From Siphonobacter aquaeclarae (GTDB lineage Bacteria; Bacteroidota; Bacteroidia; Cytophagales; Spirosomataceae), in NCBI RefSeq assembly GCF_900103285.1, contig NZ_FNGS01000003.1, forward strand, positions 62,001 to 126,000: a stretch of 64,000 nt of DNA, read 5' to 3'. Made by a program: the position numbers and the translations under genes. The stretch's first letter is position 1. Every line of letters begins with the position of its first letter. Shown here in pieces: positions 1-64,000 of the stretch. The notes under the pieces are model-generated. The model searched no databases. It saw only the letters and a list, made by a program, of their open reading frames with translations, and was not told the DNA's origin.

Positions 1-594
1 GGCAAAGGCCGGTTGCTCGACGTTGGCTGCGGTACCGGCATGTTCCTCTCCGTTTGCCAGGAGGACGGCTGGAAAGTATCCGGTATAGAACCGGATTCAG
101 GCGCTCGGAAGCTGGCCGAAGAGCAGATTACCCAGCCCGTCAGTCCGGAGATACTCGGGAGTTATGCGGGGGAAACCTTTCAGGCCATTACCCTCTGGCA
201 CGTCCTCGAACACATTCACCGGCTGGAAGAAACCCTGGCCTGGCTCAACGAGCGACTGGCCGCTGACGGCCGGCTGATCATCGCTGTCCCTAATCTTGAG
301 TCGTATGATGCCTCACGGTATGGAGCGCAATGGGCAGCGTATGACGTACCGCGACACCTCTACCATTTTGCTCCGAATACCCTTAAACCGCTGATGGGAC
401 AGTATGGATTTGTGCTGGAGGAAACCCTTCCGATGCCATTTGATTCATTCTATGTCTCCATGCTCAGCACACGGTACCGGGATGGAAAAACCCGCTACCT
501 GGAGGCTATCCGGGAGGGACTCAAGTCCAATAGCCTCGGTAAAGGCGAGCGCCCCAACTACTCCAGTCTGATCTACGTATTCAAAAAAAGGTAA
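1..594 (+). CDS. SAM-dependent methyltransferase, 5' truncated by window edge
   Basis: Class I S-adenosylmethionine-dependent methyltransferase of the Methyltransf_23 type; substrate unknown. The reading frame is open to base 1, so the start lies outside the window. The visible part opens with the glycine-rich SAM-binding motif I (LLDVGCGTG), followed by an acidic residue at the end of strand 2 (GIEPDSGA) and a motif near WHVLEHIHR that is typical of this group. The C-terminal half (DVPRHLYHF) resembles methyltransferases often found with cell-surface polysaccharide or lipid biosynthesis genes, which is only a hint. The next gene starts five bases after the stop, so the two are probably co-transcribed. 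Confidence 0.85.
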   Translation, partial: GKGRLLDVGCGTGMFLSVCQEDGWKVSGIEPDSGARKLAEEQITQPVSPEILGSYAGETFQAITLWHVLEHIHRLEETLAWLNERLAADGRLIIAVPNLESYDASRYGAQWAAYDVPRHLYHFAPNTLKPLMGQYGFVLEETLPMPFDSFYVSMLSTRYRDGKTRYLEAIREGLKSNSLGKGERPNYSSLIYVFKKR

Positions 595-599
595 CCGTC

Positions 600-2201
600 A
601 TGCGGCATTTACTCTGGCTTTCCCTGGTCCTGCTTGTGGCAGGTTGCGCCCAGCAAAGCTCCCCTACCGGCGGCCCGAAAGACCTTACGCCTCCCCAGCT
701 GATCCGCCAGACACCGGCCAATCAGACGCTTAATTTCACGGGAAAAACAGTCGAACTGGAATTCGATGAATACGTCAGCGTCGATAACCTGATGCAGCAA
801 TTGCTGATCACGCCGGCGATTGAAGGGACCTATGATTTCAAAACGCAGCCTAAAGGGGTACGCATTACCTTCGACCAACCATTCCGTCCGAATACCACGT
901 ACTCCCTCAATTTCCGGAATGCATTCAAGGACGTTACGGAGCGGAATCCGGCACGAAACGTGAAGATCGTTTTTAGTACCGGGAAGAGCCTGGACTCTCT
1001 CCGGATGTCCGGAAACGTCCGGGATATGATGACTGATAAGCCTGCTTTTGATGCGCTCGTTGGCCTCTACCAAATCAGCGATACCCTCAAGTTTTCCAAG
1101 AACAAACCCTACTACCTCACCAAGACTGATAGCTCGGGAAACTTTACGCTCGAGAATCTGGCGCCCGGGCAGTACCGTCTGGCTGCGCTGCAGGACGTCA
1201 ACAATAACCTGCTTTTCAATACCGAGAAAGAAAAAATAGCCTTCCATCCGAATCCGATAACGCTGCCCGGATTCACCGACACGCCTACCCTGAAGCTTGT
1301 CGCCGCGGATATGGCGCCCCAGCGCCAGCCTAAGTCCATGGTGACTTCCAAACAGTATACTCTCGCGTATCCGAGAGGTATTCAGGATGTACAGGTATCG
1401 TTCTGGAAACGGGAAGACAGCCTCACGTATGCGCAGGTAGACGACAAGCAACTGCGCTTCTATAACCGGGAAGCCCGGACGGATACCATCCGCGCGCGGA
1501 TCACCGTCACCGATTCACTCAATAGGACGTTTTCCCACGATCAGAAAATCCGATTCAAAGACCGGCCGAAAAAAGGGAACGATATCGTCGAAGCGATGGA
1601 GACGAAAGTACTCCCGAAAAGCAGTGACGACATGGAGCGGAATTTTCATTATCAGCTCCGCTTCTCCAAGCCCATCACAAGGTTTGCTCCGGAGAATATC
1701 CTGCTTCAGGAAGACACCATCCGGAACATAAAGCTGACCGATAAAGACTGGAAATGGAACCGGTATAAGACCGAGCTGCTGATCGATAAGCCCATTGAAT
1801 TCCGCCGGGACGTGCGGGTGATTATGCCAAAGGGAACCTTCATTTCGATCGAAGGAGATACCGCCCAGGCCGTACGGGCATTACACGCCCTCCGCGATCC
1901 GGAGAAATACGGTACCATCAGCGGGGAAGTGAAGAACGTGCACTCTGACTTTTTTGTAGAGCTGATCGGCGCGGCCGATTATAAAGTCGTCGCGACGATC
2001 CGCAACAAGTCGCCCTTTACGTTTGTCTCGGTTCCGCCGGGAACCTACCGGCTCCGCCTGGTACTCGACCACAACAAGAATGGCCGGTGGGACCCTGGTA
2101 ATCCCGATGCGTTTATCAGCCCCGAACCCGTTATTCTGTTCCCCAATGAAATCAAACTGAAAGCTAACTTCGAGCTGCTGGGGAACGACTTCTCGCTCTG
2201 A
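600..2201 (+). CDS. Ig-like domain lipoprotein (Big_5/SbsA-like)
   Basis: Predicted lipoprotein of 533 aa, probably anchored in the outer membrane or facing the periplasm. A hydrophobic signal ends in a lipobox (LVAGC, Cys16). Residues about 25-115 form a bacterial Ig-like domain in which the phrases TPPQL and FDEYV are typical. A middle segment (about 130-220) resembles a carboxypeptidase-regulatory-like beta-sandwich (GNFTLENLAPGQYRL), and a similar motif recurs at the C terminus (VPPGTYRLRLVLDHNKNG). This architecture is widespread in Bacteroidota and its function is not established. The start five bases after the upstream methyltransferase suggests one transcript, closed by the terminator at 2221-2258. 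Confidence 0.85.
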   Translation: MRHLLWLSLVLLVAGCAQQSSPTGGPKDLTPPQLIRQTPANQTLNFTGKTVELEFDEYVSVDNLMQQLLITPAIEGTYDFKTQPKGVRITFDQPFRPNTTYSLNFRNAFKDVTERNPARNVKIVFSTGKSLDSLRMSGNVRDMMTDKPAFDALVGLYQISDTLKFSKNKPYYLTKTDSSGNFTLENLAPGQYRLAALQDVNNNLLFNTEKEKIAFHPNPITLPGFTDTPTLKLVAADMAPQRQPKSMVTSKQYTLAYPRGIQDVQVSFWKREDSLTYAQVDDKQLRFYNREARTDTIRARITVTDSLNRTFSHDQKIRFKDRPKKGNDIVEAMETKVLPKSSDDMERNFHYQLRFSKPITRFAPENILLQEDTIRNIKLTDKDWKWNRYKTELLIDKPIEFRRDVRVIMPKGTFISIEGDTAQAVRALHALRDPEKYGTISGEVKNVHSDFFVELIGAADYKVVATIRNKSPFTFVSVPPGTYRLRLVLDHNKNGRWDPGNPDAFISPEPVILFPNEIKLKANFELLGNDFSL

Positions 2202-2220
2202 CGCTTTCTGGCTTTGTCTC

Positions 2221-2258
2221 AAGAGGCTGCGGCATGTAGATGCCGCAGCCTCTTTTTT
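2221..2258 (+). terminator. Rho-independent terminator after the Ig-like lipoprotein gene
   Basis: A 14-bp stem (2221-2234 with 2241-2254) and a six-base loop are followed by a T run to 2258. It sits 20 bp after the stop codon. Confidence 0.9.
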
Positions 2259-2741
2259 ATTCAATGCCTCTGCCCAAAGCATGCCTCGTCAGCATACTCT
2301 TGCCCCATGCTCGACGCCCCTTGCCCCTTGCCGTCTGTGGATAACTCCGTTGATAACTCTGATTTTCCCGTGGAAAAGTGTTTCCAACCCGGTGGATGAA
2401 TGGAGTAGTTCTTCACACACGGTATTCCGAAAAATGAATGACTCCCCTCTTTCGTTGAAAACTCAGGAATCATCCACCGGAAACCCCATCAGTTATTAAC
2501 CGTGTATGTACCTTGTTTTCGGAAGACAATTATCCACGTGCCCGAAAAGAGGATACGGACAGTCTTCCACCATACTTTTATATTCAGTAACTTACATGTG
2601 GATAATGTGTGGGTTCACGTGGATAAGCCGGGATTTGATCCACGCACTACTCCACAAGGAATCCGGAAGAAAAATTTTTCCACCTTTCCACCGGACCAAC
2701 AACGATAACAAAAAAGAAATTTTTAAAAAGAGATTTAAACA
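2259..2741. other. Gene-free region with DnaA-box-like cluster: candidate oriC part 1
   Basis: This is the longest gene-free stretch in the window, with no convincing ORF. It contains two exact matches to the DnaA box TTATCCACA on the minus strand (2336-2344 and 2597-2605). It also has two matches with one mismatch (2530-2538 on plus, 2618-2626 on minus) and looser relatives near 2350, 2470, 2636 and 2648. The last 40 bases (about 2700-2741) are almost pure A/T with long A runs, like a duplex-unwinding element. In many Bacteroidota oriC is not next to dnaA, so the absence of dnaA here does not argue against the call. The origin assignment is inferred from motif density. Confidence 0.5.
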
Positions 2742-4562
2742 ATGATTGTACGTAGCGTTTGGTTGTGGGTAATCGTCTGCCTGCTGGCTCTCCCGGTGGC
2801 GGCGCAGAAAGCCGACTCTACGGAGGTGCGGCTGGGATTGGAATATGTCCGGACGGGAGAATTTGAAAAGGCCCGCGCCGTGCTGCAGAAACTAGCCCGT
2901 GGAAAAGAATGGACGCCGGTCGTGTACAAGCCCTATCTCCAGACGCTGATCCGCCTGAAGGAGTTTTCAGAGGCAGATAAATACCTCCGCCGCCTGGTCA
3001 AGGCCGAACCGGACGTACTGGCCTATCAGGTGGACTATGCCCGCCTGCTGGAAACACAGGGAAAGGTGAAGGAAGCCGACAAAGCCTACGAAGAGGTAAT
3101 TGCACGCGCCCAGAAGAAGGAAGAATGGACGTACGAGCTCGGAAAGGCCTTCTCAGACGCCGATCAGCCGGATCAGGCACTACGACTCTTCCAGGCCGCC
3201 CGATCGGCTCAGGGAGAGCCCGCACGGTACGCGCTGCCGATGGCCCGGCTCTACCGGCTGTTGAACCAGCCGGAGCCGATGTTTGAAGAATACCTCCTCT
3301 ACGGATCGCAGCAGGGAAACCTTGAAGCGGCACAGGGGTTTCTTCAGGATGAACTGAAGGACGAAAAAAGCCTGGTGGCCTTCGAGCGGCTGATGTACAA
3401 AAAGGTTCAGGACAAGCCGAACGAGGCCTACTATTCCCGGATGCTCATCTGGTTTCTGATGCAGCAGAAAGAGTTCAGCCGGGCTTTTGTACAGGCACGG
3501 GCGCTGGACAAGCGCCTGCGCCTCGAGGGGCAGGAAGTCACGGATATCGGCTTCATGGCGATGCAGAACAAGGACTTCGAGGCGGCCGGAAAGATATTCG
3601 AATACCTGGTGAAGGAATACCCGAAAAGTCCGAATTACCCCATTTACCGGCGGCTCCTGATCAATGCGAAGGAGGAAGTGGTGAAGACAACCTACCCCGT
3701 CAACACCGCGGATATCCGCCTGCTCATCCGGGAGTACCAGCGCATGTTTGCCGAAGTAGGTCAGACGCCCAAGACCCTGGAGGCGCTCCGGAATACGGCC
3801 CATTTGTATGCGTTTTACCTCAACGAAAAGGATACGGCCGAAGCGATTCTTCAGGGAGCGATACGCGCCGGGCAGCTCGACCGCGAGTTTTCGGACCGCT
3901 GCAAGCTCGATCTCGGCGATATCTATGTCCTGAAAAATGAACCCTGGGAAGCGACGCTGCTGTACTCTCAGGTGGAGAAATCGGCGAAAGATAGCCCCCT
4001 CGGCTACGACGCCAAACTTCGCAACGCGAAGCTTTCGTACTACAAGGGCGATTTCGAACTGGCAGCTGAAACGCTGGATATTCTCAAGAAAGCGACCAGC
4101 CGCGAAATCTCAAATGATGCTATAGAGCTCAGCCTGCTCATCCAGGATAATACCGGCATGGACACGACAGAAACGGCGATGAAGGCCTATGCGTCGGTCG
4201 AATTGCTCCTGTTTCAGCACCGTACCGATGAAGCCCTCGATCAGCTCAATACACTGTATCAGACGTACAAAAACCACCCGCTGGCCGACGAACTCCTCTG
4301 GCTGAGGGCGAATACCCTTCTCAAGGAAAACAGAGCGCAGGAGGCCGTGAATGACCTCGACAAGATACTGGCGTCTTATGCGCATGACATTCTCGGAGAC
4401 GATGCCCTTTTTCTTTCCGCTAAAATCCGGCAGGAGAAGTTGAACGACAAAGACGGCGCCCTCAGGCAGTTTCAGGAGCTGCTTCAGAAATACCCCGGAA
4501 GCATCTATACCGCCGAGGCCCGCAAACGCTTCAGAATTCTGCGGGGTGACGCAATAAATTAG
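2742..4562 (+). CDS. Secreted tetratricopeptide-repeat protein
   Basis: 606 aa with a clear signal peptide (hydrophobic core VWLWVIVCLLALPV, cleavage near VAAQ), so exported, probably periplasmic. Most of the chain is helical TPR-type repeats: early copies near LEYVRTGEFEKARAVL and ARLLETQGKVKEADKAY, later copies near AKLSYYKGDFELAAETL and LLWLRANTLLKENRAQEAV. The last repeat (KDGALRQFQELLQKYPGS) resembles YbgF/BamD-type TPRs. TPR arrays hold protein complexes together; no enzymatic domain is visible. The gene lies between two clusters of DnaA-box-like sequences. Nothing in the protein suggests a replication role. Confidence 0.85.
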   Translation: MIVRSVWLWVIVCLLALPVAAQKADSTEVRLGLEYVRTGEFEKARAVLQKLARGKEWTPVVYKPYLQTLIRLKEFSEADKYLRRLVKAEPDVLAYQVDYARLLETQGKVKEADKAYEEVIARAQKKEEWTYELGKAFSDADQPDQALRLFQAARSAQGEPARYALPMARLYRLLNQPEPMFEEYLLYGSQQGNLEAAQGFLQDELKDEKSLVAFERLMYKKVQDKPNEAYYSRMLIWFLMQQKEFSRAFVQARALDKRLRLEGQEVTDIGFMAMQNKDFEAAGKIFEYLVKEYPKSPNYPIYRRLLINAKEEVVKTTYPVNTADIRLLIREYQRMFAEVGQTPKTLEALRNTAHLYAFYLNEKDTAEAILQGAIRAGQLDREFSDRCKLDLGDIYVLKNEPWEATLLYSQVEKSAKDSPLGYDAKLRNAKLSYYKGDFELAAETLDILKKATSREISNDAIELSLLIQDNTGMDTTETAMKAYASVELLLFQHRTDEALDQLNTLYQTYKNHPLADELLWLRANTLLKENRAQEAVNDLDKILASYAHDILGDDALFLSAKIRQEKLNDKDGALRQFQELLQKYPGSIYTAEARKRFRILRGDAIN

Positions 4563-4718
4563 CCGTTTTCCACATTGTATGGAAAAGTCCGTGGCAGTGA
4601 GAAACAGTAAGTTGTCAGGCAGTCGGGAGAACTGTCACGGGCTTTTTCCCCAGAGATATGTGGACAAGTAGTCGCCATTGTTAATAACTCCCGGTAGTTT
4701 TCCACAGCTTTCACACCT
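4563..4718. other. Second DnaA-box-like cluster: candidate oriC part 2
   Basis: This 156-bp intergenic segment contains TTTTCCACA at 4566-4574 and 4698-4706, both fitting the relaxed DnaA consensus TTWTNCACA. It also has the minus-strand box TTGTCCACA at 4659-4667, one mismatch from consensus. With the cluster at 2336-2656 it brackets the TPR gene, which would give a split origin if both parts bind DnaA. No terminator is evident for the upstream gene. Confidence 0.4.
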
Positions 4719-5816
4719 ATGAACCTTCTTTTCCGTACCGGCCTCGCCCTGGGCCTGTGGACTCTTGCTCTTTCTGCATGGGCACAGGGGGAAGAACGCT
4801 TTTCCACGTGGACATTCGGCGCCCAGAAAACCCAGCGCGGCGGCCCCTGCGATGTATACATGTTCAAATCGAACGACCACGCTGAAAAGGTCGTTGACAA
4901 CATTCTCCGCTCCGCTGGTATGGGATTCGGCAAACGCAATTTCCAGGTAGTGGAATGCCCGCGGACAGATAACTGCTATGCGACCATCATCAATGGCGTG
5001 CGGTACATCGTATACGACAACTCGTTTCTGAAGCTCGTGGAAGACCGAACCCATACCGACTGGGCGGCCATCAGCATTATGGCACATGAAATCGGTCACC
5101 ATATTCTCGGGCATACATCCGACGGAATGGGCAGCCGGCCGGACAAGGAACTACAGGCTGATTACTTCTCCGGATTTGTGGTGCATAACCTCGGCGGTTC
5201 TCTCGAAGAAGCACAGATTGCGATCCGGGTACTTCAGGGCGAAGAAGGCGACGCCAGCCACCCGCCACGACGCGATCGGCTCGCAACAATCGAAAAGGGA
5301 TGGCGCGAGGCCGACAGCTTTTATCCTCGTCTGGTGAAGAATAGCTCCTCCCCTACCCCACCGCCCGCTCCCGAAATCGTCAAAAATGAACCGAAGCCGG
5401 AGCCTCCGAAAACGGAAACCCGGACGGGCTGCATTGACGGAAACTGTGACGACGGCGAAGGCGTCTACATCAACCGCAAAACCCTCGAACGCTATGAGGG
5501 CGAATGGCAGGAAAGCCGCCCGCATGGATTCGGTATTCAGTTCTACGCAAACGGCAAAAAGAAATACGAGGGAGAGTTTGCCAACGGCAAATTCGACGGA
5601 AATGGAACCCTCTGGCTTTCGAACGGAAACATCTACACCGGCGATTTCAAGACGGGCACGGTACACGGCAAAGGCGTGCTGCTGTATGCCAACGGAGACC
5701 GGTACATGGGCGAATTCCGGAACGGGCAACGGCACGGACAGGGTAAGTATGTGTACGCCGGCGGGCGGCAGGAAGTAGTCTACTACGTCAACGACGCCCG
5801 GAGGAAAGCGGAATAA
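4719..5816 (+). CDS. Secreted M48-like metallopeptidase fused to MORN repeats
   Basis: 365 aa with an N-terminal signal peptide (cleavage near SAWAQG). The middle carries a gluzincin zinc site, HEIGH at residues 123-127 followed by HILGH. Downstream acidic residues in KELQADYFSGF (144-150) could supply the third ligand, as in M48-type peptidases. A proline-rich linker (about 208-235) leads to at least four MORN repeats in the last 120 residues (YEGEWQESRPHGFG, YEGEFANGKFDGNG, YTGDFKTGTVHGKG, YMGEFRNGQRHGQG). MORN repeats usually bind lipid or protein, so they may position the peptidase at an envelope surface (inference). Substrate unknown. A terminator follows at 5836-5858. Confidence 0.8.
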   Translation: MNLLFRTGLALGLWTLALSAWAQGEERFSTWTFGAQKTQRGGPCDVYMFKSNDHAEKVVDNILRSAGMGFGKRNFQVVECPRTDNCYATIINGVRYIVYDNSFLKLVEDRTHTDWAAISIMAHEIGHHILGHTSDGMGSRPDKELQADYFSGFVVHNLGGSLEEAQIAIRVLQGEEGDASHPPRRDRLATIEKGWREADSFYPRLVKNSSSPTPPPAPEIVKNEPKPEPPKTETRTGCIDGNCDDGEGVYINRKTLERYEGEWQESRPHGFGIQFYANGKKKYEGEFANGKFDGNGTLWLSNGNIYTGDFKTGTVHGKGVLLYANGDRYMGEFRNGQRHGQGKYVYAGGRQEVVYYVNDARRKAE

Positions 5817-5835
5817 CGTATCGACCGACGAAGGG

Positions 5836-5858
5836 GCCGGCTCACAGCCGGCTTTTTT
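5836..5858 (+). terminator. Rho-independent terminator
   Basis: GCCGGCT (5836-5842) and AGCCGGC (5846-5852) form a 7-bp stem with a three-base loop and a T6 run to 5858. It lies 20 bp after the peptidase-MORN stop codon. Confidence 0.85.
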
Positions 5859-5959
5859 CTTTTCCCGTGAAAAACACCCGCCGGAATAAGGGGTCGACTT
5901 CTCCGGAAATGTTCTAATTTAGACTTCAAATAAGAATACCTCTCAAAAACTAGAAACCT

Positions 5960-7765
5960 ATGGAGACGCAAACGCTGACTGCCCCCGCACCGGCAGATAA
6001 ATCGACCTACAGCAGGGTGTTTGACCTGCTGCCGCATTTTGTCTCCCGGTACAATAGCGATGACGCGCTGGTTTCGAAAGTGAACGGCAAGTGGGAGAAA
6101 ATACCTGCCGCTACGTTTATCGAAACCGCCAACCGCATCAGCCTCGGGCTGATTAAACTCGGTATCCGGAAAGACGATAAGATTGCCATTATTTCCCCGA
6201 ACCGGCCGGAATGGAATTTCGTGGACTTCGGTGTTCAGCAACTTGGCGCCGTATCGGTTCCCCTCTATCCGACGATTACCATCGAAGATTACCGGTATAT
6301 CCTCAGGGACTCGGAGGCGAAGCTGGTTTTTGTCGCCAACACCGATCTGCTGGCGAAAGTGAAGGAGGCTATCACCGAAGTAGAAGGCGTGGAAGGAGTA
6401 TATACCTTCGACCGGATACCCGGCGTCCCGCACTGGAGTGAAGTAGCCGATCTCGGAAAAGACGAAGATCCGTCCCAGCTGGAAAGCTATAAGGCGGCGG
6501 TTTCGGAAGAAGACCTGCTGACGCTGATTTATACCTCGGGTACGACAGGCGTTCCGAAAGGCGTCATGCTGACGCACCATAACCTGCTCTCTAACGTAGA
6601 AGCCGTCAAGGATTACATTCCCATCGGTCCCGGTGAAAAAGCCCTGAGTTTCCTCCCCCTGTGCCACGTGTACGAGCGGATGATCGTGTACATGTACATG
6701 CGCTACGGGGTGTCGATCTACTATGCCGAAAGCATGGATACCATCGCGGAAAACCTGAAGGAAGTAAAACCCACGGTTTTTACCACAGTACCCCGGTTGC
6801 TGGAGAAGGTTTACGACAAAATCGTCGCAAAAGGATACGAACTCAGCGGCATCAAAAAGCAACTGTTCTTCTGGGCGCTGAACCTGGGCCTGCGGTATGA
6901 TCCCGTTCAGGATATGGGCTTTTTCTACAACATTCAGTTAAAACTGGCGCGAAAACTCATCTTCAGCAAATGGCAGGAAGCACTGGGAGGTAATATCCGC
7001 CTCATCGTAACCGGCTCAGCGGCGCTGCAACCGCGCCTGGCCAGGGTATTCTGGGCGGCAGGTATTCCTGTGACGGAGGGATACGGGCTGACGGAAACTT
7101 CCCCTGTTATCTCTGTCGGAAAGGTCATGCCGCCGGACCTGCGGGTGGGTTGCGTCGGCACGATTATCCCCGATGTCCACGTGAAAATTGCGGAAGATGG
7201 AGAAATCCTCGTCAAAGGTCCCAACATCATGAAGGGGTACTACCGGAAGCCGGAACAGACCGCCGAGGCCATCGACAAGGACGGCTGGTTCCATACCGGA
7301 GACATCGGCGAGATGGTAGAGGGCCGCTTCCTCAAAATCACCGACCGGAAAAAGGAAATGTTCAAAACCTCAGGCGGTAAGTATGTGGCGCCCCAGATGG
7401 TTGAAAACAAGCTCAAGGAATCGAAGTACATCGAACAGGTGATCGTCGTGGGCGAAGGGCAGAAGTTTCCCTCCGCGCTCATCATTCCGGAATTCGGAGC
7501 CCTGAAGGTATTCTGCCAGCTTAACAACCTGGATCCGACGATGACGCCCGAGCAAATGGTAAAAAACGAGCAGATCGTGGCGAAAATCGAACAGGAAATC
7601 GAACGGTTGAATGCAAGCTTCGCGAAATACGAACAGGTCAAGAAGTTCCGTCTCCTCGCTACGCCGTTTACGATAGAAGCAGGTGAACTTACACCGACGC
7701 TGAAATTGAAACGTAAGGCTATTCTGAAGCGATATCAGTCCGTGATTGAGGGAATCTATCAATAG
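5960..7765 (+). CDS. Long-chain acyl-CoA synthetase (AMP-forming)
   Basis: Adenylate-forming enzyme of 601 aa that activates long-chain fatty acids to acyl-CoA through an acyl-AMP intermediate, at the inner face of the cytoplasmic membrane. The signature motifs are present in order: the phosphate-binding loop YTSGTTGVPKG (191-201), the adenine motif GYGLTETSP, the ribose-binding GWFHTGDIG, and the hinge DRKKEMFKTSGGK. Length and motifs match FadD15/FAA-type long-chain enzymes. The gene is monocistronic, with terminators on both sides. Chain-length preference cannot be read from sequence. Confidence 0.93.
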   Translation: METQTLTAPAPADKSTYSRVFDLLPHFVSRYNSDDALVSKVNGKWEKIPAATFIETANRISLGLIKLGIRKDDKIAIISPNRPEWNFVDFGVQQLGAVSVPLYPTITIEDYRYILRDSEAKLVFVANTDLLAKVKEAITEVEGVEGVYTFDRIPGVPHWSEVADLGKDEDPSQLESYKAAVSEEDLLTLIYTSGTTGVPKGVMLTHHNLLSNVEAVKDYIPIGPGEKALSFLPLCHVYERMIVYMYMRYGVSIYYAESMDTIAENLKEVKPTVFTTVPRLLEKVYDKIVAKGYELSGIKKQLFFWALNLGLRYDPVQDMGFFYNIQLKLARKLIFSKWQEALGGNIRLIVTGSAALQPRLARVFWAAGIPVTEGYGLTETSPVISVGKVMPPDLRVGCVGTIIPDVHVKIAEDGEILVKGPNIMKGYYRKPEQTAEAIDKDGWFHTGDIGEMVEGRFLKITDRKKEMFKTSGGKYVAPQMVENKLKESKYIEQVIVVGEGQKFPSALIIPEFGALKVFCQLNNLDPTMTPEQMVKNEQIVAKIEQEIERLNASFAKYEQVKKFRLLATPFTIEAGELTPTLKLKRKAILKRYQSVIEGIYQ

Positions 7766-7770
7766 CATGG

Positions 7771-7798
7771 AAAAAGGGCCGCTAACGGCCCTTTTTTG
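7771..7798 (+). terminator. Rho-independent terminator of acyl-CoA synthetase gene
   Basis: GGGCCG (7776-7781) pairs with CGGCCC (7786-7791) across a four-base loop. The stem is preceded by A5 and followed by T6. Confidence 0.9.
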
Positions 7799-7827
7799 TT
7801 TCTCAGGGATAAGATTGAACTAAAACC

Positions 7828-7895
7828 GTCTGTGTATTCTGTGAAGTCTGTGAGCTATTTTGATTGTTCTCACAGACTTCACAGAATACACAGAC
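7828..7895. repeat. Palindromic 9-mer element, copy A
   Basis: A perfect 27-bp inverted repeat (7828-7854 and 7869-7895) around a 14-base spacer. Each arm consists of three tandem 9-bp units: TCTGTG plus TAT, then AAG, then AG-C on the left, and the exact complement on the right. There is no T run, so it is not a classical terminator, and it lies between two terminators in a convergent intergenic region. Related copies are at 16272, 34113 and 57181. Confidence 0.85.
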
Positions 7896-7902
7896 ATAGT
7901 TG

Positions 7903-7947
7903 AAAAGAAAGCGGCTGCCTCATCTTGTAAGGCAGCCGCTTTCTTTT
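7903..7947. terminator. Bidirectional terminator between convergent genes
   Basis: An 18-bp perfect stem (7903-7920 with 7930-7947) and a nine-base loop, with A-rich 5' and T-rich 3' stem ends. It would stop transcription from either side and mainly serves the minus-strand permease gene ending at 7955. Confidence 0.85.
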
Positions 7948-7954
7948 CATGGGA

Positions 7955-9364
7955 CTAAACCGTCGCCCGTTTTCGCCAGACAGCATAAAACGGTAATCCC
8001 GTTGCCATCAGCAGCAATCCGGAGATCGCTTCCGACGGTCGGTTAATCAGCGTATTGATGACCAGAAACGCGCAGAAGACCAGAAACAACGCTGGCACTA
8101 CCGGGTATCCGATCACCTTATACGGCCGCACCACATCCGGCATTTTACGGCGGAGAAGGAATACTCCGAGTGTCGTCGCCCCGTAAAAAATGAACGAAGC
8201 GAAGATGAGCATATCGGTCAACTGATCGAACGTTCCGGATAAAATCAGCAAAGAAGACCATACTCCCTGCATCCAGAGCGCTTTTGACGGCGTGTTGAAA
8301 ACGGGGTGGATGTAGTTGGCCGACTTGAAAAAGAGGCCATCCTTCGCCATTGCGTAAAACAGGCGGGAGGCGAGCAGAATGGTACTGCTGGTACAGTTGA
8401 AGGTGGTAACCAGAATCAGCAGGGAAATGGCAAGGCCTCCGCCGTTTCCGAGGAAGTGCTTCACGGCGAATACCGCGGCGATGCCGTTTTTCGATTCGTG
8501 TACCTGAATGATCTCGTCGATCGGCATGACATAGAAGTACACAAAGTTCATCAGCAGGTATACCGTCATGATGATGAGCGTTCCGATGGTCAGTGCCCAG
8601 GGCAGGTTTCGTTGCGGATTCCGGATTTCGCCGCCGATGTAGCCGAGGTTGTTCCATCCCTCAAACGCCCAGAAAGCACTCAGGCAGGCGAGTGCCATCG
8701 CGCTGGCGAGCGCTCCGCCCGACATCTTTTCGGCGTCAAAATTCACGGAGGGTTGCTGAATATTCGCCCAGCTTCCTTCCTTTGAGACGAGTCCTAGGAT
8801 AATAATGATCAACATTGTCGCGATCATCGTTACCGTTAGAAAGCGGCTGATGTTTTCACCCATCTTCAGGCCGCGGATATTCAGCACCGTCAGAAACAGT
8901 ACCAGCGCAATGGCGATACCTTTTACAGCGAGGTTATCGAAGGGATATAACCCGAACAGGTTGATCGTCGCAAGTGAATCCGGCGTAGCCGGCAGGGTAA
9001 TGAGCGACCCCAGCGACTGAGCGAATACATAGGAAATGGAGGCAATTGATGCGGTCCGGATGACGGCGAAATTGGTCCATCCTAACAGGAAAGCGAAGAA
9101 CCGGTTATAGATTTTGCGAAAATAGACGTATTCCCCGCCGGAGTCGGCGAGCATACTGGCGACTTCGGCGTTGCTCAGCGTGCCGGCCAGACTGATCAGT
9201 CCAGCCAGGAGCCAGGCCGTCAGGACCAGGCCGGGCGACTGCAGCTCGGCCGACATCGGCGCGACTTTCTTGAATACACCGGTACCGATCACGGCACTGA
9301 TCACGAAGACAATACCGGAAACGAGACCGATCGAGCGGCGGAGATGACCTTGTGATTCGGACAT
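7955..9364 (-). CDS. APC-superfamily amino-acid permease
   Basis: Integral membrane transporter of 469 aa with about twelve hydrophobic segments, resembling LAT/basic amino-acid type permeases. The conserved glycine-rich first helix (VISAVIGTGVF, residues 21-31) and the motif after helix 2 (ADSGGEYVYFRKIY) are hallmarks of the amino acid-polyamine-organocation superfamily. It probably imports or exchanges amino acids across the inner membrane; the substrate cannot be determined. It is divergent from purB, sharing a roughly 200-bp intergenic region. A bidirectional terminator lies just beyond its 3' end. Confidence 0.88.
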   Translation of the reverse strand: MSESQGHLRRSIGLVSGIVFVISAVIGTGVFKKVAPMSAELQSPGLVLTAWLLAGLISLAGTLSNAEVASMLADSGGEYVYFRKIYNRFFAFLLGWTNFAVIRTASIASISYVFAQSLGSLITLPATPDSLATINLFGLYPFDNLAVKGIAIALVLFLTVLNIRGLKMGENISRFLTVTMIATMLIIIILGLVSKEGSWANIQQPSVNFDAEKMSGGALASAMALACLSAFWAFEGWNNLGYIGGEIRNPQRNLPWALTIGTLIIMTVYLLMNFVYFYVMPIDEIIQVHESKNGIAAVFAVKHFLGNGGGLAISLLILVTTFNCTSSTILLASRLFYAMAKDGLFFKSANYIHPVFNTPSKALWMQGVWSSLLILSGTFDQLTDMLIFASFIFYGATTLGVFLLRRKMPDVVRPYKVIGYPVVPALFLVFCAFLVINTLINRPSEAISGLLLMATGLPFYAVWRKRATV

Positions 9365-9525
9365 ACAGGAGGTTTTGTGAGGGAAAATATCGGAAGGTTA
9401 ACGAAGCAAATTCGGAAAAAGACGCCACTTACCATACTTCCTCCTGCAAAAAAGGCGATTTCCGGCGACTTTCCTCCTGAACCGGAGAAGGATTGCAAAG
9501 TCTGCTTCCCGAGGGACCGACAAAT

Positions 9526-9547
9526 CCCCGAAATCGGGGTAACTTTG
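9526..9547 (+). promoter_or_regulatory. purB promoter -7 element abutted by a short palindrome
   Basis: TAACTTTG at 9540-9547 matches the Bacteroidota -7 consensus TAnnTTTG and lies 21 bases before the purB ATG. The palindrome CCCCGAAATCGGGG (9526-9539, six-base arms) directly abuts it and could be an operator. No clear TTG is seen at -33. Confidence 0.5.
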
Positions 9548-9568
9548 TCTTTTACGAACCACAACAGT

Positions 9569-10915
9569 ATGGCTCTGACTACGTTAACCGCCATCTCTCC
9601 CGTAGATGGCCGCTATCGGCGGACAGCGGAAAGTCTTGCTCCCTATTTTTCGGAATTCGGTTTGATCAAGTACCGCGTCCGGATCGAAATTGAATACTTT
9701 ATTACCCTTTGCGAGCTGCCCCTGCCGCAATTGGAACAGTTTGATACTGCTCTCTTTGATTCCCTGCGTGCCATTTACCTGCAATTTTCGGAGGAAGATG
9801 CCTGGCGTATCAAGGAAATCGAGAAGGTCACCAACCACGATGTCAAGGCGGTCGAATACTTCATCAAGGAAAAGCTGAAGGATCTCGATATCGAACAATA
9901 CCTCGAGTTTATTCACTTTGGTCTCACGTCTCAGGATGTCAATAACACGGCTATCCCGCTTTCTATGAAGGAGGCGATGGACGAAGTGATGATTCCGGCA
10001 TTTGCTGAAATTACCCAGAAACTACTCGCCCTGGCGCTCCAGTGGCAAGATGTGGCGCTGCTCGCACGCACGCACGGGCAACCAGCCTCTCCTACCCGCC
10101 TCGGTAAAGAGATCCGCGTGTTTGCCGAACGCCTGCAACAGCAACTCGCGCTGTTCCATACCATTCCGTACGCGGCAAAATTCGGCGGAGCTACGGGTAA
10201 TTTCAACGCCCATCATGTGGCATATCCCGGCTTCGACTGGCCGGAATTCGGTAATAAATTCGTCGGCAGCCTCGGCCTGGCGCGCAGCCGCTATACCACG
10301 CAGATCGAACACTACGATCACCTCGCGGCGCTGCTCGACAACCTGAAACGACTCAATACCATCCTACTCGATTTCTCCCGGGATGTGTGGAGCTACGTTT
10401 CCCTCAACTACTTCAAGCAGAAAATCAAGGCGGGTGAAGTAGGTTCGTCGGCCATGCCGCACAAGGTGAACCCTATCGATTTTGAAAATGCGGAGGGTAA
10501 CCTCGGCGTCGCCAACGCGCTCTTCGAACACCTTTCCGCCAAGCTTCCGGTATCGCGGTTGCAACGCGACCTGACCGATTCGACGGTCCTCCGTAACCTC
10601 GGTGTGCCGATAGCGCATACCCTCATCGCACTGAAGTCGCTCATGCGCGGAATCGAAAAACTGGAACTGAACCAGGCCGCTATCAACGCCGACCTCGAAG
10701 CAAACTGGGCTGTTGTGGCCGAAGCTATCCAGACGGTCCTCCGCCGGGAGAACTACCCCCAACCCTACGAAGCCCTCAAGGCCCTTACCCGGAAGAACGA
10801 AGCCATCACCGAGCGGACGATTTCCGAGTTTATCGAGACACTGGCGGTCTCCGAAGCTGTAAAAGAAGAATTACGGGTGATTTCCCCGTTCAACTACCTC
10901 GGGGTGATCGAATAA
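9569..10915 (+). CDS. purB: Adenylosuccinate lyase
   Basis: PurB catalyses two fumarate-releasing steps: SAICAR to AICAR in purine synthesis and adenylosuccinate to AMP. The protein is 448 aa from the ATG at 9569. An upstream in-frame start at 9377 would add about 64 residues with no family resemblance, and the promoter -7 box lies between the two, so 9569 is chosen. It begins with the typical ALTTLTAISPVDGRYR and contains the superfamily signature SSAMPHKVNPIDFENAEGN with the flexible catalytic loop serine. The length (448 against about 456 in E. coli) supports a complete enzyme. Confidence 0.95.
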   Translation: MALTTLTAISPVDGRYRRTAESLAPYFSEFGLIKYRVRIEIEYFITLCELPLPQLEQFDTALFDSLRAIYLQFSEEDAWRIKEIEKVTNHDVKAVEYFIKEKLKDLDIEQYLEFIHFGLTSQDVNNTAIPLSMKEAMDEVMIPAFAEITQKLLALALQWQDVALLARTHGQPASPTRLGKEIRVFAERLQQQLALFHTIPYAAKFGGATGNFNAHHVAYPGFDWPEFGNKFVGSLGLARSRYTTQIEHYDHLAALLDNLKRLNTILLDFSRDVWSYVSLNYFKQKIKAGEVGSSAMPHKVNPIDFENAEGNLGVANALFEHLSAKLPVSRLQRDLTDSTVLRNLGVPIAHTLIALKSLMRGIEKLELNQAAINADLEANWAVVAEAIQTVLRRENYPQPYEALKALTRKNEAITERTISEFIETLAVSEAVKEELRVISPFNYLGVIE

Positions 10916-11023
10916 GGACCAAAACGGCTTTTCGTTCCATTTTGGAAGACAGGTTTTCAACAGGCTGAAATGCCGGTCTAAATTCCTGAAAATCAAAAAA
11001 GAAAGACGAAAAGAAGGACAGGA

Positions 11024-11092
11024 CATAGCCGCTGAGAATCCGACGAAGGATTTTTCCTGTACAACGGGAAGGCTATGCGGCAATCTCAACGG
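11024..11092 (+). ncRNA. Possible structured RNA with three-way junction (unidentified)
   Basis: In the 262-bp purB-sbcD gap, CATAGCC (11024-11030) pairs with GGCTATG (11071-11077) and encloses two small hairpins. These are AATCC/GGATT (11037-11041, 11048-11052) and TTCCTG/CGGGAA (11054-11059, 11065-11070). An alternative pairing, CCGCTGAGA (11029-11037) with TCTCAACGG (11084-11092), has one mismatch and would exclude the first fold. A strong terminator follows at 11118. No known RNA family is recognised. It may be the purB 3' untranslated region or a small RNA. Confidence 0.3.
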
Positions 11093-11117
11093 CATCTTTT
11101 GGCGTCTTTTTCATCGG

Positions 11118-11153
11118 TCCGGCCGGCAGTTCATTGCCGGCCGGATTTTTTTT
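11118..11153 (+). terminator. Strong Rho-independent terminator upstream of sbcD
   Basis: An 11-bp GC-rich stem (TCCGGCCGGCA at 11118-11128 with its complement at 11135-11145) is followed by T8. It ends transcription from purB or from the structured segment before the sbcD promoter. Confidence 0.9.
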
Positions 11154-11165
11154 CAACCCGCCCGT

Positions 11166-11173
11166 TACATTTG
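11166..11173 (+). promoter_or_regulatory. sbcD promoter -7 element, close to the start codon
   Basis: TACATTTG matches TAnnTTTG and ends five bases before the ATG at 11178, so the transcript would have almost no leader. The -33 position falls in the T run of the preceding terminator. Confidence 0.45.
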
Positions 11174-11177
11174 AGTT

Positions 11178-12389
11178 ATGAAGATTTTGCATACTGCCGA
11201 CTGGCACTTCGGCAAGCGCCTCTACCAAACCGACCTGCTGGAAGACAGCCGGCTGTTTGTCGACTGGCTGTTAAAAAAAATTCAGGAGCTGGAGGTCGAC
11301 ATACTGCTCGTCGCCGGCGACGTCTTCGATACGACCAACCCGTCGTCGGATGCGATGCAGGTATACTATGATTTTTTGAAAGGGCTCGTCGCTACGGGTT
11401 GCCAGCTCGTGATCACCGGCGGCAACCACGACTCGCCCGCCGTTCTCAACGCTCCACGTGAAATATTAAAATTATTGAATGTACAGGTGCTCGGCGGCGC
11501 CTGTGAGAATTGCCTGGATGAGATACTGCCCCTACCCGATCGTTCCGGAAAGATCGGCGCCGCAGTCTGTGCCGTTCCGTTTTTACGGGACCGGGATTTG
11601 AAGCGGTCAGTGGAAGGGGAAAGTTTCGAAGACCGCCGGCTGGCGATCCGGTTCGGACTGGAGCGCCGCTATGCACAGCAGTATGAAGAAGGCCGCCGCC
11701 TGTACCCCGATGTCCCCCTTTTCGGAATGGGTCACCTGTTCATGAACGGGTCGGCTACATCTGATGACGACGAAAAACTACATACCATCGGCACGCTGGA
11801 TCTATTCGAAGCATCACTGTTTCCGCCGTTCGATTACCTCGCGCTGGGGCATATTCATCGTCCGCAAAAAATCGCGAAAAAGGATACAATCCGCTATTCC
11901 GGTTCGCCGATAGCCCTCAGTTTCAGTGAGATAAAAGACGAGAAGCTGGTGATATTCATCGAGACGGAAGGAAAGGAAATTACCCGTATTGAAGAGTTAA
12001 GGGTACCTGTGTTCCGGAAGCTGGAGCGTATCACCGGAACATTTGAGGAAGTGGAAGCAAAGCTGATGGCGTATACCCGGCCGGAGGGTGCGCTGAAGTC
12101 GCTTGCTGAAGTAGAAATCCGGGAAGAGCACCGGGATCCGGCGCTGGCCGACCGGGCAAAGGTGTTTTTTCTGACGTTTCAGCAGGGGGATATTCAGGTA
12201 TTGAACTGGAAATTCCGCTTCAGTCAGCAGCTCAGAACGGCTGATGAGCTCTTTGGGGAGTCGACCGCGCTGACAGAATTAACCCCGAAAGACGTCTTCG
12301 ATCAGTGGCTGTCGGAAAATGCAGCTACCGACGAATCAAAAGTCCTGCTCGGTGAAGCCTTTCACGAGTTACTCAACGGATTGAACTGA
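11178..12389 (+). CDS. sbcD: Exonuclease SbcCD subunit D (Mre11-like nuclease)
   Basis: SbcD is the nuclease subunit of the SbcCD complex, which opens hairpins and processes protein-blocked or misfolded DNA ends. The 403-aa protein starts with the calcineurin-type metallophosphoesterase motifs MKILHTADWHFGK and LLVAGDVFDTTNP. These are followed by GGNHDSP and the later metal motif LALGHIHRPQ, together forming the two-metal site. The length matches the family. sbcC follows after a three-base gap, giving the usual sbcDC operon with translational coupling likely. Confidence 0.95.
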   Translation: MKILHTADWHFGKRLYQTDLLEDSRLFVDWLLKKIQELEVDILLVAGDVFDTTNPSSDAMQVYYDFLKGLVATGCQLVITGGNHDSPAVLNAPREILKLLNVQVLGGACENCLDEILPLPDRSGKIGAAVCAVPFLRDRDLKRSVEGESFEDRRLAIRFGLERRYAQQYEEGRRLYPDVPLFGMGHLFMNGSATSDDDEKLHTIGTLDLFEASLFPPFDYLALGHIHRPQKIAKKDTIRYSGSPIALSFSEIKDEKLVIFIETEGKEITRIEELRVPVFRKLERITGTFEEVEAKLMAYTRPEGALKSLAEVEIREEHRDPALADRAKVFFLTFQQGDIQVLNWKFRFSQQLRTADELFGESTALTELTPKDVFDQWLSENAATDESKVLLGEAFHELLNGLN

Positions 12390-12392
12390 CCC

Positions 12393-15300
12393 ATGCGGAT
12401 TCATAAACTTGTTTTCGAAAATATCAACTCCCTCCGGGGCGTACATACCATTGATTTTCAGGAAGAACCGGCCTTTCGCTCGTCCAACCTGTTTGCCATT
12501 ACCGGCCCTACCGGCGCCGGAAAAACCACGATTCTTGACGTCGTTACCCTGGCGCTTTACCACCGCACGCCGCGGTTGGGGGAAGTGACCACCGGGCAAC
12601 TGGAAAAGCTCGGTGCTATTCTCACCCGTGATACGGATCAGGCACTGGCGGAGGTCACGTTTTCTACTCCCGCCGGCATTTTCCGCGCGAAATGGTCGCT
12701 CAAACGGGAGATTATCAGCCGGGGTGCAAACAAAGGGCAGGCCCGGCTGGAAGAGTATGCGGAGATCGCGGACGTCGAAAAAGACGAAATCATCGCCTCA
12801 AAAAAGAAAAAGGAAGTACAGGAAGAAATCCGGAAGCGGATCGGGCTTGACTACGAGCAATTTGTCAAGGCCATTTTGCTTTCGCAGGGCGATTTTGCCG
12901 CTTTCCTGAAAGCAAAACGGGAAGAGCGGGCTGAGCTTCTGGAACGAATCACCGGCACCGAAATATACCGTCGTCTCGGGATGGAAGCTTACGCCCGCTG
13001 GAACGACGGTTATCGCCTCGAAATCGATCAGAAAAAACAACAAATCGATCTTCAGAAACTGCTGAAGGAGGAAGAGGTAGAAGATTTCCGGAAGTTGATC
13101 GCGGAATACGAAGAAAAGTCCCGTCAGGCGGAAGCCGGTCGGAAGGAGCTGGAACAACACCTCCAGCGCAAAAACCGACAGGCGGAAGTACACCGCCAAC
13201 TGCAAGCTATCCAAGCGGCCGACTGGCCCCGCTGGGAAACCGAAAACAGGCAGTTCGAAGAGCAGGTACTTCCGGCGTTCCGGCGGCATGAACAGGTACA
13301 ACAATTTTCAATACAACTATCTGATTATCAGATAAATGAATCTTCTTTGGCGCAGGCGGTTGCCTTGCAGCAGCGCCTGTCTGCTGATAGGTTGCGTGCC
13401 GTTGAAAACCGCGACCAGCTTCTGAAAGCGATTACGGCTCTTACCGGAAAAGCGGTTACGGGAGATACTGCCGCGGAGACGATTGCAGCCTTTCGCGATA
13501 CTGTTTCGGCGCAGGCTGCGCTTCGTCAGGAAGCCGGTCGGAAATGGGAGTCGGCGCGGGAAGAAGCAGCCTACTGGCTGAGCAAAATCCCCGTACCGGA
13601 ATTGCATACAACCTGGAAACAGGAGGCCTATGCTGAGGTACTGGAAAGCTCCCGCGGACAGTGGAAAGAGGCGCAGCGCCGACTCCAGGAGCTGAAAGAA
13701 GCGTTGAATGTGGGCGACGACCTTCGCGAGCGACAGGTACAGGCGCAGGAGCGCCGCGACGGGCTGCGGGAGCTGGAAACGCAGGTTTCCCAATACGAGC
13801 AGTTGCGAAAACGTCTGACCGAATACGACCGCCAGGCGGTAGAACAGCAGGAAAAGAAAAAACACAGCCTGGCGACGGAAACCGCCGCCCATCAGCGCTG
13901 GGAAAAAGTGCGGAAAACCTGGCTGGACGCCCAGCAGGAGCAGCTGGCGTTTATCCGGGAAACGTCGATTCCCCGGTTGCAAAGCGAATTGAAAGAGGGA
14001 GAACCCTGCCCGGTTTGCGGCTCGGCACATCACCCGGTCGTCCACGGAAAAGAAGAAGCTTTCCGGATCGAAAACTACCTGACTGAGCTGGAAACGCTGA
14101 AAGTCAAGGCCGAACAGCTGGAACAGCAGACCTCCCTGGCAGAAAAAGAATGGCGGCATGCGGAGTCTGTAAGGCAGTCAGCCGAGACAACGCTCGCTGC
14201 TCTTGACCGGGAAAAGGCAGCCGCACAGGCGGAGCTTCACCCCATCGCCGAGCGGATTAATACCTCCAAAACCCGGCTGAATATTGAAAAAATAGGCAAA
14301 TCGGAGGACATCCGGGGCTGGATTCAGGGAGAAACGGATATACTCCGTCAGTTGGACGAAATGAGCGGTCTCCAGGAGCGCAGCGAATCCCTGGCGCAAT
14401 TTGGCCGCTTTCTCAAGGCTGGTCTGGAGCATTTCCGCGAACAGCAGGAGGCGGCTGCCCGTCTTCGTGAATTGTATCCGAAAGAACCCCGTTTGCTGAA
14501 TCCGGAGTGTGACGAGCTTCTGCGTAAACTGGTACAGAAAGAGTACTCGCCCGCGCTGTATGACGCCGAATGCAAAGAAGCGGATGATACGGCAGGTCGC
14601 CTCGAAAAAGCTTTTCAGACGCTCAAAAACGTACTTCTGGCCGATCTGCGTCCGCTGGGCTTCGAGTCGGTGGCGGAGGCGCGCAAGGCGATTCTTCCGC
14701 ACGAAGAAACCCGGCGTATCGCGGAGCAGAAAGAAGCCCTGAGCCGCCGAAAAACGCAGATGGAGACCTCCATCGGGACGTTGTCGAAAGAAGCAGAAGA
14801 ACTTCTGGCAGCGGATACCTCCGAACTGACGCCGGAAGTACTCCTCAAGCGGATCGACGATTACAAAATAGACGAGCGGGAATTTCAACAGAAAATCGGC
14901 GGCTGGAAGCAAATGCTGCTCGACAACGAAACCAGTCGTGCCGAGCATGCCCGCCGATTAGAGGAAATTACTATTCTCGAGCAAAAGTACCTGAAATGGA
15001 GGCTGTTATCAGAAGCGTTAGGCGATCGCGAAGGCCGCCGTTTCAACCAGTTTGCGCAAAAACTGACGCTGGCGAACCTGGTTCGGTCGGCCAACGGGCG
15101 CCTGAAAGATTTATCAGACCGGTACCTGCTGCTGCCTCCCGATAAAGACGAAGAAACGCTCCGGGTACTGGACCGGCATTTTGATGAAAGTCGTGCCGTT
15201 TCGACGCTTTCCGGCGGGGAAACCTTCCTCGTCAGTCTCGCGTTGGCCTTAGGGCTGAGCGATATGGTGTCGAAAAACGTACGGATCGAAAGCCTGTTTA

Positions 15301-15494
15301 TCGACGAAGGCTTCGGTACGCTCGACCCGGAAACGCTGGAAACGGCGCTGGGAACGCTTGAAAAGCTCCAGGCGGAGTCCAACCGCCTGATCGGCGTGAT
15401 CTCGCACGTAGAAGCCCTTAAAGAACGAATTACGACCCAAATCCGGCTGACGAAGCAGGCAAACGGCTTCAGTAAGCTGGAAATTGTGGGATAA
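12393..15494 (+). CDS. sbcC: Exonuclease SbcCD subunit C (Rad50-like ATPase)
   Basis: SMC/Rad50-type ATPase of 1033 aa, partner of SbcD. The N-terminal lobe has Walker A (GPTGAGKTT). The long middle is charged coiled coil interrupted by a zinc hook, CPVC at residues 539-542, where two molecules join through zinc. The C-terminal lobe carries the ABC signature LSGGETF and Walker B (LFIDEGFGTLD). Length and order of parts match E. coli SbcC (1048 aa). It lies in an operon with sbcD; map starts 12 bases after its stop and may be read from the same transcript. Confidence 0.95.
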   Translation: MRIHKLVFENINSLRGVHTIDFQEEPAFRSSNLFAITGPTGAGKTTILDVVTLALYHRTPRLGEVTTGQLEKLGAILTRDTDQALAEVTFSTPAGIFRAKWSLKREIISRGANKGQARLEEYAEIADVEKDEIIASKKKKEVQEEIRKRIGLDYEQFVKAILLSQGDFAAFLKAKREERAELLERITGTEIYRRLGMEAYARWNDGYRLEIDQKKQQIDLQKLLKEEEVEDFRKLIAEYEEKSRQAEAGRKELEQHLQRKNRQAEVHRQLQAIQAADWPRWETENRQFEEQVLPAFRRHEQVQQFSIQLSDYQINESSLAQAVALQQRLSADRLRAVENRDQLLKAITALTGKAVTGDTAAETIAAFRDTVSAQAALRQEAGRKWESAREEAAYWLSKIPVPELHTTWKQEAYAEVLESSRGQWKEAQRRLQELKEALNVGDDLRERQVQAQERRDGLRELETQVSQYEQLRKRLTEYDRQAVEQQEKKKHSLATETAAHQRWEKVRKTWLDAQQEQLAFIRETSIPRLQSELKEGEPCPVCGSAHHPVVHGKEEAFRIENYLTELETLKVKAEQLEQQTSLAEKEWRHAESVRQSAETTLAALDREKAAAQAELHPIAERINTSKTRLNIEKIGKSEDIRGWIQGETDILRQLDEMSGLQERSESLAQFGRFLKAGLEHFREQQEAAARLRELYPKEPRLLNPECDELLRKLVQKEYSPALYDAECKEADDTAGRLEKAFQTLKNVLLADLRPLGFESVAEARKAILPHEETRRIAEQKEALSRRKTQMETSIGTLSKEAEELLAADTSELTPEVLLKRIDDYKIDEREFQQKIGGWKQMLLDNETSRAEHARRLEEITILEQKYLKWRLLSEALGDREGRRFNQFAQKLTLANLVRSANGRLKDLSDRYLLLPPDKDEETLRVLDRHFDESRAVSTLSGGETFLVSLALALGLSDMVSKNVRIESLFIDEGFGTLDPETLETALGTLEKLQAESNRLIGVISHVEALKERITTQIRLTKQANGFSKLEIVG

Positions 15495-15505
15495 CGACGA
15501 CGACG

Positions 15506-16270
15506 ATGTCCATCACCACGCAAGCCGAATGGATCGGCATGAAGAAAGTCAGCGAGGCAGTAGCCCTGACACTGAAGGAAATGCAGGCCTTTGCCCGGCC
15601 GGGTATGACGGCCCGGGAGGTCGACGAATACGGCGGGACGATTCTCCGGGATCTCGGTGCGCGCCCGGCGCCGAAATTGTCGTATGGTTTTCCGGGATGG
15701 ACGTGTATCAGCGTCAATCACGAGGTCGCGCACGGTATCCCGTCGGCAGAAAAGAAACTGAAAGAAGGTGACCTCGTCAATATCGACGTTTCCGCTGAAC
15801 TGAATGGCTTTTGGGCCGATAACGGCGGATCGTTTGTGCTGGGACAGGACTTCCGGAATCACCAGCCGCTGGTCGACGCCTCCAAAGCTATTTTGCAAAA
15901 GGCGATTTTGTCGGTGAAAGACGGCGTACGGATTGCGGAAGTAGGTCGCCTGATCGAAAAGGAAGCGAGAAAAGCCGGCTTCCGCGTGATCCGCAACCTG
16001 GCCGGTCATGGCATTGGCCGGAAGCTCCACGAAGCCCCGCATGAAATCCTGAATTGCTACGACCGGACCAACTACGGACGCTTCCGGAAAAACAGCGTGG
16101 TAGCCATCGAAACCTTCATTTCCACTCATTCCGACTACGCCAACGAAACGAAAGACGGATGGACGCTCATCGGCGATCGCGGCGGGTATGTTGCCCAGCA
16201 CGAACACACGCTGGTGGTGACAGACGGAAAGCCGGTGATTTTGACGGAGGGGAATGGGATTTGGAACTAA
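15506..16270 (+). CDS. map: Type I methionine aminopeptidase
   Basis: Cytosolic metalloenzyme of 254 aa that removes the initiator methionine from nascent proteins. The five metal ligands of the pita-bread fold are recognisable: Asp94 (NIDV), Asp105 (WADNGG), His168 (AGHGIG), Glu202 (AIETF) and Glu233 (QHEHT), plus the active-site His in NHEVAHG. The segment around the second aspartate (ADNGGSF instead of the common GDTS) deviates from E. coli Map but keeps the ligand. An upstream alternative start in another frame is rejected. It follows sbcC by 12 bp, and a palindromic repeat begins two bases after its stop. Confidence 0.93.
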   Translation: MSITTQAEWIGMKKVSEAVALTLKEMQAFARPGMTAREVDEYGGTILRDLGARPAPKLSYGFPGWTCISVNHEVAHGIPSAEKKLKEGDLVNIDVSAELNGFWADNGGSFVLGQDFRNHQPLVDASKAILQKAILSVKDGVRIAEVGRLIEKEARKAGFRVIRNLAGHGIGRKLHEAPHEILNCYDRTNYGRFRKNSVVAIETFISTHSDYANETKDGWTLIGDRGGYVAQHEHTLVVTDGKPVILTEGNGIWN

Positions 16271-16271
16271 A

Positions 16272-16339
16272 CGTTCTGTGTAGTCTGTGGCTTTTGTGAG
16301 CCATTTTGTTCTCACAGAAACCACAGACTACACAGAACG
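16272..16339. repeat. Palindromic 9-mer element, copy B
   Basis: Inverted repeat with 29-nt arms (16272-16300 and 16311-16339), ten-base spacer and two mismatches. The right arm reads, in reverse complement, as three units TCTGTG+TAG, TCTGTG+GTT, TCTGTG+AG. The left arm has drifted in the third unit. It begins two bases after the map stop codon, between convergent genes, and no other terminator is visible here. Confidence 0.8.
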
Positions 16340-16353
16340 GAGTGGCTTTATCG

Positions 16354-16833
16354 TCACGGTGTTCTTCGCAACAGGACGCGTTGTACGTGGTCGACAGAGT
16401 AGTTGATGACACTGGATGCTACTCCTTTCCGTCCCGACGTCACCTCAAACACCAACCTATTCTTCCCCCTCAATTCATACCCCGACGTCAGTACAATTCC
16501 CTCCGTCTCAAAGACACTAAATAGTTTATTGTCAGTTAAATATGCATCCAGGACAGTACCGTCCTGTTCATCGATGACATAGTGATTTTCTTCTTTGTAC
16601 CGGAGGAGGTAGTCCTTAACCATCGGATGTTTGGGAGACAGGTAATGCGTCTTCCAGGTCCAGCCGCCGGATACCGGGGCGACTTCCAGCCGAATTCCCA
16701 CACTATCTTTCACCACCCCTTTTCGGTAAATGTGCATCATGCCCGTCCAGGTACCACGGCAGGCATCGCCGAAAAGCTGCTGACCCGAAACGGAGCCGGC
16801 GACAAACAACAGACAAACAAACCAATAGCGCAT
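16354..16833 (-). CDS. Small secreted protein of unknown function
   Basis: About 159 aa from the ATG at 16833; a start eight codons upstream is possible, but the chosen one places the signal peptide (RYWFVCLLFVAGSVSG) at the N terminus. The mature part is rich in aromatic and beta-forming residues (GTWTGMMHIYRKG, LRYKEENHYVIDEQDG), like small lipocalin-type or DUF domains that start with a GxWxG motif. No family is recognised with confidence. Its 3' end abuts palindromic element copy B. Confidence 0.65.
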   Translation of the reverse strand: MRYWFVCLLFVAGSVSGQQLFGDACRGTWTGMMHIYRKGVVKDSVGIRLEVAPVSGGWTWKTHYLSPKHPMVKDYLLRYKEENHYVIDEQDGTVLDAYLTDNKLFSVFETEGIVLTSGYELRGKNRLVFEVTSGRKGVASSVINYSVDHVQRVLLRRTP

Positions 16834-16877
16834 AGAAATAGACGAGTAAAAGGGCAACCCAGGGAATACGAAGATAG

Positions 16878-16902
16878 AAAAAGCCCGCCGGATAGACGGG
16901 CC
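16878..16902 (-). terminator. Terminator of the 16935-19283 gene
   Basis: On the minus strand GCCCG and CGGGC (plus 16897-16901 and 16883-16887) form a stem followed by T5. The first 16 bases on plus (AAAAAGCCCGCCGGAT) are identical to those of the terminator at 20469. Confidence 0.7.
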
Positions 16903-16934
16903 TGATTAGGGTACGTTTCGACAGGAGCAGGTTC

Positions 16935-19283
16935 TTACCGTCCCTTCTTCACAGATGAAGGACCTTCCGGAATAGTCACCAAAACCGTTTTTCCCGCTCC
17001 TACCGTCACTTTTTTCCAATCCGGAAAAGCGATAAGAGGCAGAGGTTTTCTCGCTTCGGACGAGGTTTCGGAAAAGATAGACACGCGGGCATCAAACCTG
17101 GTCGGATTGGTCAGTTTCAACGTAATGGAACGACCGGAAGTTTTCACTTGTTCGGCCTGGATTGCATCAAATACAATCAGCTTCTTCGTATCCGTTTGAA
17201 GGTAAATCCCCGGTACTTCCATCGCCATCAGCATGCCGTTGGTTTCGGTCCAGCCATTGGAGGTATAAATCAGATTGCCGGTAGCACCTTTTCCTTCGGC
17301 GTCGGAAGGCTGGATGCGCTCCATCGAACAACCGACGGAAGTACCCTTGATTTTGTCGTTTTGCCGGAGGGTAACGGTCGGTCTGCCGGGTAGTTCTGCT
17401 ACTTCATTATGGGCATATTGAATATCACGCAGTAACTCCGCGTAGAGGGGATTGCCGGTAGCCCGGAGGAGTTTAAACAGGTAATCTCCCGAAGATGTAC
17501 AGATGCCCGGCGCGGCGTGTTTGTTTTGTGTACTGGCCCAGACAGCACCTTTCGTTCGCGCGCCTAAAACCTGCAGATCAGACCCGGCCGGAAATTGGTA
17601 ATCGGCTGACGCCACCCAGGTCGATGCGAGAGCTGCTTCCGTCTTGGCTAGTCGGAGCCATTTTTCATCCTGTGTGACGCTGTACAACGTCATCAACGAC
17701 TCGAGAAAACCGAATGCCGATTCCGAATCCGCATCCTGGCTGATGTCGCCGCAACTACCGTTTGTGAGACCATACCGAAGGACATATTCCTTCGCGTAAA
17801 AATCGGCTATTTCGGAGGCAACTTTCAGGTATTCCGGCTGATGAAACCAGGTCGCAGCACGGGCCAGTCCGGCGGGAGCAATTCCACCGCCGATGGTATT
17901 GTAAACCACCACGTCTCCCGTTTCAGGATCGACATACTGCCCGATTTCGTGGTGTTTTTTCCAGGTAGAAACAAAGGCATCTGCCAGCTTTCGTGCAGCG
18001 TCTTTCCAGCTTTTTTTGATGAGGTGCCCCTGTCCCAGTTTTTCATACAGCTCGAAGTGTTTGAAGAACCAGAGGAGTGCGTCGCTGTTTTTCCGGACGA
18101 GCGAATTTTTCGTACCCGGATGTGCATTCCGGACGGATTCGGGCATTTCCCGTTCCGAGACCCATCCATTTTTGGCATTCATCATTCCATAGAAAAAGCC
18201 GCTTTTTCCCTGCAAATGATCGACGACAAAATCAATGGTTTTGCCCACTTTTTCCAGGTGTGTGGAATCGTTCAGGCTGAGCATCGGAAAGGTATTCATC
18301 ATGCCGCCGATCCAACCCAACTGAAAGGAAGAGAAGCTGTTTTCCGGGTAATACATTTCCCCGAAAGTATTTTTAGCCCATCGGAAGGAATCGACTCTTT
18401 TCTGCGTGAAATCCAGGATGGCACTCCCCGGAACAAGGTAGTGAATCGCAGTATCCGGAGAGTACGTCTTCCGAACCTTGAAAAACGTCTCCAGCAAATC
18501 AGAAAGACCATTCGCCGGAAAGGAATAAACGGTAAGGGACAGCTCCAGGCTTTGCCCTTTTGCCAATGTAGCGGCGCGATCCTGGCTCGGAGTGAAGCTG
18601 CCAAACTCGGCCCTTAATTTCCGGACGCCGGGCGTAGTTACGGTAAAATCTGCCTGCGTTCTGTCGCTGTTTTCTTCTACAAAAAGCCCCGAGTCTGTAT
18701 GAGAAGAGCGCTGTGGTGTCAGGACAATAAACCCTCTCTTTTTTTCCGGGGAATAGAAGGTCAACGCCGGAGTTGCCGTATTCGTCGTCAATAATTCAAT
18801 CGATGAAGGAGCTCCTTTTTCAATAGCCAGTCGCGGATTATCGGAGAAGGAAATTGGCGCATTCCGGTTATAAAACAGATCAGGAGGATAGGGAGGCATA
18901 TATCCCCCTTTCAGCACAGAAAAGCGGTTTCCGCTGTAAACCGAAGAGGGAATCATGACGTAATTGGCCGTACTCCAATCGTTGAAATGAAAGCTTGCAG
19001 CCAGACTCACCTCGTTGCAATCGGCCTTGTTGCATACATACTGAATCGACAATTGAATAGCCCCGTCTTTCCCAATGGAATGTTCCCTGATTTCTACGTC
19101 AATACCGGGTAACAGCGGTTCTCTCCGGACAAGATCGGTGCCTTTGTAGTGCCGGAGTTCGACTTGCAATCGACCGGCAAGGGTTTTCAGAAGAGAATTT
19201 GCCTGACTGGTTTTCTCCTGTGCCAGGCATGAAATCCCGGAAAACAGCAGAATCAATGGAAGTAAATAAACGCGTGATTTCAT
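16935..19283 (-). CDS. Large secreted protein, probable (alpha/alpha) barrel, function unknown
   Basis: About 782 aa from the ATG at 19283, which places a clean signal peptide (KSRVYLLPLILLFSGISCLAQ) at the N terminus; the ORF is open for 30 further codons upstream without resemblance. Cys in GISC could also make it a lipoprotein. The N-terminal third looks like a beta-sandwich. Residues about 310-700 alternate helical segments and aromatic-rich loops (WIGGMMNTFPML, GIAPAGLARAATWF, ESAFGFLESLMTLYSVTQDEKWL), as in six-hairpin glycosidase-like proteins. The C-terminal 80 residues resemble a beta domain. I infer a carbohydrate-active or polymer-processing enzyme but cannot name catalytic residues. 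Confidence 0.7.
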   Translation of the reverse strand: MKSRVYLLPLILLFSGISCLAQEKTSQANSLLKTLAGRLQVELRHYKGTDLVRREPLLPGIDVEIREHSIGKDGAIQLSIQYVCNKADCNEVSLAASFHFNDWSTANYVMIPSSVYSGNRFSVLKGGYMPPYPPDLFYNRNAPISFSDNPRLAIEKGAPSSIELLTTNTATPALTFYSPEKKRGFIVLTPQRSSHTDSGLFVEENSDRTQADFTVTTPGVRKLRAEFGSFTPSQDRAATLAKGQSLELSLTVYSFPANGLSDLLETFFKVRKTYSPDTAIHYLVPGSAILDFTQKRVDSFRWAKNTFGEMYYPENSFSSFQLGWIGGMMNTFPMLSLNDSTHLEKVGKTIDFVVDHLQGKSGFFYGMMNAKNGWVSEREMPESVRNAHPGTKNSLVRKNSDALLWFFKHFELYEKLGQGHLIKKSWKDAARKLADAFVSTWKKHHEIGQYVDPETGDVVVYNTIGGGIAPAGLARAATWFHQPEYLKVASEIADFYAKEYVLRYGLTNGSCGDISQDADSESAFGFLESLMTLYSVTQDEKWLRLAKTEAALASTWVASADYQFPAGSDLQVLGARTKGAVWASTQNKHAAPGICTSSGDYLFKLLRATGNPLYAELLRDIQYAHNEVAELPGRPTVTLRQNDKIKGTSVGCSMERIQPSDAEGKGATGNLIYTSNGWTETNGMLMAMEVPGIYLQTDTKKLIVFDAIQAEQVKTSGRSITLKLTNPTRFDARVSIFSETSSEARKPLPLIAFPDWKKVTVGAGKTVLVTIPEGPSSVKKGR

Positions 19284-19489
19284 CTCTTGCGGTGACGTAT
19301 CTTGGGGTATTGTATGTTGGGAAGTTTGGCGACGGAATACCGGAAACAGTACGTTCCCGGAGTATCCGGACACAAGAGAGTATACCCGGAAGGCTCCTAC
19401 CTGCCCAAAAGAAAAACCCGACTATTCTGTCGGGTGATCGGGTAAGAAAGTAGCAAAAAAGGATCGTTTCGGAGGGTTAGCGAGGAACA

Positions 19490-20425
19490 TTACTCCGCCG
19501 CCGCCCGCCGTATCCTATCGTTGATCGCCACGCCGAGGTCCTTTTCCGGCAAAAGCTCTGCGTAAATATGATCGAGGCCAAGGGCGTCAAGCCGGCGCAT
19601 TGCTGCGAAGAGATTGCGGGCCGCCTCGGCAAAATCGCCTGAAGGCGACAGGATTTCCTGGTGTGCCAGGCCATAGTCCCGCTGAAAACTGAGGACACCT
19701 ACGGCCCGCGTCGTATTTTCCGGAAGCTCATCCCGAAGCAGGGAAAGCGGCGTACGCGGCGCATAATGGCTTTTGAGCATGCCGGGAGCTTTGGGATTGG
19801 AACTGGAATGCGTGCGTACTTCCACCGGCCCGACAATCGCTTCGATTACCTCCACCGGCGTGCCGCCTTTTCGGTAGACGATCACCTGATCGCCTTCAAA
19901 ACCCACGATCGTCGACTCTACTCCTACCTCACACGGACCACCATCAAGGATATAGGGAATTTTGTCACCGAGTTGCTGTTCAACGTGCGCGGCGGTCGTC
20001 GGACTGATGTACCCGAATGGATTTGCACTCGGCGCCGCAAGCGGAAAATCAAGCGTCTTCAGCAGTTCCAGCGTCAGCGGATGGTTGGGGATGCGAATGC
20101 CGACGGTATCCAGCCCGCTCGTCACCAGATCCGGAATAGCAGCTGTTCGCGGCAGCAGGAAGGTAATCGGGCCGGGGGTAAGCTTTTGGCCCAGCAGACG
20201 CGCTTTCTCAGGTACTTCACGTACCCATTGCCCGAGGGCGTCAAACGAGTGCGTATGCACGATCAGCGGATCGAAAGCGGGGCGATTTTTCACCCGGAAA
20301 ATGGAAAGAACCGCCTCGGTATTGAGGGCATTACCGGCCAGTCCATACACGGTTTCCGTCGGAACTGCCACCAGTTCTCCTGCTTCGAGAAAGGCTTTCG
20401 CCTGTGAGATATCGCTGCCAATCAT
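19490..20425 (-). CDS. L-threonylcarbamoyladenylate synthase (Sua5/YrdC family)
   Basis: Makes threonylcarbamoyl-AMP from threonine, bicarbonate and ATP, the first step of t6A37 tRNA modification. About 311 aa from the ATG at 20425; the longer ORF upstream runs through the neighbouring terminator and is rejected. The N-terminal YrdC domain shows AVPTETVYGLAGNA, KNRPAFDPLIVH, KLTPGPITFLLP and APSANPFGYISPT. The extra C-terminal part (SHYAPRTPL and following) is the Sua5 domain, so this is the long Sua5-type enzyme. The preceding SIMPL gene is on the same strand but separated by a terminator. Confidence 0.9.
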   Translation of the reverse strand: MIGSDISQAKAFLEAGELVAVPTETVYGLAGNALNTEAVLSIFRVKNRPAFDPLIVHTHSFDALGQWVREVPEKARLLGQKLTPGPITFLLPRTAAIPDLVTSGLDTVGIRIPNHPLTLELLKTLDFPLAAPSANPFGYISPTTAAHVEQQLGDKIPYILDGGPCEVGVESTIVGFEGDQVIVYRKGGTPVEVIEAIVGPVEVRTHSSSNPKAPGMLKSHYAPRTPLSLLRDELPENTTRAVGVLSFQRDYGLAHQEILSPSGDFAEAARNLFAAMRRLDALGLDHIYAELLPEKDLGVAINDRIRRAAAE

Positions 20426-20468
20426 GATCTGAAACGTGCCGGAATGCGTCCGACAGGTGCAAAAATAC

Positions 20469-20492
20469 AAAAAGCCCGCCGGATGGGCGGGC
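20469..20492 (-). terminator. Terminator of the SIMPL-domain gene
   Basis: On minus, GCCCGCC (plus 20486-20492) pairs with GGCGGGC (plus 20474-20480), followed by a T5 run (plus A5 at 20469-20473). Confidence 0.85.
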
Positions 20493-20513
20493 TTTCGGGT
20501 CAGACCAGCGAGC

Positions 20514-21227
20514 TTACTGGATGCGGAATGCAACCTGCATTTTGTAGCTGATCTTGATTTTCTGGTATTCGAGATCGCTCGGAGCAACATCAGCGCCGGC
20601 GGCTTCGGTCTTGGCCATCATCATCTGACTGCGGTACATGACCGGGGCGGCATAGCCTTCTTCGATTTCCTGAATGATCAGTACATCGCCGAGTTTACCG
20701 CCGAGGGCTTCGACCAGGTACTTGGCCTTTTCCTTCGCGTCGAGAAGGGCTTTGATTTTCACTTCCTTCTTGATCTGCTCCTTTTTGGAGTATTCCACGC
20801 GGTTCATGTAGGTGTTGTTTACCCCGCGGGAATCGACTTTCGACAGAATGACATCGAGATTATACAGCTTCGAAAGTTTCAGGATATACTGCTTGCTTTC
20901 GAGAAACTGCGCCGGCTTTTTCTTCGGAGAATACGTCTGGAAGCCGTTTACTCCTCCGATGGTCAGGTCTTCCTTCGCGATACCGGCGGCTTTGACAGAT
21001 TCAATGAGTTGTTTTTCGAGGACGTCGATGGATACTTTGTCTTTCTGGTTCTTCTCGTCTTTGAAGAATTCGCGAAGGGTGATGCCGATATAGAATTCGT
21101 CCGGGTCAACTTCTACTTCCGAAGTACCCGTGACTTCGATTTTGCGAACTGGTTCTTTTTCCACGTTTTGAGCGAAGGTTGATGAAGTGGCAAACAGGGT
21201 TGCAGCGATCAAAAGGAGCTTTTTCAT
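20514..21227 (-). CDS. SIMPL (DUF541) domain periplasmic protein
   Basis: 237 aa with signal peptide MKKLLLIAATLFATSSTFAQ. The mature part is a single SIMPL domain: RKIEVTGTSEVEVDPDEFYIGI near the start, and the lysine-rich middle KALLDAKEKAKYLVEALGGKLGDV, which is the most recognisable family segment. SIMPL proteins form periplasmic oligomers linked to oxidative stress and signalling, but the molecular role is poorly known. Monocistronic, with its own terminator. Confidence 0.88.
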   Translation of the reverse strand: MKKLLLIAATLFATSSTFAQNVEKEPVRKIEVTGTSEVEVDPDEFYIGITLREFFKDEKNQKDKVSIDVLEKQLIESVKAAGIAKEDLTIGGVNGFQTYSPKKKPAQFLESKQYILKLSKLYNLDVILSKVDSRGVNNTYMNRVEYSKKEQIKKEVKIKALLDAKEKAKYLVEALGGKLGDVLIIQEIEEGYAAPVMYRSQMMMAKTEAAGADVAPSDLEYQKIKISYKMQVAFRIQ

Positions 21228-21336
21228 GACTCAGTAATTTTTAAAAGGGTTTTCTATTCGTTTTACACCCTCTGGATGAAAACACGACACAAATTCCATA
21301 CGAGAGGACGTGTTAACGAATGTTAAATAAAATAAC

Positions 21337-21828
21337 TTACTGACTATCAGCAAGATATTTTTCAACTTTTGACTCATCCGGGCACTGGTTCAGCAGTTGC
21401 TGTTGGGTCAATTGCAACACAGGATGAAGAAAATCCGGGGCAATTTCGGCGAGCGGAACCAACGTAAACCGGCGTTCGGGGATATAGGGATGCGGTACTT
21501 TCAATTCCGGCAGATCCAGTACCTCCGAGCCGATGTACAGAATATCGATGTCCAGAACCCGGGCGCCCCATTTTTCGCGGCGGAGGCGTCCGCCTTCCGT
21601 TTCGAGTGCCTGTGTCTGCGCCAGCAGATACGCCGGCGTCAGATCGGTTTCTACCATCAGTACCTGATTGAGAAAAGACGGCTGATCCGTCAGGCCCCAC
21701 GCCGCAGTTTCCCACAGGCTGGAGACTTTTCCGACAGTCCCGACGCGAACGGAGAGTTGTTCCCGCACCCAGCGGAACATGCCTTCGCGGTCGCCAAGAT
21801 TGGCGCCAAGCAATAAAAAAACGGTCAA
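21337..21828 (-). CDS. folK: 6-hydroxymethyl-7,8-dihydropterin pyrophosphokinase, TTG start
   Basis: FolK transfers pyrophosphate from ATP to hydroxymethyldihydropterin in folate synthesis. Motifs: LLLGANLGDRE at the N terminus, ETAAWGLTDQPSFLNQV and the metal-binding GARVLDIDILYI. I place the start at the TTG at 21828 (163 aa, normal for FolK). The promoter -7 box TACCTTTG (minus, plus 21854-21861) lies downstream of the alternative TTG at 21876, so that longer start would not be transcribed from it. There is no in-frame ATG before the conserved LLLGANLGD segment. Confidence 0.88.
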   Translation of the reverse strand: MTVFLLLGANLGDREGMFRWVREQLSVRVGTVGKVSSLWETAAWGLTDQPSFLNQVLMVETDLTPAYLLAQTQALETEGGRLRREKWGARVLDIDILYIGSEVLDLPELKVPHPYIPERRFTLVPLAEIAPDFLHPVLQLTQQQLLNQCPDESKVEKYLADSQ

Positions 21829-21853
21829 GGAAGCATTAAAAAAGGGTTCTCTG

Positions 21854-21861
21854 CAAAGGTA
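21854..21861 (-). promoter_or_regulatory. folK promoter -7 element
   Basis: TACCTTTG on the minus strand matches TAnnTTTG, 25 bases before the proposed TTG start of folK. It decides between two possible starts. Confidence 0.5.
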
Positions 21862-21872
21862 AGCTACCGGCG

Positions 21873-22319
21873 TCAATGCTTTGTGCTATCGTGATATTGC
21901 CACAGTACGTTCACGATTTTCCAATTGCCATTCAATTTAGCCAGGTGCATGTAGTCAATCCATTCGTCTGCAATCAATTTTACAGACGCGGTCCGGTCGG
22001 AAACATCGAGTAATCGTACCTCTTTCTTCGGATTCGCCGGAAATTGATCGCCTTTTTTGTTATAGGTTTCCGCCAGCAGGACCATTTGCTCGGTCGACGC
22101 CTCGCGGAGATAGTCCTTTCCAGCCGCTTTGTCTTTCCAGAACGTCCGTTTTACCATGCGCGGATGGAGCGCCCGTTCCATTTGTGCCGGATTGGGCGTA
22201 TGCTGGGATTCGATGTAATCGAGCGCCGCCTGCCGGATGGCAAGGCTATCCTGCTTTGTCTGACCCAAAGAAGAGAGGGTTGCTGCCAGTAGAGCGGCAA
22301 AGAAAAGGGTGTATTTCAT
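21873..22319 (-). CDS. Secreted lumazine-binding-like (NTF2-fold) protein
   Basis: About 148 aa from the ATG at 22319, beginning with signal peptide KYTLFFAALLAATLSSLGQ. The mature chain (RQAALDYIESQHTPNPAQMERALHPRMVKRTF and the final WKIVNVLWQ) fits putative lumazine-binding/DUF4878-like NTF2-fold proteins of Bacteroidota. These are small cone-shaped domains that bind ligands or act as enzymes. The ligand and reaction are unknown. folK follows on the same strand but has its own promoter. Confidence 0.75.
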   Translation of the reverse strand: MKYTLFFAALLAATLSSLGQTKQDSLAIRQAALDYIESQHTPNPAQMERALHPRMVKRTFWKDKAAGKDYLREASTEQMVLLAETYNKKGDQFPANPKKEVRLLDVSDRTASVKLIADEWIDYMHLAKLNGNWKIVNVLWQYHDSTKH

Positions 22320-22429
22320 GGTTGAAGTGTTGTGAAGAGCGCAATTCAGTAACAAAAAGACTATTTACCGAAAGCTAAACTAACCGGGTGTTCCGGCATT
22401 CTTTTGGAGAATTATGTGAACGGCAACCG

Positions 22430-23968
22430 TCAGCTTCCCCAGCTCTCCCGGTCCAGGCTCCGGTACTGAATCGCTTCGGCGATGTGTTCAATTTTGATAT
22501 CGGGGGAAGCTGCCAGGTCGGCTATGGTTCGCGCCACGCGCAGAATCCGGTCATACGCCCGGGCAGATAACTGCAGGCGCGTCATTGCCGTTTTCAGCAG
22601 CATTTTCCCGGCATCACTCAGCTCGCACACCTTCCGGACCATTTCGGAAGGCATCATCGCATTGGCGTAGATGCCCGGATGGTCGGAAAAACGTTCCGTC
22701 TGCCACTCCCGGGCCTGAATAACCCGCTCCCGGATCACCGAACTGGGTTCTGCTTTCCGGGTGGAGGAAAGCTGTTCAAAGTTAACGGGCGTGACCTCCA
22801 CGTGCAGATCGATCCGGTCGAGCAGCGGCCCCGAAATCTTGCTGAGGTACTTGGCAACGGCTCCCGGCGGGCAGGTACATTCTTTCTCGGGATGGTTGTA
22901 GTAGCCGCAAGGGCATGGATTCATGCTCGAAATCAACATAAAACTGGCCGGAAATTCCACGGCCCACCGGGCGCGGGAGATGCTCACTGTCCGCTCTTCG
23001 AGTGGCTGGCGCATGACTTCCAGCGCCGAGCGTTTGAATTCAGGTAATTCATCCAGAAACAGGACACCGTTGTGGGCCAGGGAGATTTCCCCGGGTGAAG
23101 GCGCTCCACCGCCACCTACCAGGGCGGCATCGGATATGGTATGGTGCGGGTTGCGGAAGGGCCGACGGGAGATGAGCGTCGCCCGGGTACCGAGTTTCCC
23201 CGCAACCGAATGAATTTTCGTCGTTTCGAGGGCTTCCTGCAAGGTGAGTGGCGGCAGAATACCCGGCAGCCGTTTGGCCAGCATCGTTTTACCGGCGCCG
23301 GGAGGCCCGATCATGATGACGTTGTGCCCGCCCGCTGCGGCGATTTCCAGCGCCCGCTTGATGTTTTCCTGGCCCTGCACATCGGCAAAGTCCGTTTCGT
23401 ATTCGTTGAGCGTGCTCAGAAAGAGATCGCGGGTATCCGAAACCGTTGGCTGTATAGCGATCTTTCCCCGTAAAAAATCAACAGCTTCCTGCAGGGATTC
23501 GACGCCGATCACATCCAGGTTATTCACGATCGAGGCCTCTTCCGCATTTTCTTTCGGAAGGAGAAAACCTTTGTAGCGATTTTTCCGGGCTTCGATGGCA
23601 ATCGGCAGTACGCCTTTGATGGGGCGGAGTTTGCCGTCGAGCGACAACTCCCCCATGATGACGTATTCTTCCAGCGACGGCAGGGTTACCTGACCGGAAG
23701 AATGCAGAATACACAGCGCCATCGGCAGGTCATATGCTGAACCTTCTTTCCGGACATCTGCCGGGGCCAGGTTGATGACTGTTTTGTTGCGCGGATAGAA
23801 GTAATCGTGGTACTTGATCGCCGCCTCCACCCGCTGCACACTCTCTTTTACGGCGCTGTCGGGAAGGCCGACCAGGTAGGTGTTGGCGCCCTGCCCGACG
23901 GTCACTTCAATCGTAATCATCGTGGCATTGACGCCGAAAATCGCAGCTCCGTAAGTCTTCGCAAGCAT
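22430..23968 (-). CDS. YifB/ComM-family Mg-chelatase-like AAA+ ATPase
   Basis: 512 aa with three parts: an N-terminal Lon-protease-like S5 fold domain (ANTYLVGLPDSAVKESVQRV), a central AAA+ module and a Mg-chelatase C-terminal domain. Walker A is GPPGAGKTMLAK at 221-232, Walker B is NGVLFLDELPEF, and a Cys cluster (NPCPCGYYNHPEKECTC) follows, all typical of the YifB/ComM group. ComM is a helicase promoting branch migration during natural transformation, so a recombination role is plausible here. Monocistronic on the minus strand. Confidence 0.9.
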   Translation of the reverse strand: MLAKTYGAAIFGVNATMITIEVTVGQGANTYLVGLPDSAVKESVQRVEAAIKYHDYFYPRNKTVINLAPADVRKEGSAYDLPMALCILHSSGQVTLPSLEEYVIMGELSLDGKLRPIKGVLPIAIEARKNRYKGFLLPKENAEEASIVNNLDVIGVESLQEAVDFLRGKIAIQPTVSDTRDLFLSTLNEYETDFADVQGQENIKRALEIAAAGGHNVIMIGPPGAGKTMLAKRLPGILPPLTLQEALETTKIHSVAGKLGTRATLISRRPFRNPHHTISDAALVGGGGAPSPGEISLAHNGVLFLDELPEFKRSALEVMRQPLEERTVSISRARWAVEFPASFMLISSMNPCPCGYYNHPEKECTCPPGAVAKYLSKISGPLLDRIDLHVEVTPVNFEQLSSTRKAEPSSVIRERVIQAREWQTERFSDHPGIYANAMMPSEMVRKVCELSDAGKMLLKTAMTRLQLSARAYDRILRVARTIADLAASPDIKIEHIAEAIQYRSLDRESWGS

Positions 23969-24133
23969 GGAAAGTGGTCAGGTGAATGTCGGGCGAAGAT
24001 ACCGTCATCCAGCCTCAAAACCGGTAGTTTCCGGTCGGTGAAAAACCGCGTTATATCCTTGCTATTCTGTTGATGGTATTGATAGACAAGTAGTTAAAAC
24101 ACAGTAGACGACTTTTTCTTTTTCATAAAAAAC

Positions 24134-25228
24134 TTAGCTACCGGCAGTTTCCAGCAAGGCTTTTACCCGGCATTCCAGCGGAGAAAGCGCATAGCAATCG
24201 CCCTCGGGCTCTTCGTCCAGCCCCTGGCAGAACCTCCAGAACCGTTCTGATTCATAGGCGGAGACGACCTTGGGGTGGATATAGTATTTCTTGCAGACGG
24301 CGCGGGTATTGCCGAGGGCTTCCGCTACCAGGTCGTAGCAATGGGTGATATTTCGCTTGCAGGCCGCAGCAGAATCAAACAGGCCGAGCTCCCGGAAGGC
24401 TTCGAATGCGCCGAGCGTACCCCGCCAGGTACGGAAATCCTTGGCCGTAAACTCTTGGCCGGTAATATTTTTCAAATAGGTATTGATATCGCCGGAATCG
24501 ATGCGGTGCGGGGCTCCGTCTTCGTCGAGGTACTGAAAAAGCTCTTCTCCCGGAATATCCTTACACCGCTGCACAAGGCGGGCCAACCGCTTGTCTTTCA
24601 GGTGAATATCGTGTTGTATTCCCTTTTTTCCGGTGAAATGAAAGGTAATATGAGCTCCTTCGATCAGGGCATGCTCATCCTGTAGCGTCGTCAGCCCGAA
24701 AGAGCCGTTTTGCTTTTTGTATTCTTCGTTTCCGACCCGGATACTTGTCTTTTCCATCAGGCGGATGACCAGCGCCAATACTTTTTCAAAGGGTAATCCC
24801 TGTCGACGCAAATCCTGCTCTACCTGCTCACGGATACGTGGAAGAAATTCCGCAAACCGCGCCAGGCGGTAAAACTTGGTTTCGTTCCGGACGGCGTTCC
24901 AATCGGCGTGGTACCGGTACTGTTTCCGGCCTTTCGCATCATAGCCGGTAGCCTGGAGATGGCTGTTTTCGAGGGGGCTGATCCAAACCCGCTCCCATGC
25001 CGGAGGAATCACGAGAGAACGTATCCGGTGGAGCGTTTCCCGGTCGCGCACCGGCTGGTTTTCGGCATCGCGGTACCGGAAAGTCCCGCCGTGCCGCAGA
25101 CGCCGGATACCGGGTGTCTGATCAGGCAGGTAAACCAAACCCGCCTGCCGGGCGGAGCGCTTCGGGTCTTTCGACCAGGTGCGCCGCCTGCGCGGGGTTT
25201 CGGGGGAATGTACTTGCATACTGGCCAT
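24134..25228 (-). CDS. DNA topoisomerase IB (poxvirus/eukaryotic type)
   Basis: Relaxes supercoils by nicking one strand through a 3'-phosphotyrosine. 364 aa, the usual length of bacterial TopIB. The N-terminal part (GIRRLRHGGTFRYRD, IPPAWERVWI) and catalytic part (LMEKTSIRVGNEEY, KDFRTWRGT, NTRAVCKKYYIHP) are both recognisable. The nucleophile should be Tyr316 before IHP, and the Arg/Lys residues in SIRVGNEEY, FHFTGKKG and TAKDFRTWRGT fit the catalytic set. The gene is divergent from an Fe-S oxidoreductase operon. TopIB is patchily distributed in bacteria. Confidence 0.93.
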   Translation of the reverse strand: MASMQVHSPETPRRRRTWSKDPKRSARQAGLVYLPDQTPGIRRLRHGGTFRYRDAENQPVRDRETLHRIRSLVIPPAWERVWISPLENSHLQATGYDAKGRKQYRYHADWNAVRNETKFYRLARFAEFLPRIREQVEQDLRRQGLPFEKVLALVIRLMEKTSIRVGNEEYKKQNGSFGLTTLQDEHALIEGAHITFHFTGKKGIQHDIHLKDKRLARLVQRCKDIPGEELFQYLDEDGAPHRIDSGDINTYLKNITGQEFTAKDFRTWRGTLGAFEAFRELGLFDSAAACKRNITHCYDLVAEALGNTRAVCKKYYIHPKVVSAYESERFWRFCQGLDEEPEGDCYALSPLECRVKALLETAGS

Positions 25229-25298
25229 AATTGAGGATATTGACCTCCGTTCCGCAGGCGGCGAGCCGGGGGAAGCGGGTGTGGGACGGGTTTCTATT

Positions 25299-25350
25299 AG
25301 TATGCTTGCATACTTTTTTGATAATGGTATATTTGTCGCAATAAATTGCG
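25299..25350 (+). promoter_or_regulatory. Promoter of the Fe-S operon with two palindromes
   Basis: TTG at 25306-25308, a 19-bp spacer and TATATTTG at 25328-25335 form an excellent Bacteroidota promoter. The -33 TTG sits in the centre of the palindrome AGTATGCTTGCATACT (25299-25314). A second palindrome, CGCAATAAATTGCG (25337-25350), covers the expected transcription start. Both positions are typical for repressor binding; no regulator is identified. CTTGCATACT also occurs at 25213-25222 inside the divergent topoisomerase gene. Confidence 0.65.
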
Positions 25351-25377
25351 TTTTTTCGAGCGAAAACGAAGAAATCT

Positions 25378-26700
25378 ATGCCAGTGGTTCAGCAGGTATT
25401 ATTTGCCCTTGTGCTCGGATTTGTCGGATGGACGATGTTCCGCCGGATTTCCGTCATCAAAAAGACGATTGCTCTCGGCAAGCCGGAGGATCTGACTGAC
25501 CGTCCGGGCGAGCGGCTATCGACCATGCTCCGCATTGCCTTCGGGCAGAAGAAAATGTTTGACCGGCCGGTCGTCGGGGTTCTCCACTTCCTGGTTTATG
25601 CCGGTTTTCTGCTGATCAACCTGGAAGTACTGGAGATTGTGCTGGATGGATTATTCGGCACGCACCGCCTCCTGGCGCCACTACTGGGCGGTTTCTACCC
25701 GATTCTGATCGGCTTTTTCGAATTGCTGGCGCTGGGTGTACTCGTGGCCTGTTCCATCTTCCTGATCCGCCGGAATACCGGAAGCGTACCCCGCCTGTCG
25801 CCCGCCCGGCACCGCGAACTGAACGGCTGGCCCGTGAAAGATGCCAATACGATTCTGGTGATCGAAATTGTCCTGATGATCGCCATTCTGAGTATGAACG
25901 CTGCGGATAGTCTTCTGCAGGAGCGCGGAGAACTGGCGGCGACGGGTCCCTACCTGGTCAGCCGCTGGCTGATGCCGCTGTTTTCGGGTTTGGGCGACGG
26001 CGCGCTGCATGCCATCGAGCGTGGCGCGTGGTGGTTCCACATTCTCGGGATTTTTGCTTTCGCGGTGTATGTCACGTATTCCAAGCACCTGCACATCTTC
26101 CTCGCGTTTCCAAATACCTATTTCACCCGTCTGAAACCGAAGGGAGAAATGGAAAACATGCCGGCGGTGACGAAGGAAGTCAAACTCATGCTCGGCTTGC
26201 AGACGGACAGCGGCGAAGCACCGGCCGAACCCGGCCGGTTTGGCGCAAAGGACGTTATGGACCTGTCCTGGAAAAACCTGATGGACGCCTACTCCTGCAC
26301 CGAATGCGGGCGGTGCACCGCCTCCTGCCCCGCCAATATCACCGGCAAGAAGCTATCGCCGCGGAAAATCATGATGGATACCCGCGACCGCCTCGAAGAC
26401 CTCGGCCGGAACATGCTGGCCAACGGCGGAGAGATCAAAGACGACGGGAAATTCCTCCTCGGCGATTATATAACGGCCGAAGAACTCAGGGCCTGTACTA
26501 CCTGCCAGGCGTGCGTGGAAGCCTGCCCGGTACTCATCAATCCCCTGGATATCATCCTGCAACTGCGCCGGTACCAGGTTATGGAAGAATCTGACGCGCC
26601 GGCTTCCTGGAACAGTATGTTTCAGAACCTGGAAAACAACCAGGCGCCGTGGAAATTCTCTCCCGGAGATCGCTTTAACTGGGCCGAAAAAGTGAATTAA
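25378..26700 (+). CDS. Membrane Fe-S oxidoreductase subunit (HdrC/NarI-like)
   Basis: 440 aa. The N-terminal 260 residues have about five membrane segments like the cytochrome b subunit of nitrate reductase gamma (for example HFLVYAGFLLINLEV and WWFHILGIFAFAVYVTYSKHLHIF). The C-terminal part has two 4Fe-4S ferredoxin-type clusters, YSCTECGRCTASCP (about 306-318) and ACTTCQACVEACP (about 371-383). This architecture joins quinone-linked membrane electron transfer to a heterodisulfide-reductase-type Fe-S relay. The CCG-domain partner is the next gene, 12 bp away. The electron donor is unknown; fatty-acid or lactate-type oxidation is possible. Confidence 0.85.
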   Translation: MPVVQQVLFALVLGFVGWTMFRRISVIKKTIALGKPEDLTDRPGERLSTMLRIAFGQKKMFDRPVVGVLHFLVYAGFLLINLEVLEIVLDGLFGTHRLLAPLLGGFYPILIGFFELLALGVLVACSIFLIRRNTGSVPRLSPARHRELNGWPVKDANTILVIEIVLMIAILSMNAADSLLQERGELAATGPYLVSRWLMPLFSGLGDGALHAIERGAWWFHILGIFAFAVYVTYSKHLHIFLAFPNTYFTRLKPKGEMENMPAVTKEVKLMLGLQTDSGEAPAEPGRFGAKDVMDLSWKNLMDAYSCTECGRCTASCPANITGKKLSPRKIMMDTRDRLEDLGRNMLANGGEIKDDGKFLLGDYITAEELRACTTCQACVEACPVLINPLDIILQLRRYQVMEESDAPASWNSMFQNLENNQAPWKFSPGDRFNWAEKVN

Positions 26701-26712
26701 TCAGCAAAAAAC

Positions 26713-27498
26713 ATGGAATACAAGGTCCCGACGATGGCCGATCTCACCGCAGCGGGAGAAACGCCGGAAGTGCTGTTCTGGGTAGGATGTGCGGGTAGTT
26801 TTGACGACCGCTACAAGCGGGTAACCGTCGCTTTTGTCCGGATTCTCAACCAGGTCGGTATCAAATTTGCCGTACTGGGTACCGAGGAAAGCTGTACCGG
26901 AGATCCTGCCCGGCGTGCCGGAAACGAATTCCTGTTTCAGATGCAGGCGGTGGCGAATATCGAAGTGCTGAATATGTACGGCGTCAAAAAGATCGTGACG
27001 GCCTGCCCGCATTGCTTCAATACCCTCAAAAACGAATACCCCGATCTGGGTGGCAACTACGAGGTCATTCACCATTCGACCTTCCTGCAGCAACTCATTG
27101 ACGACGGTCGACTGAAAGTACAGGGAGGAGCCTTTAAAGGCCGGAAAATCACCTACCACGATTCTTGCTACCTGGGCCGGGCGAACGACGTCTACGAAGC
27201 GCCCAGAGCCATTATCACCGCGCTCGACGCCGATCTGACCGAGATGAAACGGTCCCGCAAAAACGGCCTCTGCTGCGGCGCAGGCGGCGGACAGATGTTC
27301 AAGGAACCGGAACCCGGCAAAAAAGATGTGAACGTCGAGCGTATTGAAGAAGCCCTGGGTACCGGCGCCGAGACCGTTGCCGTAGCCTGCCCCTTCTGCA
27401 TGGTCATGATGACCGACGGCGTCAAAAACAAGGAAAAGGAAGATACGGTAAAAGTATTCGATCTGGCCGAGCTCGTTGCGAGCGCAAACGGCTGGTAA
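26713..27498 (+). CDS. CCG-domain Fe-S protein (HdrB/GlpC/LutA-like)
   Basis: 261 aa, cytoplasmic, with two cysteine-rich CCG domains, the site of the noncubane 4Fe-4S cluster in heterodisulfide-reductase B-type proteins. Domain one has WVGCAGSFD and ACPHCFNTL. Domain two has DSCYLGR, LCCGAGGGQMF and ACPFCMVMM. It is the partner of the upstream membrane Fe-S subunit, 12 bp away in the same operon, and together they equal the split subunits of GlpC/HdrD-like proteins. The substrate is unknown. It ends against the stop of the convergent epimerase-like gene with no gap. Confidence 0.87.
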   Translation: MEYKVPTMADLTAAGETPEVLFWVGCAGSFDDRYKRVTVAFVRILNQVGIKFAVLGTEESCTGDPARRAGNEFLFQMQAVANIEVLNMYGVKKIVTACPHCFNTLKNEYPDLGGNYEVIHHSTFLQQLIDDGRLKVQGGAFKGRKITYHDSCYLGRANDVYEAPRAIITALDADLTEMKRSRKNGLCCGAGGGQMFKEPEPGKKDVNVERIEEALGTGAETVAVACPFCMVMMTDGVKNKEKEDTVKVFDLAELVASANGW

Positions 27499-28302
27499 TC
27501 ATGGAAAATACAGCGGGTCAGGATACAGAAAGGAATATGTAAGCCGTTCTGCTATTCTTTCCCCCGAAATCAATTTGAAAGGCAATGGCCGGGCGGGTTC
27601 CTCGAAAACAGGCGCTTCCCAGCCTTTGTCTTTTGCATTTTGAAGATAGACTTCTTTGCGGGAAGGATGTTGGGGAGCGACAACGTTGAATACTTCACCC
27701 CATACACCCTGCTCAATCACCTGGCGGATCAACCCGATCACGTCTTCCCGATGAATGAAATTGACGGGTGTGGCGCCGTTCGATACCGTTTTTCCGATAA
27801 AGTACTTGCCTGCCACGCGATCGTCGCCCATAAGCCCGCCACAGCGCAAAATAGTGGCCGGATGGCCGCTGTTTTGTAAGGCTGTTTCTGCCCGTACCAA
27901 TGGATGGCCGGGTATGACATCGTTGGATTCGGTGATCACTTCCGGACTGTCAGGATAGACGGACGTCGAGGAGATATAGATCAGTTTTCCCGAAAAACCC
28001 GCCAGATGCCGGAGCAGGGCATCGATCTGCGCCGGATGGAAATCATCGCCGTGCTGCCCGGCGCGGGGCGGGATGCTGATGATCAGTACATCGCTGTTCA
28101 ATAGGCTATCCAAACCCGCCGACGGCTCCGGGTCGAAGCGGAGCACGAGCGGATGAATGCCTGCCTGCGCCAGGTTTTCAGTTTTTTCGGGGGAGGTAAC
28201 GGTTCCGGTGACGTCGTATCCGGCAGCCGCCAGGTGCTTTCCGAGCGGCAGGCCGAGCCAGCCGCAACCGACGATTCCGATTTGCTTCATCGGTTCAGAC
28301 AT
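27499..28302 (-). CDS. NAD-dependent epimerase/dehydratase-like protein (YeeZ type)
   Basis: 267 aa with an N-terminal Rossmann fold (IGIVGCGWLGLPLGKHL, glycine-rich loop) and the extended-SDR region IYISSTSVYPDSPE. The sequence resembles the YeeZ/atypical-SDR group, in which the classic YxxxK is degenerate. The reaction is unknown. Its stop is immediately adjacent to the convergent CCG gene, with no room for a separate terminator. Its start overlaps the end of nadD by eight bases, indicating co-transcription with nadD. Confidence 0.82.
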   Translation of the reverse strand: MSEPMKQIGIVGCGWLGLPLGKHLAAAGYDVTGTVTSPEKTENLAQAGIHPLVLRFDPEPSAGLDSLLNSDVLIISIPPRAGQHGDDFHPAQIDALLRHLAGFSGKLIYISSTSVYPDSPEVITESNDVIPGHPLVRAETALQNSGHPATILRCGGLMGDDRVAGKYFIGKTVSNGATPVNFIHREDVIGLIRQVIEQGVWGEVFNVVAPQHPSRKEVYLQNAKDKGWEAPVFEEPARPLPFKLISGERIAERLTYSFLYPDPLYFP

Positions 28303-28867
28303 AAAACTTTTTCCACTTGATATACGCCTCCACTTCTTCCGGAACCATATACCGGATGGTCCGCTCGGCTTTCAGCTGCGCACGGATAAACGTCGCCGAG
28401 ATATCGAGCAGCGGCGCTTCGAAAAAGCGTACTTGTGGATGGGTTTTCAACGCGCTTGCCTCCGCGTTGGGGCGGGGGTATACGTACAACCCGAAGTCAT
28501 TCAGGATTTCTTCATAGTCTTTCCAGTTCGGAAACTGACCGAGGTTATCTTCCCCGATAATCAGCCGGAAGGTATGCTGCGGGTGTTTTTCCCGCAGTTT
28601 TTTCAGTGTATCGATCGTATAGCTGGGTCGCGGCAGGGAGAACTCTACATCGCTGACTTTCAGCTTGCTGTTGTTCTGCGTTGCGAGCTCGACCATCTTG
28701 TACCGGTCTTCCTCATGCAATAGCTGCTTGTTACGCTTGAACGGATTCTGTGGAGTTACCACAAACCAGACCTGGTCAAGGTCGGTACTTTCGGCCATGA
28801 CATTCGCGACGATCAGGTGACCGATGTGAATGGGGTTAAACGAACCGAAGAATAAACCGATGTTCAT
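28295..28867 (-). CDS. nadD: Nicotinate-nucleotide adenylyltransferase
   Basis: NadD adenylates nicotinate mononucleotide in NAD synthesis. 190 aa with the nucleotidyltransferase motif GSFNPIHIGHL at residues 9-19, the substrate region VVTPQNPFK and the C-terminal ISATFIRAQ, equivalent to the ISSTxIR motif that binds the triphosphate. It lies in a minus-strand run prfA, rmuC, nadD, epimerase with small gaps. Confidence 0.94.
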   Translation of the reverse strand: MNIGLFFGSFNPIHIGHLIVANVMAESTDLDQVWFVVTPQNPFKRNKQLLHEEDRYKMVELATQNNSKLKVSDVEFSLPRPSYTIDTLKKLREKHPQHTFRLIIGEDNLGQFPNWKDYEEILNDFGLYVYPRPNAEASALKTHPQVRFFEAPLLDISATFIRAQLKAERTIRYMVPEEVEAYIKWKKFYV

Positions 28868-28879
28868 AGGTATTGGACA

Positions 28880-30154
28880 TTAGGACGCGTCGTCGTCATC
28901 GGCCTGGTCGAGCCAGGCCTGGGGCAGGTCTTTCGTTGCCCGCGCGCCGAGCGCCTTGATTTTTTCGGCTGTGCGGAGGAGGTTTCCGCGGCCTTCCGAC
29001 AGTTTTTTGACGGCTTCGTCGTAGGCGTTTTGGGAGGAGCGCAGCGTCTCCCCCACTTTCGTCAGATCCCGTAGAAAACCTTCGAATTTATCGTACAATT
29101 CCCCGCTGAGCCGGGCGATTTCGAGGGCGTTTTTGCTTTGTTTTTCGAATTTCCAGATACTGGCAACGGTACGTAAGGTAGCCAGCAATGTTGTCGGGCT
29201 GACGAGTACAATACGTCTTTCCCACGCAAACTGAAACAGCTCGGCATCCCCCTGAATCGCCAGGCTAAAGGCCGGCTCCACCGGCATGAAGAGCAGTACA
29301 AACTCCGGTGTCAGGAGGCCTTCCGCCGTCTCATACTTCTTTTCGGCAAGCAGGCGGATATGCGTGCGAACGGATCCCAGGTGAGCCGTAAGATATCGCG
29401 TCTTCTCTGCCTCGTCGGTCGCGTTCATGCAGCGCTCATAAGCGGTCAGGGATACCTTGGCGTCGATGATGAGGTGTTTCTGATCCGGAAGAGAAATGAC
29501 AATGTCCGGTCGGATAAGCTGATTGTCAGCGTTTTGTGTGACAACCTGTGTCTGATACTCTTTTCCCTTTACCAAACCCGACCGTTCAAGTATCCGCTCC
29601 AGGATGACTTCGCCCCAGCCACCCTGCTGTTTGGTGTCGCCTTTGAGCGCTTTGGCGAGGTTATCGGCGTCGAGGCTGAGTTTCTGGCTCAGGTCATGCA
29701 ATTTCCGGACTTCGGCGAGCAGGCTTACCTTATCCCGCAGTTCTTCCTTGTACGTTTCCTCGATTTTTCGTTCGAAGGCCTGAATTTTCTCGCCGAGCGG
29801 ATTGAGCAGTTGGTGAAGATTGGTCTGATTCTGTTCCGTAAAACGCCTGGATTTTTCTTCCAGCAGGTCATTGGCCAGCAGCCGGAATTGCTTGGAAAGT
29901 TCTTCCTGCTGGAAATGAAGCTTGTCTTCGAGGTTGCGGTAATCAGCCTCCAGCGCTGCCAGCTGCCGGTTGAGATCAAGCGTCTGCGTGCGCTCGGAAG
30001 CGAGCAGCTGCCGGGTTTGGGTGAGGTCTTCCCGGGCGGTTGCCAGACCCGATTCTGCGACACGAAGGGCGGCCCCCTGCCGCCCCCGCGCGACAAACCA
30101 GGCGGCGATTGCCCCCGTAGCCAGCCCGATAAGAAGGAAAAGCAGTTCGTTCAC
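28880..30154 (-). CDS. rmuC: DNA recombination protein RmuC
   Basis: 424 aa. An N-terminal membrane helix (LLFLLIGLATGAIAAWFV) is followed by about 90 residues of coiled coil and then the PD-(D/E)XK-like RmuC domain (GGWGEVILERILERSGL, RPDIVISLPDQKHLIIDAKVSL, where the catalytic Asp and DAK lie). RmuC limits recombination at inverted repeats and acts against foreign DNA in some bacteria. It is 12 bp upstream of nadD and 55 bp downstream of prfA. Confidence 0.93.
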   Translation of the reverse strand: MNELLFLLIGLATGAIAAWFVARGRQGAALRVAESGLATAREDLTQTRQLLASERTQTLDLNRQLAALEADYRNLEDKLHFQQEELSKQFRLLANDLLEEKSRRFTEQNQTNLHQLLNPLGEKIQAFERKIEETYKEELRDKVSLLAEVRKLHDLSQKLSLDADNLAKALKGDTKQQGGWGEVILERILERSGLVKGKEYQTQVVTQNADNQLIRPDIVISLPDQKHLIIDAKVSLTAYERCMNATDEAEKTRYLTAHLGSVRTHIRLLAEKKYETAEGLLTPEFVLLFMPVEPAFSLAIQGDAELFQFAWERRIVLVSPTTLLATLRTVASIWKFEKQSKNALEIARLSGELYDKFEGFLRDLTKVGETLRSSQNAYDEAVKKLSEGRGNLLRTAEKIKALGARATKDLPQAWLDQADDDDAS

Positions 30155-30209
30155 GGTAAAAAAAGGTTCTGCCCCGCTGGACAGAACCGTATTGAGCGTT
30201 TGGAAAACC

Positions 30210-31280
30210 TTACAGGGCTCCCTCTTTCAGTCGTTCTGCGTTTTCCGCAATCCGAAGCTGTTCGATGAAGTCGCCGATGTCTCCGTCCATGACCGCCGGC
30301 AGGTTGTACACGGTATAGCCGATGCGGTGATCCGTCACGCGGGACTGCGGGTAATTATACGTCCGGATTTTGTCGGAACGGTCGCCCGAACCCACCATGC
30401 TTTTCCGGGCGCCCGAAATTTCAGCCTGCTGCTTTTCCAGTTCCATTTCGTAGAGGCGGGAACGGAGGACCGTCATCGCCTTCTCGAAGTTTTTGATCTG
30501 GGACCGTTCGTCCTGGCATTGTACGACGAGCCCTGTCGGCAAGTGCGTCACCCGGACAGCGGAGTAGGTCGTGTTGACCGACTGTCCACCGGCTCCTGAC
30601 GAGCAGAAGGTATCCTTTCGGATGTCGTTCATGTTGATCTGAACGTCTACTTCGTCTGCTTCGGGGAGTACGGCAACCGACGCAGCCGAGGTATGGATAC
30701 GTCCCTGAGACTCCGTCGCCGGTACACGCTGTACGCGGTGTACACCGGATTCGAATTTCAGTTTTCCGTATACATCTTCCCCCTGAACGGAGCAGATGAT
30801 TTCCTTGAACCCGCCGGAGCTGCCTTCGGTCTGGTCCATGACCTGAAACTGCCAGCCCTGGTTCTGGGCGAAGCGCTGGTACATCCGGAAGAGGTCGCCG
30901 GCAAAAATCGCGGCTTCGTCTCCGCCGGTACCGCCCCGTACTTCCAGAATGATGTTCCGGCTGTCGTTCGGATCTTTCGGAATGAGCAGTTCCTTGAGCT
31001 CCTGCTCAAGGATTTCCTGCTTCGGATTAAGTTCGTCGAGCTCGATTTTCGCAAGCTCCCGGAATTCTTCGTCTTTTTCAGTAGTGAGTACTTCTTTGGC
31101 CGAGCTGATCTGGCCGAGGAGGAGGAGGTATTCGTCGTATTTGGCGACGATTTTTTCCAGGTCTTTGTACTCTTTGCTCAGGGATTTATACCGCTTCACG
31201 TCGCCGGCTACTTCCGGCTGGACGATCTGCTGAGAGACTTCGTTGAATCGTTCCCGTATGGCTTCTAGTTGCTCAAGCAT
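30210..31280 (-). CDS. prfA: Peptide chain release factor 1
   Basis: RF1 terminates translation at UAA and UAG. 356 aa from the ATG at 31280. The ORF is open for 23 more codons upstream but these lack similarity, and a promoter lies beyond them. The catalytic GGQ is at 231-233 ([16 protein letters not shown]). The anticodon-like tripeptide, PAT in RVPATES (about 187-189), corresponds to the PxT loop of RF1, not the SPF of RF2. Confidence 0.95.
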
Positions 31281-31346
31281 GGTCTTAAAAAGCCGGAATC
31301 TGAAGGTTCCGGTAGGTATTTGGAGCCGAAAAATGGCTGTACGTGG

Positions 31347-31354
31347 CAAAGATA
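31347..31354 (-). promoter_or_regulatory. prfA promoter -7 element
   Basis: TATCTTTG on the minus strand, 67 bases before the prfA ATG. The same octamer serves the divergent gene at 31461. Confidence 0.45.
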
Positions 31355-31460
31355 GCCAATAAAAACCACTTCAGGCAGAACGCAAATACCGGACGTTTTG
31401 TTACCCCCGAACCCTGTATACAATTTAACAAACGGAATCGCGTTTATACGGGGATCTATC

Positions 31461-31468
31461 TATCTTTG
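31461..31468 (+). promoter_or_regulatory. Promoter -7 element next to a GTG start
   Basis: TATCTTTG matches TAnnTTTG and ends five bases before the GTG at 31473, implying a nearly leaderless message. Confidence 0.45.
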
Positions 31469-31472
31469 CATC

Positions 31473-31856
31473 GTGAACGTCTTCAGAATCAAAGGTTTGG
31501 TCCTATTGCTGGTGCTGTGCAGCTTCTCTGTACAGGCCATCAATATTCCTTTGGTCAGAAGATCGAAAAAAGTGATCATCAACGGCGAAGTAGTACGGGT
31601 CCGCGAGCATATTCTGACGTTCAAGGTAAATCCCGAAGTACGCCTGTCCACGTTCGATACCCCCTGGGGCCGCCGGCAGTTTGATATGCTGGGCGATTTC
31701 CTCCCTTTCCTGCATTTCCTCAAATCGGACCGGATTTTTGCTCCTCCGTCCTATACGCGCTCCGGGAATCTCTTCAGTGCCGTACCTTTGTCAAAAACAC
31801 AGGGGTATGGATCTGTTTTTGAGCCGTCGTCTTCGCCCGTTCTGGCTAGCAAGTAA
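31473..31856 (+). CDS. Small secreted protein, GTG start (unknown function)
   Basis: 127 aa from the GTG at 31473, chosen because it yields a proper signal peptide (NVFRIKGLVLLLVLCSFSVQA) directly after a promoter box; a longer ORF begins at 31398 but without family resemblance. The mature part is basic (PLVRRSKKVIINGEVVRVREHIL) and ends in a low-complexity serine/proline stretch. It overlaps the following lipoprotein gene by 50 bases in another frame, so the last residues may matter little. No family recognised; it could be specific to this lineage. Confidence 0.5.
   Translation: MNVFRIKGLVLLLVLCSFSVQAINIPLVRRSKKVIINGEVVRVREHILTFKVNPEVRLSTFDTPWGRRQFDMLGDFLPFLHFLKSDRIFAPPSYTRSGNLFSAVPLSKTQGYGSVFEPSSSPVLASK
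31783..31790 (+). promoter_or_regulatory. Promoter -7 element inside the preceding ORF
   Basis: TACCTTTG, 16 bases before the ATG at 31807, gives the lipoprotein gene its own transcription start within the 3' end of the upstream ORF. Confidence 0.45.
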
Positions 31857-32400
31857 TCTTCTTTTGATAGGTATTTTGGTGATTTCCTGCGAATTCAAAC
31901 GCCTGGATGCGCAGCGCATTCAGCAGGAAATGAAGAGCCAGCAAATCCGGCAGGTTACCGCTGCACAGGTTTCAGCCATCGCTGCCCAATGGGGTGAAAA
32001 GATAGCGGCGGAACTCGGCAAGCTTCCCCTGCACGGTATTACCTCCCTGCCCCAGGCCGATTCTCTCGCGAAAACGTATGGCGCCCGGATCCGGTTTGTC
32101 AGCAACCTGGCCGACCCGTCGTTTGATGTGAAAACCAGAGAAGTGTTTGACGCCTATCGGTACAACGCAACACATCGCCTACCGCAGGAGAATAACCTTC
32201 AGAAGCTGGGAGACGGCAGCGAATGGCTATATACCATTCCGGTTACAGCCGATAAACCCCTGCTCGACGCCGGAAAGGCCGCCGGTTTACCGGCATCGCT
32301 TCAGGAAAAGGACCTTGCCGGCGTCTGGACCGTCTATTTCAACAGAAAAGAACTCATACGCCTCGTCAGTCCGAAAGAACTCGACGCCCTTCCCCGTTGA
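31807..32400 (+). CDS. Lipoprotein with DUF3365-like sensor region
   Basis: About 197 aa from the ATG at 31807, preceded by a promoter box. A longer in-frame ORF from 31681 is rejected because it would bury the signal. The hydrophobic N terminus ends in a lipobox (LLLIGILVISC). The mature part (KTREVFDAYRYNATHRLPQENNLQKLGDGSEWLYTIPV) resembles DUF3365/Tll0287-like domains of the PAS-like heme or redox sensor group. However, the heme-binding cysteines expected in that family are not seen, so the assignment is tentative. Confidence 0.65.
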   Translation: MDLFLSRRLRPFWLASNLLLIGILVISCEFKRLDAQRIQQEMKSQQIRQVTAAQVSAIAAQWGEKIAAELGKLPLHGITSLPQADSLAKTYGARIRFVSNLADPSFDVKTREVFDAYRYNATHRLPQENNLQKLGDGSEWLYTIPVTADKPLLDAGKAAGLPASLQEKDLAGVWTVYFNRKELIRLVSPKELDALPR

Positions 32401-32457
32401 AAATATTGTCAAGATTCCGTCGTTTGCTTACTGTCTTTCAAGGATTCCCCCTGCCAA

Positions 32458-34110
32458 ATGGAAAACCACTCGGATAAAAACATTCAGAACAGCCCGTCTG
32501 CCGTGCGCCTGCCTATGTTGCTGGCCGCTACCCTTGCCGGCGGGATACTCATCGGGGCGACTTTTTTCGGCGGGCGACCGGCCTATTCCGGCGATATCGT
32601 CCGAAATCTCAACAAATTCCGGGAAGTACTGACCTGGATTGATAATGCCTACGTCGATTCGGTGTCAACCGATACGCTCGTAGACTACGGCCTCGAAAAG
32701 ATGATGACACACCTCGATCCGCACAGTGTGTACATCCCCCGGAAGGAAGTAGCTGCGGCCAAGTCCCAGCTCGAGTCCGGTTTTGACGGCATCGGCGTCG
32801 AATTCAACATTTTCAATGATACTGTTTTTGTCATCAACGCCATTCCGGGCGGACCGTCTGCCCTCGCAGGCATTCGCTCGGGAGACCGCCTCCTGAAAGC
32901 CGACGGGACCAGCCTCGCCGGAAAGGACGTAGACAACCGATTGATTTTCAGTAAACTTCGCGGGATGAAAGGATCGGTTGTCAAACTGGATATCCAACGG
33001 AGGGGCGAAAAAGACCTGCTGCATTTTAACGTCACCCGCGGTCGCATTCCGTCGTATTCCGTATCCGCCGGCTATCTTATCGACGACAAAACGGGCTATA
33101 TCAAAATTGACCGGTTTGCCGAGTCAACCTATAACGAATTTCGCCAGGTACTGAGCGACCTGAAAAACCAGGGCATGCAGCGCCTGCTGCTCGACCTCCG
33201 TGGTAATGGCGGCGGGTTCAAGGACAGGGCCACTAATATTGTCGACGAACTGGTGGGCGGTAACAAACTGATTGTCCGGACAGACGGCAAGGGTACCCAG
33301 TTCGACGAAGAAACGTACGCCCGCAAAGACGGACTGTTTGAAAAGGGACCTGTTGTGCTATTGGTAGATGAAAACTCCGCGTCGGCGTCGGAAATTGTCG
33401 CCGGGGCTTTGCAGGACCACGACCGTGCGCTGCTCGTTGGCCGCAGGACGTTCGGAAAAGGACTTGTTCAGACGCCGGTGGATCTTTCCGACGGCTCGGA
33501 AATCCGCATCACAGTATCCCGTTACTACACTCCCAGCGGTCGCTGCATACAAAAACCCTATTCGATTTACGACAGTGACGACGAAGACCGTTACAAACAC
33601 GGAGAGCTGTTTTACGCCGACAGTATTAAACTCGATAAAAAGCAGGCTTTTAAAACCGACGGAGGTCGTACGGTTTATGGCGGTGGCGGTATTGTCCCTG
33701 ACATCTTTGTCTCGGCGGATACCAGCTACCGCACGCCATACCTGTATCAGCTGGCGGCACGGAATATCATGGCTGAATATGCGTTTAATTATGCCCTGTC
33801 GCATAAACAGGACCTGAGTAAGATGCCGTTTCGCGAGTACCTGGGTTCGTTTCAGGTAACCGACCGCATGCTTGCCGACGTTGTTACGATGGCCTCCGCC
33901 TCCGGAATCCGCCGGAATGATACGCAGTTTGCCCGCTGCAAGGGGTACCTCAGGGAACAGCTTAAAGCCCTGATTGCGAGCTATATCTGGGAAAAGAAAT
34001 CAGGAGGCCTTCGTAATGAACTCTATCAGGTGCTGAACGCCAACGATCCGACGTATAAGAAGGCGCTGGCCTGTTTTCCGCAGGCAAGCCAGATGGCCGC
34101 AGTGAAATAA
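32458..34110 (+). CDS. C-terminal processing peptidase (S41, CtpA-like)
   Basis: Periplasmic serine protease of 550 aa that trims or degrades proteins from their C termini. A membrane anchor at about 18-45 is followed by an N-terminal helical segment, a PDZ domain (DGIGVEFNIFNDTVFV, ALAGIRSGDRLLKADG) and the S41 core. The catalytic serine is Ser309 in DENSASASE and the lysine Lys334 in RTFGKG; their spacing of 25 equals that of E. coli Prc (Ser430, Lys455). About 150 C-terminal residues form an extra helical extension common in Bacteroidota members. A partial palindromic element starts three bases after the stop. Confidence 0.93.
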   Translation: MENHSDKNIQNSPSAVRLPMLLAATLAGGILIGATFFGGRPAYSGDIVRNLNKFREVLTWIDNAYVDSVSTDTLVDYGLEKMMTHLDPHSVYIPRKEVAAAKSQLESGFDGIGVEFNIFNDTVFVINAIPGGPSALAGIRSGDRLLKADGTSLAGKDVDNRLIFSKLRGMKGSVVKLDIQRRGEKDLLHFNVTRGRIPSYSVSAGYLIDDKTGYIKIDRFAESTYNEFRQVLSDLKNQGMQRLLLDLRGNGGGFKDRATNIVDELVGGNKLIVRTDGKGTQFDEETYARKDGLFEKGPVVLLVDENSASASEIVAGALQDHDRALLVGRRTFGKGLVQTPVDLSDGSEIRITVSRYYTPSGRCIQKPYSIYDSDDEDRYKHGELFYADSIKLDKKQAFKTDGGRTVYGGGGIVPDIFVSADTSYRTPYLYQLAARNIMAEYAFNYALSHKQDLSKMPFREYLGSFQVTDRMLADVVTMASASGIRRNDTQFARCKGYLREQLKALIASYIWEKKSGGLRNELYQVLNANDPTYKKALACFPQASQMAAVK

Positions 34111-34112
34111 CC

Positions 34113-34172
34113 TTCTGTGCATTCTGCGAGAAAAATTAAACCAGCTCACAGAAATCACAGAATACACAGAAT
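34113..34172. repeat. Palindromic 9-mer element, copy C (degenerate)
   Basis: The right arm (34144-34171) reads in reverse complement as TCTGTG+TAT, TCTGTG+ATT, TCTGTG+AGC, a full set of three units. The left arm (34113-34130) keeps only two units with two changes (TCTGTGCAT, TCTGCGAG) and lacks one 9-bp unit. It starts three bases after the S41 peptidase stop. Loss of exactly one unit suggests slippage. Confidence 0.75.
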
Positions 34173-34210
34173 AAAAAAACGGCTGTCTCCAGGGGGGACA
34201 GCCGTTTTTT
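34173..34210. terminator. Bidirectional terminator between convergent genes
   Basis: AAAAAACGGCTGTC pairs with GACAGCCGTTTTTT (34197-34210). It serves the S41 peptidase gene and the minus-strand gene that ends at 34209. Confidence 0.85.
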
Positions 34211-34682
34211 ATTGAGGCGTTTCTTCTTTCTTCTTCCGGAATTGCCAGGTAATGCCGAGCCAGGTCCGGAAATTTCCTGTTTTAAAATCTTCCCGGGAAT
34301 AAGGCGAAATCTCAAAAGCCACGCCCAGCTGCGGCACTTTGCTAAGCGGATAAACCCGCGTACCGACACTCAGGAAATAGCCCTGAAGCAACTTAGCATC
34401 GCTGTCCACAATCTTTCCGATGATACCCAGGTTGGCTCCTACGCCCGCGTAAAACAGATGGGTTGGCTTCCGGTAAAACGAAACCATCGGGGCGATTTCC
34501 GTATTGAGAGACGAAAAAATGGAGTTGGTCTGAAAGCGCGCATCCACCCAGAAGGGATTTTTCGGGTTGCTGCTGACGGTCAGAACGCTGTTGAAGGGGT
34601 AGTAGCCGACAGCCGCCTGCGCCTGCAACTCGTGTATTCCGGTTATCAGCAGAAGCAAACCGGAAAGAAAAAAGAATCTCAT
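34209..34682 (-). CDS. Small secreted beta-barrel-like protein
   Basis: 157 aa with a signal peptide (RFFFLSGLLLLITGIHELQAQ). The mature part alternates glycine/aromatic beta strands (GYYPFNSVLTVSS, HLFYAGVGANLGIIGKI, GYFLSVGTRVYPL, LGVAFEISPYSRE) and ends with WLGITWQFRKKK, as in small outer-membrane barrels of Bacteroidota. Function unknown. Convergent with the S41 peptidase gene, sharing a terminator. Confidence 0.7.
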   Translation of the reverse strand: MRFFFLSGLLLLITGIHELQAQAAVGYYPFNSVLTVSSNPKNPFWVDARFQTNSIFSSLNTEIAPMVSFYRKPTHLFYAGVGANLGIIGKIVDSDAKLLQGYFLSVGTRVYPLSKVPQLGVAFEISPYSREDFKTGNFRTWLGITWQFRKKKEETPQ

Positions 34683-34761
34683 AGTGCAAGTTTTGCCGCA
34701 AATTAGCGATTCCGCGCTAACCCGTTGCCCGAAATCCTAGCGAATTGACTTGCCGGTCCCC

Positions 34762-34769
34762 TACCTTTG
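34762..34769 (+). promoter_or_regulatory. Promoter -7 element of the flippase gene
   Basis: TACCTTTG, 39 bases before the ATG at 34809. A TTG (34745-34747) lies 14 bp upstream, shorter than ideal. Confidence 0.4.
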
Positions 34770-34808
34770 CACAGTCCGCCTGTCTGACAGACCGCGGCGG
34801 CTTTCAAC

Positions 34809-36323
34809 ATGGGTGTTCTGAAAAAACTGGCTGGTGACACGGCGCTTTACGGTGTCAGCAGCATTTTGGGCCGGGTGATCAACTACCTGTTGGTGCCTTT
34901 GCACACGGCCATTTTTTCGTCCGGAAAAATGGCGGAGCAGGTGACCTATTTCGCCTGGGTCGCGCTTTTCAATATCATCTATGTCTTTGGCATGGAGACA
35001 ACCTTTTTCCGGTTTGCTTCCCGGGAAAAAGAGCGTTTTCAGGAATATTTTAACCGCGCGGTCTCGGCCATTATGGTGGTCAGCGTGATCGGCTCCGGGC
35101 TGATCATGGTATTTTCGGACCGGCTGGCGGAGAGCTTCGGGTATCCGGGGCGCGGGCAGCTGATTTCCTGGCTCGCTATCGTGATGATTGTGGATGCCGT
35201 CACAGCCATTCCCTACGCCCGTCTCCGCCTCGAAAAACGCCCTAGAAAGTTTGTAGCCGTCCGGATTTCGAACATTCTGCTGAACGTCGGGCTGAACTTC
35301 TACTTCCTCTGGTTTTGCCGGCAGATATACCTGGGGGCATTTTTACCGGAACTAAAGGATGTATGGCCGTTCCGTTACGATCCGGAGCTGGGTATCGGAT
35401 ACATTGTCCTGGCGAACCTGATCGCGAACGTCGCGACGGTGCCGCTGCTCTGGCACGAGTTCCGCGGGTTCAAACTACTCCTGAATTGGAAAGCCTTCCG
35501 GCCGATGTGGCAATATGCCTATCCGATTCTGATCCTGGGGCTGGCGGGCAATTTCAATCAGCTGTTCGACCGGCTGGTACTCGAACAGTGGCTGCCTGAA
35601 GGGTTTTACCCCGGACGTACGTCTGAGGAAGCCCTGGGAATCTACGGAAACGTTTACAAGCTCTCCATCTTCATGAGCCTGGTCATTCAGGCTTTCCGGT
35701 ATGCGGCAGAACCCTTTTTCTTCTCCAGGGCGGAAGATAAAAATGCTCCCGGGGTTTTTGCAGACGTCATGAAATGGTTCATCATTGCGTCCGTGCTGAT
35801 CTGGGTGGTCGTTTCGGTCAATCTCGATATCGTCGCCAGCCTGTTCTTGCGGAAGAAAGAATACTGGGAAGGGTTGCCGGTGGTGCCGGTCCTCCTCCTG
35901 GCGAATCTGTTTCTCGGAATTTACTATAACCTGACGGTGTGGTTCAAATTGTCAGACCGGACGCAGTATGGAACGCTGCTGACCTTCATCGGGGCGGCGG
36001 TAACGCTGGTTGGAAACTTCTTCCTGATACCGGTGCTGGGATATATGGGCTGTGCGGTGACGTTTCTGCTATCCTGCGCGGTGATGATGGTATGCTGCTA
36101 CCTGCTGGGTGAAAAATATTACCCGATTCCGTATCACCTGCGGTCTGCGTTCGGGTATCTGCTCGGCGGCGGGGCGGTTATCCTAGCCTCACTGCTCCCG
36201 ATTGAAAACACGTATGCTGCCATCGCTTATCATACGCTGCTGATCGGGTTCTTTTTACTGGGTATACTGGTTGCGGAGCGAAAATCGTTACCAGCGTCTC
36301 TACGGAAGAAAATATCCGTTTAG
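34809..36323 (+). CDS. Polysaccharide flippase (Wzx-like, MATE/MVF superfamily)
   Basis: 504 aa with about fourteen predicted membrane helices, the arrangement of oligosaccharide flippases that move undecaprenyl-linked glycans across the inner membrane. The N terminus (KKLAGDTALYGVSSILGRVINYLLVPLHT) is typical of the Polysacc_synt family, as are the charged loop FFRFASREKERF and a conserved helix with YAYPILILGLAGNFNQLFDRL. Monocistronic here, unlike flippases in glycan clusters. The glycan is unknown. Confidence 0.88.
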   Translation: MGVLKKLAGDTALYGVSSILGRVINYLLVPLHTAIFSSGKMAEQVTYFAWVALFNIIYVFGMETTFFRFASREKERFQEYFNRAVSAIMVVSVIGSGLIMVFSDRLAESFGYPGRGQLISWLAIVMIVDAVTAIPYARLRLEKRPRKFVAVRISNILLNVGLNFYFLWFCRQIYLGAFLPELKDVWPFRYDPELGIGYIVLANLIANVATVPLLWHEFRGFKLLLNWKAFRPMWQYAYPILILGLAGNFNQLFDRLVLEQWLPEGFYPGRTSEEALGIYGNVYKLSIFMSLVIQAFRYAAEPFFFSRAEDKNAPGVFADVMKWFIIASVLIWVVVSVNLDIVASLFLRKKEYWEGLPVVPVLLLANLFLGIYYNLTVWFKLSDRTQYGTLLTFIGAAVTLVGNFFLIPVLGYMGCAVTFLLSCAVMMVCCYLLGEKYYPIPYHLRSAFGYLLGGGAVILASLLPIENTYAAIAYHTLLIGFFLLGILVAERKSLPASLRKKISV

Positions 36324-36632
36324 TGATAAAAAATCAGGCCATAAGTCTATATTGCGCCCAGGTTGCGGGTAGAGTGCTTTTTTCACAAAAAGATAAAATT
36401 GGGGGCCTGTCATAAAATCCCGAATTTTATTTGGAGGTATTTCGAAAAGCATGTCATACCTTGTCGAAAATTTGTTAAAATCTGTTAAATGTCGGGCGGT
36501 GACGTCCTGATTTTGGTCTCTGATTTTTGGTATTTTGTCGGAACCGCTTACTTTTGATCACTTCAATTAAAAAAACACGGATAGGAGATACAACATGCAG
36601 CACTGCTCTACGTTAACTAAACTGGAAATACA
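36324..36632 (+). promoter_or_regulatory. Gene-free region with ECF sigma gene promoter
   Basis: 309 bp with no ORF. TTTTTG (36524-36529), a 19-bp spacer and TACTTTTG (36549-36556) form a strong Bacteroidota housekeeping promoter, leaving a 5' leader of about 70 bases before the ATG at 36633. The first 150 bases are AT-rich with no confident terminator for the flippase gene. Nothing else recognised. Confidence 0.6.
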
Positions 36633-37232
36633 ATGGCAAAAGTCCAATTTAGCGACAGTGAGCTTGTATCGCTATATATCCGTGGAAACGAACGTGCCTT
36701 CGAGCACCTGGTAAACCGGTACAAGTCGAAGGTTTATACGACTATTTACCTGATTGTCAAGGACCAGTACGTCGCGGAAGACTTAACCCAGGATACATTT
36801 ATCAAAGCTGTAGAAACCCTGCAGTCGGGTAAGTACAACGAAGAAGGCAAATTCCTTCCCTGGATTATTCGCATTGCCCACAACCTCGCTATTGACTATT
36901 TCCGCCGAGAGAAACGCTATCCCGAAGTGGTGTTTGAAGACGGCAGCAGTGTGTTTAATACGCTGGAATTTGCGGACGACTCGATTGAATCGGCGACGAT
37001 CCGCAAGGAAACGTATGAATACCTGAAAGAACTCATTACGAGGCTCCCGGAGCCTCAGCGAGAGGTGCTGGTAATGCGGCACTACGAGGACATGAGTTTT
37101 CAGGAAATCGCTGATGCCACCGGGGTGAGTATCAATACTGCTTTGGGCCGTATGCGTTATGCTCTCATCAATTTACGCAAGATGATGAGTAAACACGTCC
37201 GGAACTATGATACAAACCTTTACTCAAGATGA
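36633..37232 (+). CDS. ECF-type RNA polymerase sigma factor (sigma-24 family)
   Basis: 199 aa. Region 2 (LVNRYKSKVYTTIYLIVKDQYVAEDLTQDTFIKAV, with the -10-recognition helix near WIIRIAHNLAIDYFRREKR) and region 4 (LPEPQREVLVMRHYEDMSFQEIADATGVSINT) are both complete. It directs RNA polymerase to a regulon that cannot be deduced here. The following 83-aa ORF overlaps its last 26 bases, so translation of the two is coupled. In many Bacteroidota such pairs encode a sigma factor and a small regulator. Confidence 0.93.
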   Translation: MAKVQFSDSELVSLYIRGNERAFEHLVNRYKSKVYTTIYLIVKDQYVAEDLTQDTFIKAVETLQSGKYNEEGKFLPWIIRIAHNLAIDYFRREKRYPEVVFEDGSSVFNTLEFADDSIESATIRKETYEYLKELITRLPEPQREVLVMRHYEDMSFQEIADATGVSINTALGRMRYALINLRKMMSKHVRNYDTNLYSR

Positions 37233-37458
37233 CATCCTTCGGTACGCCTACGAAGAAACAAGCACCGAAGAAAACACGCAGATAGAAGAAGCACTCATGC
37301 ATGACCACGAGTTGCTCCTTTTCTACCTCGATATTATGGATCTCAAGGCAGGTCTGAATCAGGTGGCCCTTCAGCCTTTGGCACGGGTTACGGATAACAT
37401 CCTCGCCTACTCCCGGTCGTACCGGACAAAAAGCCAATCTTCCAGACAATCGATCTGA
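37207..37458 (+). CDS. Small ORF overlapping the ECF sigma gene, possible regulator
   Basis: 83 aa, acidic and predicted helical (TQDDILRYAYEETSTEENTQIEEALMHDHELLLFYLDIMD), starting 26 bp before the end of the sigma gene. The length and the acidic helices resemble the cytoplasmic part of anti-sigma proteins with a zf-HC2-like region, but the zinc ligands and a membrane segment are missing. It may bind the sigma factor (inference from position). The terminator begins within its last codons, supporting a real two-gene transcript. Confidence 0.65.
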   Translation: MIQTFTQDDILRYAYEETSTEENTQIEEALMHDHELLLFYLDIMDLKAGLNQVALQPLARVTDNILAYSRSYRTKSQSSRQSI

Positions 37459-37472
37459 AAGATTGGTTTTTT
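37434..37472 (+). terminator. Terminator of the sigma operon
   Basis: CCAATCTT (37434-37441) pairs with AAGATTGG (37459-37466), an inner CAGA/TCTG extends the stem, and T6 follows to 37472. The stem overlaps the stop codon of the small ORF. Confidence 0.85.
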
Positions 37473-37522
37473 GGTATATTCGCTAACCCCTCTTCTTTCT
37501 GGGAGACGGGGTTTTATTGCTT

Positions 37523-38185
37523 ATGACGAAGAAAGAACGATATCGGGGTCTGATAGCCTACTTCACTGAAAATTTCCCGGAACCCGAAACCGAGCTGCAT
37601 TACGGAAATCCATATGAACTGCTGGTAGCGGTGATCCTGTCTGCTCAGTGTACCGACAAGCGGGTGAATATGGTTACGCCAAAGCTGTTTGAGCGTTTTC
37701 CGGTACCGGAAGCGCTGGCGGAGGCTTCTTCCGACGAAGTATTTGAATACATCCGCTCGATTTCCTATCCCAATAACAAGGCCAAACACCTCGTCGGCAT
37801 GGCGAAAATGCTGGTGAACGATTTTGGCTCCGTCGTGCCGGGTACAATTGAGGAACTGCAGAAAATGCCGGGAGTTGGCCGAAAAACGGCCAACGTCATC
37901 GTTTCAGTTATTTACAACCAGCCTGCCATGGCGGTGGATACACACGTCTTCCGGGTTTCGCACCGGCTCGGACTGGTCCCCAAAACGGCCACGACGCCGC
38001 TTGCCGTGGAGAAAGAGCTGATGAAACATATCCCGACCGAACTGGTGCCGAAAGCCCACCACTGGCTGATCCTGCACGGACGGTACATATGCCTCGCCCG
38101 GACGCCGCAGTGCAGCCGCTGCGAAATCAAGGCCTTTTGCAAGTATTGGGAGACCATTTCCGGCGGAAAACGGCTGCCGGGTTGA
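37523..38185 (+). CDS. nth: Endonuclease III (DNA glycosylase/AP lyase)
   Basis: Base-excision repair enzyme of 220 aa that removes oxidised pyrimidines and nicks abasic sites. The HhH-GPD motif MPGVGRKTANVI contains the catalytic Lys121, and Asp139 lies in VDTHVFR. The [4Fe-4S] loop has the exact spacing C-x6-C-x2-C-x5-C (Cys190, 197, 200, 206). The ATG at 37523 is preferred over an in-frame TTG two codons earlier. Confidence 0.95.
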   Translation: MTKKERYRGLIAYFTENFPEPETELHYGNPYELLVAVILSAQCTDKRVNMVTPKLFERFPVPEALAEASSDEVFEYIRSISYPNNKAKHLVGMAKMLVNDFGSVVPGTIEELQKMPGVGRKTANVIVSVIYNQPAMAVDTHVFRVSHRLGLVPKTATTPLAVEKELMKHIPTELVPKAHHWLILHGRYICLARTPQCSRCEIKAFCKYWETISGGKRLPG

Positions 38186-38267
38186 AAAAATAAAACAGCC
38201 TGTACGACCCATCTATTTTTCATGCACCTTTGCGGAGCCGTGAAATCCCAGAAAAACCCTGTGATCT

Positions 38268-39050
38268 ATGTTTAATCTGACGCCGGCTGTCCGGGCCATA
38301 CTCCTCGCGAACGTCGCGCTGTTTGCGGCCGAAAGCCTGGTCTTTCCGAACCTGGGAAACCTCCTGGGGCTGCATAATTTCGAATCTCCGCTCTTTCTGC
38401 CGTTTCAGTTTGTCACGCATATGTTCATGCACGGGGGCTTTGGCCACCTGTTCAGCAACATGTTCGCACTCATTATGTTCGGCCCCGGGCTGGAGAATCT
38501 GTGGGGAACCAAGCGTTTTACCTTTTTCTATTTTTTTACCGGAATCGGTGCGGGCCTGCTTTACTCAGGCGTCAATTACTACGAAATCGGTCAGATCAAG
38601 GACGCCGCGCTGGCATTCGTTCAGGATCCGGATCCGACGAACTTCGCCGGGTTCATGAATGATTATGCCCCTCTGCTTCAGAATGAGCCGCTTATCCAGC
38701 GCTACCTGAGTAATCCTGACAATGTCATGTTGCAGAAACAGGTGGTACTTCTGACCCGGGAATACGTCAATATGGTGGTCAATATTCCGATGGTCGGGGC
38801 CTCCGGCGCGATCTTCGGAATCCTGATGGCGTTCGGAATGTTATTCCCGAATACATTGTTGTTTTTGTTGTTCATTCCCTTTCCCATTAAGGCCAAATAT
38901 TTTGTAGCTTTATATGGGCTGTATGAGCTGTACTCGGGTTTACACCAGAATCCGGGGGACAATGTCGCCCACTTTGCCCACGTCGGCGGGATGTTGTTTG
39001 CCTTCATCCTGATCCGGTACTGGGCCCGTCAGCGTAAGAATTTCTATTAG
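38268..39050 (+). CDS. Rhomboid intramembrane serine protease 1
   Basis: 260 aa, six or seven membrane helices. Catalytic dyad: Ser179 in VGASGAIFG and His238 in HFAHVGGML. The HMFMHGGFGHLFSNMFAL motif (helix 2, with the conserved histidines and asparagine of the oxyanion region) is present. An insertion of about 60 residues between helices (around EIGQIKDAALAFVQDPDPT) is longer than in GlpG. Cleaves membrane protein substrates, unknown here. A second rhomboid gene follows 94 bp downstream. Confidence 0.92.
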   Translation: MFNLTPAVRAILLANVALFAAESLVFPNLGNLLGLHNFESPLFLPFQFVTHMFMHGGFGHLFSNMFALIMFGPGLENLWGTKRFTFFYFFTGIGAGLLYSGVNYYEIGQIKDAALAFVQDPDPTNFAGFMNDYAPLLQNEPLIQRYLSNPDNVMLQKQVVLLTREYVNMVVNIPMVGASGAIFGILMAFGMLFPNTLLFLLFIPFPIKAKYFVALYGLYELYSGLHQNPGDNVAHFAHVGGMLFAFILIRYWARQRKNFY

Positions 39051-39143
39051 GCAGGCACTGTTTTTTTATTTCGGAAAAGCTGCGGAAAGCCGGGAGTTCG
39101 TATATGGTATTCTCCGGTATTTATTTCTATCTTATTTCGTGCT

Positions 39144-40049
39144 ATGAGCGGCTTTATTGACGACATCAAGGAGGCGTTTTCACGCAGGGACAATGGGCTC
39201 ATCCAGCTCATCCTGATCAACGTGTTCGTCTTTCTGGGGTTGCTCGTGCTGCAGGTGAGTTTCAGCCTTTCGGGGAAAGAATCCTATTACACGCTTGTCC
39301 TGGACCAGCTTGCCCTGAAACCGAACCCGGCCCACCTGCTGTACAAGCCCTGGACCCTCCTGACCTACTGTTTTGTCCACCAGAATATCCTGCATATTCT
39401 GTTCAACATGCTTTTCCTGTTCTGGTTCGGACAACTGGTGCAGGAATACCTGGGAAGCCGCCGGCTGGTCAGTCTGTATATGCTGGGGGGATTGGTGGGA
39501 GGATTGACATTTGCCGCGCTTTACAACCTGGTTCCGCTGTACCGGCACTGGCTGGATATGCCGAATGTCGGAGCCTCCGGAGCAGTATATGCCGTGATGC
39601 TGGGTGCTGCGACGTTGTTGCCGAACTATACCTTTCACGTCCTGATCATCGGACCGGTGCGGATCAAGTATATCGCGGCATTCTTTGTGGTGGTTTCCTT
39701 TGCTCAGATACCAGGGTCGAATGCGGGCGGTAACATTACGCACCTCAGCGGCGCGCTGTTTGGCTATCTGTATATCCGGATGCTGCGCCGTGGCACTGAC
39801 CTGGGCCAGCCCGTGGAAGCCGTACTGGACTTTTTCAAGCGCCTGTTCTCCCGTGAGCCCAGGCCCCGGATGAAGGTCAAATACCGGTCTCAGACCCGTA
39901 CGACCTACACCGCCTACAGCACAACCGCCGAAGAGTTTCCCGATGATGACGAGATAGACGCCATCCTGGATAAAATTTCCAAGTCAGGTTATGAAAGTCT
40001 CACCCGGGAAGAAAAACAAAAGCTCTACAAGGCCAGCCAGAAAAACTGA
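39144..40049 (+). CDS. Rhomboid intramembrane serine protease 2 with C-terminal extension
   Basis: 301 aa, about six membrane helices. Catalytic Ser145 in VGASGAVYA and His200 in ITHLSGALFGY, with FVHQNILHILFNMLFLFWFG supplying helix 2. A soluble tail of about 90 residues after the last helix (basic, then acidic YSTTAEEFPDDDEIDAILDKI) resembles the DUF6576 tail attached to Bacteroidota rhomboids. It may be a regulatory or substrate-binding module. Tandem arrangement with the previous gene suggests duplication followed by divergence. Confidence 0.92.
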   Translation: MSGFIDDIKEAFSRRDNGLIQLILINVFVFLGLLVLQVSFSLSGKESYYTLVLDQLALKPNPAHLLYKPWTLLTYCFVHQNILHILFNMLFLFWFGQLVQEYLGSRRLVSLYMLGGLVGGLTFAALYNLVPLYRHWLDMPNVGASGAVYAVMLGAATLLPNYTFHVLIIGPVRIKYIAAFFVVVSFAQIPGSNAGGNITHLSGALFGYLYIRMLRRGTDLGQPVEAVLDFFKRLFSREPRPRMKVKYRSQTRTTYTAYSTTAEEFPDDDEIDAILDKISKSGYESLTREEKQKLYKASQKN

Positions 40050-40058
40050 CACGACCTG

Positions 40059-40087
40059 CCTCTCCTGTTCAAAAGGAGGGGCTTTTT
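40059..40087 (+). terminator. Terminator of the rhomboid operon
   Basis: CCTCTCCT (40059-40066) pairs with AGGAGGGG (40074-40081, one G-T pair) across a seven-base loop, then CTTTTT. Confidence 0.75.
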
Positions 40088-40107
40088 CTATACCAACCGT
40101 TTTGCAT

Positions 40108-40115
40108 TACCTTTG
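40108..40115 (+). promoter_or_regulatory. dxs promoter -7 element
   Basis: TACCTTTG matches TAnnTTTG; it gives a leader of about 110 bases before the dxs ATG at 40233. Confidence 0.45.
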
Positions 40116-40232
40116 TCCTCTTTTTCAAGGGTATGCCTGAAAAGAAACAATTCGTAGCCCCCACCCGTTGAGGTGTTACATTTCATCCAAACCAACTGGC
40201 CGGCAGCCAGTTGATTGATTCGTCCCAATGCA

Positions 40233-42164
40233 ATGCTCATAAAGCCTGGTCCGTTGCTTGCTCAGATCGATACCCCCGAAGAGCTGCGAAAACTCGATAA
40301 GTCGCAATTGCTTCAGGTATGTCAGGAAGTAAGGCAATTTATCGTCGATAATGTCTCCGTTTACGGAGGCCATTTTGGAGCCAGTTTAGGCGTTGTTGAA
40401 CTCACCGTTGCGCTTCACTATGTGTTGAATACGCCGGAGGATCAGCTCGTTTTCGACGTCGGGCACCAGGCATACGGACACAAAATTCTGACCGGCCGTC
40501 GCAGCCGGTTTCATACCAACCGCTTTTACGGTGGCCTTTCCGGTTTTCCGAAACGCAAGGAGAGCCCGTATGACGCGTTTGGCGTAGGCCACTCGTCGAC
40601 ATCGATTTCCGCCGCCCTCGGCATGTCGGTCGGCGCGGTACACAACGGCAAAAAAAACCAGCAGCACGTCGCAATTATCGGCGATGGCGCTATGACCGGC
40701 GGTATGGCCTTCGAAGCCATGAACCATGCCGGCTCGCTGAAAGATACCAACCTGCTGATTGTCCTCAACGACAACTGCATGAGCATTGACCCGAACGTCG
40801 GGGCGCTCAAGGATTACCTGACCGACATCACCACGTCCCATACCTACAACCGGGTGAAAGACGAGGTCTGGAACCTGCTCGGGAAGATGAGCAACTTCGG
40901 GCGGACGGCGCAGGAAATCGTTTCCAAGATTGAAAGCGGTCTGAAGGCGACGCTCCTTCACCAGAGTAACCTCTTCGAATCCCTGAATCTCCGGTATTTC
41001 GGACCGGTGGACGGGCACGACGTAGATCACCTGGTCGAGATTTTCTCCGACCTGAAAGATGTACCCGGACCGAAGATCCTCCACTGCGTGACGGTCAAAG
41101 GCAAGGGCTACGGCCCGGCCGAAAAAGACCAGACGAAGTGGCACTCTCCCGGGAAATTCGACAAGATTACCGGCGAAATTTTCAAGAAAGTCTACGAAAA
41201 ACCCCAGCCTCCGAAGTATCAGGAGGTTTTCGGTCATACGTTGCTGGAGCTGGCCCAGGCAAACCCGAAGATCGTCGGAGTAACGCCCGCCATGCCCAGC
41301 GGTTCATCCATGAATATCATGATGAAAGCGATGCCGGACCGGGCCTTTGACGTAGGCATCGCCGAGCAGCATGCGGTGACCTTCTCAGCGGGGATGGCTA
41401 CGCAGGGGTTGACAGTATTCTGCAATATTTACAGCACATTCATGCAGCGGGCGTATGATCAGGTGATCCACGACGTCTGTATTCAGGAGCTTCCGGTGGT
41501 ATTTTGCCTCGACCGGGCCGGCCTTGTCGGTGCCGACGGACCGACTCACCACGGCGCCTACGACATTGCGTTTATGCGTTGCGTGCCGAACATGATTGTT
41601 GCTTCGCCAATGAACGAGCAGGAGCTGCGCAACCTCATGTATACCGCTCAAAGTGAGGAAGTTCAGTCCGGACATCAGGCCTTCACGATCCGGTACCCCC
41701 GGGGCGAAGGCGTTATGCCGGATTGGCGGACGCCCTTCGAGAAGGTGGAAATCGGTACCGGACGGAAAGTACGGGATGGGGAAGAAGTCGCGATCCTGAC
41801 GGTAGGTCCTATCGGTAATTTCGTTGCCGAAGCCTGCAAAAAGCTTGAAAAAGAAGGGTTATCACCGGCGCATTATGACCTGCGCTTTGTGAAACCGCTT
41901 GATACCCGGTTGCTCCACGAAGTATTCCGGCGTTTTGATAAAGTCATTACGGTTGAAGACGGATGCCTGACCGGCGGCGTAGGTTCTGCTATTGTGGAAT
42001 TTATGACGGATGAAGGCTACTCGGCGCGGATCAAACGCCTGGGTATTCCGGATGGAATCGTCGAACACGGAGAGCCGGCCGAGCTGTACCGGGAATGCGG
42101 TTTCGATGCGGAAGGCATCGCCCGGGCTGTCCGGGAAATGGCCGCTGTCAGCCTGGTTCGCTAG
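40233..42164 (+). CDS. dxs: 1-deoxy-D-xylulose-5-phosphate synthase
   Basis: Thiamine-diphosphate enzyme that condenses pyruvate with glyceraldehyde 3-phosphate, the entry step of the MEP isoprenoid pathway. 643 aa from the ATG at 40233; the upstream TTG at 40215 is less likely. Motifs: VFDVGHQAYGHKILTGR, the ThDP-binding GDGAMTGGMAFEAMNHAG, the pyrimidine-domain region DVGIAEQHAVTFSAGMA with its catalytic Glu, and DRAGLVGADGPTHHGAYD. The C-terminal transketolase domain is complete. Monocistronic with terminator at 42194. Confidence 0.96.
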   Translation: MLIKPGPLLAQIDTPEELRKLDKSQLLQVCQEVRQFIVDNVSVYGGHFGASLGVVELTVALHYVLNTPEDQLVFDVGHQAYGHKILTGRRSRFHTNRFYGGLSGFPKRKESPYDAFGVGHSSTSISAALGMSVGAVHNGKKNQQHVAIIGDGAMTGGMAFEAMNHAGSLKDTNLLIVLNDNCMSIDPNVGALKDYLTDITTSHTYNRVKDEVWNLLGKMSNFGRTAQEIVSKIESGLKATLLHQSNLFESLNLRYFGPVDGHDVDHLVEIFSDLKDVPGPKILHCVTVKGKGYGPAEKDQTKWHSPGKFDKITGEIFKKVYEKPQPPKYQEVFGHTLLELAQANPKIVGVTPAMPSGSSMNIMMKAMPDRAFDVGIAEQHAVTFSAGMATQGLTVFCNIYSTFMQRAYDQVIHDVCIQELPVVFCLDRAGLVGADGPTHHGAYDIAFMRCVPNMIVASPMNEQELRNLMYTAQSEEVQSGHQAFTIRYPRGEGVMPDWRTPFEKVEIGTGRKVRDGEEVAILTVGPIGNFVAEACKKLEKEGLSPAHYDLRFVKPLDTRLLHEVFRRFDKVITVEDGCLTGGVGSAIVEFMTDEGYSARIKRLGIPDGIVEHGEPAELYRECGFDAEGIARAVREMAAVSLVR

Positions 42165-42193
42165 TCGCTGTTTCAGTCAAACACTATTGATCG

Positions 42194-42222
42194 GCCCGTT
42201 CCCGTTTTGGAACGGGCTTTTT
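42194..42222 (+). terminator. dxs terminator
   Basis: GCCCGTTCC (42194-42202) pairs with GGAACGGGC (42209-42217), followed by T5. Confidence 0.9.
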
Positions 42223-42248
42223 GCTCATTTTTTCAACGAAAAGACCAC

Positions 42249-42941
42249 ATGGAAGAGAATGAAAAACTCGACCGGATCGTCGAGGCACGCCTGAAACTGA
42301 AAGCCCGCTTCGAGGAAAAAATGAAGCAGACGCCTTCGCAGGCCGACGCCCGGCCGATGGGTTCCGGCGATCCGAACCGCCACGGTATGCCGGTCGTGCC
42401 GGTAGGTCAGACGCTGACGCAGAAATGGCCCGTACTCGATCTGGGATACCACCCGAGTATTTCCCACGACCGCTGGCGCCTGATTATCGACGGCGAAGTG
42501 GAAAACCCCGTTACGCTGACGTGGGAAGAGTTTATGGCCCTACCGCAGACGGATGATACCTCCGATTTTCATTGCGTCACAACCTGGTCCAAGCTGGATA
42601 TGCCCTGGCAGGGAGTCCGGTTCATGGACCTTGCGGCGCTGGTACACCCGCTGGAAACAGCCACGCACGTATTGTGCTACGGGTATGATACGTATACGAC
42701 CAACCTGTCGCTCGAAGAAGCCCTCAAGCCGGATGTACTCCTGGCTCACACCGTATACGGAGAACCGCTCGCGAAGGAACATGGCGGTCCGGTCCGGATG
42801 GTAACGCCGCAGTTGTACGCCTGGAAGGGGTCCAAGTGGATCAAGCGGCTCCAGTTTCTGCCGCAAAACAAGCTTGGATTCTGGGAAGAACGCGGATACT
42901 CCAATACTGCCTACCCCTGGCGAAACGACCGATACAGCTGA
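42249..42941 (+). CDS. Molybdopterin-dependent oxidoreductase (sulfite-oxidase fold, YedY-like)
   Basis: 230 aa from the ATG at 42249. It consists essentially of one sulfite-oxidase-type molybdopterin domain, and the molybdenum-ligating cysteine is Cys109 in DFHCVTTWS. Flanking landmarks are WRLIIDGEVENP, GVRFMDLAALV and KWIKRLQFL. Unlike MsrP/YedY, it has no twin-arginine signal, so it is predicted to be cytoplasmic. No heme or dimerisation domain is present. Substrate unknown. A chagasin-like inhibitor gene follows after three bases. Confidence 0.88.
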   Translation: MEENEKLDRIVEARLKLKARFEEKMKQTPSQADARPMGSGDPNRHGMPVVPVGQTLTQKWPVLDLGYHPSISHDRWRLIIDGEVENPVTLTWEEFMALPQTDDTSDFHCVTTWSKLDMPWQGVRFMDLAALVHPLETATHVLCYGYDTYTTNLSLEEALKPDVLLAHTVYGEPLAKEHGGPVRMVTPQLYAWKGSKWIKRLQFLPQNKLGFWEERGYSNTAYPWRNDRYS

Positions 42942-42944
42942 TCT

Positions 42945-43292
42945 ATGAAACAGTTCCTGCTACTCTTATGCGGTATGGTCCTGAGCGGCGCCGTACAGGC
43001 ACAAAAACCGGCCCCGCTGGCGATTGAAGTCGGCCGGCCCCGTGAAATTGTTTTGGCGGCCAACCCGTCAACCGGCTATCACTGGCAATATGCAGTGGGA
43101 GACTCGTCGGTGTTACAGGTGAAGAGCCGGTACGTCGCGTCGGCGCCCGCCCGCATAGGTTCCGGTGGAGAAGAGCGGTTTACGCTGACCGGATTGAAAA
43201 AAGGAACCAGCCTGTGGGTACTGTCATATGTTCCGCCCGGACGAAATCAGAAGGCCTCCCGGGTAATGAGTTACATCGTACATGTGAAATAG
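42945..43292 (+). CDS. Chagasin-family (I42) cysteine-protease inhibitor
   Basis: 115 aa with signal peptide KQFLLLLCGMVLSGAVQAQ. The mature Ig-fold domain has the three inhibitory loops of chagasin: NPSTGYHW (L4), the glycine-rich GSGGEERF (L2) and a VPPGR segment in the L6 region. Such proteins block papain-type cysteine proteases in the periplasm or outside the cell. It is only three bases downstream of the Mo-oxidoreductase gene, so they share a transcript although one is cytoplasmic and the other exported. Confidence 0.87.
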   Translation: MKQFLLLLCGMVLSGAVQAQKPAPLAIEVGRPREIVLAANPSTGYHWQYAVGDSSVLQVKSRYVASAPARIGSGGEERFTLTGLKKGTSLWVLSYVPPGRNQKASRVMSYIVHVK

Positions 43293-43405
43293 CGGGGCCT
43301 CTTCACTGACACCTGATTTTTCGTAACTTGCGGCCCCGGCGGAGAAGGGTCTTCGCTCCGGAGCCGCCGGATATGGGCCGGAAGGCAAATAACCAATCTG
43401 ATTTT

Positions 43406-44065
43406 ATGACCATCCATCGCGAAGGAATTGCCACACTGTCTCTGGCTCTGGTTGTCCTGCTGGCGCTCAATGCGACGGTAGCCTACCTCTTCCCTGAGCA
43501 GACGCTGTTCCGTCAGCTGTTTATTTTTGCCAGTATCATTGTTTACCTCCTTGTGCTGCAATTTTTCCGGAATCCGCGACGGACGACGGTGCAGAACCCC
43601 AAACACATCATCGCTCCGGCCGACGGCAAGGTAGTGGTGATCGAGGAGACCGTAGAGACGGAATATTTCAACGAACCGCGGCGGCAGGTGAGTATCTTCA
43701 TGTCACCGGTGAACGTACACGTCAACCGGAGCCCGATTTCCGGTATTGTGTCATTTTTCAAATACCATCCGGGTAAATACCTGGTAGCCTGGCACCCGAA
43801 GTCGTCAACCGAAAACGAACGTACGACGATCGTTGTCCGGCATCCTTCCGGTACAGAAGTACTTTTCCGGCAGATCGCCGGCGCGCTGGCCCGTCGTATC
43901 TGCTGGTACGTGAAGGAAGGCGATCAGGTCACACAGGGAGAAGAATTCGGCTTTATCAAATTCGGAAGCCGGGTGGATATCTTCCTGCCTCTCGACGCGA
44001 AGATCCTCGTGCAGCTGGGCGATAAGCCGGTTTCGGGAGAGACCGTCATCGCCGAACTCGCCTGA
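43406..44065 (+). CDS. psd: Phosphatidylserine decarboxylase (short, type II)
   Basis: Converts phosphatidylserine to phosphatidylethanolamine. 219 aa from the ATG at 43406; the ORF extends upstream without homology. The N terminus has two membrane helices (ATLSLALVVLLALNATVAYL, QLFIFASIIVYLLVLQFF). Core motifs IIAPADGKVVVIEE and FMSPVNVHVNRSPISG are present. The self-cleavage site is in KFGSRVDIF, where Gly-Ser is cut to form the pyruvoyl group. This is the short archaeal/Bacteroidota form. Confidence 0.92.
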   Translation: MTIHREGIATLSLALVVLLALNATVAYLFPEQTLFRQLFIFASIIVYLLVLQFFRNPRRTTVQNPKHIIAPADGKVVVIEETVETEYFNEPRRQVSIFMSPVNVHVNRSPISGIVSFFKYHPGKYLVAWHPKSSTENERTTIVVRHPSGTEVLFRQIAGALARRICWYVKEGDQVTQGEEFGFIKFGSRVDIFLPLDAKILVQLGDKPVSGETVIAELA

Positions 44066-44112
44066 AACGGTACGCATTTCCCCCAAAACAGACGAGACCC
44101 ACTCTGAGACAC

Positions 44113-44143
44113 ACAGGCCCGGAATTCCGGGCCTGTTTTTTTT
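44113..44143 (+). terminator. psd terminator, perfect palindrome
   Basis: A 24-base perfect palindrome (44113-44136, centre GGAATTCC) followed by a long T run. Confidence 0.85.
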
Positions 44144-44237
44144 GTCCGCTTCTCCCGAAAAAAAACTAAAAAACCTTCCAACGTTCTGGGAATCAGGAGT
44201 GTCATGGCGTTGACAAACGCTAATAACCTCCTCTGTC

Positions 44238-44621
44238 ATGCATTTCCGGCGTCTCGTTGTTTCACTGATCGTTTTTCTGGCTTTCTCCTGCGGAAAAGAC
44301 TCCGTGGCGGAGCAGGACTCCGAACGCCTCCGGCAACTGGAGCAGGAAATCCTCGCATTTATTCAGGACAAAGCCTGTACCGGAGACCGGGTCTGCGGAA
44401 CGATCGCTTTTGGCGCCAAACCCTGCGGCGGGCCGTGGAAATACCTGGTCTACTCACTCAAGGCTGCCGACGTCGCAGCGCTGGAACAAAAGGTCAAGGG
44501 CTACAACGAACTCAACGGTAGTATCAACAAACGCCAGGGGCTTATTTCCGACTGCGCGCTGGTTGTTCCTCCCGCCGTTAGTTGTCAGGATGGACAATGC
44601 AAACCCAACACGAACCAATAA
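44238..44621 (+). CDS. Cysteine-rich lipoprotein, unknown function
   Basis: 127 aa; signal and lipobox (VSLIVFLAFSC, Cys18). The mature part has six further cysteines (KACTGDRVCGTIAFGAKPCGG, SDCALV, VSCQDGQC), probably three disulfides, consistent with a secreted, oxidised small domain. No family recognised. First gene of a tight four-gene run (gaps of two or three bases), all encoding envelope proteins. Confidence 0.75.
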   Translation: MHFRRLVVSLIVFLAFSCGKDSVAEQDSERLRQLEQEILAFIQDKACTGDRVCGTIAFGAKPCGGPWKYLVYSLKAADVAALEQKVKGYNELNGSINKRQGLISDCALVVPPAVSCQDGQCKPNTNQ

Positions 44622-44624
44622 CCT

Positions 44625-45932
44625 ATGAAAAAACAACTACTTTTTCTCCTGATGGCCGTCTGCGGTCTTACCTCCTGTGAAGACAATTGCCAGCAGACAC
44701 AGGTCTCGCGCCGCCTGAATCCCTTTCAGATACCCCTGGCGCAGTTGCGCGCTGCCGGCAGCGTCAATGTCCGGGAAGCGATGGAACTGGAAAAACCAGG
44801 AAAGATCTATGTCAGAGGGAACGTCCTGTTCATCAACGAAATCAAAAAGGGTGTTCACATCATTGACAATACTGATCCGAAGAATCCCCGGAACCTCTCT
44901 TTCATCGAAATACTGGGCAATGCGGATATCGCGGTGAAAGGGAATGTACTCTACGCCGACAGCTACACCGATTTTCTCGTCTTCGATATTTCCCAACCCA
45001 CGCAACCGAAGCTGCTGAACCGGGTGGAAAATGCCTTTACCAGCGGAATGGTCGAGGGAGTCAACTGGTATTCAGATCTGTACAACCCGCAGGGCGCAAG
45101 CACGATAACGGACTATACCGTAACCCTCGAAACGACCGTAGTTGAAACCGACTGCGACGGTGGAACCGGCTGGCGCGGAGGCCCCGTGTTCATGGATTTT
45201 ATGTCTCTCGGCGCCTATAGCCAGAACTCCGGATCGCCCGGCAATCAGGGCAGCGGCAAGGCCGGATCGATGGCCCGTTTCGCGATTGTCGACAATATTC
45301 TGTACGCGGTGACGAACCAGAATATGCAGCTCTTTGACATCAGTGCGCCGGCCAGCCCGAATAAAGGGAAATCTGTGTCACTCGGCTGGGGTATTGAGAC
45401 GATATTTCCGTACGAAGACCGGCTTTATGTAGGATCGACAACCGGCGTTCAGATCTTTTCCAACGCCGATCCGACGAATCCGATCCGCGTGTCGACGCTG
45501 TCGCACGCACGGGCATGTGACCCGGTAGTGGTGCACGGCAACTATGCGTATGTGACCTTACGGGCCGGGGAATCTACCTGCGGTACGTCCCAGAATAACC
45601 AGCTCGACCTCATCGACGTCACCAGTATGTACAGCCCCAAGCTGGTCAAAACCTTCTCCATGCAGAATCCCTATGGCCTCGGAATCAACTATCCGACGCT
45701 GTTTGTCTGCGAAGGCAACTATGGCCTGAAATCGTTTGACGTGAGCGATCCGCTTCAGCTTGACAAGAAAATGCTGAATCATTTCAAAGGCATGAACGCC
45801 TTCGATGTGATTCCGCTGTCGAACAAGCTGCTCATGCTGGTCGGACGGGATGGTTTTTACCAGTATGATTACAGCGACCGGAATAATCCCCAGTTACTGA
45901 GCCGTATTCCTGTCCGTAGAAAAGACATCTGA
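44625..45932 (+). CDS. LVIVD-repeat beta-propeller lipoprotein
   Basis: 435 aa, lipobox LLMAVCGLTSC (Cys18). The chain contains repeated LVIVD-like units (VHIIDNTDPKNPRNLSFIEI, FLVFDISQPTQPKLLNRV, QLFDISAPASPNKGK, VQIFSNADPTNPIRVSTL, KSFDVSDPLQLDKKML), each with a VxIxDxxxPxxP pattern typical of propeller blades of Bacteroidota surface lipoproteins. Its partner or ligand is unknown. It lies between a Cys-rich lipoprotein and a beta-barrel gene. Confidence 0.85.
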   Translation: MKKQLLFLLMAVCGLTSCEDNCQQTQVSRRLNPFQIPLAQLRAAGSVNVREAMELEKPGKIYVRGNVLFINEIKKGVHIIDNTDPKNPRNLSFIEILGNADIAVKGNVLYADSYTDFLVFDISQPTQPKLLNRVENAFTSGMVEGVNWYSDLYNPQGASTITDYTVTLETTVVETDCDGGTGWRGGPVFMDFMSLGAYSQNSGSPGNQGSGKAGSMARFAIVDNILYAVTNQNMQLFDISAPASPNKGKSVSLGWGIETIFPYEDRLYVGSTTGVQIFSNADPTNPIRVSTLSHARACDPVVVHGNYAYVTLRAGESTCGTSQNNQLDLIDVTSMYSPKLVKTFSMQNPYGLGINYPTLFVCEGNYGLKSFDVSDPLQLDKKMLNHFKGMNAFDVIPLSNKLLMLVGRDGFYQYDYSDRNNPQLLSRIPVRRKDI

Positions 45933-45935
45933 TCC

Positions 45936-46493
45936 ATGAAAAGACTCTTGTGGATCCTTGCCGGGCTGCTTCCCCTGGCAGGTATGGCGCAGACGCCCGC
46001 CAAAAGGGGGTTTACCAGCCAGATCGAGATGGGCGTACTCCTGGGGCAGGTAAGTACGGACAATAATGCTCCTTCCAGCCGGACAAGCTTTACAGCCAGC
46101 CTGTTCAACGGCTACCGGATATTTCCGGCTCTGGCGGCAGGGGTTACTGTGGGCGCCGACTGGTACCGGACGAAGACCGTCATTCCGCTGTCGGTTGGCC
46201 TGCGCGGAGATTTCCTCCGAAATGCGAAGGTGACGCCATTCTACGCAATCGACGTAGGCAAGGGAATGACCTGGTTTATGCGGGACAAGACCCTGACCGA
46301 ACAACGGGGCGGATGGCACATCAACCCGGCCCTGGGTATCCGGATAGCAACCGGAGGCCGGTCTTCCATTACCTGGAGCATCGGGTACAAATACCAGGAA
46401 CTCTATGGCCGCCGTGACCTCAGTATGGACGAGTACATCGCAACGGACTATCACTACAACCGCATGTCCCTGCGCATGGGGATGAGCTTTTAG
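45936..46493 (+). CDS. Outer-membrane beta-barrel protein
   Basis: 185 aa; signal peptide KRLLWILAGLLPLAGMAQ. The rest alternates strands rich in aromatic and glycine residues (TSFTASLFNGYRIFPALAAGVTVGADWY, FYAIDVGKGMTWF, LGIRIATGGRSSITWSIGYKYQ) and ends in MSLRMGMSF, with the C-terminal phenylalanine of barrel proteins. Probably an eight-stranded barrel. It may carry or anchor the neighbouring lipoproteins. Confidence 0.78.
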   Translation: MKRLLWILAGLLPLAGMAQTPAKRGFTSQIEMGVLLGQVSTDNNAPSSRTSFTASLFNGYRIFPALAAGVTVGADWYRTKTVIPLSVGLRGDFLRNAKVTPFYAIDVGKGMTWFMRDKTLTEQRGGWHINPALGIRIATGGRSSITWSIGYKYQELYGRRDLSMDEYIATDYHYNRMSLRMGMSF

Positions 46494-46495
46494 CG

Positions 46496-46912
46496 ATGAA
46501 ACGGCTGGTGTTTGCGGGAATATCCGCCTTGCTGGCGGGCTGCCTTCCGCACAGGGAAGAAGCAGACCTGACGAAGACGATGGTCTGCTCTGCTGCGATC
46601 CGGAACAAAACGCCTCCGGAGAGTGCGATGGATATCCGCATCCGGGATGCCTGGCGCGACGGTGACGTGATCCGGGTGAAAATCTCGCATGGCGGCGGTT
46701 GCGACCCGGATCATCGGTTTGCGCTGTACCAAACCGCAGAGGAAAGCTGCATCGTACAGTCCCGGATTGTTTTCACGACGAATAATCCCTGTAAACGACT
46801 GGATGAATCGACAGTCTGTTTTGATGTTTCGACGCTGCTTGTTGCGGGAAAAGGCTGTGGTGACAAACTTCGCATACAGGGATTCGACAAAGACATCAGC
46901 CTGATACGCTGA
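46496..46912 (+). CDS. Cysteine-rich lipoprotein, unknown function
   Basis: 138 aa; lipobox ISALLAGC (Cys16). Six or more mature cysteines (VCSAA, GGGCDPDH, ESCIVQ, NPCKRL, TVCFDV, KGCGDK) and a segment MDIRIRDAWRDGDVIRVKIS, suggesting a small disulfide-bonded beta-sandwich. No family recognised. Last gene of the four-gene run; the bidirectional terminator at 46929-46979 follows. Confidence 0.72.
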   Translation: MKRLVFAGISALLAGCLPHREEADLTKTMVCSAAIRNKTPPESAMDIRIRDAWRDGDVIRVKISHGGGCDPDHRFALYQTAEESCIVQSRIVFTTNNPCKRLDESTVCFDVSTLLVAGKGCGDKLRIQGFDKDISLIR

Positions 46913-46928
46913 AAAGCGGCCTTTAAAG

Positions 46929-46979
46929 CACAAAAAAGAGCGCGGATGATATTCTGATCCATCCACGTTCTTTTTTGTG
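46929..46979. terminator. Bidirectional terminator between convergent operons
   Basis: A long imperfect stem (46929-46947 with 46961-46979), with A-rich left and T-rich right ends, lies between the envelope operon and the convergent M28 peptidase gene. Confidence 0.75.
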
Positions 46980-46992
46980 TTCAGACGCGAAC

Positions 46993-48456
46993 TTATTCGC
47001 TCCAGCGCCAGTCTTTGCCGAGTTTCAGCTCTTCTTTCAAGCCCTGTTTGATGAGAAAGTCTTTCGTCGCCTCGTCGTTGAGGGTCTGTACCGGAAGGTC
47101 TTTGGCATCGGCAAGCGCATACAACAACATCGCGGTATAGCGGACAGTATTGCGGATACCTTCCTTGTCCACCTTGTCGAAACGGTCGAGGTTGGTGTGG
47201 TACGTCATACCGACCATCGGCGGCAGGTGTCCCAGCGGCATGAGCGTCGGAATACCTTCCAGCATAAACGGCTGGTGATCGGAATGGAGACCGGCCTTAT
47301 TGGCGATTTCGTTTTTATAGTTGGGATCGACTTCCTGCATTTTCCGGCCGACTTCCTGGAAGAAAGCCTCCATTTCTCCCCGTCCGGCAATGTTCACACC
47401 AGAGGGTTGGTTGGTCATGTCGAGGTTGAGCATGTACCGTACCCGGTCAATATGCCCTTCTTCCTTCGCTTTCCGGACGTAGGCTTTTGAGCCGAGGAGG
47501 CCCTGCTCTTCGCCCATGAAAAGGACGAATTCAATGGTCCGCCGCGGTTTCAGTCCGAGTTTTTTGAACGCTCGCGCGATATCCATGATGGCAAAGGAAC
47601 CAAGCCCGTTGTCGATAGCGCCGGTACCCAGGTCCCAGCTGTCGAGGTGCCCGCCGATGACGATCTTTTCCTTCGTCCGGCCTTTAAGCGTGGCGACGAC
47701 GTTGCGGCAGGATACGTTCCGGCTTTTGTTCTGCATGTCGACCATCGCGATGAGCTTCTCTTCGGCGAGCCATTCCCGGATCGTCTGACCGCTTTCGGCC
47801 GAGATACAGAGTGCGGGGATGGGGATAAGCGCGCCGGTGACCGACGCGGTTCCCGTCAGGAGTACATTCCCCGGAATCGCGCTGACGAAGATGATACCCG
47901 ATGCCCCGTAGCGAATGGCCAGGGCTGTTTTCTCGGAGCGGTGCAGATTTTTTGTTCCGGGTGCGGCAGCTACCAGGCCGAGGTTGGCAAGGACGGTCTT
48001 CCCTTTGACGCGGTCTTTCACGGATTCGAAATCCGCCTCCAGTCCGTTACCCACGTCCACCAGATCGGCGTTGACATGCGCCTGCACGGGCGAATGCGCG
48101 AGCGCTACGACCGGGTAGTCCTGGAAATTATCGCTTTTGCGGGGAGCTATGGTGAGGGAAACGGTGTCGCGGCTCCAGGCTTCGGCCTCAAAAGGCTGGA
48201 AAGCTACATCCCGGAAGCCGTAGGACTGCAACAGCCGGAAGGCGTAGTCTTCGGCTTTTTCTCCGTTGGCGCTGCCCGTCAGCCGGTGTCCGATCTGCCG
48301 GGTGGCGTCGCCGAGGGTCTCGTAGGCTTTCGAGTGAACCTGTACTTCGTTGTTGATTCTCGAAAAAACCGCCTCAAGTGTATCCCGGTCGACAGCTGCT
48401 GTCAGACAGAAAAATACCACGGCCGCACCGGCGAACCGGCAAATGGGAGCTTTCAT
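46993..48456 (-). CDS. M28-family zinc peptidase (carboxypeptidase Q-like)
   Basis: 487 aa; hydrophobic N terminus (APICRFAGAAVVFFCLTAAV), exported. A PA (protease-associated) insertion covers about residues 125-235. The zinc-site motifs of M28 are visible: GGHLDSWDLG (His, Asp), TGAIDNGLGS (bridging Asp), FMGEEQGLLGSKAY (Glu pair), NLDMTNQ and TYHTNLDRFD (last His). Probably a secreted dipeptidase or carboxypeptidase. Monocistronic, convergent with the envelope operon. Confidence 0.92.
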   Translation of the reverse strand: MKAPICRFAGAAVVFFCLTAAVDRDTLEAVFSRINNEVQVHSKAYETLGDATRQIGHRLTGSANGEKAEDYAFRLLQSYGFRDVAFQPFEAEAWSRDTVSLTIAPRKSDNFQDYPVVALAHSPVQAHVNADLVDVGNGLEADFESVKDRVKGKTVLANLGLVAAAPGTKNLHRSEKTALAIRYGASGIIFVSAIPGNVLLTGTASVTGALIPIPALCISAESGQTIREWLAEEKLIAMVDMQNKSRNVSCRNVVATLKGRTKEKIVIGGHLDSWDLGTGAIDNGLGSFAIMDIARAFKKLGLKPRRTIEFVLFMGEEQGLLGSKAYVRKAKEEGHIDRVRYMLNLDMTNQPSGVNIAGRGEMEAFFQEVGRKMQEVDPNYKNEIANKAGLHSDHQPFMLEGIPTLMPLGHLPPMVGMTYHTNLDRFDKVDKEGIRNTVRYTAMLLYALADAKDLPVQTLNDEATKDFLIKQGLKEELKLGKDWRWSE

Positions 48457-48652
48457 GGTGGGTAAAAAGATCAGACGTTCGTATACGGTTTCGAAATAGT
48501 TCCGGAAAGGACTGAAAATGAATACTGATCAACGGACCGGATGACGTATAACCGTAACCAAATCGGTGACGAAATTACTCATCCCGTGTCGATTATTCAC
48601 GCATTATTTTCGTCGCCCGATCCATGAAATGAAAATTTTTTCAGGGGAGGTA

Positions 48653-48682
48653 TTGACTTGGGATCTTTTTGAATTACTTTTG
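48653..48682 (+). promoter_or_regulatory. tRNA-Leu promoter
   Basis: TTG (48653-48655), a 19-bp spacer and TACTTTTG (48675-48682) form a textbook Bacteroidota promoter, 32 bases before the tRNA. Confidence 0.75.
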
Positions 48683-48714
48683 CAGTCCCAAAGTGCAAGA
48701 AAAACCAAAGAAAT

Positions 48715-48801
48715 ACCGAAGTGGTGGAATTGGTAGACACGCACGTTTCAGGGGCGTGTGTCTTCACGGACATGTGGGTTCGAGTCCCACCTTCGGTACC
48801 A
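48715..48801 (+). tRNA. tRNA-Leu (anticodon CAG)
   Basis: 87 nt including the encoded CCA. The acceptor stem ACCGAAG (48715-48721) pairs perfectly with CTTCGGT (48791-48797). The D-arm has TGGTAGAC, the anticodon loop TTCAGGG gives anticodon CAG (reads CUG), and a long variable arm (class II) is followed by the T-arm GTGGGTTCGAGTCCCAC. Its own terminator follows immediately. Confidence 0.95.
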
Positions 48802-48808
48802 GAGTAGC

Positions 48809-48835
48809 AAAAAGCCTGCGTCAGCAGGCTTTTTT
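48809..48835 (+). terminator. tRNA-Leu terminator
   Basis: AAAAAGCCTGC, a GTCA loop and GCAGGCTTTTTT, beginning eight bases after the tRNA CCA end. Confidence 0.9.
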
Positions 48836-48849
48836 GTTTATGGCTTTAT

Positions 48850-48970
48850 GCTGTAGGCATAGGCATTAGGCCGGGTTGCGTAGAAATAAAAAACCCCGGA
48901 AAAGCGTTCAGAACACGCTTTTCCGGGGTTTTTTATTTCGCCTACAGCTTATAGCCTATCGCCTAAAGCC
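48850..48970. repeat. Nested palindrome with heptad repeats
   Basis: Inner perfect 24-bp inverted repeat (48884-48907 and 48915-48938), which also works as a bidirectional terminator (T6 on both sides). It is enclosed by a 9-bp outer repeat (48850-48858 and 48940-48948). To the right run tandem heptamers of the type TANNGCC (48943-48970: TACAGCT, TATAGCC, TATCGCC, TAAAGCC), and related units are on the left in opposite orientation. It lies between tRNA-Leu and the 3' end of mqo. Confidence 0.7.
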
Positions 48971-48999
48971 TGTCATCCGAGGCTTTTCGCCCCGCATTC

Positions 49000-50511
49000 C
49001 TATGAAACCTCCTCCAGGTAATTCAGCTCCAGCACGCGGCTGGTCCATTCCCGGGATTTTTCCAGAAGCGCGGCATTCTCAATGAGTGACTCACCGTAGG
49101 ACGGAATCATATCCTTCATTCGGCTTTCCCAACCTTTGCTCTGTTCGGGGAAACAGCGCTTGATGAGATCCAGCATGATCGAAACCGACGTAGAAGCGCC
49201 CGGAGAAGCTCCCAGAAGCGCCGCGATGGAGCCATCGGCTGCCGCCACGACTTCTGTGCCGAATTCCAGTACGCCGCCCTTTACAGGGTCTTTTTTGATC
49301 ACCTGCACGCGCTGTCCGGCCACTTCCAGTTTCCAATCTTCCATCCGGGCTTCCGGCATGTAGTCCTTGAGGGATTCGAGGCGGTCTTCGGGCGACTGGC
49401 GTACCTGATCGATGAGGTATTTGGTCAGCGGAATATTCCGGAGGCCTGCGGCCATCATCGGGCCGATGTTATTCAGCTTGATGGATTTGGGCAGGTCGAG
49501 AAAGGATCCGTTTTTGAGGAATTTCGTCGAGAAACCGGCGTAAGGGCCGAAAAGAAGGGCCTTTTTGCCGTCAATCATCCGGGTATCGAGGTGAGGGACA
49601 GACATCGGAGGGGATCCGACGGCAGCCTTACCGTATACTTTGGCCTGGTGGCGTTCGATGATCTCCGGATCGGTACAGACCAGCCACTGGCCGCTGACGG
49701 GGAAACCGCCGAAGCCTTTTCCTTCCGGAATATCCGATTTTTCGAGCAGGGGCAGGGAGCCGCCGCCGGCGCCGATGAAGACAAATTTCGCGCGGAGTTC
49801 ACGCTTTTTACCGCTTTTGCGGTTTTTGACTTCGATTTTCCAACGGTTGTCGTCGTCACGGTCGAGGTCACGAACATCGTGTCCGAGGTGGAGGCCTATG
49901 CCGGGAAGGCTCTTGAGGTGATTGAACAGTCCCCGCGTCAGCTCTCCGAAGTTCACGTCCGTACCGATGTCCATGCGCGTCGCCGCGACTTTTTCAGACG
50001 GATCACGTCCTTCCATGATGAGGGGCGTCCATTCGGCAATCTGCGCCGGGTCTTCGCTGTACTGCATTCCTTTGAAAAGGTGGTTGCGGGTCAGCGATTC
50101 ATACCGGGTTTTGAGGTACCGGACGTTGTCTTCCCCCCAGACAAAGCTCATGTGCGGCGTGTCGTTGATGAACGTCCGCGGAGCGGGGACAATGTTTTTC
50201 TCTACCAGGTAAGCCCAGAATTCCCTTGAAATTTCGAATGATTCAGCGATTTTCAGCGCTTTGGAAATGTCCACTGAACCATCTTCCTTTTCCGGTGTGT
50301 AGTTCAGCTCGCAAAAAGCGGAGTGTCCCGTTCCGGCGTTGTTCCATGCGTCCGAGCTTTCGGCTGTCACGACGTCGAGCCGCTCGAAAATTTCAATCGT
50401 CAGATCGGGTTGTAATTCTTTGAGCAATACGCCGAGCGTAGCACTCATAATCCCAGCACCAATCAAAACGACATCAGGGTCTTTCTTAACAGATTTCTTA
50501 CTGGTATTCAT
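49000..50511 (-). CDS. mqo: Malate:quinone oxidoreductase
   Basis: Membrane-associated FAD enzyme that oxidises malate to oxaloacetate and passes electrons to quinone, replacing NAD-malate dehydrogenase in the citric-acid cycle. 503 aa, normal length. The FAD-binding region is [21 protein letters not shown], and the family segments [21 protein letters not shown] and [17 protein letters not shown] are clear. Monocistronic, with a -7 box and a small palindrome upstream. Confidence 0.95.
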
Positions 50512-50818
50512 AGGGAATCAGATTACTTTCAACCTTCAAAATTATTCGGTCCGCGCAGAATAATCAGCGTTTTTCTCCACTATGTTGGTATTTTATTATA
50601 GTTCTTCGCCGATTTCGCCGTTTTTGGACAAATCCAAGCCGGTTTCCGAACCGGATTTCTCCCGTCTTACCACAACTTTCATGCCATTATAGTTCCGGGT
50701 CCTGCCAGAAAATCAGGAGATTGCCTGTGAGGAACGGATCCCTCAGGCCCAAAAAAATCCCTTCTTTCTACCACGAAGGAGAAAGAAGGGATCCGGTAAA
50801 TATTGTACTCGGCTCAGA
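50512..50818 (-). promoter_or_regulatory. Gene-free region: mqo promoter with palindrome, and lpd terminator
   Basis: No ORF. On minus, TAATTTTG (plus 50537-50544) matches TAnnTTTG, 26 bases before the mqo ATG. It overlaps the inverted repeat ATTATTC (50541-50547)/GAATAAT (50558-50564), an operator-like site. A 10-base direct repeat ATTATAGTTC occurs at 50595 and 50686. The lpd terminator occupies 50751-50792. Confidence 0.45.
50751..50792 (-). terminator. lpd terminator
   Basis: On minus a 13-bp stem (plus 50757-50769 with 50780-50792) is followed by a T run (plus A7 at 50751-50757). Confidence 0.88.
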
Positions 50819-52222
50819 TCAGATGTCGATCGCTTCGCCGTAGGCAGCTTCGGTGGCACCCTTCACGGATTCCGACATGGTCGGGTGCGGGTGAACGGCG
50901 CGGAGGATCTCCTGGGCCGTCGTTTCGAGCTTGCGGGCCACGACTACTTCAGCGATCATTTCCGTGACATTGTACCCGATCATGTGGGCACCCAGCCACT
51001 CGCCGTACTTGGCGTCGAAGATGACCTTCACGAAGCCGTCAGGAGCACCGGCAGCTTTCGCTTTTCCGGAAGCGACAAACGGGAATTTGCCGACTTTGAC
51101 GTCGTAACCCAGTTCGCGGGCTTTCTTTTCTGTCAGACCGACAGAAGCGATTTCCGGCGTACAGTAAGTACAGCCCGGAATATTGCCGTAGTCGAGGGGT
51201 TCGGTATGGTGACCGGCAATTTTCTCCACGCAGATGATGGCTTCCGCCGTCGCTACGTGTGCCAGTGCCTGGCCGGGAGTACAGTCGCCGATGGCGTAGA
51301 AACCGGGAATGTTGGTTTCATACCATTGGTTGACGACGATCTTGCCCTTGTCGGTCGCGATGCCTACGTCTTCCAGACCGATGTTTTCGATGTTGGCGAC
51401 GACACCGGCTGCCGAGAGGACGACGTCTACTTCAAACGTCTTTTCTCCGTCCGGCGTTTTCACTTTTACCTTGCAGCCTTCGCCGGAAGTATCGACACTT
51501 TCCACCGCAGAATCGGTGTAGATATCAATCCCCAGTTTCTTGTACTGTTTGGCAAGCTCTTTCGAAATGTCCTCATCCTCAACGGGAACCACGCGGGGCA
51601 TGAATTCCACAATGGTGACTTTCGTCCCCATGCTGGCATACACATACGCGAACTCCACGCCGATGGCGCCGGATCCGATGACGAGCAGGGATTTCGGCTG
51701 CTTTTCGAGGGACATGGCCTTGCGGTATTCGATGACCTTCGTTCCGTCGATTTTGATGTTTGGCAGTTCACGGGCGCGGCCTCCGGTAGCGATCACCACG
51801 CCTTTGGTAGCGGTGTAATCGGTTTTGGTGCCGTCAGCAGCCGTTACTTCGACCGTCTTGTTTCCTTTGACTTTGCCGTAGCCCATGATGACGTCGATCT
51901 TGTTCTTCTTCATGAGGAACGTGACGCCCTTGTTCATGCCGTCGGCTACCCCGCGGGAACGCTTGATCACCGCGTTGAAGTCCGCAGCATAAGCTCCATC
52001 CTGAATGGTAATGCCGTAATCTTTGGCATGCTTGATATATTCAAATACCTGAGCCGATTTCAGAAGGGCTTTTGTCGGAATACATCCCCAGTTGAGGCAG
52101 ATACCTCCGAGACTTTCCTTCTCGACAATAGCGACTTTCATGCCCAGCTGGGAAGCACGGATGGCGGCAGGATAGCCTCCGGGGCCGCTTCCTACCACGA
52201 TCAAATCATACTGTTGAGCCAT
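50819..52222 (-). CDS. lpdA: Dihydrolipoyl dehydrogenase
   Basis: FAD disulfide oxidoreductase (E3) of the pyruvate/2-oxoglutarate dehydrogenase and glycine-cleavage complexes. 467 aa. The redox disulfide is Cys42-Cys47 in GGICLNWGCIPTK. NAD-binding fold near LLVIGSGAIGVEFAYV, FAD-site GDCTPGQALAHVA, and active-site HPHPTMSE with the His-Glu pair. The E1 and E2 genes are not adjacent. A -7 box is present upstream on minus (plus 52265-52272). Confidence 0.96.
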   Translation of the reverse strand: MAQQYDLIVVGSGPGGYPAAIRASQLGMKVAIVEKESLGGICLNWGCIPTKALLKSAQVFEYIKHAKDYGITIQDGAYAADFNAVIKRSRGVADGMNKGVTFLMKKNKIDVIMGYGKVKGNKTVEVTAADGTKTDYTATKGVVIATGGRARELPNIKIDGTKVIEYRKAMSLEKQPKSLLVIGSGAIGVEFAYVYASMGTKVTIVEFMPRVVPVEDEDISKELAKQYKKLGIDIYTDSAVESVDTSGEGCKVKVKTPDGEKTFEVDVVLSAAGVVANIENIGLEDVGIATDKGKIVVNQWYETNIPGFYAIGDCTPGQALAHVATAEAIICVEKIAGHHTEPLDYGNIPGCTYCTPEIASVGLTEKKARELGYDVKVGKFPFVASGKAKAAGAPDGFVKVIFDAKYGEWLGAHMIGYNVTEMIAEVVVARKLETTAQEILRAVHPHPTMSESVKGATEAAYGEAIDI

Positions 52223-52264
52223 GTTATTGCAAAATCATTTTAAATGGTTTGAGCCGAAGCGCTG

Positions 52265-52272
52265 CAAAAATA
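52265..52272 (-). promoter_or_regulatory. lpd promoter -7 element
   Basis: TATTTTTG on the minus strand matches TAnnTTTG, 43 bases before the lpd ATG. Confidence 0.4.
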
Positions 52273-52452
52273 GACAGAAAACCGGACTTGTAACCCCTCC
52301 CGGGAGAAATGGTTAGCCCCGGGAAAAATCGCTCCCGGGCCTTTCTCCGGCTGCGGGAAAAAGTAGCGGAAAACAGCCTTGCAGCCCCTTTTCAGGCAAC
52401 AAAAGAAAGATGTGATTTTGTTCGGATCTACCTGGAAACGAAAGAGATCTCC

Positions 52453-53484
52453 TTAGAACTTCGGGCAGGACAGCTCCTTTTTCCGCTTTTTGTAGTTCGG
52501 TTTCGGATCGAAAAGCTGGTCAAAGGTATAGCTGAGGGATAGCTCGTGCGCGCCGCCGGTGGACATACCCAGGCTGGAGATGGTCGCATCGTAGCTGTAG
52601 CCGAAGGAAAAGTTATCCTGCCGGTAGCCGACAAGGAACGCCAGGGCATCGTGGTTGTTCAGCCCTTTGTCGTACTGCTTGATGGGAATACCCCGGTACC
52701 AGACGCCGAGGGTAATCGGGTCGAGAGTGAGGTAGGTACCGATGTCGAGCTGATCGAATTTTCCCTGACGTTTATAGAGAATCGCCGGAGACAGGCTCCG
52801 CTCTTTCCCCATATCATACCCCAGGCCATTGCCAAACTCCCAGCCCATCAGCGGAATTTTAACACCGGCCTGCAAACTGATTTTCATCGGAAGGCGTTCA
52901 GCAGTGGCCGAGAAGGACTGATCCGGGCGATTGAGGTGGTGGACGGAAATTCCGCCCCAGACGCGATCGGAATAGGCCAGCAAACCGCCGGAAAAGTCGA
53001 GGTAATTGATCCGCGGACCGGCATCTGTCACCGGGTCATTGTAGATCGGAGTAACATTACCGTTATTAAGATCGTAGTTGAAAACGAGGTTGTAGTAATT
53101 GACGCTGCGGTTGACGTAAGAGGCCTGCATCCCCGCCCGTACCCGGACGTCTTCGCTTACTTTTACCTGATAGGCATATTGGAATCCAACATCCAGCGTC
53201 TTGAGGTTGCTGAACTGAGCATCGTTCATGACCATCAGCCCGAAACCGGAATTGATTTTGTCGGAATAGGTATCAAAACTGGCGATGCTGGTAATATAAT
53301 TGGCGTTCAGGGCCGGCCATTGGTTCCGGTAATTGACGGTCACACGGGGAGCCAGCGCCGAGCCTGCAAAGGCCGGGTTCAGGTACAGAGGGGCAGCATA
53401 AAACTGGGACAACTGCGGATCCTGCGCCTGAGCGGTCAGAAATCCGGACAGCAGCACCGTATAAATCAGAAGACGTTTCAACAT
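52453..53484 (-). CDS. PorP/SprF-family type IX secretion outer-membrane protein
   Basis: About 343 aa from the ATG at 53484, which places the signal peptide (KRLLIYTVLLSGFLTAQAQ) first; 30 upstream codons are rejected. Directly after it comes the family hallmark DPQLSQFYAAPLYLNPAFAG, followed by many predicted strands of an outer-membrane barrel. PorP/SprF proteins help export or anchor large surface adhesins that carry type B sorting domains. The divergent neighbour is exactly such a protein, matching the SprB/SprF pairing in gliding Bacteroidota. Confidence 0.92.
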   Translation of the reverse strand: MLKRLLIYTVLLSGFLTAQAQDPQLSQFYAAPLYLNPAFAGSALAPRVTVNYRNQWPALNANYITSIASFDTYSDKINSGFGLMVMNDAQFSNLKTLDVGFQYAYQVKVSEDVRVRAGMQASYVNRSVNYYNLVFNYDLNNGNVTPIYNDPVTDAGPRINYLDFSGGLLAYSDRVWGGISVHHLNRPDQSFSATAERLPMKISLQAGVKIPLMGWEFGNGLGYDMGKERSLSPAILYKRQGKFDQLDIGTYLTLDPITLGVWYRGIPIKQYDKGLNNHDALAFLVGYRQDNFSFGYSYDATISSLGMSTGGAHELSLSYTFDQLFDPKPNYKKRKKELSCPKF

Positions 53485-53854
53485 GGTCAACAACCGGAAA
53501 CCTGACTCTTTGTACAGACGGCGATACGATTCAAAAAGGGAGAAGGTCTGGACAAAAACGGACGCGGTCTTCAAAGTAACGGTTCAATCCCTGGATTTTT
53601 TTTCAAAAGTTCGGCAAGTTGCACAAACCGTCACAAAATTTGCGGCCCCGGAATCCGTTATTTTTCCGTGAAAATTGTCCTGTCAGCGGCATTCAAACCA
53701 TTTGCTTCCGACGGGTGTCCACGAGATCGAGAATAGAAAGCGTAACGTCGCGATTTTGCGTGCGCTCATCGTGTGACGCGTTCCTCTTTACGCCGGTCAT
53801 AAAGGCGTTTCCCGGTCCACGTCGTTTAAAACGCAGAGAACAGATGCATCGGGT
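53485..53854. other. Divergent intergenic region, nothing firm
   Basis: 370 bp without a convincing ORF between PorP/SprF and the surface protein. On minus, TTACTTTG (plus 53572-53579) resembles a -7 box with one mismatch. No clear box faces the plus-strand gene, and no palindrome of note was seen. Promoters for both genes must lie here. Confidence 0.4.
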
Positions 53855-56800
53855 ATGATTCGAAAAATATTTTTTCTGACCCTGGTCCTGATTACGTGCT
53901 TTCTGACCGCCAGAAGCCAGTCGATCAAAGTGAGCGGTCGGCTCTGTGTCCCCGAGCAGGGATGCGGAGGTGACTCCACACGCTTCGAGGTCACGGGGGC
54001 AGCCAATATCGCGACGTATAACTGGACCTTCGGAGACACCCAGGCCAATACGTCCAACCGCGCCCTGGCCCGGCACCTCTATCTGCAGCCCGGCCAATAC
54101 AACATCCGCGTTTCACTGACCTTTACCGGCGGAGCGGCTCCCGTCTCGAAAGACACGACTATTACCATTGGCGACCTGCCGCCGGCTTTTGAATTTTTCG
54201 GAGGAAAGGAAGATACTACCATTTGTCCCGGAACCAAGCTGCTCCTCGACCCGTATGATTCCCGTTTTTTCAAGGGAACGGTACCCACTGATGTGACCTA
54301 CCTGTGGTATCCGTCAGGAGATACGACGCGGACCATCGAAGTGGATTCCATGGGCTGCTATTCTGTCGAAGTAAAGAATAAAAACGGGTGTACCGTTACC
54401 GACCGGATCAACGTCAAAATCTGCGGAGAAAGCGAGCAACAGGCGTCCAAGTGGTATTTCGGATCGAACGCCGGGATCAGTTTCGAAGGCGGACAGCCCA
54501 CGGCGATTACCGACGGAAAAATCAATACCCCGGAAGGCACATCCTCGATATCGGACCGGAAGGGGAACCTGCTCTTTTACACCGACGGCAGGACGATATA
54601 CGACCGGGACGGAAACGTAATGAAATCCAGGGACCCGGCCCAGGATACCGTCAAACTCGGCGGGAGTCCCGGCTCCACACAAGCCGCGCTTATTGTGCCT
54701 CAGCCGAGCTGCCGGGGGTGTGAGACGATCTATTATGTCTTCACCACGAAAGACGTAAACGACTCCCTCAAATGCCTGGAATACACCACTGTAGACATGC
54801 GCGGAAACAAAGGAAAGGGTATCGTCCTCGAAAAAAATGTACTACTCCAATGCGGTGTAACCGAACGCCTGACGTCGATTCAAAACCCGATCGATTCGTC
54901 GTACTGGGTCCTGACCCACGCGTACGGTACCAACCAGTTTATTCTCAAACGACTGACGAAAAACGGCCTCGAAGACGCCAACTCCCCTTCCATCGGCTTG
55001 CCGCATGACACCAAATACCGGGGCGAAGGGCAGATTAAATTCGCTACCTCCGGCGGGAAAATGGGCGTTGTCGTGCCCGGACCCGACCGGAACTATGTCG
55101 AAGTATATGATTTCAACGATACGACCGGTACCATCACCAACAAAATCACGATAGACCTGGGGCCGGCGCCGCCTTCTGCCTATGGGGTCGAGTTTTCGCC
55201 GGACGGGACCAAAATGTACGTGACGCTGAAAGGGACGAAGGATAGCTCCTCGGTGCTGTTGCAGTACGACCTGACCAGCAAGGATTCGGCGACAGTCGCG
55301 GCGTCGAAACTCGAAGTAGCCCGTTCCGAACAGATTTTCGGGGCGCTCCAGTACGCGCCTGATGGCAAGATTTACATGGCCATCGAGGGAAGCGGCTCAT
55401 TAGGGGTCATAAGTCAGCCGGATGGTACTACGCTGAAAGACATTGATTTCCAGGAAAATGGCTTTGACCTGGGTGGGAAAACCAGTCAGCTTGGGCTTCC
55501 AAACTTTGTTCAGAGCATCATTCAGCCGCCAACAGGACCCGGAATCAGCGTAGCCGATACCTGCTTTGGGGTACCGACGCAGTTTCAGTCCGGCCCCATC
55601 TGCGACCCGTTGAAGGACAAGTATGAATGGGATTTCGGGGATGGCGCTACCTCAAAGGATCAGTCCCCTACTCACCTGTATGCCGCGCCGGGGCTGTACA
55701 CTGTCAAACTCCGGCAGTATAACCAGTGCAAGGATACGACGATGACCTATCAGCTGACGATCAAGCCGCAGCCGGTAGCAGATCTGGGCCCGGATATCAA
55801 TGCCTGCGCCAACTCCGTTGAGCTGGATTCGAAAAGTCAGTATCCGAATAGTCAGTATATCTGGCTACGAAACGGGCGGATATTGAATGTGCCGACTACC
55901 GCGTCAAAAATCCGTGTCGATTCTACCGGTCTTTACATCGTGGTGGTAGCCATCGGAGAATGTTACGACATGGATACCATTCAGGTGATTCTTGAGCGAC
56001 CGCCTCTCTATAAGTTGAAGCAGGATTCGACGTTTTGCGCCGGAAATTCGCTTCGCCTGGATGCAGGTCCGGGAGGTTCTGCCTACCTGTGGAGTACCGG
56101 TGCGACGACACAACAGATTACTGTCAATCAGACCGGCAACTACGTCGTAACCGTGACGCTGCCCCGGACCAATAACATCAGCTGCCAGGTGTCAGATACG
56201 GTAAAAGTGAACGTACTGCCGCTCCCGCAAATCAGCCTGACGCCTCCAAGGAATATCTGTGCCAATGCGCAACCGGTGCGATTACCTGCCAGCCCGACGA
56301 ATGGCAAGTGGTCGGGGCCGGGCGTCGATTCTACCGGATTATTTACGCCAAAGCTTCAGCTGATCGGCGCGCAGACGCTGTCGTATGCTGTGAAGGGAGC
56401 GAATGGCTGTTCAAATTCAGCGTCGACGGTCATTACAGTTGATTCATACCCCAACTTCACCCTCGGGCCGGATATGGCGTATTGTGCAGATAGCCTGAGG
56501 ATACTATCCGGCCCTGCAATTCCGGGTGCGACGTATTTCTGGAGTACCGGAGAACGGACACAATCGATACAACCGAAATCGTCGGGTACTTACCGGCTGA
56601 TTGTCGGCGCCGGAAATTGTAACAATGCCGATACCGTGGCGATTAAGGTACTGCCCATGCCGAACCTGACGCTGCCGACGAAGGCGACGGTTTGTGTAGC
56701 CGATAACCGGACCGTCGCGCTCGACGCCGGTGGCAACCCGACCTTCCAATACCGCTGGAATCCGGGCGGGGAAACGACACGGATCATTAACGTCGGGAAA

Positions 56801-57169
56801 GTAGGCGTGTATACCGTGGAGGTGACCAATGCTGACGGCTGCGCAGAAGATCATTCCATCGAAGTGGTGGATATGTGCGAACCCCAGATCTATGTTCCGG
56901 ACGCGTTCTCGCCGAACGGAGACGGAACCAACGACCGCCTGAAAGTAACGACGGCGCACGTTGCCGACCGGGATTATGAATTCCGGATTTATGACCGGTG
57001 GGGCGAGCTCATCTTCCGCACAAACGACAAAAACGAAGAGTGGGACGGTACGTATAAGGGAAGATCGTTCCCGCCTTCTACCTACGCCTGGGTCGTTGTT
57101 TACCGGAGCCTCTACTACCCCGAGCGGGGCATCAGTACCCAGCGCGGAGCAGTACTGATCGCCAAATAG
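53855..57169 (+). CDS. Large PKD/Ig-like surface protein with gliding-type (CHU_C) C-terminal domain
   Basis: 1104 aa, signal peptide RKIFFLTLVLITCFLTARSQ. Order: PKD domain (YNWTFGDTQ, about 30-110), Ig-like segment, a propeller-like region of about 370 residues starting WYFGSNAGISFEGGQP, and a second PKD (YEWDFGDGATSKDQSPTHLY, about 590-640). Repeated Ig-like modules follow (LGPDINAC, LGPDMAYC, YLWSTGATTQQI, YFWSTGERTQSI), and then the C-terminal domain from about 1013 (YVPDAFSPNGDGTNDRLKV). The last 90 residues are the type B sorting domain recognised by the type IX secretion system. Probably an adhesin or motility protein; divergent from its likely PorP/SprF partner. Confidence 0.92.
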   Translation: MIRKIFFLTLVLITCFLTARSQSIKVSGRLCVPEQGCGGDSTRFEVTGAANIATYNWTFGDTQANTSNRALARHLYLQPGQYNIRVSLTFTGGAAPVSKDTTITIGDLPPAFEFFGGKEDTTICPGTKLLLDPYDSRFFKGTVPTDVTYLWYPSGDTTRTIEVDSMGCYSVEVKNKNGCTVTDRINVKICGESEQQASKWYFGSNAGISFEGGQPTAITDGKINTPEGTSSISDRKGNLLFYTDGRTIYDRDGNVMKSRDPAQDTVKLGGSPGSTQAALIVPQPSCRGCETIYYVFTTKDVNDSLKCLEYTTVDMRGNKGKGIVLEKNVLLQCGVTERLTSIQNPIDSSYWVLTHAYGTNQFILKRLTKNGLEDANSPSIGLPHDTKYRGEGQIKFATSGGKMGVVVPGPDRNYVEVYDFNDTTGTITNKITIDLGPAPPSAYGVEFSPDGTKMYVTLKGTKDSSSVLLQYDLTSKDSATVAASKLEVARSEQIFGALQYAPDGKIYMAIEGSGSLGVISQPDGTTLKDIDFQENGFDLGGKTSQLGLPNFVQSIIQPPTGPGISVADTCFGVPTQFQSGPICDPLKDKYEWDFGDGATSKDQSPTHLYAAPGLYTVKLRQYNQCKDTTMTYQLTIKPQPVADLGPDINACANSVELDSKSQYPNSQYIWLRNGRILNVPTTASKIRVDSTGLYIVVVAIGECYDMDTIQVILERPPLYKLKQDSTFCAGNSLRLDAGPGGSAYLWSTGATTQQITVNQTGNYVVTVTLPRTNNISCQVSDTVKVNVLPLPQISLTPPRNICANAQPVRLPASPTNGKWSGPGVDSTGLFTPKLQLIGAQTLSYAVKGANGCSNSASTVITVDSYPNFTLGPDMAYCADSLRILSGPAIPGATYFWSTGERTQSIQPKSSGTYRLIVGAGNCNNADTVAIKVLPMPNLTLPTKATVCVADNRTVALDAGGNPTFQYRWNPGGETTRIINVGKVGVYTVEVTNADGCAEDHSIEVVDMCEPQIYVPDAFSPNGDGTNDRLKVTTAHVADRDYEFRIYDRWGELIFRTNDKNEEWDGTYKGRSFPPSTYAWVVVYRSLYYPERGISTQRGAVLIAK

Positions 57170-57180
57170 ACCGATAAGCC

Positions 57181-57249
57181 TTCTGTGTATTCTGTGCTTT
57201 CTGTGAGCCAATTTTTTTATTTCTCACAGAAAGCACAGAATACACAGAA
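57181..57249. repeat. Palindromic 9-mer element, copy D
   Basis: A perfect 27-bp inverted repeat (57181-57207 and 57223-57249) around a 15-base AT-rich spacer. Units: TCTGTG+TAT, TCTGTG+CTT, TCTGTG+AGC. It begins 12 bases after the surface-protein stop, upstream of the GH16 gene on the same strand. Confidence 0.85.
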
Positions 57250-57305
57250 TAAAAAGCAAGAGAGAAAGGCCACCGTCCGTATCTTTCCGGTCAAAACCTC
57301 TCTGT

Positions 57306-58130
57306 ATGAAACCTGTTTTCGCGCTGCTTACCGTTGTCGCGGCGGCCTGTCTTACGGCGGGTATACCGACTCCCGCCGATTCCTGGAAGCTCGTTTGGGC
57401 CGATGAATTCAATACTCCCGGCAAGCCCGATCCGGCCAACTGGTCGTTTGAAAAGGGGTTTGTCCGGAATGAAGAACATCAATGGTACCAGCCCGACAAT
57501 GCCTGGTGCGAAAACGGCCACCTCATCATCGAAGCCCGCCGGGAGCAGAAGCCCAATCCGAACTACGAGGCAGGCAGTACAAACTGGAAAACGAACCGGC
57601 AGAATATCACCTATACAGCGTCGAGCCTGCACACCCGCGGCCTGCACACGTGGAAGTATGGCCGCTTTGAAATGCGCGGAAAAATCGACGTCAGACCCGG
57701 TATGTGGCCGGCTTTCTGGACCCTTGGCATAAAAGGCGAATGGCCTTCCAACGGCGAAATAGATATCATGGAATATTACCGGAATATGCTGCTGGCCAAC
57801 GTCGCGTGGGCGACAGGTACCCGCTACAAAGCCAACTGGAATTCCACCAAAACACCGCTCAGCGATTTTCCGGTAAACTGGGCCGACAAATTCCACGTCT
57901 GGCGGATGGACTGGGACGAAAAGGAAATCAAGCTGTTCGTGGACGACCGCCTGCTGCTGACCTCCGATTCTCAGAAGACTGTCAACCCCGACGGCACCCA
58001 TCCGTTCGACCAGCCGCATTACATCCTTCTCAACCTCGCCATCGGCGGGCAGAACGGCGGAGACCCCTCCGGCACACAATTCCCGGGCCGGTTTGAGGTC
58101 GACTACGTCCGCGTCTATCAAAAACAATAA
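57306..58130 (+). CDS. GH16 family beta-glucanase (laminarinase-like)
   Basis: 274 aa. The N terminus has a lipobox-like stretch (LLTVVAAAC, Cys15), so it may be a lipoprotein or periplasmic. The GH16 catalytic signature is EIDIMEY with Glu151 (nucleophile), Asp153 and Glu156 (acid/base). The N-terminal WKLVWADEFNTPGKPDPANW and C-terminal FEVDYVRVYQK are typical of family beta-1,3(4)-glucanases. It lies between the surface protein and the glucuronate locus, convergent with the latter. Confidence 0.93.
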   Translation: MKPVFALLTVVAAACLTAGIPTPADSWKLVWADEFNTPGKPDPANWSFEKGFVRNEEHQWYQPDNAWCENGHLIIEARREQKPNPNYEAGSTNWKTNRQNITYTASSLHTRGLHTWKYGRFEMRGKIDVRPGMWPAFWTLGIKGEWPSNGEIDIMEYYRNMLLANVAWATGTRYKANWNSTKTPLSDFPVNWADKFHVWRMDWDEKEIKLFVDDRLLLTSDSQKTVNPDGTHPFDQPHYILLNLAIGGQNGGDPSGTQFPGRFEVDYVRVYQKQ

Positions 58131-58886
58131 TCAGAAACCGATCGAGTTTCCGCCATCTACCGGCAACGACGCGCCAGTGATATACCCGGATGCGTCCGAA
58201 GCGAGGAAAACGGCCGCGTAGCCGATGTCAGCCGGTTTCCCGAAGCGGCTCATGGGCGTACGCCGCAGGGCCCGGTTCATGCGGTCGGGGTCGCCGCTCA
58301 TCGCGGTTTTCATCATGTCGGTTTCGATAAAACCAGGAGCGATGGCATTGATCCGGACATTGTAGGGGGAAAATTCCGAGGCAAGTACCTTAATCATCCC
58401 GGCGACAGCCGATTTGGACGCCGCATACGCCGCTACCCGGTCGATACCGTAGTAGGCCGCCATCGACGTAATCATGATGATGCTGCCTCGCTGCCGCGCA
58501 ATCATGCGCCGGGCACATTCCCGCGTGAGCGCGAAGACGGCATGCAGGTTTGTTTGAACGATGCGGTGAAAATCGTCGTCTGTTACTTCCAGCGCCGGTT
58601 TTTTCATGTTCACGCCGGCGTTGTTGACGAGGATATCGATTGCGCCGAGTGTTGCTTCCACCTGCTGAATCAAACCGGGCAGGGTGGCGAGGTCTGTGAC
58701 GTCGTTGACAAGGTAGTGCGCGCCCTTTCCGAGGCGTTCAACGGCCTGTTGAAGGACTTCTTCCCGACGGCCGGTCAGGACGACAACAGCTCCTGCTTCT
58801 TTCAGGCAACGGGCAATGTCAAAGCCGATACCGCTGCCGCCGCCGGTGACGAGCGCTATTTTGTTTTCGAGGGAAAAGATGTTCAT
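58131..58886 (-). CDS. SDR-family oxidoreductase of the glucuronate locus
   Basis: 251 aa classical short-chain dehydrogenase: cofactor loop TGGGSGIG (14-21), NNAG, catalytic Ser141, Tyr154 and Lys158 (SMAAYYGIDRVAAYAASK), ending VDGGNSIGF. It starts one base after the stop of the UxuA-GH67 fusion. From this context it is probably the fructuronate/mannonate oxidoreductase that replaces UxuB in Bacteroidota, or a KduD-like enzyme. Specificity cannot be read from the sequence. Confidence 0.88.
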   Translation of the reverse strand: MNIFSLENKIALVTGGGSGIGFDIARCLKEAGAVVVLTGRREEVLQQAVERLGKGAHYLVNDVTDLATLPGLIQQVEATLGAIDILVNNAGVNMKKPALEVTDDDFHRIVQTNLHAVFALTRECARRMIARQRGSIIMITSMAAYYGIDRVAAYAASKSAVAGMIKVLASEFSPYNVRINAIAPGFIETDMMKTAMSGDPDRMNRALRRTPMSRFGKPADIGYAAVFLASDASGYITGASLPVDGGNSIGF

Positions 58887-58887
58887 G

Positions 58888-61800
58888 TCAGCGTAGTTGG
58901 TAAACGTCTGTCAGGGTTTTGGTTTCTTCGAGGGAATGTCCGGGTTTCTCGACACCAACCGGAAGCGGCATCCGCGAAAAGGTCTGAAAATACTGCACGC
59001 AGGCATCCCGCCACCAGCGGGCTTCCCGAAGCTGAATGGAAAGACGGCCGGCGACGTGCGTAAATACTTCCGGGTCGACCGCTTTTTTCACGCCGTTCCA
59101 TTGCTGCTGCATCCGCGCGACGCTCTTCACGCCGGCATCGTACCGGTAGCAAAGCTCATCCCATAACGTCCGCCCGTTGGCCATTTTCTGCGACCAGGCA
59201 ACATGGTGAAACCACAGCAAGTATTCGGGCGGACAGTTCTCACCCCACTTTGCTTGAATTTCAGGCGAATACAGGCCCAGGGCATTACTGCCCGACGCAG
59301 ATCGGTTGAAGCCGATGCCCAGCGAATCGGCCCGGTGATAGTAAACGGCCGTCCAGTCCGGCCGGGCACTTTTCGCCAGCCACGGCTCAGGACCGTAGTG
59401 GAGATTGTGACCCATCAGGTGATGCAGACCGAGAGGTGTCATGTAGTTGACAACCGCCTCACGCGAGCCCATCATCATCTCCCGGATACTCGAAACAGCT
59501 TCGGGCTGATGTGTCAGCGTCATATGAATCCATTCCGTAGCGACCTGATCCGCAGCAAGCGTCCAATCCCAGGCCAGTCGCCCGAACGCATACCAGTTGG
59601 CCTGACCAAAGGGATGGCCCGTCCAGTTACGGTCGGAACCGGTATTCGCAACTCCTGCCATACCTGTCATCCGGTAGCCGTGCAGCGAACCGTCGACGAC
59701 CCTGCCGACCTCTGTTCCTGCACCGGCAACGGGGGTATCCAGGCATTCCTTGAACATCGGCGCGAGATAGGCCAGGTGCGTGGCAAACCCGAGGTACTCC
59801 TGCGTAAGCTGAAACTCCATCATGAGCGGAGTTCGCGGCATCGCGCCGAAGAGCGGGTGAAACGGCTCCCGCGGCTGAAAGTCAATCGGGCCGTTTTTGA
59901 CCTGTACAAGGACTTTCGGGTGAAACTTCCCGTCTAAAGGCTTGAACTCTTCAAAGCCTTCCTTTGCCCGGTCGCCGTTGGAATTGGCCTTGTATACAAA
60001 CGACCGCCACATCACGATACCGGGATGATTACCAAGCGCTTCTGCTAGCATATTGGCGCCGTCGGCATGGGTGCGGCCATAGTCCTGCGGGCCTGGCTCC
60101 CCCTCCGAATTGGCTTTCACCAGGAATCCGCCGAAATCCGGAATACGCGCATAGATTTCATCGGTCTTGGCGGCCCACCATTTTCGCACTTCCGGGTTAA
60201 GAGGGTCGGACGTCTGCTGCTTCCCGAGCGTTTTCGGAGCCGCAAAAAACACCGACAGATATACCTTGATACCATATGGCCGGAATACGTCTGCCAGCGC
60301 TGCGAGCTTGTCGAGGTACTCCGGCGTCAGAAAACGGGCGCTGGCATTGACGTTATTGACGACGCTGCCGTTGATACCGACCGAAGCGCTGGCGCGGGCA
60401 TAGTCGCGGTAGCGCTCATCCACTACATCCGGCAGGTCAAACCACTTCCAGAGCGATGAGCCCGCATATCCCCGCTCGATGGTACCGTTGTTATTATCCC
60501 AGTGATTGAGCAGGCGGTACTTCACTTTCGGACTGCTGGAGATCGATAGTCCGTCGAGCGGCTGGAGTGTCTGCAACGCCCGCAGGAAGGCGAAAGAAGC
60601 ATAAATCAGACCCTGACTGCTCCGCGCCGATAGTATAATGCCGGAAGAGCCCGAAGTGATGGAATACCCTTCGTCATTGGCAACAAGAGATGGATTGATT
60701 TTCAGGGTAATAGCACCCATTCCTTCTTTTCCGCCCACTACCGGCTGTTTACCCGTCAGTCCCCGGATGCCGGCAACCAGCTCCTGTACGGCAGCCTCCG
60801 GTACGCCGGGAGAAGCAACGATACGATTCAGGCGGGGTGCATAGGCCGTACGATTGGCGGCGGGAAGCAGGTCGTATTTCAGCCAGAGGCGATACCCGTC
60901 GTCAGCGCGCGCCGTTGTTCCCCAGAAACCAAGAACAACGACCAGAACCGTTCGCAGCGTCTGCCAGACAGCCCGCTCCACGCCCCGCAGCTCGGCCAGG
61001 CCGCGCAAACGACCGATTGCGGAATAGCCGGGGTATGTTTTCTTTTCGAGGTCGTCAAGCATCTGATGCCCGTGATCCGGACGCATCGGAAGGTCGGTTT
61101 CACCTTCTCCGGCGTCGGCGCGCCGTATTTGTTCCAGTGACAGTTCACGGATAACGGCCACCATATCAACATCCCCTTCCAGGTGATCGGCTTCGTGGAA
61201 ATTGAGGGGATTTTCCTCCCGTTTGGTAGAGCGGAGGTGGACGAAGTGGATCCGGCTGCCCAGTCGGCGGATAATCGACGTCAGGTCATTATCCGCCCGC
61301 ACACCCAGCGAGCCGGTACAAAACGTAATACCATTAGCGATGGAATAATGGGCGTTAGTCAACTGAATGAGGTCTGCTTCTGTCGAAACGACCCGTGGCA
61401 ACCCCAGCAGCGGTTTCGGAGGATCATCCGGGTGAATACACAGCCGGATACCCACTTCCTCGGCAACGGGCGCAACAGCCCGGATGAAGGTATACAGGTT
61501 TTCACGCAGGCCTGCATCGCCGATTTCCCGGTATGCGTCCAGTTTTTCCTGAAAGCTGCTGAGTTCAAAGGCTTCTTCCGAGCCGGGTAGCCCGAGGAGA
61601 ACGGTATCGGTCAGGCGCTGACGCTCTGCTGCCGTCATGCCTGCGAATTTTTCCCGGGCTTTTTCAGCGACGTCGGAGGTATAGTCGGCTTCCGCGCCGG
61701 GGCGTTGCAGGATGCAGAGGTCAAATACGGCAAAATCTTCCCAAACAAAACGCAGGCCCAGCGATCCGTCCGGCATTTCATAGCGGACGTCGGTGCGGGA

Positions 61801-62151
61801 CCAGTCCAATACCGGCATAAAATTGTAGCAAACGGTCTGAATACCGCAGGCAGCGAGGTTACGAAGCGATTGCCGGTAGTGTTCGATGTATTTTTCCCGG
61901 GAAGGCAGCCCCTTCTTGATGTCTTCGTGAACGGGCAGGCTCTCTACCACCGCCCAGTGCAGGGGCGTATAGCGGTCGTTGCCGGCCTCAATACGTGCTT
62001 TCCGTTCGAGGATCGCTTCGACGGGCCAGGTATCGCCCACCGGAATCTGGTGCAGCGCCGTGACAACGCCGGTGCAGCCGGCCTGGCGGATGTCCATCAA
62101 CGACACCGGGTCGTGCGGACCGAACCAACGCATGGTTTGAATGAAAGGCAT
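58888..62151 (-). CDS. uxuA: In-frame fusion: mannonate dehydratase (UxuA) + GH67 alpha-glucuronidase
   Basis: 1087 aa from the ATG at 62151. Residues 1 to about 390 are a full-length mannonate dehydratase ([14 protein letters not shown], metal-site segments CIHPDDPP and DHGHQM, terminal [17 protein letters not shown]), which dehydrates D-mannonate to 2-keto-3-deoxygluconate. About 697 further residues are a GH67 alpha-glucuronidase ([10 protein letters not shown], acid motif [30 protein letters not shown]), which removes 4-O-methylglucuronic acid from xylo-oligosaccharides. No stop separates them. At the junction (GTG at 60981) a full signal peptide begins, so the GH67 part could also be made alone and exported. 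A cytosolic enzyme joined to an exported one is topologically odd. Confidence 0.8.
60904..60981 (-). other. Internal GTG start and signal peptide at the UxuA-GH67 junction
   Basis: Reading minus from 60981: a GTG codon, basic n-region (ERAVWQTLR), hydrophobic core ([10 protein letters not shown]) and a cleavage-like GTTARA before the mature GH67 start (DDGYRLW). It overlaps the expected UxuA C terminus in the same frame, so UxuA's last residues double as the n-region of the signal. No terminator or promoter lies in front of it. Confidence 0.6.
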
Positions 62152-62168
62152 GATATCGGAGAAAAGTA

Positions 62169-62199
62169 CAAATTCAAACGCCGGACGGCCTCGTCCCAA
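62169..62199 (-). promoter_or_regulatory. Promoter of the uxuA-GH67-SDR operon
   Basis: On minus: TTG (plus 62197-62199), a 20-bp spacer and TGAATTTG (plus 62169-62176, one mismatch to TAnnTTTG), 17 bases before the ATG. Confidence 0.45.
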
Positions 62200-62279
62200 C
62201 GCCAACCGAAAGGAAAAATGACAGTGTATTTCCGACAAAAGCAAATGCTTTTCGTCTAATCCTGACCCGGTTATCGTCC

Positions 62280-62323
62280 AAAAAGTATCTCAAACGTTTT
62301 CGAAAACTTTTGAGATACTTTTT
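62280..62323. promoter_or_regulatory. 44-bp near-perfect palindrome, likely LacI-type operator
   Basis: Left arm AAAAAGTATCTCAAA (62280-62294) and right arm TTTGAGATACTTTTT (62309-62323) are exact inverted repeats. Between them, with the same centre, is GTTTTCGAAAAC (62296-62307), itself a perfect palindrome with central CG like LacI-family sites. Only one base pair (62295/62308) breaks the 44-bp symmetry. It lies between uxuA-GH67 and the divergent regulator gene. Confidence 0.7.
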
Positions 62324-62425
62324 GAAAAATCCGGTAATTTGGAAAAAGATAGGTGCGGTCGTGGATTGCTATATCTGGTGACAGGCAAAGTGCCTGCGGG
62401 TGTTTTCCCGGTAAAATCCAAAACC

Positions 62426-63565
62426 ATGATTGAGTGTACGCGTTGCGGCAGGGTAGAAGGCATCAAACGGGCGGGTTTCGTCCGCGGGCAGCAGCGGTAT
62501 TTCTGCCGGGATTGCCGGTATTACTTCGTGCTGGAAAAGCAGGCGCCTGCGCCCCGGCGGCGTCAGACAACGATCATTGACATCGCCCGGCACCTCGGCG
62601 TCTCTCCTTCCACGGTATCGAAAGCGCTGTCGGGCCGGCAGGATATCAGCCCACGTACCCGCGAAGAAATCCGCCGGGTCGCCGCTGAGTTGCAGTACCA
62701 GCCCAATTTGCTGGCACAGGGGCTTACGTCCAGCAAAACCTTTACCATCGGGGTGATTATTCCGAATATCGAGCGACCGTTTTTTGCTTCGGTCGTCAGC
62801 GGCATCCAACAGGTCGTTTCTCCGGCGGGGTACCGCGTGATGATCTGTCAGTCAAATGAATCGCATGCGACGGAGGTCGCCAACGTCCAGGCGCTGGTAG
62901 CGAGCCGGGTGGAAGGCATGCTGATCTGCCATTCCATCGAAACAGAAACATTTGATCACATCGCGCGACCGTTTGCCAACGGATTTCCGATCGTGCATTT
63001 CGACCGTGTTTGCGAAGAAATCGCGACAGCTAAGGTCATTCAGGACGATTTTGGCGGCGCCTTTGCGATGGTGGAGCATCTCCTTCAGCAAGGGTACCGC
63101 CGGATCGCCATCCTCGCCGGACCGGAGAAACTGCTGATCAGCCGCCGGCGCCTGGCCGGGTATCAGGCCGCGCTGGAAAAATACGGTCTGCCGCTGGAAG
63201 AAGAGCTGATCTATCATGGTGATTTCCGGCCGGAGACAGCCCGGCGGGCGCTGGAACAATGGGAAAACCAGCGTCCGGATGCCGTGTTTTGCATTCACTA
63301 CGGCAATGCCATTGACCTGTTGCAAGCCTTGCATGAGCGGGGCATCCGGGTGCCGGAGGAGATGGCGCTCGCCGGTTTCGGCGATGAGCTGCTGACCGCC
63401 CTTATCGAGCCGGGTCTGACGACTATCCAGCCCTACCCGTTTCAGATCGGGCAGAAAGCCGCGCGTTTGCTGCTGGAACAGATTCATCATCCCGAGTCAT
63501 TTGTCCCGGCAACGCATGTGCTGAAGGGGGAGTTGATCGTGCGGGGGTCTTCCAGGAAGAAATAA
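62426..63565 (+). CDS. LacI-family transcriptional regulator with N-terminal zinc ribbon
   Basis: 379 aa from the ATG at 62426. Residues 1-35 form a transposase-like zinc ribbon, Cys4-x2-Cys7 and Cys27-x2-Cys30, with the phrase GQQRYFCRDCRYYF as in IS1/InsA zinc-binding domains. A proline/arginine linker leads to the LacI helix-turn-helix (TTIIDIARHLGVSPSTVSKAL, about 47-67, with the hinge LQYQPNLLAQGL). After it comes a full periplasmic-binding-protein-like ligand domain (IGVIIPNIERPFF, AGFGDELLTALIEPGLTTI). It probably represses the divergent glucuronate operon through the 62280-62323 palindrome; the ligand is likely a uronate or xylo-oligosaccharide derivative. Confidence 0.9.
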   Translation: MIECTRCGRVEGIKRAGFVRGQQRYFCRDCRYYFVLEKQAPAPRRRQTTIIDIARHLGVSPSTVSKALSGRQDISPRTREEIRRVAAELQYQPNLLAQGLTSSKTFTIGVIIPNIERPFFASVVSGIQQVVSPAGYRVMICQSNESHATEVANVQALVASRVEGMLICHSIETETFDHIARPFANGFPIVHFDRVCEEIATAKVIQDDFGGAFAMVEHLLQQGYRRIAILAGPEKLLISRRRLAGYQAALEKYGLPLEEELIYHGDFRPETARRALEQWENQRPDAVFCIHYGNAIDLLQALHERGIRVPEEMALAGFGDELLTALIEPGLTTIQPYPFQIGQKAARLLLEQIHHPESFVPATHVLKGELIVRGSSRKK

Positions 63566-63592
63566 AAAACGCCGGTACATGGGTACCGGCGT
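63562..63592 (-). terminator. nrdB terminator
   Basis: ACGCCGGTAC and GTACCGGCGT (63569-63578, 63583-63592) form a 10-bp stem; on minus it is followed by a T run (plus A run 63564-63569). It overlaps the regulator's stop codon. Confidence 0.8.
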
Positions 63593-63615
63593 CAGAAAAG
63601 AGAATATTCTATTGA

Positions 63616-64000
63616 CTAGAAATCTTCGTCAAGCGCGAATTTCGGCGAATCCTTCTCCTGATTTCCGGACATGACGCCGGCCTTCTGGTATTCGCCGACC
63701 CGTTTTTCGAAGAAATTGGTCTTGCCCTGGAGGGAGATCATCTCCATGAAATCGAACGGATTGGTAGCGTTGAATTGCTTTTCAAGGCCAAGCGCTACAA
63801 GAAGGCGGTCGGCTACGAATTCAATGTACTGACTCATCAAAGCCGCGTTCATCCCGATAAGGGAAACCGGCAGGGCGTCGGTCACGAATTCTTTTTCGAT
63901 CGCGACAGCATCGAGGATGATGTCGTAGATATCCTGCTTCGGCATTTTGTTCACGATGTGGTTCGTGTACAGGAGGCAGGCAAAATCGCAGTGAAGACCT
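63616..64000 (-). CDS. nrdB: Ribonucleotide reductase beta subunit, 5' part outside window
   Basis: C-terminal 128 residues of class I ribonucleotide reductase small subunit, which holds the diiron/tyrosyl-radical site and supplies the radical to NrdA. Visible: [20 protein letters not shown], then [21 protein letters not shown] (metal-ligand helix region) and [15 protein letters not shown]. The C-terminal tail FALDEDF is the short peptide that docks on the alpha subunit. The frame is open to the window edge; the start and the earlier iron ligands are not visible. Confidence 0.92.

Follow-up and report, generated by a model that had tools for sequence, protein, structure and literature searches.

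How can one uninterrupted reading frame encode both a mannonate dehydratase (UxuA) and a GH67 alpha-glucuronidase when the junction between them resembles an export signal? The question is raised by a gene of Siphonobacter aquaeclarae that lies in the window, the 64,000-nucleotide stretch of DNA (positions 62,001 to 126,000 of contig NZ_FNGS01000003.1) analyzed here as a whole. The first-pass annotation, made from the letters alone, had put forward a true bifunctional protein, a dual-product gene with internal initiation, or a recent stop-codon loss or assembly error. The features needed for the argument are the following:

58888..62151, minus strand: uxuA-GH67 fusion gene, 1087 codons plus stop, without an internal stop
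60958..62151, minus strand: UxuA (mannonate dehydratase) part, residues 1 to about 398 (Pfam, TIGR00695)
60904..60981, minus strand: seam, residues 391-416, with the end of UxuA as n-region, a hydrophobic core and Ala-Arg-Ala, followed by DDGY
60979..60981, minus strand: in-frame GTG, residue 391, the internal start candidate of the first-pass annotation
60922-60951, minus strand: hydrophobic core of the seam, 10 residues (hydropathy)
58891..60903, minus strand: GH67 alpha-glucuronidase part, residues 417-1087 (Pfam, structure matches)
58131..58886, minus strand: SDR-family oxidoreductase, candidate fructuronate reductase, directly downstream of the fusion
62339..63565, plus strand: divergent LacI-type regulator, putatively of this operon (gene neighbourhood)

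Domain content and recurrence of the fused gene

The fusion gene starts with an ATG at 62151 and ends with a TGA at 58890-58888 in the minus-strand frame. An upstream in-frame TTG at 62244 would lengthen the product to 1118 aa; the N-termini of fused relatives read M[PS]F..MRW or MIHTMRW, and thus ATG 62151 fits as the start. The Pfam UxuA domain covers residues 5-395 (409 bits), and the TIGR00695 uxuA model matches residues 5-396 over model positions 3-388 of 394 with 527 bits, against a cut-off of 199.55. Among solved structures, this half matched mannonate dehydratase 4eac (519 bits, residues 5-397). The N, middle and C-terminal Pfam domains of GH67 lie over residues 422-1066; the middle (PF07488, 481 bits) and C-terminal (PF07477, 296 bits) domains score far above their cut-offs, and the N domain (PF03648) scores 24.1 bits, slightly below its cut-off of 24.3. 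The GH67 half also matched the alpha-glucuronidase structure 1gqi with 733 bits, residues 417-1081 aligning to 1-689. UxuA residues H240, C278, H305 and D359, which we take to be metal-site or catalytic residues, are kept in all 18 complete fusions described below and in a second UxuA of the window's genome. The presumed GH67 catalytic residues E683, D757 and E785 are likewise kept in 18/18, and E683 aligns with the residue changed in structure 1h41. By sequence, the first half is a full-length member of the mannonate dehydratase family, and the second is an alpha-glucuronidase family member by its middle and C-terminal domains and catalytic acids. Frame, Pfam, TIGR00695 and structure matches together bear out the claim of one uninterrupted 1087-codon frame holding a complete UxuA and a complete GH67. 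An AlphaFold2 model of the whole chain, built from 11 sequences, had a mean pLDDT of 55.9, and no conclusion is drawn from it.

To look for the same architecture in related genomes, as the first-pass annotation had suggested, we searched 200 genomes of the window's family and examined 144 GH67 loci with their upstream DNA, leaving out a partial GH67 of G117 (L, G, g and f codes denote loci, genomes, genera and families of the comparison set). An in-frame uxuA-GH67 fusion was found in 18 of the 144 loci, spanning 10 genus codes; the architecture of L084-L087, L089-L092 and L095-L103 is like that of the window, and a 19th fusion, in G197, is cut by a contig end. Separate adjacent genes were commoner than fused ones, with a uxuA at most 1000 bases upstream of GH67 on the same strand at 71/144 loci; 22 of these 71 pairs share a reading frame, which is about the chance expectation, and 55/144 loci were without such an upstream uxuA. 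The recurrence in 18/144 loci excludes chance as the source of the fusion. An assembly error or a recent strain-specific stop loss might draw on the five other genomes of the same genus, none of which has the fusion (the GH67 locus was examined in four, G020, G046, G060 and G083), but it is refuted, and in our judgement vanishingly improbable, since 18 complete fusions and one partial one exist and the 17 in other species come from separate assemblies, represent nine further genus codes and have both halves conserved. Relatives thus do not all carry two separate genes, and the uxuA-GH67 fusion is a real recurrent gene, neither a sequencing nor a strain error.

Beyond the family, we used a seam profile (A1), with which distant or weak fusions could be missed: in an order search of 390 genomes, seam-spanning matches came from at least five genomes (E up to 1e-20), all of the window's family and none outside it among the matches listed, and in a phylum search of 395 genomes (E up to 1e-60) only the window matched across the seam. 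Twelve apparent extra fusions in family f12, each with an open frame above 1100 aa in the order search, were rejected; 20 order-search loci were fetched, and 19/19 from f12 had a stop between the adjacent genes, while the 20th (G203, f5) was without a nearby GH67. A reported open frame above 1100 aa is therefore no evidence of fusion, because adjacent in-frame genes with a stop between them also give it. Among plasmid records, 0 of 302 matching ones covered 80% of the fusion in one place. No earlier description of a UxuA-GH67 fusion was found in the titles and abstract openings examined.

Genomic context, selection and history

The SDR oxidoreductase gene follows the fusion in L332 and L333 too; the LacI gene is also present in L332, and L333 has a Fic-domain gene in its place. 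On the plus strand beside the window's operon (53855-57169), inspection by eye showed a protein of 1104 aa that looks secreted and has PKD-like repeats and a C-terminal region of gliding type. A further full-length standalone UxuA was found in 17 of the 18 fused genomes, the exception being G167, which is 86% complete. In the window's genome, this second UxuA has as neighbours an altronate dehydratase and a reductase of the mannitol dehydrogenase type, in what is presumably a general hexuronate operon, and the UxuA of the fusion may be an additional copy dedicated to its pathway. With a standalone UxuA elsewhere, the benefit of the fused one would be tethering or fixed dosage rather than sole supply.

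Across eight g13 species, pN/pS was 0.063 for UxuA, 0.082 for GH67 and 0.084 for the last 18 residues ahead of DDGY. Standalone leaders, taken in six sets, gave 0.21-0.59, and the seam gave 0.52 for L085/L086, 0.45 for L087/L089/L090 and 0.12 for L087/L089 alone. Divergence at synonymous sites is high (pS mostly 0.3-0.7), which makes all these ratios rough. In g13, purifying selection on both halves is strong. The low and the high seam values both fit a working signal, and the conservation of the g13 seam hints at an added role, for example as a tail that keeps UxuA at the membrane permanently.

In f12, another family of this order, the two genes are adjacent and separate in 19/19 fetched loci, and adjacency is therefore probably the older state. 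We built a quick tree from joined UxuA and GH67 sequences, treated as sharing one history, with 51 chosen rows (13 of the 18 fused, 30 of the 71 adjacent and 8 of the 19 f12 loci) and f12 as outgroup. The fusions fell into four groups: L083-L086; L087 with L089-L091; L092; and L103 with g13. The AU test rejected a single fused clade (p 0.0025). It also rejected monophyly of the last three groups, a grouping defined once the tree was known (p 0.0086), and did not reject L092 with g13 (p 0.12). The fusion state needs six changes on a GH67-only tree, and the fused genomes need five on an rpoB tree of 30 chosen genomes, where the gene group G000, G005 and G042 is split among three regions, which suggests gene transfer. 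The spread of the fusion on the trees is patchy; several fusions, one fusion with later splits, or transfer are all possible.

Several further loci were noted in passing. In the window's own genus, L227 and L228 (G083 and G046) have a close GH67 (69%) with an unusually long leader (MAFF..FQR.SQ..) and no uxuA in about 4 kb upstream; no UxuA remnant was seen by eye before GH67 of either locus. In G083, for which L334 was also examined, a GH16 gene lies near GH67, an arrangement that the window shares and that would fit a loss of UxuA. In G060 (C84) and G020 (C8), of the same genus (L336, L337), uxuA and GH67 lie on different contigs; their UxuA shares 73-79% identity with the fused half, and their GH67 groups elsewhere in the GH67 tree. 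In the same tree, GH67 of L006 (Thermoflexibacter ruber), which belongs to a different family, clusters with that of the Telluribacter fusion with local support of 85, a placement that suggests GH67 transfer between families. The GH67 frames of L187, L201 and L223 are broken or short from the expected start, and these may be pseudogenes or sequence errors.

Seam sequence and the predicted sorting of the chain

The 26 seam residues (391-416) directly precede DDGYRLW. A signal peptide had been proposed to start at an in-frame GTG exactly where UxuA ends. The GTG is indeed present at 60981-60979; however, it encodes residue 391, between G390 and E392, which are invariant in 11 aligned sequences. 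It thus lies inside the conserved tail of UxuA, and the putative signal peptide includes the final UxuA residues rather than following them. In unfused relatives, UxuA typically ends in ..GIxRSL or some residues beyond, and GH67 has a short leader of its own, after which an 11-residue stretch often comes; in the fusions, the UxuA tail passes straight into the hydrophobic core of the leader. Residue 398 of UxuA and the GH67 reference point are 51-66 bases apart in 18/18 fusions versus 65-916 (median 187) in the 71 separate pairs.

We assessed the putative export signal by simple hydropathy, charge and cut-site residues. In 18/18 fusions, no other 12-residue stretch of the chain is as hydrophobic as that in the seam (Kyte-Doolittle mean 2.06-3.38). 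The 123 standalone GH67 leaders compared have a mean of 2.53, a maximum of 3.23 and a 5th percentile of 1.94; 17 of the 18 seams lie inside their range, and L086 (3.38) lies above it. Net charge before the core is +1 or +2 in 17/18 fusions (0 in L084), and Ala occupies position -1 of the predicted cut, which in the window falls after residue 416 (A|DDGY), in all 18. Most standalone GH67 proteins of relatives start with a leader-like sequence ending at DDGY or similar. In the fusion, the signal-like stretch lies some 390 residues into the chain, and no hydrophobic leader was seen at the N-terminus itself. From these features, we propose that the seam is an internal export signal.

We lean modestly towards a single polypeptide whose UxuA half stays in the cytosol and whose GH67 half is exported through the internal signal, probably with a cut by signal peptidase. 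UxuA would be translated first and would fold in the cytosol. The hydrophobic seam, with the UxuA tail as n-region, would then act as an internal Sec-type signal (N-in/C-out) through which GH67 would be threaded into the periplasm. Signal peptidase I would probably cut after residue 416 and so release GH67 (about 75 kDa), while UxuA (about 47 kDa) would stay at the membrane with a hydrophobic C-terminal tail; an uncut chain would hold the two enzymes on either side of the inner membrane. That the frame is translated as one chain, and that its GH67 half is exported with the topology, cleavage and membrane tethering described, we infer from sequence features. The fuller version, a recurrent polyprotein sorted across the inner membrane and separated by signal peptidase, with a membrane-tethered dehydratase and both activities in fixed 1:1 supply, is plausible but falls somewhat short of probable.

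The one-chain reading is favoured by the recurrence of the fusion, the retained seam, the kept residues, purifying selection on both halves and the poor contexts of internal starts. Furthermore, each of the 18 fused genomes has one GH67 (PF07488) match, which is the fusion, so any exported GH67 would have to come from it. Against this reading, the window's seam has the lowest hydrophobicity of all 18 (2.06), and position -3 is Leu in eight fusions, Ala in six, and Thr and Val in two each; Leu, Val or Thr at -3 is less typical for signal peptidase. In addition, a folded domain of about 400 residues ahead of the signal is unusual for Sec export, and for a disposable leader the g13 seam value of 0.084 would be unusually low.

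The main rival, which the evidence disfavours and which we regard as unlikely, is a dual-product gene in which the full frame yields UxuA or the fusion and an internal start near the seam, such as GTG 60981, yields a normal exported GH67. That GTG would open a plausible 26-residue leader, and the window and nine other fusions outside g13 have an in-frame ATG, GTG or TTG 14-27 codons before DDGY. Over all fusions, there was no excess of start codons (ATG/GTG/TTG) in the nine codons after E[LI]RG, with 11/18 versus 58/78 unfused uxuA tails (p 0.26); one was present in 1/8 complete g13 fusions and in 10/10 others. Fusions outside g13 exceeded unfused tails for any start (10/10 versus 58/78, p 0.11) and for ATG (8/10 versus 37/78, p 0.09) in two-sided Fisher tests that treat the sequences as independent despite their relatedness, and the 10/10 count is a weak hint of internal initiation there. 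In g13, seven of the eight complete fusions are without such a start. L101 has no ATG, GTG or TTG from -45 to -13 before DDGY; its GTG at -12 sits in the hydrophobic core, and its next upstream ATG, at -49, is in the HQM motif of UxuA. Six of the eight g13 fusions keep a TTG at -31 and L095 has one at -28, which would allow a leader with a rare start codon and a long n-region in this genus.

The context of the ten candidate internal starts (mean AT 0.42 in the 20 preceding bases, folding -9.9 kcal/mol) resembles that of ordinary coding sequence at the corresponding spot of 75 unfused uxuA genes (0.40, -9.0 kcal/mol). By comparison, 125 predicted standalone GH67 starts gave 0.67 and -2.1 kcal/mol, and the fusions' own gene starts gave 0.71 and -1.9 kcal/mol. 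The window's GTG is the worst of the ten (0.15, -22.4 kcal/mol). The own gene starts of L087 and L089 are also low in AT (0.35 and 0.30), and a start can therefore not be recognized by AT content alone. The idea that a Met in the UxuA tail has been selected as an internal start found no support: Met occupied the position in 4/18 fused versus 25/78 unfused tails, the latter becoming 29/78 if four of five unmatched tails (..LQM..) are included. The claim of internal initiation at GTG 60981 thus keeps the seam starts outside g13 on its side and loses ground on context, on the overall count and on L101.

A soluble bifunctional cytosolic enzyme, in which the seam would be a buried linker and GH67 would act on imported aldouronic acids, appears quite unlikely. 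Intracellular GH67 enzymes are known, for example in Geobacillus, and such an enzyme would agree with the plain N-terminus, with the strongly conserved g13 seam and with an MFS transporter gene that follows the SDR gene in L333. However, the hydrophobic core and Ala at -1 are kept in 18/18 fusions even where letters change fast, as in L085/L086, and the leader-like starts of most standalone GH67 relatives also speak against a linker. Furthermore, the two enzymes, which had been described as catalyzing consecutive steps, do not: a uronate isomerase and a reductase act between the GH67 and UxuA steps, and channelling is therefore not expected. Of the proposal of a true bifunctional chain, the single chain is favoured, but the putative internal export signal points to a two-compartment chain, probably cut, rather than to a soluble bifunctional enzyme.

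Comparison with known systems

Fusions normally join domains of one compartment, whereas the halves of this one would belong on opposite sides of a membrane. If the chain is made whole, it would represent Sec export from behind an enzyme of about 400 residues and a natural route to two proteins from one start, and annotation that seeks signals only at N-termini would miss it.

Like other members of the UxuA family (TIGR00695 / PF03786; 4eac), the fused UxuA matches near-full family length (residues 5-397) with putative metal-site residues kept; unlike them, it has no stop of its own, and its tail enters an export-signal-like stretch and a second enzyme. Similarly, residues 417-1081 align to 1-689 of the 1gqi type of GH67, which we take to be Cellvibrio GlcA67A, with catalytic residues kept; in contrast to that type, the fused GH67 has no start codon or leader at the gene start, and its leader-like stretch is internal. 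ToxR and CadC are N-in/C-out membrane proteins with a cytosolic front domain, and the predicted topology of the fusion is of this type. It differs in that both its parts are enzymes and that its leader-like core is short and has Ala at -1, for which reason cleavage would be expected. FbcH of Bradyrhizobium japonicum is a cytochrome b/c1 precursor split by signal peptidase. It is likewise one bacterial gene giving two proteins through an internal signal sequence, the cut being only proposed for uxuA-GH67; but the front half of FbcH is a membrane protein, whereas the front of the fusion would be a soluble cytosolic metabolic enzyme.
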